This document shows positions 1 through 64,000 of a stretch of 64,000 nt of DNA, piece after piece. The position numbers were made by a program, and so were the translations under genes. The first letter of the stretch is position 1. Every line of letters starts with the position of its first letter. The notes beneath the pieces are model-generated. The model had not been told where the DNA came from, ran no database searches, and worked only from the letters and a program-made list of their open reading frames with translations. The stretch comes from Picocystis sp. L7 (lineage: Eukaryota; Chlorophyta; Picocystophyceae; Picocystales; Picocystaceae), in assembly GCA_020975725.1 (NCBI GenBank), contig QXJR01000005.1, positions 1,054,001-1,118,000 of the forward strand. The letters are read 5' to 3'.

Positions 1-3000
1 ACCTTCACCATCGACAAGGAGAAGGTCGAGAGGCCTTTTGCGGTGTGTCCCCTCAATACTTATGACGTGGTGTTGGGGATGGACTTCCTGGTCTCGTTCC
101 ACGCGAGCTTAGAGTTCCCAAGGAACGTTCTGACGTTTCGCCATCAAGGGAGAAAGCATGAGCTTCGCGGCGATTCGAACTTCGCCTCGAAGCATGGGAT
201 GGATGCATTCTGCTCTATGCAAGAAGCCGCCCAAATCCTACGTTCCAGCCGCAAGGCTCGTGAAGGTAGCCTTTTCGTGCTCATCCAACGTCTACCCGAC
301 TTGGAACATGAGGAGGACGATCTCGGAAAAAGGATAGCTAGCCTTACTCTCTCCGAAGATCACTCTCTCACCTCCCAAGGCAAGAAACGGCTCGACAAGC
401 TCCTCCATAAATATGCATCGGTCTTCCGAGGCAAAGAGGAAAGCTTTGCCTTGCCTCCCGAACGAGTGTCGGGAGAGGTGTGTCGCATACCCTTGGACGT
501 CGCAAAAGACGGTCCCAAAAGTCGGCCGCCTATCCGTCTCTCCCCGGAGAAGACCAAGGCATGTCGAGAGCTCATCGACCAGTTACTCAAAGACGGCAAG
601 ATGGCGCATTCGCCCGGATCGCCATTTGGAGCCCCGGTACTCCTCATACCGAAGAAGGATGGGCGATACCGTATTGTCTTTGATTACCGCATGCTGAACA
701 ACCTCACGATCAAGGACAAATATCCTCTTCCTTTGATCGATGACTTGCTCCTAGACTTGAGCACCTCGAAGTTCTTCTCGTCCTTTGACGTGAAAGACGG
801 GTTTTACAATATGCTTGTGGCCCCCGAGGATCAATACAAAACAGCATGCGTGACGCCGTTTGGTCAATTCGTTTGGCGTGTCATGCCGATGGGCCTGGCA
901 AACGCCCCCTCTATCTTCCAGCGCATGATGAACCGCATCGTGTCGCCCTTAACGAACACCAAGGCGTACATGGATGATATCCTCATCCACTCTGGGTCAG
1001 AGGCTGATCACTTGGATCACCTCGAGGCTTTCTTCCAACGCTGCAAGGCTGAGCATATCGTGCTCGCCAAGGAGAAGACGGCGCTCTTTAAGAAAGCCCT
1101 CGACTACGCCGGATTCCATATTGGCGATGGCCGAGTGATGATGCAAAAGCGTCTCGTGGAGAAAATTGAGAACTTTCCCCGGCCAACTAGCATCAAGGAG
1201 AATCAAAGCTTCTTAGGCTTGTGCAATTACTACTCCTCCTTCATTAAGGACTTCCCCACTCTTGCTGCTCCTCTTTCGGACATCAATAGAAAGGCGTTTA
1301 AAGGAGACTTCGTTGGCTCCTGGACTGAGGTTCAAGAGGACGCGTTCCAGCGCCTCAAGGCTGCTCTAGTTCAAGAGCCCGTCCTCGTCCAATACGATCC
1401 GAACAGAGAGACGCGCGTAGAGACGGATGCTAGTAAGATCGCTACCGGCGCGATCCTTTCTCAACTACATGAGGATGGCAAGTGGCATCCGGTTGCTTAC
1501 TATGGGCGAAAATTCAATGATGCCCAACGCAACTACTCCACAGCTGAGCAAGAGACTCTTGCTATTTTGCAAAGTCTCGTCAAGTGGAAGCATCTTCTGC
1601 AAGGACGCTCTTTCACTGTCTTAACCGACAACACTGCGTCCAAATACTTGCAAACGAAGAATGCTGATCAACTCTCCTCTCGGGAGATCCGCTGGCTAGA
1701 CGCCTTGGCTGAGTTTACCCCTTTCGAGGTCCAGTACCGTCAAGGCATCGCCAACCCCGGGGCGGACGCTCTCAATCGCACCGATTGGGACAGGGGCCAA
1801 GTCTTTCGTGTCCTCCATGTTGGGCCACCCGCGGAAGACTTGATTCCCTCCTTGGAAGAGATCTTGTTGATCGAGCCTATGCTCTCCCTCGATCTAGCGG
1901 TCATTGGTACCTTTCGATCGAAAGCTGCTCGCGAACGTTGGATGCTGCAATATGATCGGGCACGCCTTAGGGCCCCGTTCGATGGCGTACAAGCCGTCCC
2001 CTCCGCTTTGAGACAACATCCCTCGCGGAGGTAGCCAACCGCAAGCGGCTCCCGCAGGCTCACGTAGTGCTCCTCGCTGATGACAAGCACCTTGACCTTC
2101 CCGCTTGCGACCGACTCCTTAGTAGGTTGCCTGCCTCCACCCATGTGATTCATTCGGCCACGTATAATGGAACGTGCGCCCGTGCTACCAAGTCCTATAG
2201 GCTTGCGTCCGGTCTCACCGTGCGCACCACGTTGCAAGTCAACCCAGGTACTGATCTCAGGCTGATCACCTTAGCAGACCTCCTCCGGCGGTCGATGCCT
2301 TTGCTCACCATCCCAGCACTCGTTGAACCGCCTCCCGGGCCAGCTCTTCGAGCTATGGGTGGTTCCCTTGAGATTCCATCGGTTGACCCCCAGGAGGAAG
2401 ATTTGTATACATTGGTGCAACGAGCAGGTGAGAAAGATAAAGCTTATCAGGCTCTTGTAGCTTCACCACCGAAGAAACACGAAGTTCGTGACAACCTCGT
2501 GTGGCGCATCGATCCCGAGACGGATCGTGTTTGCCTGGTGGTGCCGAATGATGTTGCCGTGCGACAACGACTTGTGGACCGTGTCCACGCGGATGCCCAC
2601 TTTGGCGCTCAACGCACCTATGAGCAATGCCGAAAACATTTTGTTTGGCAAGGTATGAAGTCGTACATTATCGACTTTGTCCGTACTTGTCCTCGTTGCC
2701 AGCTCCTCAAGCCGAGCAACCGACCCGCGAAGCATCTCGTCCACATGCAAGAGATCTTCCCCTACCCTTTCCACACAATTGCGGTAGACGAAGTTGTCGG
2801 GCTTCCCGCCACTTCGAGAGGTCACAACGCGGTACTAACCGTCACATGCCGGTTTTCCAAGTACGCTCTCTACTTCCCGATGCACACTGATTGGACAACG
2901 CACGACGTTGCCAAGGTGCTCATGGACCGAGTAATCCATCAGTTCGGAAGTCCGCGAGTTGTCCTCACCGACAACGGGCCCCGATTTCGCGAGCTCTTTG

Positions 3001-4781
3001 ATCAATTCCTGATCGAGCTCGGGGCCAAGCATAAAAGCGGCGCGCCTTACCATAGCCAGACACAAGGAGGAGTGGAGGTGCAGCACTGCACCCTTTTATC
3101 CACCCTTCGGGCATTGGCAACATCACGGCCAGATGTAGAGTGGGACGAGCTGCTTCAAACAGCGTCCTTCTCCTACAATACATCGGTGCATAGAGTCACT
3201 GGCTACTCTCCTCATTACGTTCTCTTCGGTACAAACGCCAGTTTGCCGTGGACATATTCCCTCCTAAGAGAGAATGCAGACCCTGCGTGCAAGCGACTCC
3301 ATTCGCTGTTTGACGCTCGCCGAGAGCTTTATGCTCAAGTGCAAAAACGACACGCCCTCTATCAAAAACAAGTTGAAGATAGATTGAACCGCCAAAGGCA
3401 GGTTCGACGCTTTCGCGTCGGGGATAAAGTCAAACTGCAACGCGGTCTGAAGTCCTCCAGGGACAAAGGAAAGCTCGAGAGCTACTTTGTAGGGCCGTAC
3501 ACCATTGGGGAGGTGTTACCAAAGGGAGCTTACCGCTTGGTTCTACCCGACGGCACTCGACATTCCGCCACAGTCAATATCGAACGACTGCATCCCTGGC
3601 ATGAGAGCGACCATTCAAAGTTCCCCCATCGCGAACTTACTCCTGAACCTCAAACGGTTCCTCTCCCAAATGGATCAGAGGAAACTCGTTTCCAGGTAGA
3701 GCGCTTCTACATACGTGATTGGACCACTTTTCCACCTAGGTACTATGTCCAATTTGCTTGTAGCGCCGATGCCCCTCTTCACGAACATCGCGGGTTCGTA
3801 GAGGAAACGTCGGATCTCATCGACCACGTTTGTGAGATCGAGGAACTCCTCGGGCATTTCCCCGAGCAAGGCATCACCGCACGTAACAAGAGTCGCGTGT
3901 CTCGCTACAAGTCCAAATTTTATCACCAGAAGAGGCCCATCCTAAAGGATACGTGGCCGTACGCTCTGCCATACACTAGCCTAAGGAAACCGCGCTTTGC
4001 GAAACCGCCGAGTACGAACTTGGTTGGGCAAGTCGTGCAAGCAAGGTTCTTGCTCGAGCTCATGGACGGCTCAACTCGCCTAGAGTGTTGGACTGGCCTT
4101 GTGGAACGCTTTCAAAAAGCGGCGAAATCTTCTCCCGCTGCTTACGTCATCCGGTGGACGGACGGGACTACTTCCTCCTACCGTCCCGATGACGCACACA
4201 CGATCCTATTTGATCCTGTGGCGGCCGTGTACGGCCAAGCTTCCCTCGTCTCGCCAGAGCCACTCGACGATCGGGCTGAGTTGCGCTTAATGGTGGTCCG
4301 GGAGGGTGTTGCGCCCAGCCCTCTCGAGACACCTGTCTTGCCGAGGTTGTCCTTCGACGATGAGGAATATGCACTCAATCGTGAGGCTTTTGAGAGGTTC
4401 TCAATTATATTCGGGCCATTCACTTGGGACTTGTTTGCCTCGCCAAACAATGCCCAATGTCCGGCCTTCTTTACACGGGAGACCAATGCTCTCGCCCAAG
4501 AATGGGCTAGTCTTGGCAACCTATGGGCACACCCACCTTGTTGCCTCATTGACTCCGTGATAGGCAAGTTGGAGGCCGAACCTAGAGCCCTTGTGACCAT
4601 GATCACTCCGCATTGGCCAAAGGCTCCCTGGTTCCCTCGCTTGCAGCATCTCGCTACCTACCAGGAGGTACTAGGGAGGCATGAGGGAATATTCTCGGAT
4701 GCCCAAGGAAGGCCCTTGCCTTCCCCTCACTGGGACGTCCTCCTTAGCCATGTCCCTAGGCGGATGCAGGGCCAGGACTAA
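1..4781 (+). CDS. Gypsy family G Pol region: RT, RNase H, integrase, methyltransferase-like end
   Basis: This region encodes the enzymes that copy and insert the element. Visible parts in order: end of the retropepsin-linked segment (to about 480); RT with VPKKDG-like LIPKKDGRYRIVFDYR near 640-690 and the YMDD box near 968-980; RNase H with ETDASK near 1420 and the TDNTASKYL segment near 1625; integrase zinc finger H-H-C-C near 2590-2705 and DDE core near 2790-3110; IN C-terminal barrel near 3415-3595. A further stretch (4015-4200) reads GQVVQARF...WTGLV...VIRWTDGT and looks like a Tudor or chromo-type barrel (inference). The end domain (4370-4760) lies within the LTR. Homologous pol of gypsy families C and D has the barrel but not this end domain. 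Confidence 0.9.
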
Positions 4782-5068
4782 CCCGAATAGGGACCGGTTT
4801 GTCCCCCTTTCTAATAAGGGCTCTGTGGCCGATGAACCGGATAAATACGTGGCTTAGCCACGGGCGGATTCCCCAATGGAGTTAAGATGTAATATTAATT
4901 GCGGCGGAGGGGAACGAAAACAACAACGTTCCTCAACGTTCCGCCCAACGGTCTCGAGCACCGCGGCGACACGAACGCACGAGCGAACGAGCGCGAAGGC
5001 ACGCCGACGCCACCACCCTCGTCGTCTTCGCGCCACAGGAAAAGGAGGTGGGCGCGCAAACGCCACAT
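4307..5068 (+). repeat. Family G LTR, copy L1 (3' LTR of copy 1)
   Basis: It begins TGTTGCGCCCAGCC and ends AAACGCCACA, so it has TG...CA termini with a short inverted repeat (TGTTGCG / CGCCACA). It is about 762 bp long. The first 475 bp are coding: the pol frame continues through the U3 end and stops inside the LTR. The rest holds a GC-rich tract with GAACG and CGAGCG repeats. Six more copies are in the window (L2-L7), all with the same coding segment. Confidence 0.92.
4370..4781 (+). other. DIRS-type methyltransferase-like domain at the end of G Pol
   Basis: The sequence FGPFTWDLFASPNNAQCP, WAHPPCCLIDSVIGKLEA and MITPHWPKAPWFPRLQHL follows the pattern DLFAS...PxFF...W...xxPPxxLIxxVxxK...xPxWPxxPWF that I know from the methyltransferase-like domain after RNase H in DIRS-type elements, related to Dam-type adenine methyltransferases. 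The xPP motif stands where that family has NPPY/F. Whether it still methylates is unknown. The domain crosses from the interior into the LTR, so it occurs in L1-L7. Confidence 0.6.
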
Positions 5069-6676
5069 ACTTGAAAACTCTTTGTCCTCCACGCTTGGAA
5101 AATCCTCTTGGTGCTACGCCATCATCCCATCCAATGACCGAAAGCTACCGGTTCAAACCAATCCTAGGATTGAAATTCCCACGAGAGAACAGGACTTAAG
5201 TGCGTAATACACATGCACACTCCATGCCCCTATCCTTGCAAGAAGCAAACGTTGCGTTTCTATACAATAGAATTCACCGTACATAATTAAAAGGAGGCAC
5301 GTTCTCGTCACCCGAATGTGCGACTCCTTCGAGGAATCGAACGATTCGGCACTTCACTAAGGACGAGTGCCCAACTTTGAATACAACTTTAAAATACCCC
5401 TCACCATTAAAAAGTGCCCTACCTATGCTAGACTTCTACAGGATGAAGTGTACTTAAAATATCTCTCGAAATTCCATGCTCGATCATTGAATTGAAAGGG
5501 GGCGTAGACATTGTAGTATTCAAGCAGTAGCCTAAGCATGAATCACCAGCAACATAGCAAATTTCATTCAAAGGACACTACCAAAAAAAGTACAAAAAGC
5601 TTTAGCACTTACGCATTAAAACAATGACAACGCACACGCACTTGGACAAGGACACCCCTGTTTGCAAGGGCGTACAAGCTCCTATTTTGTGCAAGCGTAG
5701 TGCGATGGCTATTTGGTGGTTTACTACCGGTTACAATATTGCATAAATAGTATGTGCATTGCTGAGGGTTTCCTCCTTATTCCTTCCATTGCTTTGTAAA
5801 ACAGTGCTACAATGCAGGGGTATTTGCATGTAAAGCACAGAAGCACAGATGACCCACCCTGCCTACCATTGACGTTCTCTGATTTGAAGTGGCAGTCTGC
5901 TCCTTCACGATACCTCGTTTGAGAAGCTTCTTCTTCTATTGCCCTATCCAGCACAAAATTTGCTTGCAATTCATCTGAAAGACCTGGTCTTCACTTTCTT
6001 GACAAAACGATTTTTGTAGTCCCTTCCTCCCACAACATTCATCTTTTCAGACTCAATTGACTTGTAAAGTGCCATGGACTAATAGGCACCACACATAGGA
6101 GTTCAAGTTTGCAAAAGCGTGTCCCAAAAACGATAAGTACTTTACTACCGTACAAAACTTATTACAAGAAGTTTTTGTAAAATCACCATCTCCATTCTAG
6201 GTCGAGCAACTAGCCTCCAATGCCACTAATAAGTACAAAACCCCAGCATTCCTCTTGCCATGCGCAACATGGCTCAAGTTTGAAGGATAATGCTGCTTTC
6301 CACTACTTTATCAAGGTTTTCCTTAGGCACAGACTTGCATTGTGCTGTACTATTGACATCTTTGCATGGGTTGTAGACGTAGGCAATAGTCTCCGTAAAA
6401 CTTTTCTGCTTGAAAGAATACTTCAACCATTCTATTTGTCCCTCTTGAATTTTGCCTACACACACAGATCCCAGGAAGTTAAGCCCAATACGGCCATGAA
6501 TTGGTTCAAACACTGACTCCGTGCAGTGTTATGAATTTTCAACCGCGTGTGCAACTCACCAGCAACATATGTCCCTTAGTCCAGGACTGGCCATCTAGGG
6601 TGCACTAACATTGCAGGTATCCAACCCAGCAGCTAACGCACCATCAAGTTAAAAGCAAGATCCTCTGCATTGGTAT
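5069..6676. other. Unassigned AT-richer interval between two G LTRs
   Basis: No gene is recognised here. Base composition is clearly more AT-rich than in the flanking LTRs. Two short minus-strand open stretches look somewhat protein-like: 5724-5969 (81 codons, several Cys) and 6274-6513 (79 codons). Neither has a motif I know, and neither joins convincingly to the recombinase gene beyond L2. They could be exons of a minus-strand gene or the broken tail of the Crypton-like unit. Confidence 0.4.
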
Positions 6677-7440
6677 TGTTGCGCCCAGCCCTCTCGCGAC
6701 ACCTGTCTTGCCGAGGTTGTCCTTCGACGATGAGGAATATGCACTCAATCGTGAGGCTTTTGAGAGGTTCTCAATTATATTCGGGCCATTCACTTGGGAC
6801 TTGTTTGCCTCGCCAAACAATGCCCAATGTCCGGCCTTCTTTACACGGGAGACCAATGCTCTCGCCCAAGAATGGGCTAGTCTTGGCAACCTATGGGCAC
6901 ACCCACCCTGTTGCCTCATTGACTCCGTGATAGGCAAGCTGGAGGCCGAACCTAGAGCCCTTGTGACCATGATCACTCCGCATTGGCCAAAGGCTCCCTG
7001 GTTCCCTCGCTTGCAGCATCTCGCTACCTACCAGGAGGTACTAGGGAGGCATGAGGGAATATTCTCGGATGCCCAAGGAAGGCCCTTGCCTTCCCCTCAC
7101 TGGGACGTCCTCCTTAGCCATGTCCCTAGGCGGATGCAGGGCCAGGACTAAGCCGAATAGGGACCGGTTTGTCCCCCTTTCTAATAAGGGCTCTGTGGCC
7201 GATGAACCGGATAAATACGTGGCTTAGCCACGGGCGGATCCCCCCATGAAGTTAAGATGTAATGTTCATTGCGGCGGAGGGGAACGAGAACAACAACAAC
7301 GTTCCTCAACGTTCCGCCCAACGGTCTCGAGCACCGCGGCGACACGAACGCACGAGCGAACGAGCGCGAGCGCACGCCGACGCCGCCACCCTCGTCGTCT
7401 TCGCGCCACAGGAAAAGGAGGTGGGCGTGCAAGCGCCACA
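6677..7440 (+). repeat. Solo family G LTR, copy L2
   Basis: Full-length 764-bp LTR with the termini TGTTGCGCCCAG and GCAAGCGCCACA and no internal sequence on either side, so it is a solo LTR. It keeps the methyltransferase-like reading frame (about 6708-7151) open, but that frame has no ATG until late in the domain. The flanks (GGTAT left, ACGCC right) do not match, so there is no target-site duplication; the copy may derive from recombination between different elements. It abuts the C-terminal end of a tyrosine recombinase gene. Confidence 0.9.
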
Positions 7441-9435
7441 ACGCCATGGTCTGTTTCCACTGGCTGCATCAACGAGCATCCAATGGTACCAAGACTTTTG
7501 AAGAGTCATATTTGGCACATAAAAGTCACTAGGAAGAGTCTTGTGTGCCTGCAAACCAAAATCAGCAAGGTTTGTTGGACGCTTCTGCGTTCTCGTTCGA
7601 ACGGTGTTCCCTTCTTGGAGAAGTCGAGGCACGTCCTTCAATCCACTCTCTTCAAGGAGGCGTAGCACTGTCCTTTCAAGATTAGAAGCTATGAGAGGTG
7701 CACTTGCAATCTTACCATCAGCAATGGCTTCATCCAAAGCATCTAGGAACAACTTTGGGAGTTGACTCAATTGCTCATCCACTCTGGGTATGAGCTTTGC
7801 TACTTGGTCCTTCACGATTCGCATGGACCGGAGCAAGGCACAATGTGGCGGCACACCTGTTGCACACAAATTGGCTTCCATGGCAAGAGGATTGTCTTGA
7901 AAGCCACTGAAAATCAAGGATTGCAACTTCTCCATTGCTTGCTTGTTGTTGATTGTCCTATCGGCCCACAACTTGTGGCCCGGAGGTAGTTGCTCACGTA
8001 ACTTCAAAATGTGAAAGACAACACTAGCAAGACAGCGCCGAGCAACACCAGGATTCACTTGATTCACGTCCATAGTGCTCTTGCAACACTCGTCGATGAA
8101 AGCCTCGTCTTCCTCTGTCTCTGGCATGAAGATGGGAGGAAGAACTGCCAACTCTTCCCCATTCATAGGCAAGCCTGTCAATACACGGCCAACATGCTCA
8201 TCTCCTGCTGAATCGTAACGACGATATGTGTCCTCCACGCCCGGTTGTGTCCACCCAGCTCGCAAACTTATGGCCGACGAAGAAGGGCATGCCGTGCCAC
8301 CTGCACTCGCATAAGTGGCCGCACCCTTTCGAAATGAGTGTGTCCTGACGCTTTGAGTAGTCATTCCGTTCTCTTCAAGAATATTCACTATCTCCTTTGC
8401 CTTGGCATGCAACCCCACCCTAAATCGACGTGCACATTCATCTTGAGACCCATGAAAAAGTGGCAAACTCCCATCACTATTGCCAACACGGGTGCTTGTC
8501 ACGATGAGGTAGACCCCCAACGCAGTAATAGCACAAGTCCAAGGGGAAAGGGGGTTGGCGTAAATTGCCCGAGGGTACTTTGATAGTTTGCCATCTTGGT
8601 CCGTCTTTTGTTGGGCATAATAGATCAACAAATGGTCCTCTTTGCACTTGATATGGTTGACACTTATGTGCGAGATGTTGTCACTTCGTCCCATCAAGTT
8701 CCAAAGCATAGTTGCATACGTCCACCCAAAGGGACCATACAACTTGTCACACGCAATCCTTTTGCAAAGCTCCGCATAGACCTTGAAAGGGAGCTCTGCC
8801 ATTCCCTTTTCCACACTCATTCCACGTTTTTTTTGCAACCGAACCCTACGCCGCTTCCATCCATTGAGCACTTGATTGACCGTCGGAGAGAGTTTGAGCC
8901 ACACGTCGGTTTTGCCAAAGTCCTTGAAAAGCAAATGCAAAGCAGCGCGGTATGACGATAGCCTACTCTCGGACAACGTTTTGAAGTCATCCTTCCAGCT
9001 CCAAATTGGCTCGAGTATTTTTTGGGGGGTGAGGAGATCCCAATGCAATGGCTCGATTGGTTCTTCACAATAGCTCGGTAGCAAAGAATAGATCATGGCT
9101 TCATCCGACGTCCCATTTCGTGGCCGAACCATGGCTAGGTTTGCCTCCACTTGCGAAGCGAAAGGTACGTTCAAAGCATCATCGCCACTTTTGTACAAGT
9201 GCAAGAGAAAAGTCGCAGCACCATGTTTGTAACGATCCCGTGTTTACATGTATGTGCTCCCACGTAGCTCTTCCACTAAATCCATTTGCCCTCCATCGCC
9301 TTCATGAAAAGTGTCTTGCTCGCATCCCCCACGTCCATCAAGAACCGCACTTCGCGTTCCGTCTTGCGCACCAATCGCATTCGCACGTGCGTCGATTTGG
9401 AGTTGGCGTGCATGCACGGAAGGTTCGTTCGCCAT
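7441..9435 (-). pseudogene. Crypton-like tyrosine recombinase, interrupted and 3'-truncated
   Basis: Read on the minus strand from ATG at 9435 (MANEPSVHAR...), the frame is open for about 660 codons except for one in-frame TAA at 9244-9246. The segment LMGRSDNI (near 8690) fits the first catalytic Arg region and THSFRKGAATY (near 8335) is the HxxR box; GVEDTYRRYD follows with candidate Tyr residues. A C-terminal part with SDFYVPNMTLQKSWYHWM resembles the GCR1-type DNA-binding domain of Crypton transposons. Tyrosine recombinases cut and rejoin DNA through a covalent Tyr link; Cryptons use one to move as DNA circles (known for the family). The C-terminus stops at the edge of solo LTR L2, so the gene is broken there. 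The call to Crypton rather than another recombinase is inferred from the domain order. Confidence 0.72.
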
Positions 9436-9450
9436 GGCCTCGAAGTCGGC

Positions 9451-9576
9451 GTCACCCCACGAGGGTGACGAAATTACCGGGATTTCCCTTCCTCTGGGCC
9501 CTTGTGTGGAAAACAGTGGGGAGAACAGGCCGAAGGAAAACCCGTTCTGGTAATTTCGTCACCCTCCCAGGGTGAC
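9451..9576. repeat. Foldback (MITE-like) hairpin with GGGTGACGAAATTACC arms
   Basis: Left arm 9451-9478 and right arm 9549-9576 are inverted repeats of 28 nt with a 16-nt perfect core (GGGTGACGAAATTACC / GGTAATTTCGTCACCC). Each arm also holds its own small palindrome GTCACCC...GGGTGAC. The loop is about 70 bp. A related motif lies at 9601-9617 and related clusters lie at 29370-29582 and near 30690, so this looks like a short nonautonomous repeat family. It sits 15 bp upstream of the Crypton-like start codon. Confidence 0.65.
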
Positions 9577-9814
9577 CGAACCCCAAACCGGGCTGGATCT
9601 GGGGTGACGAAATCCCAAGAACACTGTACCTGTCGTCATACTTTCTACTCGGACCCACGGGCCGGGGAGGACGCGGGGGGGAAAGGGTCGGAAAGCGGGG
9701 TCGTCCTCGTCCACGGATCGCACAACACGATCGACGGTGGTGGCGTTCGAACCTGTCGAGGGAGGGCGAATGTTCGGATCGACTTCGTTCCGATGGAAGG
9801 TGGATCGGACGGGG
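9577..9814. other. Upstream region of the glycosyltransferase gene
   Basis: GC-rich sequence with no recognisable gene. It contains a further GGGGTGACGAAATC element near 9601-9617. An open plus-strand frame (9502-9984) overlaps it in a different frame from the glycosyltransferase and is probably a shadow. Confidence 0.35.
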
Positions 9815-11588
9815 ATGCGATGGATGGGACGTCAGAAAAGCGTCGTGCAGGTTTCGATGCTGCTTGTGTTGGTCGGGGTGCAGCTGGGAATGCTACGCTA
9901 GTGGAATCAACACAAATGGGATGCGAAAAATCTTGGACCGTGGAACGAGGAAAAATGGACGCAGATGCTGCAACGAGAAGATGAAGAGGCGGGAAGCGTA
10001 GAGGACGAAGGGAAAAATTTGTGGAAAGGGAAGCCATGGGAAGCGAACATCAGGATCGAAATCATCGCAAACAACAGGCTCCCGTCGCTCCAACGACTCC
10101 TCAATTCTCTGATTCGGGCCAATTACGTGGGTGCAACCGTGCCGCTGGACATCCATCTCGAAGCAAAACAACCACAAGAATTGCTACGTTATGTCTTGCG
10201 ATTCGAATGGCCTTTCGGTCCCAAGCAAGTGCATTTGCGCCGGTCCAAAGACGGGCTCATCAATGCAGTCCTAAAAAGCTGGTACCCGGCCTCCATGGAA
10301 GAGATGGCAGTCTTCCTTGAGGATGACATCGAAGTGTCACCTTTTTTCTTCCACTGGATCCTCAGTACCTTGAAACAATTCAAAGATTCTAGCAGTGTAG
10401 ACCCTCGCTTTGTGGGGATCAGCCTGTACACTCCAAGGGTCGGGGAACTCAAGCTGCCTCGTCCAAGGTATAACTTTGCCAATCTGCTGCTGGAAAATGA
10501 TGATGTGGAAAGAAAGGTTTTCAGATTCCAATTACCATGCAGCTGGGGGGCTTTGTACTTCGCACATTTTTGGATGGAATTACGGGACTACGTTTCTGTT
10601 CGGCTTGGGAAAGGGGGTGAGGCAGGTCGCTTTGTTATTCCAGGAAGTCATTCAACGGGCTGGTCAGAATCGTGGAAAAAGTTTGCTATCGAGCTCTTCT
10701 GGAGCAAAGGATACTACATAGTTTATCCCAACCTTCCCAACCAATCAAGTTTCTCTACAAATCACTTGGAGGTTGGTGAGCACATTGTCAATAGTTCAAA
10801 GACACATTTATAGAAAGACTACACTGTCCTTTAGTATCTGATGCAAGTGTGCTGAGAAGTACTCCATTGTGGTCTACAAACACTCTGCTTGAATCGTTGC
10901 CTCTTCTGGACATATTCGGAAGCCCATACAGAAATTGGAATCACACCAGGGATATGCTTCTTTCCGACATCCAACCGGAGACAAAGTTGCAGACAGTTTC
11001 TTGCACGGAGAAGATGCACTTCAAGTCATGTCAACAGTATAGCTTGGACATTCACGAATGGGCCCGGGGAACGGACAAGTTCACAGTAGTGCTTTCGCAT
11101 TTCTGGACACCCGAAAGAGCAAAGGTGCTGGTGAAACATTATGCAAGATCCAACTTGGTAGAAAAAGTGTTTGTTGTTTGGCACAACATCGCTGCCCCGT
11201 GTCCAGTGGACTCCAAAATAATGGGAACTCCCGTCATCTTTGTACGCCAACGTTGCGACTCTTTAAATAATCGGTTTCTTGTTGACATGCGAGTCACCAC
11301 TGAAGCTGTTTTGATCGTCGATGATGATACACAAGTTCACCTACAGGATTTGGCTACGCTCTTTGCATCCTGGCAGCAAAAATGGCTACATCTTATAGGC
11401 CTCTTTCCACGGTGGTTCCAGCCTCTCAACATCACGAGTGGACTCTCTGTACAGAAAGTCCATAAGCTTGACAATGGTCTGGGCTGTTCCTTCATGCTTA
11501 CAAAGGCAATGATGGTGCAATCACGATATCTTTTTGAATATAAGTGTGGTTTAGGAGTACGCATGCATCCAATTGTTGATATGCATAC
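9815..11588 (+). pseudogene. Two-domain glycosyltransferase (GT2-like + GT64/exostosin-like), broken
   Basis: From ATG 9815 the frame gives a short basic start and a hydrophobic stretch (about residues 11-27, VQVSMLLVLVGVQLGML), the pattern of a type II Golgi membrane anchor. A luminal GT2-like domain follows (10040-10790) with VFLEDDIEVSPFFF as its metal-binding acidic motif and PNQSSFSTNH near its end. A second domain (11075-11588) has FTVVLSHFWTPERAKVL, DSLNNRF and VLIVDDDTQV, the hallmarks of GT64, the family of the exostosin C-terminal transferase. Such enzymes add sugars to glycans from nucleotide sugars. The copy is damaged: an in-frame TAG at 9899-9901, a one-base shift near 10795, and truncation at 11588 where reverse LTR L3 begins, before the end of GT64. 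The TAG could hide a small intron, but no clear GT donor is seen. The missing C-terminus is not found beyond 28638. Confidence 0.78.
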
Positions 11589-12352
11589 TGTGGCGCTTGC
11601 ACGCCCACCTCCTTTTCCTGTGGCGCGAAGACGACGAGGGTGGCGGCGTCGGCGTGCGTTCGCGCTCGTTCGCTCGTGCGTTCGTGTCGCCGCGGTGCTC
11701 GAGACCGTTGGGCGGAACGTTGAGGAACGTTATTGTTGTTCTCGTTCCCCTCCGCCGCAATGAACATTACATCTTAACTTCATGGGGGAATCCGCCCGTG
11801 GCTAAGCCACGTATTTATCCGGTTCATCGGCCACAGAGCCCTTATTAGAAAGGGGGACAAACCGGTCCCTATTCGGCTTAGTCCTGGCCCTGCATCCGCC
11901 TAGGGACATGGCTAAGGAGGACGTCCCAGTGAGGGGAAGGCAAGGGCCTTCCTTGGGCATCCGAGAATATTCCCTCATGCCTCCCTAGTACCTCCTGGTA
12001 GGTAGCGAGATGCTGCAAGCGAAGGAACCACGGAGCCTTTGGCCAATGCGGAGGGATCATGGTCGCAAGGGCTCTAGGTTCGGCCTCCAGCTTGCCTATC
12101 ACGGAGTCAATGAGGCAACAGGGTGGGTGTGCCCATAGGTTGCCAAGACTAGCCCATTCTTGGGCGAGAGCATTGGTCTCCCGTGTAAAGAAGGCCGGAC
12201 ATTGGGCATTGTTTGGCGAGGCAAACAAGTCCCAAGTGAATGGCCCGAATATAATTGAGAACCTCTCAAAAGCCTCGCAATTGAGTGCATATTCCTCATC
12301 GTCGAAGGACAACCTCGGCAAGACACGTGTCTCGAGAGGGCTGGGCGCAACA
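11589..12352 (-). repeat. Family G LTR, reverse copy L3
   Basis: 764-bp LTR in reverse orientation (plus strand begins TGTGGCGCTTGC, ends GGGCGCAACA). Left of it is the glycosyltransferase gene; right of it the sequence switches directly to the plus-strand 3' interior of a G element (ACCTAAGG...). The methyltransferase-like frame is open on the minus strand (11878-12321). Confidence 0.9.
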
Positions 12353-12706
12353 ACCTAAGGAAACCGCGCTTTGCAAAACCGCCAAGTACGAACTTGGTTG
12401 GGCAAGTCGTGCAAGCAAGGTTCTTGCTCGAGCTCATGGACAACTCAACTCGCCTAGAGTTTTGGACTGGCCTTGTGGAACGCTTTCGAAAAGCGGCAAA
12501 ATCTTCTCCCGCTGCTTACGTCATCGGGTGGACGGACGGGACTACTTCCCCCTACCGTCCCGATGACGCACACACGATCCTATTTGATCCTGTGGCGGCC
12601 GTGTACGGCCAAGCTCCCCTCGTCTCGCCAGAGCCACTCGACGATCGGGCTGAGTTGCGCTTAATGGTGGTCCGGGAGTGTTGTGACCTTGATCACAACA
12701 GGAGGG
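12353..12706 (+). mobile_element. Family G internal 3' fragment between L3 and L4
   Basis: Matches 3979-4306 of copy 1: the barrel-like part of Pol up to the LTR boundary. It begins exactly at the point (AGCCT/AAGG) at which the G interior stops on the other side of the block at 27874. It is in the normal order with L4, which follows directly. It holds one short extra palindromic insertion listed separately. Confidence 0.88.
12679..12700. repeat. 22-bp near-palindrome with 4-bp flanking duplication (GGAG)
   Basis: Copies without it read CCGGGAGGGTGTT here. This copy has 22 extra bases that begin TGTTGTGA and end TCACAACA, flanked by GGAG at 12675-12678 and 12701-12704. A perfect 8-bp inverted repeat plus a direct duplication is what a transposon footprint or a nearly fully deleted small element would leave. 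It lies 6 bp before LTR L4. Confidence 0.7.
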
Positions 12707-13470
12707 TGTTGCGCCCAGCCCTCTCGAGACACGTGTCTTGCCGAGGTTGTCCTTCGACGATGAGGAATATGCACTCAATTGCGAGGCTTTTGAGAGGTTC
12801 TCAATTATATTCGGGCCATTCACTTGGGACTTGTTTGCCTCGCCAAACAATGCCCAATGTCCGGCCTTCTTTACACGGGAGACCAATGCTCTCGCCCAAG
12901 AATGGGCTAGTCTTGGCAACCTATGGGCACACCCACCCTGTTGCCTCATTGACTCCGTGATAGGCAAGCTGGAGGCCGAACCTAGAGCCCTTGCGACCAT
13001 GATCCCTCCGCATTGGCCAAAGGCTCCCTGGTTCCCTCGCTTGCAGCATCTCGCTACCTACCAGGAGGTACTAGGGAGGCATGAGGGAATATTCTCGGAT
13101 GCCCAAGGAAGGCCCCTGCCTTCCCCTCACTGGGACGTCCTCCTTAGCCATGTCCCTAGGCGGATGCAGGGCCAGGACTAACCCGAATAGGGACCGGTTT
13201 GTCCCCCTTTCTAATAAGGGCTCTGTGGCCGATGAACCGGATAAATACGTGGCTTAGCCACGGGCGGATTCCCCAATGGAGTTAAGATGTAATGTTCATT
13301 GCGGCGGAGGGGAACGAGAACAACAATAACGTTCCTCAACGTTCCGCCCAACGGTCTCGAGCACCGCGGCGACACGAACGCACGAGCGAACGAGCGCGAA
13401 CGCACGCCGACGCCACCACCGGCGACGCCGGCTCGCCACGGGAAAAGGAGGTGGGCGCCCAAGCGCCACA
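12707..13470 (+). repeat. Family G LTR, copy L4
   Basis: 764-bp LTR with normal G sequence on both sides: the 3' interior to the left and the 5' leader with gag to the right. It thus acts as 3' LTR of the left fragment and 5' LTR of the right one, as in a tandem or one-LTR-circle arrangement. The coding frame 12738-13181 is open. Confidence 0.9.
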
Positions 13471-13511
13471 CCGTTCAACGAGCCTTCCGCCCGCGAGTGG
13501 CGGCGAAGACA

Positions 13512-16500
13512 ATGGCGAAGAAAAAGGTAGCGAGCGAGGGACGTGTCGGGATCGCCGACGGCCAGCGTCCCCTCGCCGCTCCTGCGGGGGTGGCTGTCGG
13601 CAATGCCGACGCCAAGCGACAACGCGCGCGCCCGGAGAAAGGCGCCATGCCTCCACGAACCTCTCGCAAGGGTTTCGTGGAGGAGGCGAACGAAAAAGAG
13701 CGAGAAATGGCTCCGAAAGCCACGCTCGCCGCTCCCACCTCCCAGCAGAAGAAGCCTCGTGCTTCTGGAGGTGGTCGAGAGGCTATCCAATCCGTTCGCA
13801 CCCCCACGGCCTTGGCCATGGCGTCTCCGGACGACGGTGCGCTCGAGGGTTTCGAAACCCTCGAGCACCGTGGGAAGAAGGCCAAAAGATCGGCTGCGAA
13901 AGCCGATCTGGCCTCCTCGGACGCACGGAAACTGCGCCGTGCCTCCGAGGCTACTGTTCGACCCGTCGCACGCGCCGATCGGCCCGTCGGTCGCACCGAT
14001 CGTGCCGATCATGCGCGCTCCATCGCGCGCGCGCGCGGCGACGTTGATCGAACGATCCGATTGGCTGATGCCCCTCATCCTGGCTCGCCATTGGCCGAAG
14101 CAGGATCTGGGAGCTCGCTCCAGGCAGACGCCCCTGTTGGGGGCTCGCCGTTGGCTGGATCCCCTGTTGGGGCAGCCCCATTGGCTACCGATCCCGGCAA
14201 GCCCCGAGCCAGGGCAAACCGAGCGAGAGAGGCTCTGCCCCCGGCCGAGGGATCGGGGACCAAGTCCATGGATGAGAGTGAGGATGAGAGCCTAAGGCCC
14301 ACCTATCTCGAGAATCTTCTCTCCGACGAAGGGGAGGCCCGAGCCAAGCAAGGTCCTCTGGAGTACTTGCAGGATCCACACGTGGAGGAGACACTCCGCT
14401 ACGTGAATCGGCCTCTACCCGTTTGGATCATGGAGTGGGGAGCCGACCCACGTCGACTCACCGACGACGAGCTTCAAGCCGTCAAGGAGTTGAAAAACTC
14501 CTACTCCCGCGAGTGCCGTTTGCTCGCCCGGAGAGCAGCTACTGCTACCTCCGAAGAGAAGAAACACTCCATCCAGAGGTCTCGCACCCGCATGATGCAA
14601 GACCTCGCACGACTCGAAAAGCTTTGTGAACACGAGCTCGCCTACCGTGAGGTGGCCATCGAGAAAGAGCGGGAACGCATTGAGCTTGCGCAGCAAGGTG
14701 AGATTGCGGGCTTTGTAAGAGACCGCAGCGAGAGCTTGCGTAGCATGGCCGCGCTCTCTCCAGCCGAGGCTCATAAGCTATTCAACAGTGCGATGGACTT
14801 GTTCGACTTCCTACGAGAGTCGCAACCGAAAGGGTCCTTGACTCAGCTGGCTCGATCGGCATTCCAAGAATCCGCGCTCGATCTTTTGGTAGATCCTCTC
14901 CATGAGGAGAGCCAAGGACCACGCGACAAGTTCATTGAACGTGCCTTGGTTCGTGCTGGAGTGGTGGAGGAGCCGCACGAGATGCGCCCCCTTACGGCGA
15001 CCGCCCTTGATCCCGAAAGGATCACGCGCGCCACACTCCCCTTGCCTCCGACCTTTGACGGTACGAAACTCGACCGCCATTCTTGGACGGATTGGCTTCA
15101 ATCGGTCCGAGACTTCACCTCCGGTCATTCGGACAAGGAAGAAGCGCAAGTTGCGCTTGCCGCACGCTACCTCCTAGGGAGCGCACAAAGGTTCTATACA
15201 TTGGCCACTCAAGCCCATCCGCCGACCACTTGGAAACAATTTTCAAGTGAGTTGCGACGACACTACTACCCTGACGATGTCGGATGGGAGTGTGTCCTTG
15301 AGCTCGCCCGTGGCTACCAACGCCAAGGCGAGAGTGCGGAGGACTTCTACTTGCGCATGCGCAAGGAAGTTGAAGGGGCCATGGAATCCACCGATCCATT
15401 CCTCCGTGCCTTGCGCACCCCGGATGGCCAAAGGAGGTTCGGGGAGCAATTCTTCTTGATTATATTTCGAGCCAAACTCCGACCACAGTTGGGGAGGCTC
15501 CTCGACAACCATATCCGTCACGCTCAGAGAGTGGGACAGGAGATTGTCAATGGGGAACAACTTCTCCGAGAGGTGAAACATTTCGAAGGGCAACTCCCCT
15601 CCGAGCCCCAAGGGCATCAAGGAGGTGGTAAAGGCAAAGGAAAATCTCCTCTCATGCCACCCCTCACAAAGGGTCCCACCTATGCGCGAATGGCAGGGTC
15701 AAGAAGCGGCCAACCTCGTTACGCTCCGTCACCGGCTCCTCAAGGGTTGCTACAGGAGGCCATGGTGCAAATCCCAGCCTCGGCATTGACCTTCGGGCAG
15801 CTCCAAGCCGCCCAAGGTTGGACAAGGCCCCAAGGAGCGCCTCCTCAAGCTCCGCTGGCACCGCATCAGCGAGCTTTCAAGCCCGGCGGCAAGAAGAAAA
15901 CCCGCCGAGGCACCTCCGCACAAAAAGGTAGGTTGTGGAGCAGCGAAGTTTCCGAGGAGACCCACGAGGCCCTCGACAACTCGAACCTGATGACTGACGG
16001 TGAGCGGCTCACTATGTCTGTGCCAAGGCAAAGGAAAAGGACGCATGTAAGTCCCCCTTGCCGTGCGACATATCGTGAAGCACCCAAGTGTGCACTATGT
16101 AATAGGACTTTGGATAATTGTGCTTGTGAAAACCGCTATCCTTGCCCTCCTCCATTGCACACTTCGGTCCCGGTGGAAACTCCCAAGGTGGACGCACCCC
16201 CAGAGTTCCCACTACGTCCGGGAGAGTTTCACTCTCCCCTTCACTCGACTCCGTTGAGCGCGAACCTCCCGTCTACCATCGGTACGCTATGTGAGTTTAG
16301 CTCGGGACTATGCACGAGCATGGTCGTGATGCTTTCCATAGCAGGGTTATCGGCAAAAGCCTTCGTCGATACGGGTGCCACCCACAACTTCATAAGCTGT
16401 AGCTTCCACGATCGTGTGTGCCAAGCCGACCCAAGTGGTCGTACATCCACCCCCAAGCGAGAAAATCTGACGAACCGCTTAGGCGTTGGTGAGACGTTGC

Positions 16501-17013
16501 ACAAGGCGCCGGTCATGAACTTGACCTTCACCATCGATAAGGAGAAGGTCGAGAGGCCTTTTGCGGTGTGTCCCCTCAATACTTATGACGTAGTGTTGGG
16601 GATGGACTTCCTGGTCTCGTTCCACGCGAGCTTAGAGTTCCCAAGGAACGTTCTGACGTTTCGCCATCAAGGGAGAAAGCATGAGCTTCGCGGCGATTCG
16701 AACTTCGCCTCGAAGCATGGGATGGATGCATTCTGCTCTATGCAAGAAGCCGCCCAAATCCTACGTTCCAGCCGCAAGGCTCGTGAAGGTAGCCTTTTCG
16801 TGCTCATCCAACGTCTACCCGACTTGGAACATGAGGAGGACGACCTCGGAAAAAGGATAGCTAGCCTTACTCTCTCCGAAGATCACTCTCTCACCTCCTA
16901 AGACAAGAAACGGCTCGACAAGCTCCTCCATAAATATGCATCGGTCTTCCAAGGCAAAGAGGAAAGCTTTGCCTTGCCTCCCGAACGAGTGTCGGGAGAG
17001 GTGTGTCGCATAC
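13512..17013 (+). CDS. Gypsy family G Gag and protease region
   Basis: The frame is already open in the LTR, but the first ATG after the LTR (13512, MAKKKVASEG) is the likely start. A long basic, Ala/Pro-rich N-terminal part (13512-14300) is followed by helical, charged sequence and a retrotransposon capsid domain near 15000-15480 (PTFDGTKLDRHSWTDW, FSSELRRHYYP). A Cys-rich stretch near 16085-16140 (CALCNRTLDNCACENRYPC) is not a standard zinc knuckle. A retropepsin with FVDTGATHNFIS lies near 16360-16395. Gag forms the particle in the cytoplasm and the protease matures it (known for the family). The unusually long basic N-terminus could bind nucleic acid (inference). Confidence 0.85.
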
Positions 17014-17616
17014 TGAAAGGGACTCTGGGTCCCAGGCCCCCTACGAGGAGCCTCGGTCTCCCCTCCATCGTGGGTCACCCAACCAAGGGCCCCAGGATTC
17101 GGTTATACTAGCTTATGCGTGGGTGGTCCCTTCTGGCTTGATTGGAGACAGACAGTCCCCCCGGTCATTTTGGGTGAACCCCCGGTCCCTATACAGAGAT
17201 CGGTCCCTACCTCGAGGTACCAACACAGAAGGGTACTCTATCGAGGGTTCCCCAATCCCGAGGCTCTGCCCTGGAGGATCGGACGGCCAGAAGGGCTCCA
17301 GCAGCCCTTGCTCCCCAACAGAACGGATCTTCACCGTTGGGTTGGGCACCAGACCCACCAAGAGATCTTTGCGGAGCAGATCTCATGGTGGATAAGGCCT
17401 GGAAACACCACCCCCCTGTGAGAAGCCACCTAGGGCTTCCCACAGGATCTTGTAATTGAATTAGAATCTTCCTGATCTCAGCTCCAGGTGCGCTTTGGTT
17501 CTCCGCACCTCCCAACTCAACGTGGAACCTTCTCCCCACGCAAAGTGCCAGAAACTTGGGCTGTTGTACGACCTGCTGTCGCTTCACAGCCTGCCCCAAG
17601 CCATCCAACCACAACA
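17014..17616 (+). repeat. 5' LTR of element C
   Basis: 603 bp, begins TGAAAGGGACTC and ends CAACCACAACA. Preceded by target duplication ATAC. Internal sequence starts GAGTTTACGAGTCC; this is not an obvious complement of a tRNA 3' end. Confidence 0.94.
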
Positions 17617-17640
17617 GAGTTTACGAGTCCATCAGGCGTG

Positions 17641-18705
17641 ATGGAAGAAGATTCGGTTCTGGCTGCTACCACAGTAGCACGCCTTGAAGAAAGGATAATG
17701 GAGCTGGAAAGGGACTTGGCCAGGTCGCTGGCCACTCCCGAAGACATCGAGGAAGAGGAGGACTTCAAACATGAACCTGCTGCATTCAGCGACATGTTTG
17801 AAGCCCTCCGAAAGTCCGGAGCAGATAAAGGCATTGTAATGCCGTCTCCCACAGTCTTCACTGGGGAGGAGCTGAATAACGATCCTTATGCCCTTCACAG
17901 GTGGTATAAGGAGACCTCTTGCTGGGTCAAAGCAAGAGTGGCGAAGGACGTTCCGCAGGCGGCTATGGCCCTCCAAGCACTTGGAGGCACAGCCCGCCTT
18001 GCAATGGAAAACATGGAGACAGCAGCTCCTGGAAAGCTGCAGTCTTTGGATGCGATATTCAGCGCACTGCTGAATATCTTCCAAAGATGTGACCCAGGTC
18101 CAAAAGCATACGATGAGTTCCTCAGAACTCGTATGCGAACGGACGAAACAGCGGTGGAATTTCTGAACAGGTTGCTGTCACTGTCAGTAGTGATAGGCAG
18201 CAGCAAGGATCCCACAGTCTCCCGCATTTCCGATGCGGAACTGGTCGCACGCTTCCGCGCAAGGCTCCCGATATGGATGATTCAGCGGATGCGCGAAAAG
18301 CATCAGCTGCTGGTGACACTTCACCATACCCCGGACATCAGCCCCTGGGGATTGGAGGGAACTGCCATGGACATTGAGCAGAACTGCTCCAATGAACAGA
18401 CTGGACAGGCTGCCAAATGCCCACAGCGTACGGGAAGCGTCAGCGCTGTGAAGGACAGCAAGTCCTTCAAGGAGGAGGCAGTGAAGACCCAGCGCGCGTC
18501 AAAGCGCTTCAAGGACCTGGAAGAGAGGGACCAAGAATTGGTCATGGCCCTCCAGGGGGACCTCAAGGGCTATGAGCTGAAGGCAAAGCTCCCTGGTGAC
18601 GTGCTTCAGCGATGCCGCCAACTCTCGGTGTGCGATATCTGCCATCGCTATGGCCACAGCGGCAGCGGCTGTAAAGCCCGTGCCGTGTTCAGTTCAAAAA
18701 ACTGA
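17641..18705 (+). CDS. Element C Gag
   Basis: Start ATG 17641 is the first after the LTR (MEEDSVLAATT). Residues about 10-30 (VARLEERIMELERDL) suggest a short coiled coil. The middle (17830-18290) resembles a retrotransposon capsid: ELNNDPYALHRWYKETSCWV and LGGTARLAMENM are shared with element D Gag. A classical CX2CX4HX4C zinc knuckle, CDICHRYGHSGSGC, lies at the C-terminus and would bind the element RNA during packaging (known for the family). The length of 354 residues is usual for gypsy Gag. Confidence 0.9.
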   Translation: MEEDSVLAATTVARLEERIMELERDLARSLATPEDIEEEEDFKHEPAAFSDMFEALRKSGADKGIVMPSPTVFTGEELNNDPYALHRWYKETSCWVKARVAKDVPQAAMALQALGGTARLAMENMETAAPGKLQSLDAIFSALLNIFQRCDPGPKAYDEFLRTRMRTDETAVEFLNRLLSLSVVIGSSKDPTVSRISDAELVARFRARLPIWMIQRMREKHQLLVTLHHTPDISPWGLEGTAMDIEQNCSNEQTGQAAKCPQRTGSVSAVKDSKSFKEEAVKTQRASKRFKDLEERDQELVMALQGDLKGYELKAKLPGDVLQRCRQLSVCDICHRYGHSGSGCKARAVFSSKN

Positions 18706-18722
18706 ACGCGCTCCAGCGGTCG

Positions 18723-21700
18723 ATGGGGGTTGACCGCATGGAGCCGGGAGCGTTCGCTGACGCTCCCCCTAACCTGGACCTGCCCCCCTTGAAGGAACCA
18801 GGACTCAAGCAGAATGATTTGCAGAAGTTGCAGCTGCAGGCCGTCCAGAATCGCAGACCTGGACAGGTGCTGCCATTGCATGCAATAGATAATTTAGCTC
18901 CAAGGAAGGAGTTTCTCACCTCTCAATGCTCGTTCGGTCGCAGACCAGCGAAGGTGAGCAGTCAATCATACCAGGACACACTGTCCAGCTTCTCCTTTGT
19001 AACACCTCAGTTGTTACAAAGGATACAACGGGCTGATGCACAAGGCATCACCTGGAAAACCACAGATGAGTATGTGGAATTTGGTGTGGCTGTGGAGAAG
19101 GAAACCCACAAGGCCCCCATTGTGCGCCTGGAACTTAGTATGGACAGCTTCAGAGTTTGGCATGACTTTGGTATTGCTCCTGTCCAGGATTTTCAGTGTA
19201 TCCTGGGCAGTGACTTTTGAAACTTTTACCTGCAGGTGCTGAGTTGGCAGCAAAGGACCATGATCCTCCAAGACGCAACCGGACATCGCCATACAGTACA
19301 TGGCGATGGGGACTTCATCCAGGCACGACGACTCGACTTGATCGTCCCTGCCGCTGAAGTTAGGCAAGCGGTGCGCACACCGGGTTGCCTGTATCTCATC
19401 GTACAACCGCAGGACACGCGATGGGAATTGGAAACAGAGGAGCAGGAGCTCCAGCAGGACAGAAGCCAGTTGAGTGCGCAGGCCGCGCTCTCAGAAGCGG
19501 AACAGCAGAGGTTGGACAACCTCCTGGACCAATATTCAGACTGCTTTAAGGCAAGGAAGGGTCCACCCGCGGAACGGGTCCCCAACGAAAACTTCAGTAT
19601 CCCCCTGGAATGTGAAGCAAAACCACAGTTCACGCAGTACTATCGCTTGTCGCCAACAGAACGCGAAGAGTTGCGAAAGCTGCTGAGTGAATATGTGGAT
19701 GCAGGGAAAATGGATGTTTGTGCAGGCTCAGCCTGGGGTGCACCAGTGATCCTAGTCCCCAAGAAGGATGGAGGCTGGAGAGTGGTGTTCGATTATCGCA
19801 AGCTGAACAATGTTGCGATAAAAGATCGATACCCTCTGCCACGCATCGATGACTTTCTGCAGGGGCTGGGCGGTGCCCGTTACTTTTCCGCGCTGGACGC
19901 ATTGGACGGGTTCCATCAGTTGCCAATGAACCCAGAAGACATCCAAAAAACAGCAGTTCAGACTCCCTTTGGGAGTTACACCTGGAGGGTAATGCCCATG
20001 GGCATAGCAAATGCCCCAGCAGCCTTCCAGAGAATGATGAACAGGATTTTCGGACACTTGACCTTTTCTAAGGTCTATGTGGATGACATCCTGGTTCACT
20101 CAACCAGCAAGGAAGCTCACTTCCAGCACCTTGAAGACCTTTTCCAAGTGTGCAGGGCTGCAGATGTACGTTTGAAACGTACAAAGTGCCATTTCTTCTG
20201 CACCAAATTGGACTGGGTTGGGATCAGGATCGAGAACCAGGAGCTGCGGTGCGCACCGCAAAAGCTCAGCAAGATCCAGCACTTCCCCAAACCCAGATCG
20301 CAGAAAGAAAACATGGCCTTTTTGGGCCTATGCCAATTTTACTTGAGGTTTGTACCTCACTACTCAGATGCTGCAGCTCCACACACTGAGCTCAACAAGA
20401 AAAAGTACGCCCACGACTTTCATCGCTACTGCTTGGATCGACATGACCATGCTTTTGATCTGCTGGTGACCCAGCTCACCACTGCTCCTGCGCTGGCGCT
20501 GTACAATGAGGACCACGCGATCCGCATCGAGACAGACGCGTCAAATATTGGCATGGGGGCAGTACTGCACCAGGAAATCTCCCCGGGCGAATGGCGTCCG
20601 GTCGAGTACTGGAGCCGCAAGTTCAATTCAGCTCAGCGAAACTACCACGCTGCTGAACGCGAAACGTGCGCCATCGTTTACGCATTGGCTCACTGGAAGC
20701 ACTTGGTGTTTGGCCGACCGTTTACGGTCATCACCGATAACACAGCATCCAAGTACCTTACGACAAAGAGCGTACAGCAGTTGTCGCCCCGCGACTCTCG
20801 CTGGATCGAAAAACTGGCATACTATGCCCCATTCAATGTGGAATTCCGCCCTGGAAGTCAGAATGTGGCCGCAGATTACTTCTCACGTCACCCGGTGGAT
20901 AATTCAGCCAAACCGCTCAAGACGATTACTGTCCTGGACCTCTGTGCAGGAATGGGTACGACCCTTCGTGCCCTCGAACAAGCCATCCCAGAAACTGCAG
21001 AGTTGTCCATCAACTACATTGCAGTGGGGCAGGACCCCGATTGCGCAGCAATCGTACAGCGAGTGTTCAATTCTGTTCACCTCTCAAGACCTGGCCTGTT
21101 CATACGCGAAGACATCTTTCGCTATGGCAGCGATGTGCGCATCCTAGCACATCGTCGCTTGCTACCACCGGTGGACCTATTGATCGCAGGCGTGCCATGC
21201 CAGCCCTTTTCGCGCGCCAACACATCAGACAGAGACCCCCCTCTGGGGCTGCGCGATGTGCGTGAACTGTTCACAGCGGTGCGAGACATTCGCAACCGCC
21301 TGATAGGGGGACACTCCTACATCATAGAGTGTACCCCGTTCGCTCCGCATCTGCAGGATGACCTGGAGCGCATCAATGAATGGTTTGGAGAGCCACAAGA
21401 ACACAACATGGCTCACTTTTCTGCCCAGCAGCGCACTCGCTTATGCTGGACAGATCTGCCTCCACCCAAATCACAAGAACATCTATCGTCAGGGTTGCCC
21501 CTGACCTGGCAAGACTGCTTGGAACCTGGGGCAACTCCCCCGTTGGATAACCAGGGCCTGCCCCGCCTGAAATGCCCCACTCTGATGGCATCGCCAGGCA
21601 GTCACAGTGACCGCTCGCGTTCCACCTGGGTCATGGGACAAAACCAGGCCCTGCGCGAATTGACGATAGAGGAACGCGAACGCTTGGTGGGCATGCAGCC

Positions 21701-23637
21701 CAATGACACAGCAGGGTACAAGATTACCCCTGCTGCTCGCAGAAGAATGTGTGGAAACGCCTTTCCCGTAGGTTGGCTGTCCGTGTTAGTAGCAGATTGG
21801 TACCACTCGTGGATTCTTAAACTGCTCGGTACCCGTAGTGACATCACTATGAGTGGTTTGGTAACGGCTGCTCCACGACACTCCCCTCCTAGCGACAATG
21901 GATCGGCAGTACACCTATCAGGTGTACCTTTACTGTCACGCATTCGTACAGCGATTCAGAATGACCAGCAATACTTGACCTACCTGGACCACCCACCTGG
22001 TGGATATACATGCAGGAATGGTCTGCTGTTTTAAGACAATGCATCTGCAGAATTTGGACGCTACGCAGGTCCAGCAGTTCTGCGCGTCCCTCGAGACAAT
22101 GCGCTACGCCAGGATCTGCTTCACCTGGTGCACGATCGCATCCACTTTGGAGCCCATCGTACGTTCGAGTCAGCTCATCGACACTTTATCTGGCCTGGCA
22201 TGAAGACACACATCAAGCAATTTGTGGCACGGTGCCCTACCTGCCAGAGAATGAAGCCAGCAAACAAGAGCGCCGCTCGGCCTCATCTTCCAGAGATGAG
22301 GTTCTACCCTCATCCATTTCATACTGTAGTGGTGGATGTGGTCGAAGGCTTGCCAGTCACTCCTGATCACCACAATGCAGTGATCACCGTAGTCGACCGC
22401 CTTACGAAGTTTGCTGTGTACATTCCCATGCACACAACCTGGTGGGCAACGAAACAAGCCCGTGCGCTGCTGGATTGTGTGGTGTACAGGTATCATACCC
22501 CATCCATCATTCATACAGATAATGGGCCTGCGTATCGCAAACTGTTCGGCGCGTACTGTACAGCCTTGGGTGCCAGCCACAAGACCGGTACCCCGTACCA
22601 TTCGCAGTCGCAGGGACCAGTGGAACGCCAGCATCACACGCTTCTGCAGACGCTGCGCACATCGTCCGAACGCCCCGACAATTGGGATCAGTACCTTCAA
22701 GCTGCAGCGCACGCATACAACGATAGCGTGCACCCGTTCCTGCAACGCAGTCCCTTCGAGATGTTATATGGCTGTGCATCTTGCTTGCCGTGGCATCTGC
22801 AGATCACAACAGCAGACCTGCCAACAAGGCAACTGCTCACTACACCCAACAAGATGGTCACTGGTTTGCTAGACGAGCAGCGCAGAGTGTACAATGATGT
22901 ACGGGACCTGCTGGTGAAACGCGCACGCGAACAGGCAACCATGACACAGGACCTCCCCAACAGGACAGCCAAGTCGGGGGATATGGTCAAGCTCCAGTAT
23001 GGACTAAAGAGCACACGGGATCGCCCAAAACTGGATCCATACTGGGAAGGGACCTACTGCATTGACAGAGCATTGGGTCAGGATGCCTATAGCTTGAAGC
23101 TGCCCCCCGGTACTCGCTTTCAGAATCGATTCCACGTGGATCGTCTCAGACCGTGGATTGAATCAGATCTGACACTGTTCCCAATGGATCGCGCTGCGCA
23201 GCCATTGGACCAGCTTCCCACCTCAGTGCAGGAACTCGGCGGGACGCAATTACAGATTGCGCAATATCTGGTGCGCGACTTTGTGAATTTTCAGCAGGTG
23301 CAGTACAGTACTGGGCTCGCTCGCACGATGGCCAGACTTCCTGGGTCAGCGAAAGCGCACAGAATCTGGATGAAGTATTGGACCTGGAGGAAACGAATGG
23401 ATGCCTGCCCGAGCGCGGCATCGGCAAGCGCAACTTGGATGCCGTCCGGCAACACAAAGAAGACATCTACATGCAGACCCCCAATCCTATTCTGCAGAAT
23501 ACATGGACCTGGTCACCTCTGCCGTACAGCACTCGACAGCGGCAGCAGTGGAAGCCTCCTTCTAGCCTGGCTGGACAAATAGTGATGGAGGCCTTTGAGA
23601 TTGACCAGGGCGTGCAGTTCTATCAGGGTCTCGTATA
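18723..23637 (+). CDS. Element C Pol region: protease, RT, RNase H, DNMT, integrase
   Basis: Retropepsin-like segment near 18950-19215; RT with LVPKKDGGWRVVFDYRKLNN near 19757-19810 and YVDD near 20076; RNase H with ETDASN near 20530 and TDNTASKYL near 20735; a cytosine methyltransferase (20920-21830, separate entry); integrase with H-H-C-C finger (22140-22245) and DDE core (22330-22625); IN C-terminal barrel near 22975-23150; end stretch GQIVMEAF...VVWTDG resembling the barrel of family G. Placing a whole enzyme between RNase H and integrase is unusual among Ty3/gypsy elements. Element D has the same layout. Confidence 0.9.
20920..21830 (+). other. C5-cytosine DNA methyltransferase domain in element C Pol
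   Basis: This domain would transfer methyl from S-adenosylmethionine to carbon 5 of cytosine. Motif I (SAM binding) is VLDLCAGMGTTL; motif IV with the catalytic Cys is GVPCQPFSRAN (near 21190); motif VI is YIIECTPFAP; motif VIII is QQRTRLCW; motif IX is near ERERLVGM; motif X is MCGNAFPVGW (near 21750). All lie in the order known for C5-methyltransferases, so the fold looks complete. No extra chromatin-binding module is seen in front of it; RNase H ends about 15 residues upstream. The target-recognition stretch between VIII and IX is about 75 residues. Closest type (DNMT3-like, DNMT1-like or bacterial) cannot be settled by eye. Confidence 0.9.
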
Positions 23638-23775
23638 GACCGATGGACGCACGGTGGTATGGACTGATGGGTTCAAGACAAAACACAGGACATCAGAGCT
23701 CCAGGCTCTTTTGTACAACCCTGTAGCAGTAGTTTACAGTTGAACTTTTTCCTGCTACGCAGGGAACCGGGAGAC

Positions 23776-24378
23776 TGAAAGGGACTCTGGGTCCCAGGCC
23801 CCCTACGAGGAGCCTCGGTCTCCCCTCCATCGTGGGTCACCCAACCAAGGGCCCCAGGATTCGGTTATACTAGCTTATGCGTGGGTGGTCCCTTCTGGCT
23901 TGATTGGAGACAGACAGTCCCCCCGGTCATTTTGGGTGAACCCCCGGTCCCTATACAGAGATCGGTCCCTACCTCGAGGTACCAACACAGAAGGGTACTC
24001 TATCGAGGGTTCCCCAATCCCGAGGCTCTGCCCTGGAGGATCGGACGGCCAGAAGGGCTCCAGCAGCCCTTGCTCCCCAACAGAACGGATCTTCACCGTT
24101 GGGTTGGGCACCAGACCCACCAAGAGATCTTTGCGGAGCAGATCTCATGGTGGATAAGGCCTCGAAACACCACCCCCCTGTGAGAAGCCACCTAGGGCTT
24201 CCCACAGGATCTTGTAATTGAATTAGAATCTTCCTGATCTCAGCTCCAGGTGCGCTTTGGTTCTCCGCACCTCCCAACTCAACGTGGAACCTTCTCCCCA
24301 CGCAAAGTGCCAGAAACTTGGGCTGTTGTACGACCTGCTGTCGCTTCACAGCCTGCCCCAAGCCATCCAACCACAACA
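23776..24378 (+). repeat. 3' LTR of element C
   Basis: 603 bp, same ends as the 5' LTR and about one difference over the full length. Followed by target duplication ATAC at 24379-24382 and the resumed G element. Confidence 0.94.
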
Positions 24379-27300
24379 ATACCCTTGGACGTCGCAAAAG
24401 ACGGTCCCAAAAGTCGGCCACCTATCCGTCTCTCCCCGGAGAAGACCAAGGCATGTCGAGAGCTCATCGACCAGTTACTCAAAGACGGCAAGATGGCGCA
24501 TTCGCCCGGATCGCCATTTGGAGCCCCGGTACTCCTCATACCGAAGAAGGATGGGCGATACCGTATTGTCTTTGATTACCGCATGCTGAACAACCTCACG
24601 ATCAAGGACAAATATCCTCTTCCTTTGATCGATGACTTGCTCCTAGACTTGAGCACCTCGAAGTTCTTCTCGTCCTTTGACGTGAAAGACGGGTTTTACA
24701 ATATGCTTGTGGCCCCCGAGGATCAATACAAAACAGCATGCGTGACGCCGTTTGGTCAATTCGTTTGGCGTGTCATGCCGATGGGCCTGGCAAATGCCCC
24801 CTCTATCTTCCAGCGCATGATGAACCGCATCGTGTCGCCCTTAACGAACACCAAGGCGTACATGGATGATATCCTCATCCACTCTGGGTCAGAGGCTGAT
24901 CACTTGGATCACCTCGAGGCTTTCTTCCAACGCTGCAAGGCTGAGCATATCGTGCTCGCCAAGGAGAAGACGGCGCTCTTTAAGAAAGCCCTCGACTACG
25001 CCGAATTCCATATTGGCGATGGCCGAGTGATGATGCAAAAGCGTCTCGTGGAGAAAATTGAGAACTTTCCCCGGCCAACTAGCATCAAGGAGAATCAAAG
25101 CTTCTTAGGCTTGTGCAATTACTACTCCTCCTTCATTAAGGACTTCCCCACTCTTGCTGCTCCTCTTTCGGACATCAATAGAAAGGCGTTTAAAGGAGAC
25201 TTCGTTGGCTCCTGGACTGAGGTTCAAGAGGACGCGTTCCAGCGCCTCAAGGCTGCTCTAGTTCAAGAGCCCGTCCTCGTCCAATACGGTCCGAAGAGAG
25301 AGACGCGCGTAGAGACGGATGCTAGTAAGATCGCTACCGGCGCGATCCTTTCTCAACTACATGAGGATGGCAAGTGGCATCCGGTTGCTTACTATGGGCG
25401 AAAATTCAATGATGCCCAACGCAACTACTCCACAGCTGAGCAAGAGACTCTTGCTATTTTGCAAAGTCTCGTCAAGTGGAAGCATCTTCTGCAAGGACGC
25501 TCTTTCACTGTCTTAACCGACAACACTGCGTCCAAATACTTGCAAACGAAGAATGCTGATCAACTCTCCTCTCGGGAGATCCGCTGGCTAGACGCCTTGG
25601 CTGAGTTTACCCCTTTCGAGGTCCAGTACCGTCAAGGCATCGCCAACCCCGGGGCGGACGCTCTCAATCGCACCGATTGGGACAGGGGCCAAGTCTTTCG
25701 TGTCCTCCATGTTGGGCCACCCGCGGAAGACTTGATTCCCTCCTTGGAAGAGATCTTGTTGATCGAGCCTATGCTCTCCCTCGATCTAGCGGTCATTGGT
25801 ACCTTTCGATCGAAAGCTGCTCGCGAACGTTGGATGCTGCAATATGATCGGGCACGCCTTAGGGCCCCGTTCGATGGCGTACAAGCCGTCCCCTCCGCTT
25901 TGAGACAACATCCCTCGCGGAGGTAGCCAACCGCAAGCGGCTCCCGCAGGCTCACGTAGTGCTCCTCGCTGATGACAAGCACCTTGACCTTCCCGCTTGC
26001 GACCGACTCCTTAGTAGGTTGCCTGCCTCCACCCATGTGATTCATTCGGCCACGTATAATGGAACGTGCGCCCGTGCTACCAAGTCCTATAGGCTTGCGT
26101 CCGGTCTCACCGTGCGCACCACGTTGCAGGTCAACCCAGGTACTGATCTCAGGCTGATCACCTTAGCAGACCTCCTCCGGCGGTCGATGCCTTTGCTCAC
26201 CATCCCAGCACTCGTTGAACCGCCTCCCGGGCCAGCTCTTCGAGCTATGGGTGGTTCCCTTGAGATTCCATCGGTTGACCCCCAGGAGGAAGATTTGTAT
26301 ACATTGGTGCAACGAGCAGGTGAGAAAGACAAAGCTTATCAGGCTCTTGTAGCTTCACCACCGAAGAAACACGAAGTTCGTGACAACCTCGTGTGGCGCA
26401 TCGATCCCGAGACGGATCGTGTTTGCCTGGTGGTGCCGAATGATGTTGCCGTGCGACAACGACTTGTGGACCGTGTCCACGCGGATGCCCACTTTGGCGC
26501 TCAACGCACCTATGAGCAATGCCGACAACATTTTGTTTGGCAAGGTATGAAGTCGTACATTATCGACTTTGTCCGTACTTGTCCTCGTTGCCAGCTCCTC
26601 AAGCCGAGCAACCGACCCGCGAAGCATCTCGTCCACATGCAAGAGATCTTCCCCTACCCTTTCCACACAATTGCGGTAGACGAAGTTGTCGGGCTTCCCG
26701 CCACTTCGAGAGGTCACAACGCGGTACTAACCGTCACATGCCGGTTTTCCAAGTACGCTCTCTACTTCCCGATGCACACAGATTGGACAACGCACGACGT
26801 TGCCAAGGTGCTCATGGACCGAGTAATCCATCAGTTCGGAAGTCCGCGAGTTGTCCTCACCGACAACGGGCCCCGATTTCGCGAGCTCTTTGATCAATTC
26901 CTGATCGAGCTCGGGGCCAAGCATAAAAGCGGCGCTCCTTACCATAGCCAGACACAAGGAGGAGTGGAGGTGCAGCACCGCACCCTTTTATCCACCCTTC
27001 GGGCATTGGCAACATCACGGCCAGATGTAGAGTGGGACGAGCTGCTTCAAACAGCGTCCTTCTCCTACAATACATCGGTGCATAGAGTCACTGGCTACTC
27101 TCCTCATTACGTCCTCTTCGGTACAAACGCCAGTTTGCCGTGGACATATTCCCTCCTAAGAGAGAATGCAGACCCTGCGTGCAAGCAACTCCATTCGCTG
27201 TTTGACGCTCGCCGAGAGCTTTATGCTCAAGTGCAAAAACGACACGCCCTCTATCAAAAACAAGTTGAAGATAGATTGAACCGCCAAAGGCAGGTTCGAC

Positions 27301-27874
27301 GCTTTCGCGTCGGGGATAAAGTCAAACTGCAACGCGGTCTGAAGTCCTCCAGGGACAAAGGAAAGCTCGAGAGCTACTTTGTAGGGCCGTACACCATTGG
27401 GGAGGTGTTACCAAAGGGAGCTTACCGCTTGGTTCTACCCGACGGCACTCGACATTCCGCCACAGTCAATATCGAACGACTGCATCCCTGGCATGAGAGC
27501 GACCATTCAAAGTTCCCCCATCGCGAACTTACTCCTGAACCTCAAACGGTTCCTCTCCCAAATGGATCAGAGGAAACTCGTTTCCAGGTAGAGCGCTTCT
27601 ACATACGTGATTGGACCACTTTTCCACCTAGGTACTATGTCCAATTTGCTTGTAGCGCCGATGCCCCTCTTCACGAACATCGCGGGTTCGTAGAAGAAAC
27701 GTAGGATCTCATCGACCACGTTTGTGAGATCGAGGAACTCCTCGGGCATTTCCCCGAGCAAGGCATCACCGCACGTAACAAGAGTCGCGTGTCTCGCTAC
27801 AAGTCCAAATTTTATCACAAGAAGAGGCCCATCCTAAAGGATACGTGGCCGTACGCTCTGCCATACACTAGCCT
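24379..27874 (+). CDS. Gypsy family G copy 2, Pol region (RT to integrase)
   Basis: Continues copy 2 after element C. RT with LIPKKDGRYRIVFDYR (24535-24580) and YMDD (24860), RNase H (25300-25700), integrase finger (26480-26600) and DDE core (26680-27000), IN barrel (27310-27490). Sequence is nearly identical to 480-3980 of copy 1. The interior ends at 27874 against reverse LTR L5. Confidence 0.88.
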
Positions 27875-28638
27875 TGTAGCGCTTGCGCGCCCACCTCCTT
27901 TTCCTGTGGCGCGAAGACGACGAGGGTGGTGGCGTCGGCGTGCGTTCGCGCTCGTTCGCTCGTGCGTTCGTGTCGCCGCGGTGCTCGAGACCGTTGGGCG
28001 GAACGTTGAGGAACGTTGTTGTTGTTCTCGTTCCCCTCCGCCGCAATGAACATTACATCTTAACTTCATGGGGGAATCCGCCCGTGGCTAAGCCACGTAT
28101 TTATCCGGTTCATCGGCCACAGAGCCCTTATCAGAAAGGGGGACAAACCGGTCCCTATTCGGCTTAGTCCTGGCCCTGCATCCGCCTAGGGACATGGCTA
28201 AGGAGGACGTCCCAGTGAGGGGAAGGCAAGGGCCTTCCTTGGGCATCCGAGAATATTCCCTCATGCCTCCCTAGTACCTCCTGGTAGGTAGCGAGATGCT
28301 GCAAGCGAAGGAACCAGGGAGCCTTTGGCCAATGCGGAGGGATCATGGTCGCAAGGGCTCTAGGTTCGGCCTCCAGCTTGCATATCACGGAGTCGATGAG
28401 GCAACAAGGTGGGTGTGCCCATAGGTTGCCAAGACTAGCCCATTCTTGGGCGAGAGCATTGGTCTCCCGTGTAAAGAAGGCCGGACATTGGGCATTGTTT
28501 GGCGAGGCAAACAAGTCCCAAGTGAATGGCCCGAATATAATTGAGAACCTCTCAAAAGCCTCGCGATTGAGTGCATATTCCTCATCGTCGAAGGACAACC
28601 TCGGCAAGACACGTGTCTAGAGAGGGCTGGGCGCAACA
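27875..28638 (-). repeat. Family G LTR, reverse copy L5
   Basis: 764 bp, plus strand begins TGTAGCGCTTGC and ends GGGCGCAACA. Left flank is G interior ending ACTAGCCT; right flank (GCGTTTGATTC) is unrelated. Together with L3 it encloses the permuted G copy 2. The methyltransferase-like frame is open on the minus strand (28164-28607). Confidence 0.9.
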
Positions 28639-28900
28639 GCGTTTGATTCAACTTTGCGAGATCAGTGACAAGAAAGCCCGAGAGCGATTACGCCGCTTCC
28701 GAAAGATAATGCTAGCTATCCAGGAGTCCTTGCAAGACAACTGGAAAGAAGTTACTACGTTCGATGAAAGGGAGAAGCAGTTTTATTCTGTCAAAGCAGC
28801 CTTCCAATTTGCTGCGAAGGGTGGACACAAGCGTCGTTATGGTGAGTTGAGTTGGGACACGGTCCTTCGCCACAAATACAAGCAGACGCGATCGACGTGA
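28639..28900 (+). CDS. Exon-like ORF of unknown function
   Basis: The frame running from the L5 edge to TGA 28898-28900 gives about 86 residues rich in Lys, Arg and Glu (RLIQLCEISDKKARERL..., ending YKQTRST). The composition is protein-like and predicted to be helical. It could be the last exon of a gene truncated by L5. It does not look like the missing end of the GT64 domain on the other side of the block. No family recognised. Confidence 0.35.
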
Positions 28901-29369
28901 GCGTGCACCCCCTTTTCTTTTTTCTACTAGCCGTCTACCGTTCCTTGTGCACGATGCGAGCGTTCAAGAGGCACGAAAGTGTCGCCACCCCGTGCGACTT
29001 GAACGACCGCGCGGTTCCACGTCGCTGAAACCTACGAGTGCCTCCTTTCCACGTCCAGCAGTTCCAGCCCACGCACACGTTACCACTTCTCTCACGCAGC
29101 TCTACTCTCTATGAAGCACGTCCTGCCCGTCGGCCGTGTTGTCCTTGCCGCGTCGCGCGCGCGTTTCGTTTGTCGTCCCGTCGGCAGCATCTTTCATTCT
29201 CGTCGATCTGTCGGTCGGAAGGCGATCTGCACAGCTCGGGAGGGAGAAGTTTAATAGGCAGGGAAGAGATATCGAACCGGAAACTTACTTGGATTAAATG
29301 TTGGGTCAATGGAGGATTCGAGCAGGTCGACACGGGCTTTAGACAGCATGGCTGGGGTGGGTTGCGAGC
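28901..29369. other. No gene seen
   Basis: C-rich sequence without a convincing ORF. An open frame at 29038-29376 has biased, unstructured composition and no motif. Confidence 0.35.
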
Positions 29370-29582
29370 GGGGTGACGCTGGGGTGACGAAATTCCGCGA
29401 AGAGGGGATCTACGTAATTCGTCACCCCGGTTTCACCCGGAGCCAAGGGATCGTCACCCCGAAAGGGTGACGAATTCCAGGGATGTGGTCCTCCCTCACC
29501 CCGATTTCCCCCCTGTTTCTCAGTCAACTGCCCCAAGGAGGAGACATCCTTCGGAAAGCGTCACCCCGTTGGGGTGACGCCC
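29370..29582. repeat. GGGTGACG foldback repeat cluster
   Basis: Contains GGGGTGACGC and GGGGTGACGAAATTCC at the left (29370-29396), GTAATTCGTCACCCC at 29414-29428, CGTCACCCCGAAAGGGTGACGAATTCC at 29452 onward (read as two arms), and GCGTCACCCCGTTGGGGTGACGC at the right end (as two arms, 29559-29581). Arms pair both at the ends and within. Same motif family as the hairpin at 9451-9576. Confidence 0.6.
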
Positions 29583-32386
29583 AAGAACGACCACACCGAC
29601 GGGGAGGCACCAACTTCGAGACACGGATCTTTTCCAATGATCGAACATAGAAGCACTCGATACCATGGAGTTGTTGTAGGGGCGACACCACATATCGTAA
29701 TCCTACGTCCGAGGAATGGGAGGAACGCGAGGCTTTGGTTAGCATCCCCTCTATTTGAGCCCCCTTCTCACCTTGTGGTGGAGCCATCTAACATTCTGGA
29801 AGGGGTGTCTAGGGACTCAACGACATTCATGGACAAGAGGAATATTTGCGCTACTTCCCTCAAGCGAAGTCTTGTACGACCTAATTTGTATGAGGCATAC
29901 GTGCGTAGCAGGATTTGCAACATAGAAGCACTAAATGAGGGGAATTCGACTACACTTTCATGGGATGCCCATTGTCAATGGCCAAATGGTCGAGTCAAAC
30001 ATCGATGTTTCGTGTTCACAATGTGTGATGCGCTTCGATAGAGAAGAAGGCCAACTACAAATGCAATGATGACATGCACTTTGGGAGGACATTGTTTGGT
30101 ACTTCTCAAGGACAAGACAAAGCGAGTGCGCGGTTTGTACGCCTTTATCCTAGGTTGCTCCGATAGTCCACTATCGGCATTCCCCGTAGCTTGACAAGTA
30201 GCATAAAAAAGAGAAAGAGTATTTGGTTCTATTGGTCCCACCGATTTTCTTTTTTTTCCCTCAAATATTTCCGTCAGTCGTAGACGCTCACACAAAAAAA
30301 TTCGTACACACTTGCACCAACTTTGTATTGATACGATTTACCTCCCTTTTGACCGATGCCTCGCTCGACGATGCAATATCTGATTCTAGGCAAGGTGGTA
30401 ACCGTCCATTTAACACCAAGAAATCTTGCCTAAGGCTTTCAATCACTCCATATTGATCGCCTTGTGTGTGCTGGAGGCTTCCCTACTCGTCGGATTCAAT
30501 TTTCTTTTGGCGTTCGACAATTGCCCTCCATGACATTCACCTCGAGGAGCAACGAGCAAGCCTTTCACCGATGGGGAGCCCCTTTGAACCGGGACATTCG
30601 TTTCTGAATAAAACCGAATGAGAGGCCCCTTCGATTGGAAGGAGGACCCGGTCTAGACCCGGAGGGAGTCGTCATGGATTTGCGAGGGGTGACTCCAGGG
30701 TGATAAATTCCGGTGAAGTGGGGATCCCTCAGTGGGAGTTTCTTCTCTATTGGGAGAAGAAACTCTATCGTGCAGGCAGCACCCCACCGCCACTTTTTCT
30801 TCATAGGGAGAGAGCGGGTGTCGCTGTGGGATCCGTGGAGCCTCCGGAGGACCTCTCCAGACGTTGCTACTCCAATCGAAGTTGTAGAGCACTCCGTTTT
30901 GAGGGGTTTGGATCGATGGACTTTGACCTGTTTCGGCCCGTGCAAGAGCAGGGAGGCCCGTGCACGTCCCAGGGTCTTTTGGGGCTGGATCCTGCCTCGT
31001 TTCCCCTGGCGGGTGCTCCTTCCTTTCGACGCGCGTATCTCTTCGAATATCGATTGAAATCGAATAGACGATAGCTCGTTGGGTAGACCTCGACGCGTTC
31101 TTTCGAATGATGCTCCCGAAATGCCCCAATGTTGCCTCTCGCGATTTCTACAGGCGAAAAACCACCGGCAGGTGGTGGGGACCCCAAACGGCACCTCTGC
31201 TCAACACCTCCCCGAGGGCAGCCGAGCGCCCACGGGGAACCGGAACTCCAAACCCGGGGAAGGGAAAGACAGAAAGATAGGACTCCTTCATGAGAAAAAC
31301 GAGATCGAGAGTCGATGATCCTGGTACCATGAAGCGCATGTTCAACCGCCTGGCCAAAACGCCCAAAAAAGGGTGAATTTGGAGAACTCCCCGAGCCAGC
31401 CGCTCCGAGTTCACACAGAAGACAAATGATCCAGGACTACCCAAGCTCAGATTCGGATTCTGCTCGTCGAATCACCTGGAAACACCACAAATAAGAACGG
31501 GAAACAAGCAATAGGCGAAGAAAAAGCCCGAGGACTCACGCTCCCCCCAAGTGGCGGTGGGGTGCAGGGAGGGAAGACGGTCCCGAACGGACCGAAGGCT
31601 ACCGGGCTCTCGACGGATCGCACGAATGCGACCTCGGATACTTCACATGGAGGAGTGAATAGATCGATTACACGTGCAAAAGCCGCCACCAAGCACCCCC
31701 GCCATCAAGACGCTCGTCCATTGGATCCATCGCCGAACCCTGTCGGTTCAGACTGAACAACCAGCCCAAGGGAATCCTCACACAATTGAGGATCAATAGA
31801 TTTTTGAAAGTAGGTTCACGAAGTTGGGATGTGTTGGTCTCGCTTGACAGGGTTCTCATCACACAAAGGTGTCTCGAGGACGCACAAGAGGTGGATTGAT
31901 AAAGACCCGACGAATATGGATCATAAACACTTCGTTGGTCACAACGTAAGAGTGCTCAAGATCTGAGCGTACAAGGATAGAATGGTTCGGGGAAGTCGGC
32001 ATGGGGAACTTACTACGAGTGGGGCACATCCCTCATAGTAAAGCCGCAACCCACTGAACATCTTCACACCACAACTCTCCTAGGGACAGAATAGGAATCG
32101 GAAGTTCACCTTGAAAATCATAACAACCACTAGTTGTTATCACACAAGAACATTACCAAAAGATGCAAAATCAGTACTTCTAATGCGTTCACAACCCTTT
32201 CATGAGTTCGCAAGGATGAAATAAGAACAACTTCAACGAAATCAAATTGCACAAAGTACCTCCCACACCAAACTGGTCTAGGCCAAAACAACATGATGCT
32301 TTGGTTGAATTGTCTCATTTTCCATGTAGCCCACCTCTCAATGCTCTTTCTCGACATAAACCACGGAACTCGGCCCTTAAGCTCAA
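29583..32386. other. Unassigned interval with diverged repeat remnants
   Basis: No gene recognised. Near 30686-30720 the sequence GGGGTGACTCCAGGGTGATAAATTCC matches the GGGTGACG family start in diverged form. Open frames at 29574-30041 (plus) and 30565-31194 (minus) have no motif and no codon pattern that convinces me. Confidence 0.4.
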
Positions 32387-32575
32387 GAGTCCAATCGACT
32401 CCATGCATGGGAGAAGAGAAGAGGAAGGAAGGCATCGAGAGATCTATTCGAGTCCAATCGACTCCATGCATGGGAGAAGAGAAGAGGAAGGAAGACATCG
32501 AGAAATCTATTCGAGTCCAATCGACTCCATGCATGGAAGAAGAGAAGAGGAAGGAAGGCATCGAGAGATACATTC
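32387..32575. repeat. Minisatellite, three units of 63 bp
   Basis: Units start GAGTCCAATCGACTCCATGC at 32387, 32450 and 32513 and differ at a few bases. The period is 63, a multiple of three, so frames stay open through it on both strands; ORFs here are probably a by-product. The next bases after 32575 keep a partial match (CAGTCCACTCC). Confidence 0.85.
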
Positions 32576-32590
32576 CAGTCCACTCCACTT

Positions 32591-33195
32591 TGTTACGCCG
32601 TGTAGGCCTTCTCCTATGAAGCCATGCCCTTGACGTCTGAAGAACAATGAAAGCCAATACCCTAACAATTGGCCGGTCAATCGAACGAACTATTGAAGAA
32701 GTTAAGTGCAAGACATGTTCCGTGGAGTTTATTCTCAGAGGGACTAGTCGTGTAGGTCGTCCCTTCCGACGAGGATAGCCGCACGTTCGACGGCAACTGT
32801 GGATAGAGTACTCGATCCACAATGCCACGTAGGCATTGTGGCGGCTAGTAGCGCCCAAGGGGCCACGCCTTGAATGCATGCCACACACTCTCGCCAACCT
32901 CGCTCCTCCGTGCACGAACATGCTCCGAAGTCCCCAGGATCTTAGCGAACCCGGGTCCTCAAATGCTACCAATTAAGCTTGCGATTGAATAGGAGATTCT
33001 TTCAATACAAACGCTGAAGTAATTCCTTGGTTATTCTAACGGAAAAAACTGGGCAAACCGGACACAAACCGTCCAAGCCTGTGGCCGAATCCTCTCAAGA
33101 TTCGGGACGACAGCACGAAGGTTGAGGATGTCATGTGGAAGATGCGGTCGGATCAAAGGCCGAATCCTAGTCGTCCGATGGATGACCTAAGCAAC
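32591..33195 (+). repeat. Old truncated family D LTR, split by a copia solo LTR
   Basis: Starts TGTTACGCCG and follows, with many differences, the sense-strand LTR of element D (CTCCTATGAAGCCATGCCCTT is shared). The match runs 32591-32690 and resumes about 33008-33195 after the inserted copia LTR. It stops where G LTR L6 begins. About 283 of 656 bp are present. The divergence makes it clearly older than element D itself. Confidence 0.75.
32691..33007 (+). repeat. Solo copia LTR of the E family
   Basis: Begins TATTGAAGAAG and ends GATTCTTTCAATA, 317 bp, matching the reverse complement of the E LTRs at 33736 and 38436. The flanks CGAAC (32686-32690) and CAAAC (33008-33012) fit a 5-bp target duplication with one change. 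It lies within the old D-family LTR. Confidence 0.82.
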
Positions 33196-33735
33196 CGTTG
33201 CGCCCAGCCCTCTCGAGACACCTGTCTTGCCGAGGTTGTCCTTCGACGATGAGGAATATGCACTCAATCGTGAGGCTTTTGAGAGGTTCTCAATTATATT
33301 CGGGCCATTCACTTGGGACTTGTTTGCCTCGCCAAACAATGCCCAATGTCCGGCCTTCTTTACACGGGAGACCAATGCTCTCGCCCAAGAATGGGCTAGT
33401 CTTGGCAACCTATGGGCACACCCACCTTGTTGCCTCATTGACTCCGTGATTGGCAAGCTGGAGGTCGAACCTAGAGCCCTTGCGACCATGATCCCTCCGC
33501 ATTGGCCAAAGGCTCCCTGGTTCCCTCGCTTGCAGCATCTCGCTACCTACCAGGAGGTACTAGGGAGGCATGAGGGAATATTCTCGGATGCCCAAGGAAG
33601 GCCCTTGCCTTCCCCTCATTGGGACGTCCTCCTTAGCCATGTCCCTAGGCGGATGCAGGGCCAGGACTAACCCGAATAGGGACCGGTTTGTCCCCCTTTC
33701 TGATAAGGGCTCTGTGGCCGATGAACCGGATAAAT
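33196..33735 (+). repeat. Family G LTR, copy L6, 3'-truncated
   Basis: Starts CGTTGCGCCCAGCC at 33196 and runs with the usual coding segment (33227-33670) until GAACCGGATAAAT, where the copia E LTR begins. The rest of this LTR is not found on the far side of E. Confidence 0.88.
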
Positions 33736-34051
33736 TGTTGAAAGGATCTGCTGTTTAACCGCAAGGTTAACAGGCAGCGTTGGAGGACCTGGGTTGGTGA
33801 AGGTCCTTGGGAGTTCGGAGCACGGAGGTGCACGGAGGAGCGAGGTTGGAAAGAGTGTGTGGCATGCATTTAAGGCGTGCCCCCTTGGCCCCTAATAGCC
33901 GCCATAATGCCTACTTGGCGTTTTGGATAGCGTATCCTATCCACAGCCGCCGCCGAACGTGCGGGTGTCCTGGTCCGAAGGGACGACCTGCACGAGCAGT
34001 CCCATAGAGAGTAAACTCCATAGAATTGGTCTTGTACTTATCTTTTCAATA
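33736..34051 (-). repeat. 3' LTR of copia E
   Basis: 316 bp, left copy on the map. Begins TGTTGAAAGG at the point where G LTR L6 is cut. Confidence 0.88.
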
Positions 34052-37000
34052 CTCTCCCACAAGACCTGTTTCATTGCTTGTTAACTCAGGTAACTGCACA
34101 AGTCCAATCGGCTTAACACTGGCACCAAATTTCTGAACACTGGTGGGTTTTGTGAGGAAATCTGCCAACATTTCTGTTGTTGGGCAATATTTGAACTGCA
34201 CCTCACGTCTCATAATCCTCTCACGGACGAAGTGGTGAGCAATGTCAATATGTTTTGTCCGCTGGATGGACTTAACATCATTCAACATCTTGATGCAGGC
34301 CTGGTTATCACACTTCATGTTAACAGTGTGAATTTTGCCCCCGGAGTTAAGTCCGTTAATTAACCTCTTCAGCCAGAGGGCTTCTTTGACTGCTGCTTGG
34401 TACTCTGCTTCTCTTGTGGAGGTAGATACGGTCTTCTGCATTTTGCTCTGCCAAGAGATTAAACTCCCATTGAGGAAGAATAGTTAAGCTGTCCTGGGTT
34501 TCCTTGTTAACTTGTCTGCTCCATAGTCTGCATCACAGTAACCAGTGAGATTGAAGACATCAATATCTGCATCGAGATCTTCTGAACAGTCATCGATACG
34601 ATTGCCAAGAACCAGCCCCAGGTCCATTGTGCCTCTCAAGTACTTGAGCACTGACTTTGCTGCACTCATGTGCTCCATACTTGGCTTGTCCATGAATCTT
34701 GACAAATGCGACACTGCATGACACAAATCTGGCCTAGTGGTGGTGGCCAAGTAGAGTAGTGAGCCCATGAGCACTTGGTAGGATTGTTGAGGGGCTGTAG
34801 GTTCATTCTCTAGTGCCGTAAAGTGGTATTCGAGGGGTACCTGCTTAACCTTGCAGTTTTCCACGTTGAACTGCTTAATTAATTGCCTTATCTTCTCAGG
34901 CTCACTGAGTGTGAGGGTCCTGTTTTTTCTGTCCGTGTGAACCACCATGCCACAGAAGAAACTCACAGGTCCTAGGTCTCAGGCCAGGAATCTCTTGTAG
35001 ATGCTCTCAATGACTTCTTCAATCATATGGATATCTTTTGCTGCAAGGAGTATGTCATCCACATAGATGCACACGAGCACTCCTTGCCTATTTCTTCGTT
35101 AACTTTTTATAAAATAGTGTCCTCCATTGGGTTCACTACGAATACAAGCTCAATAGTTAACATGTTGATGAGGTGGAGGAACCAGAGTCTTGGAGCCTGT
35201 TTAAGGCCATACAAACTCTTGTTGAGATTGAGAACCAGATGGCTGTTTCCATCTAATTCTTTCCCTTTAAGTCCATCAGGTATCAGGATGTAAATAGGTT
35301 TATCCAATTCTGCATTTAAGAAGGCAGTTTTGATGTCCACCTGCCTGATTTCATAGTCCTTCAAGGTAGCATAAGTTAAGTAAACTCGCTGGGTTACCTT
35401 ACCAGAGGTGGGGGCAAACACCTCCTGGTAGTCCAAACCCTCACGTTGCTCGAAGCCACGCACGCACAGGCGGGCTTTGTAGCGCTCCACGTCGCCACCA
35501 CCGTCGCGTTTCACCTTGAAGACCCACGTGGTGGTGAGGGCCTTGCGTGCTTGAGGAAGCTCGGTGAGCGTCCAGGTCTCGTTGGCCACCAGCGAGGTAA
35601 GTTCTTCGTGGATGGCTTCTTTCCAGAGGTCGGCGTCCGATCTTCGCATTGCGTTTGCGAAGCCTGAGAATTCGTCGCTCACCATCCAATCGTCCTTGCA
35701 GGTGGTCTTCAAAGCTTTGCTGGAGCGAGGACGCAGGTTGTACCCATGCGTTGGGTTTGCTGGAGGTGCTGGATTTGCTGCTGGATTGGATGCTGGAGGT
35801 GAGGCTGGAGCCTGCAGCTGCATTGCTTGCTGGATGCCATGTGGAGACGGTGAAGAAGGTGCTTAAACATGCTGAGCACCTTCTCCATCGTCTAGGATGC
35901 CTGCTGGATTGTCGTTTTCGCTGCTGCTGGACTGCTGAAGGCGTTGCAGAATTGCCGGAGTAGATTCTGGATTGCCCGTAGTTTGGGCAATGGCTTGGTT
36001 GGGTGGTGAAGAAGGTACTTGGCTTCGCTGAGCTCCTCCTTCATCACCTACATAACCAGGTTCAACATGTGGAACCTGCTGGAGGGTTGCTGGTGGTTGC
36101 TGGCGAATGGACTGCTCGCTGCCAAAAGTTTGTGGAAATTCTACACCTGCAGAATACACGGGACTCCTCTCCCCGTTTGGTGATCCCATAAGGTCCAAAG
36201 CGCTTGGATCCTGTGGAATCACTGAACCATCTGGACCGTAACTGGAGCGGAGTTCGGAGAGCTGAAGCTGCTAAGGCTCAGGGAAGAGTTCATGGAGGAC
36301 CTGACCTTCCAAATCTTGCTGACTTTGATTTGCTGCAGGTCCAGGAGTGCTCTCCACAAACTCCACTTTTCTGCTGAGCACAATTTGGTCCTTTACAAGG
36401 ACACGCTAAGTTGAGATGTTTTCATAGCCCAAAAATGTTCCCTCGACTGACTTTGGTCCGAACTTTCCAATGCGTTTTTCTGCAGGTACGAGCACCCAAG
36501 CCTGACAACCGAATGTTCGCAGGTTGTCTAGGCTTGGTTGCTTGTTGGTCAGCAATTCAATTGGGCATTTTCCTTCTGCTGATGCCTTCACGGGCAGTCG
36601 GTTTCGAAGGTAGTTGGCACATCGGATGGCCTCTCCCCAGAAGGTACGAGGCAACTTGGAGGACAGCAGCAACGCACGCGCACTTTCGTTGAGTGTGCGG
36701 TGCAATCGTTCTGCTGCATTTTGCTGTGGTGTATACCCAGCAGTTGTTTTATGGGCTATGCCCTTTGATTGTAAGAATTTTTTGAGTTCAGCATTCACAA
36801 ACTCTGAACCTTGATCCGTTCGCATGGCTTTCACCGTCTGACCTGGGGAAACCTTTTCAAAGGTGTGTATCCCTTCCATGAGTGCACCTACCGCACTCGA
36901 TTTGTTCGGCAGCAAGTACACCTGACTTGCTTTGCTGCCTTGGTCATAGATGGAGAGGTAATATCTGTGACCAGATATACTTTCTACCTCCATGGGACCT

Positions 37001-38424
37001 ACCAGGTCAGCATGCAAAAGGTTAAGTGGGGCATATTTGTATCCACTGGGTCTGTATGGTTTACTGCACTGTTTGGCCTGTATACAAGGGGTACAGGGGC
37101 AATCCAGTTTGTGGGGTAGACCCAAGAGCCGTAGTTTTTCCTCGCTGGCATGCCCCAGTCGTTCGTGCCAGAGTTGCGCTGGGGCAGAAAGGGCGAAAAC
37201 GTTACCGGGGCACAGGGGGGCGTCCAGGACCCTTCCTGTCAAGGAGATTCGACAGTGACCCTTCGAAAACTGGAAATCGGCACCGGCTTCCATGGCTGCC
37301 TTCACCGAGATGAGGTTGTGCGCCAAACCAGGGATGAACAAGACATTTAGCAGTCGAATGTTTGTTCTATCTGGAGTTCTAATATGAACTGTCCCCTTGA
37401 ATCGACTCGACAGCACAGTCCCGTCCGCGGTCATGATGTCTGAGATATGAAGGTCCGTGTTTCCTTGTTCAAGGAGACCCAGATCTCCCGTCATGTGATA
37501 AGAGGCTCCTGAATCAATGATCCAGGGCTGAGATGGACCTCCTTCAATTTTGCTGGTGGTCTTGAGCATATTGCTGGCCTGATTGACCATAGAAAAGGCC
37601 ATTCCATCGCAAGGGCTGTTGGTATCCAGGGGCGGTGTGTCGTTGAGACGGTCATTGGCTGTGGTGGTCAACGAACTTGCTGCCTTCTCCCTTGCCCGTT
37701 TCTCTTGAAGTTTGTGGCAGTTGTCAACTGTGTGACCTTGCCTCTTGCAGAAAATCACCCTGTCCAGTGGTGAGGAGGTCTGTGAGCCACTATAGAGGCT
37801 CTTTGACCTGGAATTATGCAACTCATGCTAAATGAGTGCGTTGCGCACGAAGTCCACGGTAGGTTCGATGCCGTTGTTCTCCAGGACAGTGCACACAATA
37901 TCGTAACTTGGTGGAAGCCCAGAAAGAATGGCAATGGCCACAGCGGAGTCCGTAACGGGATTGCCGGTCTCCCGCAACATGTTGGCCAACTCCATGGCCC
38001 GGTTCACGTAGGACTCGATGTCCTCCACATCAAGTTTCCGAAGGTTGTGAAATTGCTTTTGAAAATAGATGGTTTGCTGAATAGACTTTTGTCTACAAAG
38101 ACGCTGAAGCTTCGCCCACACTTGATGTGATCTTTCGCAATCGATCACATGTGGATGGAGCTTGTTTGACACTCGAAGCAAAACTTTTGCTTTTGCTTTG
38201 GAAACCGAACTGAATTTCAATTTGTCTTCGTCGGTGAATTGAGTGGTGTCATCACTGGAGTACACTGGTTCACTTTGAGTAACATCCCAAAGGTCAGAAA
38301 TGACCAAGCTTGATTGCATGCGGACGGACCATGTGGTCCAATTGTGAGAGTCCAATTTTGGGACTCCGAAGTTGTCCACCATTGAGTTTGATATGGCTTC
38401 TAATCTCTCTTGCTGAGGCTTCAA
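34046..38424 (-). CDS. Copia E Gag-Pol region (degraded)
   Basis: Gag from 38424 (MKPQQERLEAISNS, UBN2-type copia Gag with SKLHPHVID-like middle), a zinc-knuckle-like stretch near 37750, protease WIIDSGASYHMTG near 37510-37550, integrase finger with HERLGHASEEKLRLLGLPHK near 37130-37190 and catalytic core with RTDQGSEF and TPQQNAAERLHRTL near 36690-36830, RT near 35150-35700 (TTTWVFKVKRDGG, ARLCVRGFEQR), and RNase H near 34060-34440 (STREAEYQAAVKEALW). Family and order are clear; the frame is interrupted several times. Confidence 0.86.
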
Positions 38425-38435
38425 GGCTCTTAACC
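38422..38435 (-). promoter_or_regulatory. Copia E primer-binding site (half tRNA-Lys type)
   Basis: Immediately inside the 5' LTR the plus strand reads CAAGGCTCTTAACC, the same 14 nt as in element F. CTCTTAA fits an anticodon loop with CUU (Lys) and CAAGG a 5' anticodon stem whose partner would be CCTTG. An internal half-tRNA primer is known for Drosophila copia (initiator Met); Lys here is my inference. Confidence 0.6.
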
Positions 38436-38751
38436 TATTGAAAGGATCTGCTGTTTAACCGCAAGGTTAACAGGCAGCGTGGGACGACCTAGGTTCGCGA
38501 AGGTCCTTGGGAGTTCAGAGCACGGAGGTGCACGGAGGAGCGAGGTTGGAAAGAGTGTGATACATGCATTCAAGGCGTGGCCCCTTACTCCCTACTAGCC
38601 ACCACAATGTCTACGTGGCATGGCGGATCGGGTATTCTATCCACAGCCGCGGCCGAACGTGCGGCTATCCTGGTCGGAGGGGACGACCTGCACGACTAGT
38701 CCCTCCGAGAATAAACTCCATAGAACTGGTCCTCCACTCAACTTTTCAATA
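38436..38751 (-). repeat. 5' LTR of copia E
   Basis: 316 bp, right copy on the map, TATTGAAAGGATC...ACTTTTCAATA. Adjacent to the primer-binding site on its left. Confidence 0.88.
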
Positions 38752-39131
38752 CGCCCCGACCCAATCGTCTTGTGGGGCGAAATGCTACCACACATCAGCC
38801 ATTTTTACACAAACATTTTGCACAAGTGCCCTGCGGCCTGGTGCGAAGACGAGACAACGGAGCCATTGGAAGCCTGAAGAACCGTCGTCTCGAGTTTGTG
38901 GTGTTTCTTTCCTGGGTGCGGACATCGAAGGAACCGATCCGCATCAATAGGTGTGCCAATCACACCCACGGTGCAGACCTTCGAACGGGGGAACGTCCCT
39001 TCACGACTACATGCAGCAGCGTTGGTTTCGCCCAACAACCATCCACGAACCGAACACATGTGACAAAGGAGACACATGTAGGAAAGTGCCGACACAAGCG
39101 TCCCTGAATCTGCATCATTGCAAACGAGTTC
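38752..39131 (+). other. Interval with an exon-like stretch
   Basis: Directly after the copia E LTR the plus frame ending at 38877 reads PDPIVLWGEMLPHISHFYTN and on to TTEPLEA, which looks like real protein but has no known motif. The rest has no convincing gene. It may be part of the same host gene as the following ORF. Confidence 0.25.
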
Positions 39132-39683
39132 TTGGAAAGGATTGGAAAAGCACCCTTCTGCTGTCTCATCCACTGCTCCACCCGAATTTCTCATCTCCTA
39201 GGACCAAATTGTGCGTTGTTGAACTCTTACATATCGATAAACTATGCAAGAGCTTTGCAGACCATGTTTCCCCTCGGCGAGGGAAAGGAAGAGCGAGAAA
39301 GAAAGATCCTAGAATGTGCCTCTACAGACCCATGGCTTGCGTTGGTGATTTCGGTCATCCGTTTTAAATGGAATGTACGGCGTGCATGTATTGCCTTAAG
39401 CAAAGAGCCGAACGCCATCGTAAGGATGCAATTGAAGGGTTCACCAGAGCTACCAAGGCTGTCAAGCAAGTGGGAAGGAATCCTTGATGACGAGTCCCTT
39501 CAAAACTTGCTAGGAGCCGATTCGCGGAAAGAGATGATGGGCGCTTACAAGACACGGAACACACTCGTTCATGGAGAGGGGTCTTCCGACCCCCACTTTG
39601 CGAGAGACTTGGTTACGGTGGTTTTGGATGCAGCAGAGAAAGTTCGAGTTTATGCAGAAAATGCTGGTGCAAACTTATATTGA
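39132..39683 (+). CDS. Hypothetical protein with HEPN-like RNxxxH motif
   Basis: Open for 183 codons; the true start or a splice acceptor may lie later, near 39200. The C-terminal half is helical and ends with KEMMGAYKTRNTLVHGEG at about residues 133-150. R-N-x-x-x-H is the active-site motif of HEPN domains, which in many families are RNases or toxin partners, and the run RNTLVHG is typical of the fold. That assignment rests on one motif. Element D inserted 29 bp after the stop codon, so it would have separated this gene from its 3' flank. No neighbour helps to define its role. Confidence 0.4.
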   Translation: MERIGKAPFCCLIHCSTRISHLLGPNCALLNSYISINYARALQTMFPLGEGKEERERKILECASTDPWLALVISVIRFKWNVRRACIALSKEPNAIVRMQLKGSPELPRLSSKWEGILDDESLQNLLGADSRKEMMGAYKTRNTLVHGEGSSDPHFARDLVTVVLDAAEKVRVYAENAGANLY

Positions 39684-39712
39684 AGACTTCAAGTTCGAAA
39701 ACTCTCCACGGT

Positions 39713-40368
39713 TGTTACAAAGCGTCCGTGAAGGACGTTGGACACACGGTTTGCTTCTGGAAACTTCGACCCCTGACGAAATGGAGGCGGTCTCTTCTTC
39801 TTTGGGTGGGCGCACTTCTCGTTGGCGAGAGCGGCGTCCGTCCCCTTCTTGGCTCGGTGGTGCCTCCTCCGGCACTTGGAGAGACTTGGAGCGCTGCTTC
39901 TCCGGCGTGGAAAGTGCTGATGGCTCGCGAAAATCCATGGAAGAGGCGCCGTGGACGTCGTGGGGTCAAGCAAGTTCTCATCTACTACATGCTAGGGAGG
40001 TCCCCTTAAGAGCCTCCCCTTGAAGGTTGAGGGGTTCGTACGTAGCCCCCTCAACTGAATTGCGGCGGATGATGGTCACGTGTTGCTTACGTCATCCATC
40101 GGACGGCCAAGATTCAGTTCCTAAGCCGACCGAATCTTCCACACAACATCTCCACCCTTCGTACCCCCTTCTCGAATCTTCGAGGGGATTCGGCCCGGGG
40201 GTGGGTCGGTCTGAGTCCGGTTCGCCCGGACTATTCCGTCCGACTAACCCGGGGATTAGTCCGGGGCTCACTCGATTGACCGGCCGATTGTCGGGGTCCT
40301 GCCCCCCACTGCTCCTGGAACTCTAAGGGCATGGCTTCATAGGAGAGCCAGGCTTACCCGGCGTAACA
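39713..40368 (-). repeat. 3' LTR of element D
   Basis: 656 bp, plus strand TGTTACAAAGCG...CCCGGCGTAACA. Preceded by ACGGT. It holds the uninterrupted form of the site (GGATTCGGCCCGGGGG) that is occupied in the other LTR. Confidence 0.92.
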
Positions 40369-40485
40369 CTCTCCTGGCTCCCGGCATTCAGCCAATCAAA
40401 GCTGAAAGTCATAGATGGCTGCCACTGGATCATACACCATGCTCCTTACTTTCTGCTGTGTGTAATACTCTACCTTTCCATCAGT

Positions 40486-43400
40486 TCATAACACTTCAAA
40501 CAACCCATTAACGACGTTAGTCACCAATCCTCGGTAGTATGCGGCTTTGTGGTTGCCCAAATGGAAAAGTACTTGCACCACACAACCGATGAGGTTGGTG
40601 GGCACAGCAACAATAGGTCGTCGTCTAGTGTGGTACGGTTGCTTCGCTTGCGTCCAAGTATTGATCATGATTGGGTCAGCTGACTGTAGGTAAACTGTCC
40701 TCTTGTGTGTCTTGACTGCGTCATAATTCGAGGGGCTGATGCCCTTTTGAGGGATAGAGCCATTGTTCTCCTCGAGAGGTAGGAATTCTTCCAACAGGGC
40801 AGAGGACTCATCCACCCAGAAAAAGCGTTGCCACGCGTCTGCCAGGTTGCTTTCAATCCAGTAACGTACGGGGCGTGCAGGAAACACTGAGTAATCCCGT
40901 AACAAGTATCGTCGAATACGATAGGTAGTTGATTCACTTTGCATGGCTGCAGTATCAGGCAAGGGTGCCGTTGCGGGCTGCCGATGTTCATCCATTGGGA
41001 AGAGAGTGAGATCTGAATCCACCCAATGTTCCAACCTGTTGGCGTGGATACGATCTGAAAAGGCGGAGCCCGGTGGTAGTTCCAGTTGATATGCACCATT
41101 CTTCAGCACCTTCTTGATGAGATAAGGACCTACATAGTAAGGGTCCAATTTGTGCTTATCGGTGGGCCCCTTGAGCCCATACTGCACCTTCACCTTGTCT
41201 CCAACAGCAAACACCTTCTTAGGTCTGTGCGCTGTTGCTGCCGCAACATTCTGCGAAGCCTTCACCAAGTTTTCCTGTACAACCCGATAGACTGCACGAT
41301 GTTGCTCCAGCAGGTCTGTTACTCTTTTATCGAAGGTTGTTACTGTCAGGTGATCAGCAGGTCCATCCTTTGTGGGCAACTGGAGGTGCCACGGTAGCCT
41401 TGATTGACAACCAAAGAGCAATTCAAAAGGGGAATGTTTGGTTGCATCATGCACAGAATCATTGTAAGCATGTGCTGCTGCCTGTAAATACTGATCCCAT
41501 TGATGTTTGTTCTCGCACGTCGTCCGTAACGTCTGCAGCAGGGTGCGATGTTGCCGTTCTGCACCACCCTGAGACTGTGAATGATAAGGCGTTCCGGTTA
41601 CGTGGCGGACACCTAGCGCGGCACAGAATGCTCGGAATAATGCTCGATAAGCCGGTCTGTTATCTGTGTGAATATGCATAGGTGTATGAAACCGGTAGAC
41701 GAGGCTGTCCATAAGACACTCAGCTTGTCTATGAGCACTCGAGGTAGAGTGGATAGGTATATAGATGGCGTATTTAGTAAACCTGTCCACCACTGTCAAT
41801 ACTGCATTATGACCGAGGGCAGTAAGGGGTAAGTTCTCCACCATATCTAGTACCACCGTGCGAAAAAGGTAAGGGTGGAACTTCATTTCTGGACAGAGCG
41901 GTGTGTGTCGTAACCAGTTACCTCGTTTCTGAAGCTGACAGGCAAGACAGCGAGCGACAAAGTGCTCGATGTGCGATCGAATACCAGTCCAGGTGAAATG
42001 TCGCTTGCGTCAGCGAGCGTACGTGCTGATCCAAAGTGTCGATGATCGTGCACCATGTGTAGCAGTTCCTGTCGTAGAGCGTTATCTGCTGGTACCACCA
42101 GTGCTGGTTGAGCATTGGCCGATTGCTCGAACAGCAAACCATCGCGCACTGTCATGCCTTCCGGCGGTGCGCGCAGTAATTTCTTGTACTCTGGATCAGT
42201 TTCAGCGGCGACGCGAATCCTATCCAGTATGGGAGGCAACTGACCCGTAAGACCTGTGCGCAATGATTGCGTAGATTGCTGACTTGTAATAGACGCGATT
42301 GACCCGCACACAGTCCCAGCAGGACTGCGGCCGGCTAGCAGTCGAAGCGTCCGTGTGTTGTTCACCCATCGGTGTAACATGTGTGCAATCCAACCCATGG
42401 GGAAGGCGTTGCCGCACATGCGCTGCCGGCTGGTTTCGCTAACATTCTTTGCAGCAGTGTCACCAGTCCGCATGCCGACGAGTCTTTCTCGCTCGCTGAT
42501 GGTCAGCGGGCGTAGAGTCCCATCTTGATCGTGCACCCAGGTGGAATGTGAACGGTTGCTGTGCGAGCGTTCAGTGGCCATTAAAGTGGGGCACTTCAAG
42601 CGGAGTCGATTCAATGCGTCCAAAGGGACCTTTGATCCAGGTTCTAGGCAATCCTGCCAGGTCGTACGTATTGCCCCCATGTGTTCAGGCTCATGCTTGA
42701 GGGGTGGTAGAGAGGTCCAGCACAGCCGGACTCGAGCTTGCGCACAATACTTTGAGAGGTCTTCGCAAATAGGCTCTCCAAACCAGTGTGCAATCTTGTC
42801 CAGATGGGTTTTCAAGTGCGGGGCGAACGGCGTACATTCCAATATGTAGTATGGCGACCGCAACCGCTTGTGTATCTTTGACACTGCTGTGAACAGTTCA
42901 CGTTCGTCGTAAAGGCCCAGCAGTGGCTTTGATGTGTCGGTGTTCGCCCGCGAAAATGGTTGGCAGGGCACCCTAGCAATCAGCAGGTGGACTTGGGGGA
43001 GCTTTCGTCGATGCGCCAATTCAGTCACATCGTTTCCATACCGAAAGATGTCCTTGCGCATAAAGAGCCCAGGGCGTGCTAAGCGAACCTGGTGGAACAC
43101 GCGTGCAATTATGTTGCGGCAGTCTACATTTTGTTCCACTGCTATGTAATCCAAGGTAATATTGGTCGATTCTGGTATTACGCATTCCAGCGGACGCAGC
43201 GTTGTTCCCATACCTGCACATAAGTCCAAGATGCAATATGTGTCCGTATCGTTCACCTTAGCTGAGTGCCTGGAAAGGTAATCGGGTCCAACGTTCTCTG
43301 TGCCTGGCCTGTACTCCACCTTGAACGGGGCAAAGTACGCCAACTTTTCGATCCATCGCATTTCGCGCGGAGACAGCTGCTCAGTAGCTTTTGTTCCAAT

Positions 43401-45290
43401 AAAGTGACTGGCCTTGTTGTCAGTGATGACCGTAAACTACTGGCCAAACAGGAGGTGCCTCCAATGCTGCAGTGCATATAATATTGCACATGTCTCCTTC
43501 TTAGCAGGATGGTAATTCTGTTGGGCAGCATTGAATTTCTTTGACCAGAACTCAACTGGATGCCAACCTCCCTCTTGATCGTGCTGCATCAAAGCTGCTC
43601 CCATCCCCACATCGGAAGCGTCGGTCTCAACCCGTATGGGCCTGTCTTCATCAAATAGAGCCAATACCGGGGCTGTGGTCAAGGCTTTGATGAGCTCCTG
43701 GTATGCCTTCTCCTGTGGCTCTTTCCAATATGAAGCGAAGCCGTGCTTCAGAGCAGCTTGATTCAATTCTGTCAAGGGAGCTGCCCGTTCCGCATAGCGA
43801 GGGACGAGCCTCATATAAAACTGGCAGAGACCAAGGAATGCCATGTTTTCTCGCTGCGTTCGGGGACGCGGAAATTGTTTGATCTTGGACAGCAAATGAT
43901 CAGTGCAGGCGAGCTGACCATCGCGGATGCGGAAACCAATCCATTCCAGTGTACTCATGAAAAAGTGGCATTTAGACCTCTTCAGCCTAGTGTCGGCACG
44001 TTCGCAGGTGGCGAAGAATTCTTCCAAATGTTTGAAGTGTTCCTCAAATGTTTAAGAGTGAACAAGAATGTCATCCATGTACACTTTCAGGTACAATAAA
44101 TGACCAAACACCCTGTTCATCATACGCTGGAACATCGCGGGTGCGTTTGCTGCCCCCATGGGCATCACTTTCCAGACGTAAGAGCCAAACGGGGTGACCA
44201 CCGCCGTCTTGTCGATGTCATCAGGATGCATGCGGATCTGATGAAACCCATCCAACGCATCGAGCGATGAGAAGTATTTGGCTCCTCTGAGATTCTGTAA
44301 GTAATCGTCGATCCGTGGAAGCGGATATCTGTCTTTAATAGTCACACTGTTCAGCAAGCGATAATCGAAAACGACCCGCCATCCCCCATCTTTTTTGGGG
44401 ACCAGGATCAGTGGGGCACCCCAGCTGGATCCTGCGCATAGGTCCATCTTTCCAGCTTCAACATACTCAGTCACCAGCTCCTTCAGGGCAGTTTGCTGCT
44501 GAGGGGAAAGCCTGTAATAGTTTCTGTACTGTGGAGTGGCTCCTTCTTCCACCTGGATCTTGAATATTTCGCCCGGTACCCGTTCTGGTGGTAGTTCTGT
44601 GCGGGGCTCGAACAAATGCTTGAATTGTTTGTTCACGAGGTCGTCCAGCCGCTGTCGGTGAGCGTCATCAAGAGGCCATTCATCGCTGACCTGGCTATGC
44701 ACGCTGCTGAAGTCTGAATCTTCGCTGAGTAGTTCGGGCGTTGTATCTACCGGCTGAATCATTAGAAGCAAGCAGCCTGGATCCTTCACCGCTTTACGTG
44801 CCTCACTACGGGGCACAATCAGGTCCAGTTTTCTTGAAGATATGAACTGGTGGTCTCCATAAACAGTAAACTTTGTACCATTGCTATTTCATAGCACCAT
44901 GCGATGATTCTGCCAGTCCAGTGCTGTCAAGTGCTTGTGGCAGAAGGTTGCTCCCAGAATGCAGTCAAAGGTCTCTAGAGGAGGAACTCCGAAGTCGATG
45001 CAGGCCTAGAACCCATCGATCGAGAATTGCGCTTTAATTACTGGGGCAGTGTGGAGCTGCTGGCCCACAGCCACGCTATAATTAAAGACCGCTGATGTAT
45101 ACTGCGAGGACAGTCCCTTAGGGTCAGCTTGCTGCAGCTCTTTGAAGAGGCCTTCCCTCATGAAGCAATAACTTGCCAAGGTGTCCAGGTAAGCTTGTGT
45201 TCTGATTTTATGTGGCTTCTTTCCAAAGTAAGTCTCGGCAGCCAGGAATTCATGTCTAGGCCTGTCATTGGTAAGTGAGTGCAGGCACAC
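40486..45290 (-). CDS. Element D Pol region: protease, RT, RNase H, DNMT, integrase
   Basis: On the minus strand: retropepsin-like segment near 45010-45290; RT with LVPKKDGGWRVVFDYRLLNS near 44360-44420 and YMDD near 44070; RNase H with ETDASD near 43620; methyltransferase (42330-43240, separate entry); integrase with zinc-finger remnants near 41900-42060, DDE core near 41560-41880 and C-terminal barrel near 41040-41190; end stretch GCVVQVLF...YYRGLVTNVVNG like the barrel of C and G. The frame is interrupted in several places. Domain order matches element C exactly. Confidence 0.86.
42330..43240 (-). other. C5-cytosine DNA methyltransferase domain in element D Pol
   Basis: Motif I ILDLCAGMGTTL, motif IV RVPCQPFSRAN with the catalytic Cys, motif VI YILECTPFAP, motif VIII QARVRLCW, motif IX near ERERLVGM and motif X MCGNAFPMGW occur in the correct order. 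It follows RNase H by about 20 residues and precedes integrase. The domain aligns along its length with that of element C but with many substitutions, while the motifs stay fixed. That pattern suggests the enzyme was kept by selection while the two families diverged (inference). Confidence 0.88.
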
Positions 45291-45469
45291 TACATTCCCA
45301 TCTTTGGTAACCGGGGTGGCTGCAAGTTTCGCTCCCGGCTCCGTCCCGGTAACCGTAGTTACCGGACGGAGGGTCTTCTGTTTTTTGGGGCACCCATTAC
45401 GGATGCCATTTTGCAGGCTGCCTGATCATGTCCGTAACGGCGACAGCGTAGGCACAGCGCGTTCGCTAG

Positions 45470-46639
45470 TCAGAGATCCTTTTCTTCTTGAGTAAGTTTT
45501 GCACCTAGGGGCTTGTTGGCCAGCCTAGTCTGCACCTTCACGATCGAACTCTGCTGTTCTTCATCCAATTCATCGAAGCGCTTTCGCTGTCGCTTGGCTG
45601 GCCCATTCACCCTTGAGTTACCTGGATGCGATGACGGTAACGCTGCCGCTGTGGCTATGCTGGATCGATTTGGAAAGCCATGCATGTTACCAGTGTTACG
45701 GACTCCTTTGCTCTGCAATTTCCAGTTGTCCGCTGGCTGTCTTGAGTCTTTCCTTGCTGATTCATGTACTTCCCGTTCCAGTTTAAAGATAATGGCAGCA
45801 AGGTTTCCAGGCTCCATGTCAGGAGCTTTGTCCACATCAATTAGATGATCCAGGTGCTTGTATAAAGCTCTTTGCAAGTAGCCAAGGAGGCCTTGTTGCA
45901 AACGGGCCGAGATGTCATGTTCCGTGAGAGTCCGGCACACAGGTGAGGAGCTTGCATTAACTACAAAGCTCAGTGGCACCAACCTGTTGAGGAACTGCAA
46001 CACATTTTCTGTCCGCTTCATACGGGCGGTGTGGAACTCCCGCCAAGCCTCCGGTCCTAGGTCTTAATTTTGGAAGGTTTTACGGAGGTAACCTTACAAG
46101 TCTTCGACGGAGTTAAGGGCTGCCGGGTCTCTCATAATGAGGTTTTGAACCATGGATTTTGCCGTACCGCCGAGTGCTTGATTAATGGCTAACACAAGTT
46201 GTTCCATCGGGCAGTTAAAGGCATCTGCTTGGCACCAACAAAGGACATCCCTATACCAATATGTAAGGGCATAGGGGTTGTCCTCAAGTTCCGTACCGGT
46301 AAACTTGTCCGGTTTCTTGAGGGACACCTTTGAGATATTCTTGGAATCTTGTAAAGCCATGCCATAGAGGCTGATGAGATGAGGTAAACCTTTTTGCTCT
46401 GATGGTGTGACTTCTTGTAGGCTCGGCTCCTTTGGCTCCGCGAGGTGTACACCCTCGGGGCGGTCTTCAACCACTATCTCTTCTTCTTCCTCACTTTCTT
46501 CAACTTTGTGAGCTTGGAGCTTCTCAATGAGTTGGTGGAGCCCAGCAATTTTCGTCTCGAGGGAGGACTGCTCCTCCCGTTCTTGTTCGAGTTCCCTGCG
46601 AAGCGTGCTCATGCGGGTTGCATGGTTGCTCTCCTCCAT
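45470..46639 (-). CDS. Element D Gag region
   Basis: Start ATG at 46639 (MEESNHATRMST) lies 43 bp inside the LTR. Residues about 8-55 form a coiled coil (LRRELEQEREEQSSLETKI). The capsid part has ELEDNPYALTYWYRDVLCW and NQALGGTAKSM, related to element C Gag. The expected C-terminal zinc knuckle region lies further downstream near 45400-45470. Broken. Confidence 0.82.
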
Positions 46640-47166
46640 AGTTAGTCGAGTAGAAGTTTTTCAAAAGCTCAAGCTTCGACAGTGTTACAAAGCGTCCGTG
46701 AAGGACGTTGGACACACGGTTTGCTCCTGGAAACTTCGACCCCTCACGAAATGCAGGCGGTCTCTTCTTCTTTGGGTGGGCGCACTTCTCGTTGGCGAGA
46801 GCGGCGTCCGTCCCCTTCTTGGCTCGGTGGTGCCTCCTCCGGCACTTGAAGAGACTTGGAGCGCTGCTTCTCCGGCGCGGAAAGTGCTGATGGCTCGCGA
46901 AAATCCATGGAAGAGGCGCCGTGGACGTCGTGGGGTCAAGCAAGTTCTCATCTACTACATGCTAGGGAGGTCCCCTTAAGAGCCTCCCCTTGAAGGTTGA
47001 GGGGTTCGTACGTAGCCCCCTCAACTGAATTGCGGCGGATGATGGTCACGTGTTGCTTACGTCATCCATCGGACGGCCAAGATTCAGTTCCTAAGCCGAC
47101 CGAATCTTCCACACAACATCTCCACCCTTCGTACCCCCTTCTCGAATCTTCGAGGGGATTCGGCCC

Positions 47167-47949
47167 ACCCCTGAGCCACTTTTTTTGGTGGGCTGTGGGG
47201 GTACTTCTGCGTTTCCCACCGCCTTGGCCGGGGACGGCCGATCCAGGCTCAGAGTCTTCGATCAAAGTGGTTCTACGTTTTACGTTGCATCTTTTCGATC
47301 GATGACACATGTCCCGAAACGATCTTCCCTGCACGCCTCGGAGCCTTCCCGTGTGGGCAGGCGCGTGGGTCCGTTGGGGTCCCATCTACTAGCGGTCGAC
47401 GAGTTCGACTTCAAACCTCTGTATCTTCGCAATGACGTGTTGGATTGACTTGTAAGTACTCTCGTTCGAAATCTCTTGTTGCGTTGTTTTGAATGGTGTC
47501 CTTGGCATGCTCTGAAACGGCCTGTGCGCGATTTTAGAGACCGAAATAGGCATGCACCTCGAACAAGGTCCGCCTGACCGGCGCAAAGGGAAGATTTGGA
47601 TTACATCTCCCCAACCACGCCCGGGAAGGGGGCGAAACAAGTCCTCAAAGAAAGAACGGAAGCGGTTGCACGGACGAGAGAAAAGAAGCGCACTCAATCG
47701 GCGTGATGGGCGTCCTCCGACGCATTCCCATCTGTGGTCCCAAACAGCCCAAATTGGCCTGGGTTTCAAAAGTCGCGAGAGTGAACCCGCACGAGTTCGA
47801 TGTCAGGGGCGTGAATACTGCACGCGAGACCCAGACCACCGGAAAGAGCATCGAAAATCATGCTGAGGGAGGCCAAGCACGTGCGGAATGGACCACGAGG
47901 CGGCACGTGACCCTCTCGGACTCACACGCCCAAAAAGTGGCATAGGGGT
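47167..47949 (+). repeat. Direct repeat R1 of the composite unit
   Basis: 783 bp, ACCCCTGAGCC...CATAGGGGT. Has open frames but no recognisable protein. Nearly identical to R2. Confidence 0.88.
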
Positions 47950-48272
47950 GGGTAAAACTGGGAGGGGTATTCAACCGGCGCACGTCATCGATCGCCACGT
48001 ACGAACGACGGGGAATCAGATCTTGATATTCCGATGGAAGCAGGCCCGGTGCATGAGGAACACGTGAAGGAAAGGCCGAAGGGCAGTTCCTCGTAGAAGG
48101 ACAGGGTTAGCCTCGAATCCCCTATCCAGGGTGCCTCTGCCTGTGAAAGAGGGGTGTTTTTAGGAGGGTACAGAGGGACAGGAGAGGGGGCGATCACCAC
48201 GTCCAGCACACCAATCGAAAGAGGAACGACGAAACTCTCTGTGGTACGAGTGAGGTATCACGGATTGCGGCG
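47950..48272. other. Leader of the Tc1/mariner transposase
   Basis: No gene seen. It begins GGGTAAAACTGGGAGGGGTA, which shares GGGTA with the inverted end of the middle segment (TACCC at 49972-49976). Likely 5' flank or promoter of the transposase. Confidence 0.4.
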
Positions 48273-49376
48273 ATGGTTGCGCGAGGCAAGGAAACACCCA
48301 CACTCGCCATGAAGCGGGAGGCGGCCAGAAAAGCCACCCAAGTGGTGTTCGAGATGTTGCATCAAAATGTGATAGCCACAGCCGAGGTCATGAAACGGTC
48401 ACCCACCACAATACGAGCATGGGTGGCGACGGTGCCCAAAATCTCAAAGCCCAAGCGAGAGAGGCATAGCGTGGGCTACGCCACGGAGTACGAGGCATGG
48501 TTGGACAAATTCGTCCGTGAGGCGGCCGTGAAAGGGCAGCCCACCTCTTGCGCGGATATCCAAACCGCTTGGCACGCCCAATTTGGCAAGAAGATATCCT
48601 TGAGAACCCTCCATCGAATCACCAAGGACGTGGGCATCCGAGCCCGTAGGCAAAAGCTAGTGCAAAGGTTGACGTTCTCCCACAAGGAAAAGAGGTTGGC
48701 TTTTGCACTCGAGCACCTGGGCGATGACTTTTCGAGGTGGATGTTCACGGACGCCAACCAAATCTATCTTGGAGTGGCGAAGCATAAAGGAGCTTCCACC
48801 ACCATGGTACCTCGTGGGGTTTCCCCCACCGTGGAATACACGAAGGACCCACCGCGAATCAAAGTGTATGGTGGGATCACGTTGCATGGGTTCACCCGGC
48901 TTCTACTTGTCACGGGCACCACACGAAGGAAGAGCCGGTACATGGATGGCACCAAGAGGCGAGCCAAAGGTGTTGGAAGCGAGGAATATAGAAAAGACGT
49001 GCTCCCTTGGCTTTTCCATGAGGGAAAACGGATTTTCAAAAAGAGGAAGTGGACGTTCCAACAAGACGGTGACGGAGCTCATCGAAGCAAGGACACATTG
49101 GAGGTTCTAGGCCAAATGAGTTTGCGTGAGAACGTTAGATTGGTCCTCGACTGGCCCCCTCTTAGTCCCGATCTCAGTCCGATAGAGAATGCATGGGCTT
49201 TGTTGGATGGGAAGCTGGCCACCATGAAGCCTACCACCCTTGAGGGGCTCGTTGAGGCAGCCAAAGCGGCTTGGTTCGAGCTCTCACAAGCCGGTATGGG
49301 CAAGGCCCTCTTGGAAAGTATGGCACGTCGACTTCAGGAGGTCATACAATCCAAGGGTGGACGAACAAAGTACTAG
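48273..49376 (+). CDS. Tc1/mariner-family DDE transposase
   Basis: 367 codons from ATG 48273 to TAG 49374-49376, uninterrupted, a usual length for the family. The N-terminal 110 residues are basic and helical (AARKATQVVFEMLHQNVIAT, TTIRAWVATV), fitting the paired helix-turn-helix DNA-binding region. The catalytic residues are in place: first Asp in WMFTDANQIYLG (near 48745), second Asp in WTFQQDGDGAHRS (near 49060) and the acidic end of PPLSPDLSPIENAW (near 49165), where the family has D34D or D34E; here it is Glu. The enzyme cuts element ends and inserts them, normally at TA. The flanks of the composite unit are GGCCC rather than TA, so this protein may not have moved that unit. It could still be active. 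Confidence 0.9.
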   Translation: MVARGKETPTLAMKREAARKATQVVFEMLHQNVIATAEVMKRSPTTIRAWVATVPKISKPKRERHSVGYATEYEAWLDKFVREAAVKGQPTSCADIQTAWHAQFGKKISLRTLHRITKDVGIRARRQKLVQRLTFSHKEKRLAFALEHLGDDFSRWMFTDANQIYLGVAKHKGASTTMVPRGVSPTVEYTKDPPRIKVYGGITLHGFTRLLLVTGTTRRKSRYMDGTKRRAKGVGSEEYRKDVLPWLFHEGKRIFKKRKWTFQQDGDGAHRSKDTLEVLGQMSLRENVRLVLDWPPLSPDLSPIENAWALLDGKLATMKPTTLEGLVEAAKAAWFELSQAGMGKALLESMARRLQEVIQSKGGRTKY

Positions 49377-49976
49377 AGGGAACGAGAAGTGGGGATGTTT
49401 AGATCCAGCCGAAATGTGGATATTTTTTACTAATATTATAACACAGCACCCAGTCTTTCCGCCATTCCCCATTGACATCATGCATGGCCGTGAAACTTTG
49501 TCCAGCTTGTACAAACATCTATTACAGCAATGATACAAAGTTTGAGACGATTTCAAGCCAAAATGGGTCGGTGGAGACCAATGTTTGGTCCTGCCGGACT
49601 CATGGAATATGTAGGACAGCCCCACTAGCGGACAAGTCTGATGGTCTCAAGCGCTGATCTGGCCGTTTTACGCCCTGATTTTTTGCAGAGGGTGTAAAAG
49701 AATGATTAAAAATATGCTTACAAAATTACAGCATCAAAAGTGATGTACGTTGCGTTCTACGTGGGTATGTGTCGATTCAGGTTATGGGGCCAATTTACTG
49801 GTTTCGGGGTCCATTTTCAGGGTCGACACCCAAGGGGCTACAGGCACATGTACGACTTCTTTGCAAACGAAATTCCGTCATACTACTACTAGGAGCTCAT
49901 TATCGATGTGTACACAATATCAGGAGCATTCGAACGGTAATCCAACCAGGAAGGCCTTTGTTGTACCCTCTTACCC
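49377..49976. other. 3' flank of the transposase
   Basis: AT-richer, no gene. Ends TACCCTCTTACCC at the boundary with R2. Confidence 0.4.
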
Positions 49977-50759
49977 ACCCCTGAGCCACTTTTTTTGGTG
50001 GGCTGTGGGGGTACTTCTGCGTTTCCCACCGCCTTGGCCGGGGACGGCCGATCCAGGCTCAGAGTCTTCGATCAAAGTGGTTCTACGTTTTACGTTGCAT
50101 CTTTTCGATCGATGACACATGTCCCGAAACGATCTTCCCTGCACGCCTCGGAGCCTTCCCGTGTGGGCAGGCGCGTGGGTCCGTTGGGGTCCCATCTACT
50201 AGCGGTCGACGAGTTCGACTTCAAACCTCTGTATCTTCGCAATGACGTGTTGGATTGACTTGTAAGTACTCTCGTTCGAAATCTCTTGTTGCGTTGTTTT
50301 GAATGGTGTCCTTGGCATGCTCTGAAACGGCCTGTGCGCGATTTTAGAGACCGAAATAGGCATGCACCTCGAACAAGGTCCGCCTGACCGGCGCAAAGGG
50401 AAGATTTGGATCACATCTCCCCAACCACGCCCGGGAAGGGGGCGAAACAAGTCCTCAAAGAAAGAGCGGAAGCGGTTGCACGGACGAGAGAAGAGAAGCG
50501 CACTCAATCGGCGTGATGGGCGTCCTCCGACGCATTCCCATCTGTGGTCCCAAACAGCCCAAATTGGCCTGGGTTTCAAAAGTCGCGAGAGTGAACCCGC
50601 ACGAGTTCGATGTCAGGGGCGTGAATACTGCACGCGAGACCCAGACCACCGGAAAGAGCATCGAAAATCATGCTGAGGGAGGCCAAGCACGTGCAGAATG
50701 GACCACGAGGCGGCACGTGACCCTCTCGGACTCACACGCCCAAAAAGTGGCATAGGGGT
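49977..50759 (+). repeat. Direct repeat R2 of the composite unit
   Basis: 783 bp, same ends as R1, about four differences. Followed by GGCCC and the rest of the element D LTR. Confidence 0.88.
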
Positions 50760-50936
50760 GGCCCGGGGGTGGGTCGGTCTGAGTCCGGTTCGCCCGGACT
50801 ATTCCGTCCGACTAACCCGGGGATTAGTCCGGGGCTCACTCGATTGACCGGCCGATTGTCGGGGTCCTGCCCCCCACTGCTCCTGGAACTCTAAGGGCAT
50901 GGCTTCATAGGAGAGCCAGGCCTACCCGGCGTAACA

Positions 50937-52641
50937 ACGGTCAACGCAACCATTATTGGACATCGGCTCATAACAATTGGCTTTTTGAAGAAGCTCCACT
51001 TGCGCGACGACAGCGGAGTGAACTTTTTCTTCACTGTGGAATGATACCAATCATCAAAAGGCAGATACCATATCTTCAGCATGGGATTGGTGTACGGGTG
51101 GTGAGTGGCTTTAGCAAAAGGAATGACCAAGGGTATCTCACACATGCTACGTTCGTGAGGGTACTGCCCGCTATAGAAATTGCGTAGTCGGTGACTGTGT
51201 CTCCAAGTGTAGTGCCTCCTTCACTTGGGCTCCGAGCTCCTTCAGGAACCAATAGTACATCACATACTTCCCGAATCGCATGGGGATTCCACACGATGCT
51301 GGGAAAAATTCGCAAAACTAAAGACTAAAGGCAGTATGTTGTAATAGATAGGAGGAACCACTGTCCTTGCTAGAAGAGCACCATTCTCTTATGACATATT
51401 ACGGCATATCTCTTTGATCTTTGCATGTCGGGTGTCCTAGAGTGAGCAAGCAAAGTCCCACAATTTAGCGGTGCTTGCTTGATACAATCTTGTAGTCCGG
51501 TCCATCACCCATGCTTTTAGAGCCTTCTATCGATTGACCTTCCATTCCCTTTCGTTGATTTCTGCCTTTGCAATGGGACTCAAGAGTGCATGACGACATT
51601 TGCATTCGGTAATATTAAGCACCGCCAGCAAGTGGGACCATCTCAATTTTTCCATGGTTTTCCTACTTATTTCCCTTCGGTTTTTTGTCCTCAAAGTTGG
51701 CATGGCCAAGTAAGATCAAACCATGGATGGACCATCCATGTGAACAGAAGGAACCATGTGTCGCAAGAGGACGCACTAGCTCCCTCTCATTCTCCGATCG
51801 ACCTTGCATCGACCACGAGCGAGTGCTACCTCCTCAGCGAAGTAACCGGTGGTTCTCCCTTGGATCTGTCTCTTTGGAAGAGTGTGTTTACGATCGTGAT
51901 GCGTCCTTCCCCCTTCTCCCACGTCCAAGTCGCTGCATCCTTGAGGCGTTCGAATCCGACAAAGGAAGCACTTCAAGATCGCATACGAGGGATGGCGTGC
52001 ATCCATCCCATCCCGCAATCTCCGTCCCCTTATGTCCTTTATTCCGATGGCGAATTCCTTCCATCGGATGGGTTGGACGTGGCCATGTCCACTTGTGTCG
52101 CCCTTGTGGTGGATCCATGTGGACCACGCCCAAAAACTGGCTAATTTGTAGCATGGCTACAAATAGATAAACCGCCCAAAGACCCTGGGACTCTCCAAGT
52201 GGGGGGTTTCCCCTCCTCCCCATCGGAGAAGATTCTCCCTCGAATAGGCAAGGAGGGTGGTGCAAGTCTCGAAGACGAACTCAATCCTGCCGCTTCCACT
52301 CGAGAATTCCACACGAGCTGTTCCTCCTTTCCTTCGAACGTGTCGCGTGCGAAGGACACAAGTGCACGATGGATCGAACCAAGGGTGAGGTGAAACCCCA
52401 AGCGAGGTCTCCGGATCGCCTCCGACGGTTGAACACGCGTGAAAAGCGCGGGGAATGGATGGACGATCCACGAAAACGTAGCCGACTTGAAAGCGTTTGC
52501 CGATTCATACGTAGATGCGGGACCACTCGTAAGATACAATGCGGTCGAAGCTGCCGAATTCAAGGGAAGAATACGCCGCTCGAGACGAGGTCCAGGTGGT
52601 GCGGACGAAGCTCAGGGCATCTAGACGGAAGGACAATCACG
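50937..52641 (-). other. Unassigned region with weak minus-strand exon candidates
   Basis: On the minus strand the frames 51076-51315 (MRIFPSIVWNPHAIREVCDV...) and 50937-51145 (MCEIPLVIPFAKATHHPYTN...) look protein-like and might be successive exons, the second cut by the insertion of element D at its TSD. No family is recognised. A plus-strand frame at 51590-52144 has no motif. Confidence 0.3.
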
Positions 52642-52932
52642 TTAGTTCCTTCGTGTAGGTTCGACCTGCGTGACGTTGAATGCGTAAAATTCTGACCCGT
52701 TGTTTCGTCCGTGTTCTCTTCGAATCCGCTCTAAGGCTGCAAGCAAGCGATCGTACAATGGTGATGCAAACCGATTGCCCATGGGATTGCCCGTGGTGGG
52801 CAAATTTCCAAGGAGAGGGACCTGCCCTGCATTTTCCATGCAACGTCTTCTCATATGTGTGTTGGGCACGAGCTTCAAAACTCTGCCGACCCAAAGGGAG
52901 ACCGTCACAACGAACTTCGGAAATTCTTGCAC
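52642..52932 (-). CDS. Hypothetical exon-like ORF
   Basis: About 96 codons on the minus strand (MQEFPKFVVTVSLWVGRVLK...), ending TQVEPTRRN. Composition is balanced and protein-like, with a final helical stretch LYDRLLAALERIRREHGRN. No family recognised; it may be one exon of a host gene. The opposite strand carries overlapping open frames, so the strand is not certain. Confidence 0.25.
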   Translation of the reverse strand: MQEFPKFVVTVSLWVGRVLKLVPNTHMRRRCMENAGQVPLLGNLPTTGNPMGNRFASPLYDRLLAALERIRREHGRNNGSEFYAFNVTQVEPTRRN

Positions 52933-53789
52933 ACATCATTCTCATCACCGTTGCATATTCTATAGAAGACATGAAAGCTCGTGAAGAAATGGACGTCCCC
53001 ACCGTCGCAAGTCAACTCTACAACAAGTAATGCCAGAATGACTGCGTGTGCCAAAAAGTCTATATCTCCCACCGAGCAAAGTACATGCCAAGGCTACTTC
53101 ACCGCCAAGCCAATCTTTGAGGAAGAAAATCCAAGAGATTTGCATGCGTCGATCAGAGGTACACTAAATTCCCCAATCCGGTCGAAACATGCTCCTTCTT
53201 ATTGTTCGTATTTCCAAAGGTCAATTTTCTGCTCTAAGCAAAAATATGAAAATTGACAGTCGAATGTTTCGTATTGCCGTGTTATTCAATGGAACTTCGG
53301 GATGGCTGATGGATCAACCTTTCCATACTCTCTTCACGTTGCAAGTCGGTTTTCTCTTGCTTGTCGCAATTGACTAGAAGTATGCCCTGACGGTCCACTA
53401 GTTACTGTCCTTCTAGCGGCCAACGTATCCCACAACAGTGCCTCGCATCGGTTCTTGATTTTGTCTAGTTACCTACATGCCCCACTAGGAGAAGTACCTC
53501 GTAACCAAAAGATGTTTTGCTCCGCGGGATAGATTCTCCCCCTCGTAACCTGCCAAGAACTTGCGAAGTAAGAACTATAGCTTGGGCCACCCTCGATGTC
53601 ACAAGTTTTCTCTCGAAACAAACACAAGAAAGGACCTCATTGCGAACGGACGATTGTAAGCATTGCCATGGACACAAAACGCATGGTGCTTATTCTCCAA
53701 CAGAAGATTGATTACACCCAATTGCAATAATCCCATAATTGATGCGAGGGGCGGTCCAAAGGTGTAGTAGGTTCTCTTTTGAAAAGGCA
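52933..53789. other. No gene seen
   Basis: Mixed-composition sequence with only short frames; none has a motif. Confidence 0.35.
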
Positions 53790-54224
53790 CTATGGTGCAG
53801 GTTCAGGGCCACACTGAAGCCATTGTCTTGACAGAAGCGAACATATATCAAGGAGGAAGAAGGCTTCCCTGTTCAGATGCGTGTGTTCGGATTGATTGAC
53901 CTTGGACTTCTGGCCACTCATGTACTTGTGCACGGTGGTATTCCAAACATGCCCCGGAAACTCGACAACACGCGCATTGCCCCTCCAACCCTTCAAGTAC
54001 TCGCAATTGCGCAGCTTGTGCTGTTGCCCTGCATTGTTCCCTACCTTGGCACCTGTGCTCGCATTCACCGCAAAGAGGTGCGGTTGCGCATCGTTCCCGC
54101 CTATCGCATCCATCTGCCATACCAGATCGGTGTCGTACCTGGGCCAGACCAAGCCGTTGTTGTGCAACAAGGGGATGGTGTTCCTCTTTCCGAGGGCCTT
54201 GGAGGCGGTCGTCAATAGAATCAT
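53790..54224 (-). CDS. Hypothetical protein fragment, possibly a downstream exon
   Basis: 144 codons on the minus strand. The middle reads DLVWQMDAIGGNDAQPHLFA and GHVWNTTVHKYMSGQ, with potential N-glycosylation sites, which fits a secreted or luminal protein. It follows the signal-peptide ORF at 54257-54991 in another frame about 30 bp away, so the two may be exons of one gene or one gene with a shift. I do not recognise the family. Confidence 0.4.
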   Translation of the reverse strand: MILLTTASKALGKRNTIPLLHNNGLVWPRYDTDLVWQMDAIGGNDAQPHLFAVNASTGAKVGNNAGQQHKLRNCEYLKGWRGNARVVEFPGHVWNTTVHKYMSGQKSKVNQSEHTHLNREAFFLLDICSLLSRQWLQCGPEPAP

Positions 54225-54256
54225 TTGAGGGCATGACTTTGTGTGGTTCGGACTTT

Positions 54257-54991
54257 CTAAGGATCGTCAGAAGAAGGATCCAATTGATCCATGCACAGCA
54301 GACGGATTCCATCGCTCCTACCCGCCACGGTGACCAGGCAAGCGTGCGTTCCGTTCTTGGTTGCGCGGTAAAACAGCCTCACGTCTTGCACGCCATGCAA
54401 GTAGCACAGAGTCTGTTTCCACACGTCTTGATCCCGCACGCCGTCTTCGTACACCACTTGGGTTTTCCTGGCGGATTGGAGCGCCTCCTCGTACTTTTTG
54501 GCGGTGGTGGGATGCGCCGTCACTTCCATGCGGTCGTTCGCTTCGTCCACGACCGCGTTCGCATCCACGACGTCTCTTGGTTGATCGGGCATCGCCATCT
54601 CTAACACGGGCTGCTTTCGAAGGAGCTTGGTGACGTTGGCGGCACGCAGCACGCCCACCGCGGCATTATTTCCCCACCTCTGTCTGCCTTTGCCGTGTCC
54701 ACGCACGGCCACCAAGAAGACGTCTTCTTCCACTTCAAGCTCCACGCGCGTCATCGCCACGTTGCTGTAGGTTGCGGCGCATCGTTGGTGTCCTTATCGG
54801 GTGGAATCGAACACAAGCAGCATGGATTGTCGTTCTTCCACCACCGAGAAGCGATGGGCCCACGGTTCGGTGCGGTTGCGCTCGATCGGGATGGAAGGGA
54901 GTGCGGCTTCCATCCCACTCGTCCAGATCCAAGCGATCCACCAGCATGCCAACAAGAGAGACGCACGCTTCCACACGCACGCGTCTTGCAT
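54257..54991 (-). pseudogene. Putative secreted protein with N-terminal signal peptide, one in-frame stop
   Basis: From ATG 54991 the minus strand gives MQDACVWKRASLLLACWWIA, a basic start followed by a hydrophobic core of about 12-15 residues, like a signal peptide. The same frame continues to 54257 for about 245 codons, broken only by a TAA at 54794-54796 between FDSTR and GHQRCAATYS. The remainder (MTRVELEVEEDVFLVAVRGH, MEVTAHPTTAKKYEEAL) looks like an ordinary folded domain with NVT and NGT glycosylation sites. The stop may be a mutation, a sequence error or an unrecognised intron. No family recognised. Confidence 0.45.
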
Positions 54992-55680
54992 CGCGAAAGG
55001 GAACGAGGAAGACGCGTCGAAAGGAAAACGAGCGATGCGACGTCAAGTTGGAAGGAAGATCGTGGAACGGGAAACGTTCCTTTCGTTTCCCTCGTACAAG
55101 TCGCCTCCGAAGAAGGAAAGACGAAACCGAGGGATCGACATTACGTTCCGACCCCCGAACGACTCGGTATCTCGATCGGGTTCGAAAGGATTCGATCCTT
55201 CCCACAGCACCGATCCCATCGAAAGGGATCGAGGAACGGTAGGAAGGAGGACCACGATCGGTCCAACCAAAGAAGAGAAGCGAAAGGAAAAGATGGGAAG
55301 GTTGCTGTTGGGCAAGACGACGAAACGAGGAGCAAGGTCAATGACCAAAATGCGTAGGTGGTGTTTCAAGTCGACGGAAAGGATGGAATGGTCGTCCTTG
55401 GACGGACGTGGACGAGAGTCCAAGGAACCAAGACGGGGAAGATTCGTGCGTCGTCGAACGACGCGATTTGCTTGAACACGGGCGCATGGAATGGATGCAA
55501 AAGATTCGAACAAAGACGACAAGGCAATGCATTGCATTCTATCATGCAACGACTAATCGCAAGGATGGACAAACGAGGCATCGTCTCCTTGCGGACGCTT
55601 GCATCGTCGGCTTTGTTGAAAAGGCTTGTCATGTTCGATAGCCATCGTAGAGGTCAAGCATACCACAACGCAAAACTAAT
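54992..55680. other. Unassigned, purine-rich interval
   Basis: Plus strand is rich in GGAAAGGA and AAGGAAGA motifs, which keeps frames open on both strands. No protein recognised; probably the upstream region of the minus-strand gene. Confidence 0.35.
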
Positions 55681-56298
55681 CTAGGCTTGATTCGCGTTCC
55701 ACCTTGGATGGATCCTCCACACGCAAATGGTATCGACGTCCCACCCCCAAACCGCCGAGTTCCACTTTGGTTCAAAGTCCAATGCACGTCCAAGGTGTGC
55801 CTCTAATCCATTCCTTTCGGACAAATTGAGTCGGAGGCTCCACTTGCTTCCACTACCGATGTTGTTGCCCTCTATGAGCATCGTTGGCTTGTCGGTCCAC
55901 CCCAACAAAGTGCACATCGACCTTGTGCGAGTTCACGGTAAAATTGAGTGGTGCTCCCATGGTGGGAACGGGGTGGACTTGATCCATGTAGTAGACCACG
56001 TGATCCCTCTTGTGACCTTGCTAGACGTGGTTGTATTAGACTTGCGTCCGTGGTTGAATGACTCAACACACGTACTCTTGGTGACGAGGGTCTCGTGGAC
56101 GGGATTCGCACCCCTTGTACCGGGGTCTTCTTCTCTCTCTCTTCTCCCTTGCGTTGAAGGAGCCTCGGCCGGCGTGGGAGGCGTGAACGGACGTGCTGAA
56201 GCGTCCAGGTGGCTTCTCCTGTCGCGTTGGTCAGGGTCGGAGGAGGAGGCGTGTTGCGCACTTGGCTTGGCAAGTAGAAGAAGTGTATCACAAAGCAA
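55681..56298 (-). CDS. Hypothetical host gene fragment
   Basis: The minus-strand frame 55681-55917 reads MCTLLGWTDKPTMLIEGNNI and ends VWGWDVDTICVWRIHPRWNANQA; it looks like a genuine protein C-terminus, rich in Trp. An upstream frame (55933-56298, MLCDTLLLLAKPSAQ...) could be an earlier exon. No family recognised and the exon boundaries are not resolved. Confidence 0.3.
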
Positions 56299-56559
56299 AG
56301 AGGGACCAAGGGTCTACCTCTCTCACCGCCTCTCACTGGCGGTTGGAATTGGGGCAACAGGGGTGCCATGGCAGCCCACGTGCTCCCTAGCGTCACATCT
56401 GACCGTCCGTTGCGTTCGCCCCGGGGCGAACGTGAGCTGGCAGTCGCATCGACACCGTCCAGCACCCCAGCCCTACCTTCCAGAAGCAAAGGTAGAGATG
56501 GGGTCGGTCCCCTTCAGTCGGTCTGTTTCGGTCTAAATCCTCGATGTCCCTTACAGAAA
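56299..56559. other. Flank of copia F, no gene seen
   Basis: No gene. Ends TTACAGAAA, the left copy of the target duplication of element F (AGAAA, 56555-56559). Confidence 0.45.
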
Positions 56560-56866
56560 TATTGTGAGACTCGTCTGTCCTGCCTGAAAAGGGGGTCTGA
56601 AATCCCCTGGCCGAACCGAGCGTGGCGGTTTCGGACGATGGATGGGACGATGGCGTGGCGGCTCAAGGGGTTGCTCGACGTGGATACCAGAGAGTGTAAC
56701 ACATGCATTAACCCACTCAGTACATATAGTGGGTGGTATTTCATCAAAGTTAAGTCACGCGCATGATGAGGCGAGCACGGACACGGCTTGGTTCTCGGGG
56801 ACGACGTCCTCGTCTGCGGTAGAGAATAAACTCCCACAGAGGGATCCTGCACCCCTTTTCTCAATA
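56560..56866 (-). repeat. 3' LTR of copia F
   Basis: 307 bp, identical by eye to the other LTR. Preceded by AGAAA. Confidence 0.93.
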
Positions 56867-56879
56867 CTCCCACTCAGGA

Positions 56880-59800
56880 TCAGTTTGTGGCATCTCTTGA
56901 TATGATTGGAGTTATACCAAGCCTTGTAATGCACTTCCAAAATGTTTGCTGATTTGAATTTTTAGTTAAGTAGTCAGCCAACATCTCCGCACTTTCGCAA
57001 TATCGGAACGTGATATCTCCGAACATGACCCGCTCGCGGACGAAGTGATGGGCCACATCAATATGCTTGGTTTTCTGCATGCTGTGGTTGTTGTCCAAGA
57101 TCTTGATGCATGCCTGATTGTCACAGTAGGTGACTACCTGTTTGTTTAAACTGCCACCTGTTAAGTCAGAAAGCAGGTTTTTTAACCAGAGTGCCTCTTT
57201 GACGGCACTCGATGCCGATTGATACTCAGCCTCTGTTGTGGAGGTTGATACAGTAGATTGAAGCTTGCTCTGCCATGAGATAAGGCTTCCATTCAGTAAG
57301 AAAAGATATCCCGTTCTGGACTTTCTGGTTTCCTTGTCCGTGGCATAGTCTGCATCACAGTAACCAGTAAGGGTAAAGGTATCGATTGCTTGGTCGAGAT
57401 CTTCAGACAGGATATCGAGGCGATCCCCCAGACACAGACCATGGTAAACTGTTGCTTTTAAGTACTTGAGTACCCCTTTGGCTGCCTTGAGGTGGTACTT
57501 AGTGGGACAAGCCATGGATCTGGACAGTTGTGAAGCAGCTTGGCAGAGGTCTGGTCTGGTAGTGGTTGAGAGGTAGAGTAGACTCCCAACAAGGATTTGG
57601 TACTCCGTGGTGTCACAGGGTTCACCATCCTTTTCACTAGTTAACACCACATCCAAGGGAATCTTCTTGGTTTTGCAGTCCTCCATGTTAAACTGCTTGA
57701 TTAACTTCTGGATCTTCTCAGGTTCACTGAGATAGATTAACTTCTTGTTTCTGTCTCTGTTAACCTTCATGCCACAAAAGAAGGAGGCTGCACCCAGGTC
57801 TCTGGCATCATAGTGCCTGCAGATGGTATCTATCACTGCCTGGGTGGTATTGAGATCTTGAGCAGCAACCAGCAGGTCATCCACATACACTAGGATGAGG
57901 CACTCCTTGCCAGTTTTCTGATGCTTGCACTTGAGGATGGTGCCATCCACAAAGTTGCATTGGAATCCCAGTTCCTTCTTCAATGTGTTTGTGAGGTGCT
58001 GATACCACATTCTGGGGGCCTGCTTCAATCCATAGAGGGACTTCTTCAGTTTAAGTACCAGGTTCGGTTCCTGGATAAGTTGTCGGTCGTCCCTCAGTCC
58101 CTCAGGGATCTCGAGGTAAATTTCCTCGTTCAATTCTGCGTTGAGGAAAGCGGTCTTGATGTCCACTTGCTGAACCTCATAGTTAACCAGGGCTGCATAG
58201 GTGAGAAAGGCCCTTTGAGCCACTTTGCCCGAGGTAGGGGCAAACACCTCGTGGAAATCCACTCCTGCACGCTGCTCGAAGCCACGCACGCACAGGCGGG
58301 CTTTGTAGCGCTCCACCCGACCGTCGCCGTCGGTCTTCACCTTGAACACCCACGTGGTGGTCAAGGGGGTGCGACCAGGAGGAAGTGGAACGAGACGCCA
58401 AGTGCCGTTCTTGGCCAAAGAGGTGAGCCCGTCGGTGATGGCGTGTTGCCAGAGCTCGGCGTCTGGACGAGCCATGGCGCGAGCGTAACCGGAAAAGCTG
58501 TCGTCGAGCTCCCACTGACGCGTTGCTTTCGCTCTCATGGCGCTGCCTTTTCTTGGACGCAGGTTGTATGGATGCGCTGGAGCTGCTGGCTGGATGGACT
58601 TGGGTTCCACTGCTTGCGGATGGCCATTTTCTGGGAGTGCTGAGGGAGCTTCTTTAGCCACAAGAGTGGCTTCCTCAACACTTTCATGATGCTCAGGAGG
58701 TGTGAAGGACACACCTGGAGCATTGTTTGGACAAGCAGCTGTGGGCGAGCTGCTGCCGTCTTCAGGCAGCAACTGCGAGTTTTATGCTGCTGCACCATCC
58801 TGCTGGATGGTTGTTTGCGACTCACTGACTGGTGGTGATACCTGATGTGACCCTGGAGGTCCATCCATACTTGCTGCAGATGATTGGCTGAACTGTGGAG
58901 GTTCAGGTAGCAGGTCTGGGACGACTTGTGCGCTGTCGGGTGTTTGGCTTTGGTTCATTGACTGACTGCTGAATTTGTCTTCCACAAAGCTCACGTTTCT
59001 GCTGAGAGCAATTTTGTTGTCCACCAGGACGCGGTAAGTGGAGCTGTTGTGATAGCCGATGAATGTGCCTTTCACTGACCTTGCGCTGAATTTGCTGCTT
59101 CGCTTCTCAGGAGGTATGAGGACCCAGGCATCGCACCCAAAGGTGCGGAATTGGTTCAAGTTGGGCAAGGTGCCCGTCAATACTTCCAGTGGTGTTTTGC
59201 CATCCAAGGCAAGGGAGACTGGGGTGCGATTACGCACAAAATTGGCACAGCGCACAGCCTCTCCCCAGAGAGTTTCAGGGAGTCCTGCACGGATGAGCAT
59301 TGCACGGGCGCTGTCATGAAGCGTTCTGTGCAATCGTTCAGCAGCGTTTTGCTGAGGCGTGTATCCTGCTGTTGTTTCATGCGTGATTCCTCGATCTTTG
59401 AGGAACTTTTGCAACGCATTTGACTGAAATTCTGATCCCAGATCTGATCGTATGGCTTTCACCCTGTAGCCTGCTTTTGCGATTTTCTCAAATGTGTTGA
59501 TTCCTTCCATCAGCGCACCTGATGCACTGGACTTGTTGGGCAAGAGAAACACCAGGCTTGCTTTGGAAGCCAGGTCATATAAGGACAAATAGTAAGTCTG
59601 TCCACCTGGAGTTTCTGGTATGGGTCCGACAAGGTCTGTATAGACCAGATCCAAGGGCTCATAGGTATAGTTACTGGGGCGAAATGGTTGAGCAGTCTGC
59701 TTCGCTTGGATACAGGATTCACAGGCCCCGTCTAGCTTGTGGGGCAATCCAAGGAGCTTCAGCCGGGGTGCACTTGCGTGCCCAAGGCGTTCATGCCATC

Positions 59801-61118
59801 GCTGAGCGGTAGTCACCAGGGCATAGACGTGGTCAGCACTCGGGGTAGCCTCGATGACCCCTTTTGCACATTCCACCCTGCAGGTCCCATGGGTGAATAG
59901 GACTTGGGCCCCTGCCTTTGTGGCAGCAGGTACTAAAAACAGGTTGTGTGCAAAACCAGGGATGTAGTAAACATTTGTGAGGCGCACAGGTGTGCCTGTT
60001 TTTGATCTAATCACACTGTTTCCCTTAAATTCACTTGTTAACTGCTGCCCGTTGGCACATGTGATTGCCACATGGGCTGTTTGACGAGTTGCTGGGTCAA
60101 TCAAGCCGGGATCACCTGTCATATGAAATGAGGCACCAGAATCAATGATCCAGGTGTTCTGCATGCTTAAGCTGCCACTTGAAGAGAGTGATATGCCTGA
60201 TGGTGTAGAGGAATGGGCTGTGAGACCATTTTGTCTTGGCATGTTTGGATGCGTGGCGCCGATGGCCGTGAGGGAGAATCCAATTGGACTTTCTTCACGT
60301 TTGGGCCCTTGTTGAGCTTCCAACACCTCATTCTGTCCAGGTGCTTGATGTTTTCCACCTTGGCTGTTCTTTTTCTTCAGTTTGCGACACTCGGAACGGA
60401 CGTGTCCATGAAATTTGCAATATGTGCAAAATGGTCTTGATTTTCTGGGCTTCCCTTTGGTGGAGGAGGCTGTCATTGCCTTTCCACTAAACTCCGTGGA
60501 CTCGAATCGCAATATTGCATTGCGGACATTCTCGATGTTGAGTTCTTGATGGTAATTTTCATCCACATGTTTGATCATGGAGTATTGAGATGGCAAGCCG
60601 TTGAGTATGGCCGTGCATATGGCCATTTCACCGACGTCGTAACCATTGTCTCGGAGCTCGCTTGCAAGACTTGTGACTCGCTTGATGAAGTCATCCGATT
60701 GCTCCTTGTCTTCCATCCGTATGTTGTGGAGTGTCTTGAGGAGGTGAGAAGTCCGGGAGAGCGATTGTTGCTTGTAAAGGGATTGGAGCTTTTCCCATAT
60801 GCTCTTCGCCGTTGTGCACCCTTCAAGGATCCCTTTGAAACAATGCGGCACTCTCATGAGGATACGAGCTTGCGCCTTTGCGGCGATTCTGACCTTCTCA
60901 AGGTCGTCGGATGTGTAATGCTCGGCATTGGTTGTTGAAAGTCGGGGTTCTTGATCCACATAGTCCCAAAGGTCCATCAAGATGAGGCTATTTTTCATCA
61001 TGTAGGACCATTCCGGCCAATTCGTGTTGCTTAGCTCGGGGATTCCATCCCGATCCACGGATTCTAGGGTTTGGTTGGACGCCATTTTTGTTCTCGAAGC
61101 TTTACTTCGCTGAAACAC
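56880..61118 (-). CDS. Copia F Gag-Pol polyprotein region
   Basis: Starts at ATG 61118 (MFQRSKASRTKMASNQ; the in-frame MASNQTLESV may be the real start). Copia Gag with zinc knuckle CTYCKFHGHVRSEC near 60390-60430; protease WIIDSGASFHMTG near 60115-60155; integrase finger HERLGHASAPRLKL...CESC near 59720-59800; integrase core with YTDLVGP, RSDLGSEF and TPQQNAAERLHRTL near 59320-59650; RT near 57880-58480 with TTTWVFKVKTDGDG and YVDDLLVAAQD; RNase H near 56930-57260 with TTEAEYQSASSAVKEALW. Length of about 1410 codons is normal for a one-ORF copia element. Confidence 0.92.
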
Positions 61119-61125
61119 GAGCTTG

Positions 61126-61139
61126 CAAGGCTCTTAACC
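61126..61139 (-). promoter_or_regulatory. Copia F primer-binding site (half tRNA-Lys type)
   Basis: CAAGGCTCTTAACC on the plus strand, directly inside the 5' LTR and identical to the site of element E. It fits nucleotides of a tRNA anticodon arm with CUU anticodon rather than a tRNA 3' end. Confidence 0.62.
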
Positions 61140-61446
61140 TATTGTGAGACTCGTCTGTCCTGCCTGAAAAGGGGGTCTGAAATCCCCTGGCCGAACCGAG
61201 CGTGGCGGTTTCGGACGATGGATGGGACGATGGCGTGGCGGCTCAAGGGGTTGCTCGACGTGGATACCAGAGAGTGTAACACATGCATTAACCCACTCAG
61301 TACATATAGTGGGTGGTATTTCATCAAAGTTAAGTCACGCGCATGATGAGGCGAGCACGGACACGGCTTGGTTCTCGGGGACGACGTCCTCGTCTGCGGT
61401 AGAGAATAAACTCCCACAGAGGGATCCTGCACCCCTTTTCTCAATA
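61140..61446 (-). repeat. 5' LTR of copia F
   Basis: 307 bp, followed by AGAAA. Contains a TATA-like stretch ACATATAGTGGG and TGCATTAACCCACTC on the plus strand. Confidence 0.93.
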
Positions 61447-61661
61447 AGAAAACCCGTTCTGAACCGGGGCGACCTTCCTTCAATACGAACCCCCAAGGGG
61501 ACTGACTCCAGTTCCGGAACGGTACAGTCGTTGTTTGAGAGGGGACACCATTGCCCTTCATCCATATGGGGTCCCGGGGGTCTGGTCCCGTAGGCCAGGG
61601 TCTCGTAGGGACCCTGGGAGGCCTCGCTGGCCGTTACAGTCAATCAGATCTACTTGGATGA
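61447..61661. other. Right flank of copia F
   Basis: No gene. Contains GGGTCCCGGGGGTCTGGTCCC and imperfect palindromes of GGGTCCC and CCTGGG, reminiscent of the GGGTCCC-rich start of the element C LTR, and ends near GGCCGTTACA. This could be a solo LTR remnant, but I cannot find its other end. Confidence 0.25.
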
Positions 61662-62110
61662 GTGCTGCCCAATTGGCAAGCATACCCACAACGAGGTGAA
61701 TGCGGCATGGGCGAGCCTCATCGAGCATTAAGCATTCGTGGTGGTGGCCTTTTCGACGGATTCGACCTCTCGATACCGGCTGTGGGGAGGCAGGTGAAGG
61801 AGCTCATGCGCAGGCAGAAGGAGCTAAATCGCGAGGCCCGCGCTGCCACCGATCTCGGAGGGGCTTGAATGCACATTGACGCGGAAGCCGGTGCACAACA
61901 GTTGCTGGATCTCCAAGAGCACGTGGACACCGAGTGCGCGAGTGAGAAGGATGGGAAGGCTTTGAAGCCGGCGCAACTGGATGGCGATGCTTAGGATGCG
62001 CTAAAGCGATCGATGGAGAGGTATGCGAAAACACCGCGGTGATTTGGAGGAAGCAGGAGCAGTGGAGTACGGACCAAACGGCGAGGGAGTGGCACGGAAT
62101 GCGCCGTGAA
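61662..62110 (+). pseudogene. Gene relic, helical charged protein, unknown family
   Basis: One plus-strand frame gives recognisable helical, charged protein (VKELMRRQKELNREARAATD, then MHIDAEAGAQQLLDLQEHVD, then DALKRSMERYAKTPR) broken by several in-frame stops. It looks like an old pseudogene of a coiled-coil-type protein. No family recognised. Confidence 0.3.
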
Positions 62111-62805
62111 GCTGGAAGCCTAAAGGACTTCGGTACAGTTGCAATGGAATGGTTCATCAAACAAAGCGCGAGGATGGAGTAGGTGACGAAGGTACAACGG
62201 CACGCCAACCATCCCACGCTAGGCGAGCACCGAGGATCCGAGGACGCTTATGTGCAAGCAGCTGTGGAACCCCATCGCATGGAGATGCGAAATGTGAAGA
62301 CGTCCAAGTGAAAGGACGCTCCCAGGGCTTCGTCCATTAGCAACGAAATGGTTGCTGACGTCGACAAATGAAACAAATGTGTAATGAACTTGTATTGTTG
62401 TGCTTTTCTTCCTCTTGCACGAGTTCGCAATGATCGTCCGAACACTCTCGTGTCCACAACGTCATGCAGTAGCGTCACGGTCGTCCGAGGGAACTAAAAA
62501 TACGGAATGAAATATTCAAATGTGAACGCGAAGGTTGATTATTCATTTATAATAGCCTCGTTCACCATGCGTGAACGAGTCTTATGGTCACTCGTGTATT
62601 CCTCCATACACACGCTACTCTTGCAACACCGTCCTTCCATCTTTGCCATTGGTGTGTTGCTCTAGTAGCTCCATCCACCGTTGCCGCTATTGCTCTTCGA
62701 GCTCCATCCTTGCTACTACTGCTGTTCGAGCTCCGTCCTTGGTGCTGCTGCTGGTGCTGCTCGTGCCGCATCCTTGTTGTAGTTGCTGCTACTCCAAGTG
62801 CCGTG
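62111..62805. other. No gene seen; contains a GCTGCTG-type simple repeat tract
   Basis: Nothing recognisable. Around 62660-62770 there is CTACTGCTGTTCG / GCTGCTGCTGGTGCTGCTCG-like simple sequence that opens long frames on both strands. Confidence 0.4.
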
Positions 62806-63464
62806 TCATTGCATGTTCGGACTCTCCGACTGGAAATGGTACATGGCATGGTACTCCCTCATGGAGGGTGGCAGGGTATCGAAGTACCTATTGACACCAC
62901 CACCGCACATGCAAGTATGGAAGTTTGTGAGCAACGCAGCAACACAATCCTCTTTACTCGTCGCACGCGATCCAGTTTTCTTTCGTCGAACGTCTGTCAC
63001 CAACGGTCATAGCTCACCAATGTTTCCAAAGACCCATTCGACGCTTTCCCGGTAGTGGGACAAAAGAGTTGCATACGCCTCCATCGCAATCGTCATCCTC
63101 CCTTTGGGCGGACGTAGAAGCACGTCGTGCACGAGGACCGCCGGATCCCGGTACACGCACACTTCGATGTCCACTCAACCTCGCATCCCTTGCAACCGCG
63201 CCACCAATTTCGAGTTTGCTAGCACTTGCGAGTCGTGCGCACGTCCTACTGCGGCCCTAAACCAGTCACCAATCAAAAAAATTTGGAAGGACTACACGTT
63301 GGTATTTCACCTTGTGTTGAAGCTTCCAACCATTGTACACGGCTTCTTGTCCCGTAGATGGCTTGCAAATTGTGAATAGGGTCCCGTCAATAAATCCAAA
63401 ACACAGTTCCTCGGGACAACCACGCTTTTGCAACACACATGCGAACGCATGCAAGTACTCTCTT
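62806..63464 (-). pseudogene. PIF/Harbinger-type DDE transposase relic
   Basis: Minus strand, from the edge of L7 leftward: EYLHAFACVLQKRG, then CFGFIDGTLFTICKPS with the first catalytic Asp, YNGWKLQHKVKYQ, HDSQVLANSKLVARL, YRDPAVLVHDVLLRPPKG with the second Asp, and HYRESVEWVFGNI with the Glu. This is the DDE_Tnp_4 pattern of Harbinger transposases. The copy is dead: a shift at the A-run near 63270, a TGA at 63175-63177, and a TGA at 63007-63009 in the place of a usual Trp/Phe. The N-terminal part is cut off by G LTR L7. The partner Myb-like protein of the family is not seen. Confidence 0.8.
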
Positions 63465-64000
63465 TGTTCCACCCAGCCCTCTCGAGACGCCTTTCTTGCC
63501 GAGGTTATCCTTTGACGATGAGGAATACTCCCTCGATCTTGAGGCCTTTGAGAGGTACTCAATCATATTCGGGCCATTTGCTTGGGACTTGTTTGCATCC
63601 GCGCACAATGCAGACTGTTCGACCTTCTTCACACGGGAGACAAATGCTCCGCCCAAAGAATGGGCTAGTCTCGGCAACGTGTGGGCACACCCACCTTGTT
63701 GCCTCATAGATTCCGTGGTGGGCAAGCTCGAGGCCGAACCAAGAGCCCTTGTGACCATGATTACTCCGCATTGGCCAAAGGCTCCTTGGTTCCCTCGCTT
63801 GCAACATCTCGCTACCTATCAAGAGGTACTAAGGAGGCACGAGGGGCTCTTCACGGACTCTCGAGGCAGGCCTATGCCTGCTCCTCACTGGGACGTCCTC
63901 CTTCGCCATGTCCCTAGGTGAACGCACGGTTCGGACTAACCCCGAATAGGAACCGGTTTGTCCCCCTTACTAATAAGGGCTCTGTGGCTGATGAACCGGA
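63465..64000 (+). repeat. Family G LTR, divergent copy L7 (runs off the window)
   Basis: Starts TGTTCCACCCAGCC inside the Harbinger relic and runs to the window edge with the usual TAATAAGGGCTCTGTGG tract. It differs from the other six at many sites, yet the methyltransferase-like frame (to 63921) stays open and keeps DLFAS, AHPPCCLID and HWPKAPWFPRLQ. It is a different, older subfamily. Confidence 0.85.

Follow-up and report, generated by a model that had tools for sequence, protein, structure and literature searches.

Anatomy of the element

The analysed window is a stretch of 64,000 nucleotides (C3:1054001-1118000) of a 20.5-Mb genome in 30 contigs. An element at positions 17014-24378 of its plus strand is bounded by direct long terminal repeats (LTRs) with TG...CA ends, and its LTRs and coding parts given below are on that strand. 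The 5′ LTR (17014-17616) and the 3′ LTR (23776-24378) are 603 bp long and differ by one mismatch, and the target site duplication ATAC is found on both the left (17010-17013) and the right side (24379-24382), as the first-pass annotation of this sequence had described. A gag-like ORF (17488-18705) overlaps the 5′ LTR and contains, by eye, a zinc knuckle of the CCHC type close to its end; the Pfam search returned no significant match for it. The presumed protease part of Pol (18723-19220) is placed by position alone, with none found in the Pfam search of this ORF, which ends at an in-frame stop at 19218. The next ORF (19236-22034) contains a reverse transcriptase (RT; PF00078, residues 174-332, 19755-20231, E 7.1e-34), an RNase H (PF17917, residues 427-530, 20514-20825, E 8.6e-32), and a match to the C5-cytosine methyltransferase family (PF00145, residues 565-662) within a non-permuted, probably DNMT3-like domain at 20913-21845. 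An in-frame stop of this copy (22032-22034) separates the methyltransferase from the integrase, whose zinc-binding and core domains (PF17921 and PF00665, 22128-22604) lie in a separate ORF (22128-23582). Downstream are an SH3_Tf2-1-like part (PF24626, 22977-23156; 27.3 bits, below its own cut-off of 30), the C-terminal tail of Pol (23157-23582), and a purine-rich tract, recognized by eye, that precedes the 3′ LTR (23761-23775).

RT and RNase H thus follow the gag-like ORF, and the PF00145 methyltransferase stands between RNase H and the integrase, which bears out the earlier placement of a C5-methyltransferase. The direct LTRs, the short target duplication, and the position of RT and RNase H ahead of the integrase assign the element to Ty3/gypsy, as first proposed, and the closest solved RT is that of Ty3 (E 3.6e-77). 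The element is nested in another Ty3-type element, whose gag/protease ORF lies on one side of it and whose RT/RNase H and integrase ORFs lie on the other.

The tail of Pol includes a conserved stretch of ~190 residues beyond the SH3-like part (for example, L010:1505-2428). A reader domain was considered for this stretch and dropped, as Pfam gave SH3_Tf2-1 and, in P0003, a Tudor_3 match at E 0.2, with no convincing family. A predicted model of the tail, too weak for naming a fold (pLDDT 61, pTM 0.30), gave no Foldseek match at E <= 0.001.

Recent mobility and present state of the copy

The window element is a recent insertion, as its single LTR mismatch had been taken to indicate, and it is now defective. 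Pol of this copy has two in-frame stops (19218 and 22032) and, compared by eye, departs from the frame of its siblings close to the Pol end, where it stops early. The stops lend no support to a working copy. The same two stops, together with the loss of the acidic residue of motif II described below, make it unlikely that this copy methylates anything itself, and the suggestion that it could methylate its own or host DNA is not supported for the window copy. In uninterrupted siblings the enzyme may still act on element or host DNA and lead to a tolerated, silenced copy, but no clear sign of methylation emerged from the mutation spectrum. The copy has 81 singletons versus 3 to 37 in eight siblings, although its LTRs nearly agree; in four domains, 10 of its singletons are nonsynonymous and 11 synonymous. 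Mobilisation of a defective copy in trans was not retained as the explanation, as a separate sub-lineage accounts equally for the 81 singletons. Gene conversion between the LTRs may also have played a part.

The claim that this type of element moved recently is supported by the other copies. Of 20 copies that were fetched from the two nearest families, 18 have an LTR pair with 97.8 to 100% identity, three of them (L011-L013) over part of the LTR only; L019 gave no LTR pair and L021 other repeats only. Six of the 18 pairs have no difference, one of these over a partial LTR. By eye, 4-bp duplications can be placed around every copy with a full-length LTR pair (14 of 15) except L025. A Pol frame of 1689 codons is present in 5 of the 11 fetched copies of the window family (L010, L012, L013, L015, and L018).

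The methyltransferase domain resembles DNMT3

Within its ORF, the window domain matches PF00145 with an E-value of 8.9e-9 and 35.6 bits, above the curated cut-off of 22, and it scores 40.5 bits against the same cut-off when searched alone, which confirms the C5-methyltransferase family named in the first-pass annotation. In an alignment of 26 sequences, the stretches that we take to be motifs I, IV, VI, VIII, and X follow one another in the proposed order. Motif I reads DLCAGMG, and motif IV reads PCQ with its Cys in all 26 domains. The Glu of motif VI is present in 25 of 26 domains, the Q, R, and R of motif VIII in 24, 26, and 25, and the GN of motif X in every domain. The acidic position of motif II is Glu in 24 of the 26 domains and Gly in the window copy. 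C5-methyltransferases usually have Glu-Asn (ENV) at motif VI; here the residue after the Glu is Cys in 26/26 domains, and this Glu-Cys pair, judging from the alignment, might affect catalysis. Motif I is located ahead of motifs IV to X, so the domain is non-permuted and lacks the permuted order of the DRM type.

Both sequence profile and fold place the element domain closest to DNMT3A/3B. The predicted model of the domain aligns with 267 of the 285 residues of a DNMT3 domain, which is nearly its full length. A PDB search that used the window domain as a single query sequence gave weak matches, to DNMT3B at 0.04 and to a bacterial enzyme at 0.02. These comparisons of profile and predicted fold, rather than a class tree, suggest that the domain is DNMT3-like.

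The domain is probably a standing module of Pol

A protein search of the genome found the DNMT domain at 127 places or more (a lower bound that includes the window's own), 51 to 100% identical and spread over 24 contigs. Such a distribution rules out chance and an assembly chimera, the latter having been named as one finding that would overturn the domain. Fifty-five of the 127 matches lie in frames of at least 1600 codons and are stop-free within the match, and 16 contain a stop. Contigs C3 and C4, which make up 11.6% of the genome, hold 50 of the 127 places and many Dam matches as well. Elsewhere in the window, at 42324-43241 on the minus strand, a DNMT domain that is 58% identical and belongs to the same clade lies in another Ty3-type element, which occupies 40486-45446 on the minus strand and has an interrupted Pol. 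A second clade (L005, L007, and L008) is 37-39% identical, and a third kind, L050, is 91% identical to P0018; in both, the DNMT follows RNase H. Database relatives are up to 88% identical (P0001, from an ENA contig).

We scored 150 RNase H matches from 201 first-look candidates for downstream methyltransferase domains. A DNMT lies within 1 kb in 119 of them, a Dam-like domain lies 1.5 to 4.5 kb downstream in 25, and neither is found in 6; a single one of the 119 has both. Thus two unrelated methyltransferase families, DNMT3-like C5 (two or three clades) and Dam-like N6 (a further clade), nearly partition the scored Ty3 elements, although these elements belong to few clades and the counts are not independent events. 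Two of the six remaining cases resemble elements split by insertions. One of them (C3:1079291) belongs to the window's outer element, with an RT nearly identical to a Dam-type RT. The other (C3:797444) is found just before L014, an inserted copy on whose far side, downstream, there is another DNMT match. These observations suggest that the DNMT is a standing module of Pol in this element family.

The Dam-type elements are represented in the window at 2067-4781 by a second Ty3 type with a Dam-like domain (PF05869) after the integrase. Genome-wide there are 101 Dam-like matches, including 23 pairs spaced 8.0-8.3 kb. In one element, L056, a single frame of 2672 codons runs from within the 5′ LTR into the 3′ LTR, and the Dam match falls inside the LTR (762 bp, 100% identical pair). 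The Dam-family motif is usually (D/N)PP(Y/F/W), and the window copy reads HPPC in its place, which makes its activity doubtful.

Conservation and descent

Pooled dN/dS values in the window family (11 copies) are 0.14 for RT, 0.12 for RNase H, 0.19 for DNMT, and 0.33 for integrase, the RT value being inflated because the RT of L018 and L019 is divergent or shifted. The corresponding values in the second family are 0.12, 0.23, 0.38, and 0.33, from 9 copies, of which the length filter left 8 for RT and 7 for RNase H. For the 153 pairs formed by 18 representatives, dS is infinite in 152 for RT, in 145 for RNase H, and in 130 for DNMT. Within clade 1, the correlation between RT and DNMT distances is 0.93 (153 pairs, not independent), which argues that the DNMT was inherited together with Pol. 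Identity between the window element's RT and clade 2 is 40%; with a Dam-type RT it is 52%. An RT tree rooted on yeast Ty3, with long branches, rejects neither one nor two acquisitions (p-AU 0.40 and 0.54), and a DNMT tree including P0018 and P0024 has long branches and was not relied on.

The host appears to have five methyltransferases of its own (L001-L004 and L049), classified partly by eye as DNMT1/CMT-like, DNMT2-like, chromodomain CMT, PWWP-bearing DNMT, and DRM-type. The nearest entries to the chromomethylase-type L003 are a metagenome entry (100%) and then Coccomyxa (44%), Trebouxia (40%), and Myrmecia (40%). L004 is a DNMT with a PWWP-like stretch, seen by eye; 'ChloroDNMTs' of the PWWP-bearing kind are mentioned in the excerpted text of PMC12344493. 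Together with the DRM-type protein, L003 and L004 give the host the look of a trebouxiophyte green alga. L049 matches DRM2 at 3e-28 and, like the element domain, partly matches DNMT3A/3B. Its motif order is permuted by eye, whereas that of the element domain is not, so simple capture of this host DRM-type gene is disfavoured. A viral donor was also considered and rejected. In a single IMG/VR scan the alignment yielded 13 matches by pattern, none of which proved to be a relative by tblastn, and the viral matches by fold are phage and giant-virus proteins with E-values higher than those of DNMT3. According to the consulted part of PMC9998398, MMETSP green algae yielded no DNMT3, and the class is seemingly absent in the haptophytes studied.

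Eighteen EukProt proteins carry the name of the haptophyte Pavlova_lutheri, and seven of the 18 are 97-100% identical over the aligned part to elements of this genome. The nearly identical proteins include P0005, P0013, P0146, P0162, and P0164; P0005 and L036 are joined by a zero-length branch. This near-identity contrasts with the green-algal look of the host methyltransferases. We think that the Pavlova_lutheri record is mislabelled or mixed; alternatively, horizontal transfer may explain it.

Possible role of the methyltransferase

DNA methylation is one of the main host weapons against transposons, and transposons bearing a methyltransferase of their own are therefore a puzzle. Starting from the anatomy, the recent insertion, the nearest class by profile and fold, and the conservation of the domain and its inheritance along with RT in many copies, we give an about even chance to the reading that the window element is a defective Ty3/gypsy copy of a family whose Pol carries a DNMT3-type module, and that in intact copies this module methylates cDNA before integration. 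In uninterrupted copies, the element protease would cut the polyprotein inside the virus-like particle, and the freed methyltransferase would work alongside RT and integrase. It would modify the new double-stranded cDNA ahead of integration, which would then resemble host DNA and might escape recognition as foreign; alternatively, the modification could define the chromatin state of the inserted copy. The position in Pol, the conservation with RT and integrase, and the reported CG activity of SymbioDIRS-Dnmt3 favour this reading. The Glu-Cys pair of motif VI, the weak matches of the PDB search, the C>T shares given below, the lack of activity of the KnitGypsy-Dnmt3 enzyme in yeast, the mobility of DNMT-less retrotransposons in the genomes of that study, and the broken state of the window copy count against it.

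It is rather unlikely, in our view, that the domain no longer methylates DNA and that its fold is kept for structure or nucleic-acid binding, or acts on RNA. The invariant Cys after the motif VI Glu would fit such a role, as would the faster divergence of the DNMT, with a median dN of 0.38 among the 18 representatives (RT 0.21, RNase H 0.25) and a mean distance within clade 1 of 0.39 (RT 0.24, RNase H 0.29). It is opposed by the retained catalytic Cys, motif VI Glu, motif VIII Arg residues, and motif X GN, and by the nearly full alignment of the model with the DNMT3 domain. Quite unlikely is a main target in the host genome or resident copies instead of cDNA, for self-restraint or to disturb host silencing. 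The internal regions of 17 DNMT elements do have a CpG observed/expected of 0.71-0.78, against 0.98-1.03 in three stretches of the window's Dam-type Ty3 elements. Ratios that are similarly low or lower occur, however, in the window copia element (0.58) and at the host locus L004 (0.60), so CpG depletion is not special to the DNMT elements, and the host seems to own several DNMTs already. A search for a deamination signature gave no significant result. The share of C>T among C changes (nine and eight copies) is 79/108 at CG (p 0.11) and 112/162 at CHG (p 0.29), each versus 99/157 at CHH; per site, C>T is more frequent in the CG and CHG contexts, but the same is true of other C changes.

We consider it very improbable that the DNMT is a passenger, captured by chance in a successful family and free of selection, despite the weaker constraint in the second family (DNMT dN/dS 0.38) and the stop inside 16 of the 127 matches. 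The protein is conserved across subfamilies in spite of synonymous saturation, the motifs are kept, the domain stands beside most scored RNase H matches, and the pooled DNMT dN/dS already suggests values below those of neutral sequence. Beyond cDNA methylation itself, carrying a methyltransferase could be almost a condition of entry for Ty3-type elements in this alga, if unmodified cDNA is recognised or destroyed by the host in a restriction-like defence that elements have answered at least twice; we regard this extension as unlikely. With more than 100 DNMT domains in a compact 20.5 Mb, the genome offers a convenient system for testing the use of the enzyme to its element: 55 of the domains lie in long frames free of stops, some are flanked by identical LTRs, and relatives bear a Dam-like domain instead.

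Comparison with known elements

Retrotransposons bearing DNMTs, including a Gypsy one, have already been published (PMC5890265, here and below according to the excerpted text). That element, KnitGypsy-Dnmt3 of Klebsormidium nitens, resembles the present family, by its published description, in its Gypsy Pol with a non-rearranged Dnmt3-type C5-methyltransferase. It has several copies with Ka/Ks under 0.2. Its host is a charophyte, unlike here, and its repeats are DIRS-like according to the figure legend, whereas the present elements have ordinary direct LTRs and 4-bp duplications. Its DNMT was inactive in yeast, a result that the authors call inconclusive, and they note that DNMT-less retrotransposons also move in those genomes. 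SymbioDIRS-Dnmt3 and SymbioLINE-Dnmt (PMC5890265) are likewise high-copy retrotransposons encoding DNMTs, and the Pol of the former includes a domain of the DNMT3 class that is active on CG in yeast; they differ in belonging to other orders (tyrosine recombinase and LINE) and in their dinoflagellate hosts.

Dam-like domains in DIRS elements (PMC5890265 and PMC6338049, in the parts consulted) and the Dam-type Ty3 elements of this genome similarly have a methyltransferase-family domain added to the polyprotein. The Dam-type elements differ from the DNMT family in the enzyme family (PF05869) and in its position after the integrase, inside the LTR in one examined copy. Ty3/Gypsy- and DIRS-clade elements encoding Dam and Dcm also occur in green algae, as reported in the consulted part of PMC6338049. 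Our literature search, which covered titles and the starts of abstracts among the papers listed, returned none on the present element family. To the published cases, the present family adds the host lineage, an ordinary LTR anatomy, the Glu-Cys motif, and a high occupancy beside Dam-like elements, together with profile and predicted-fold evidence that points to a DNMT3-like domain.
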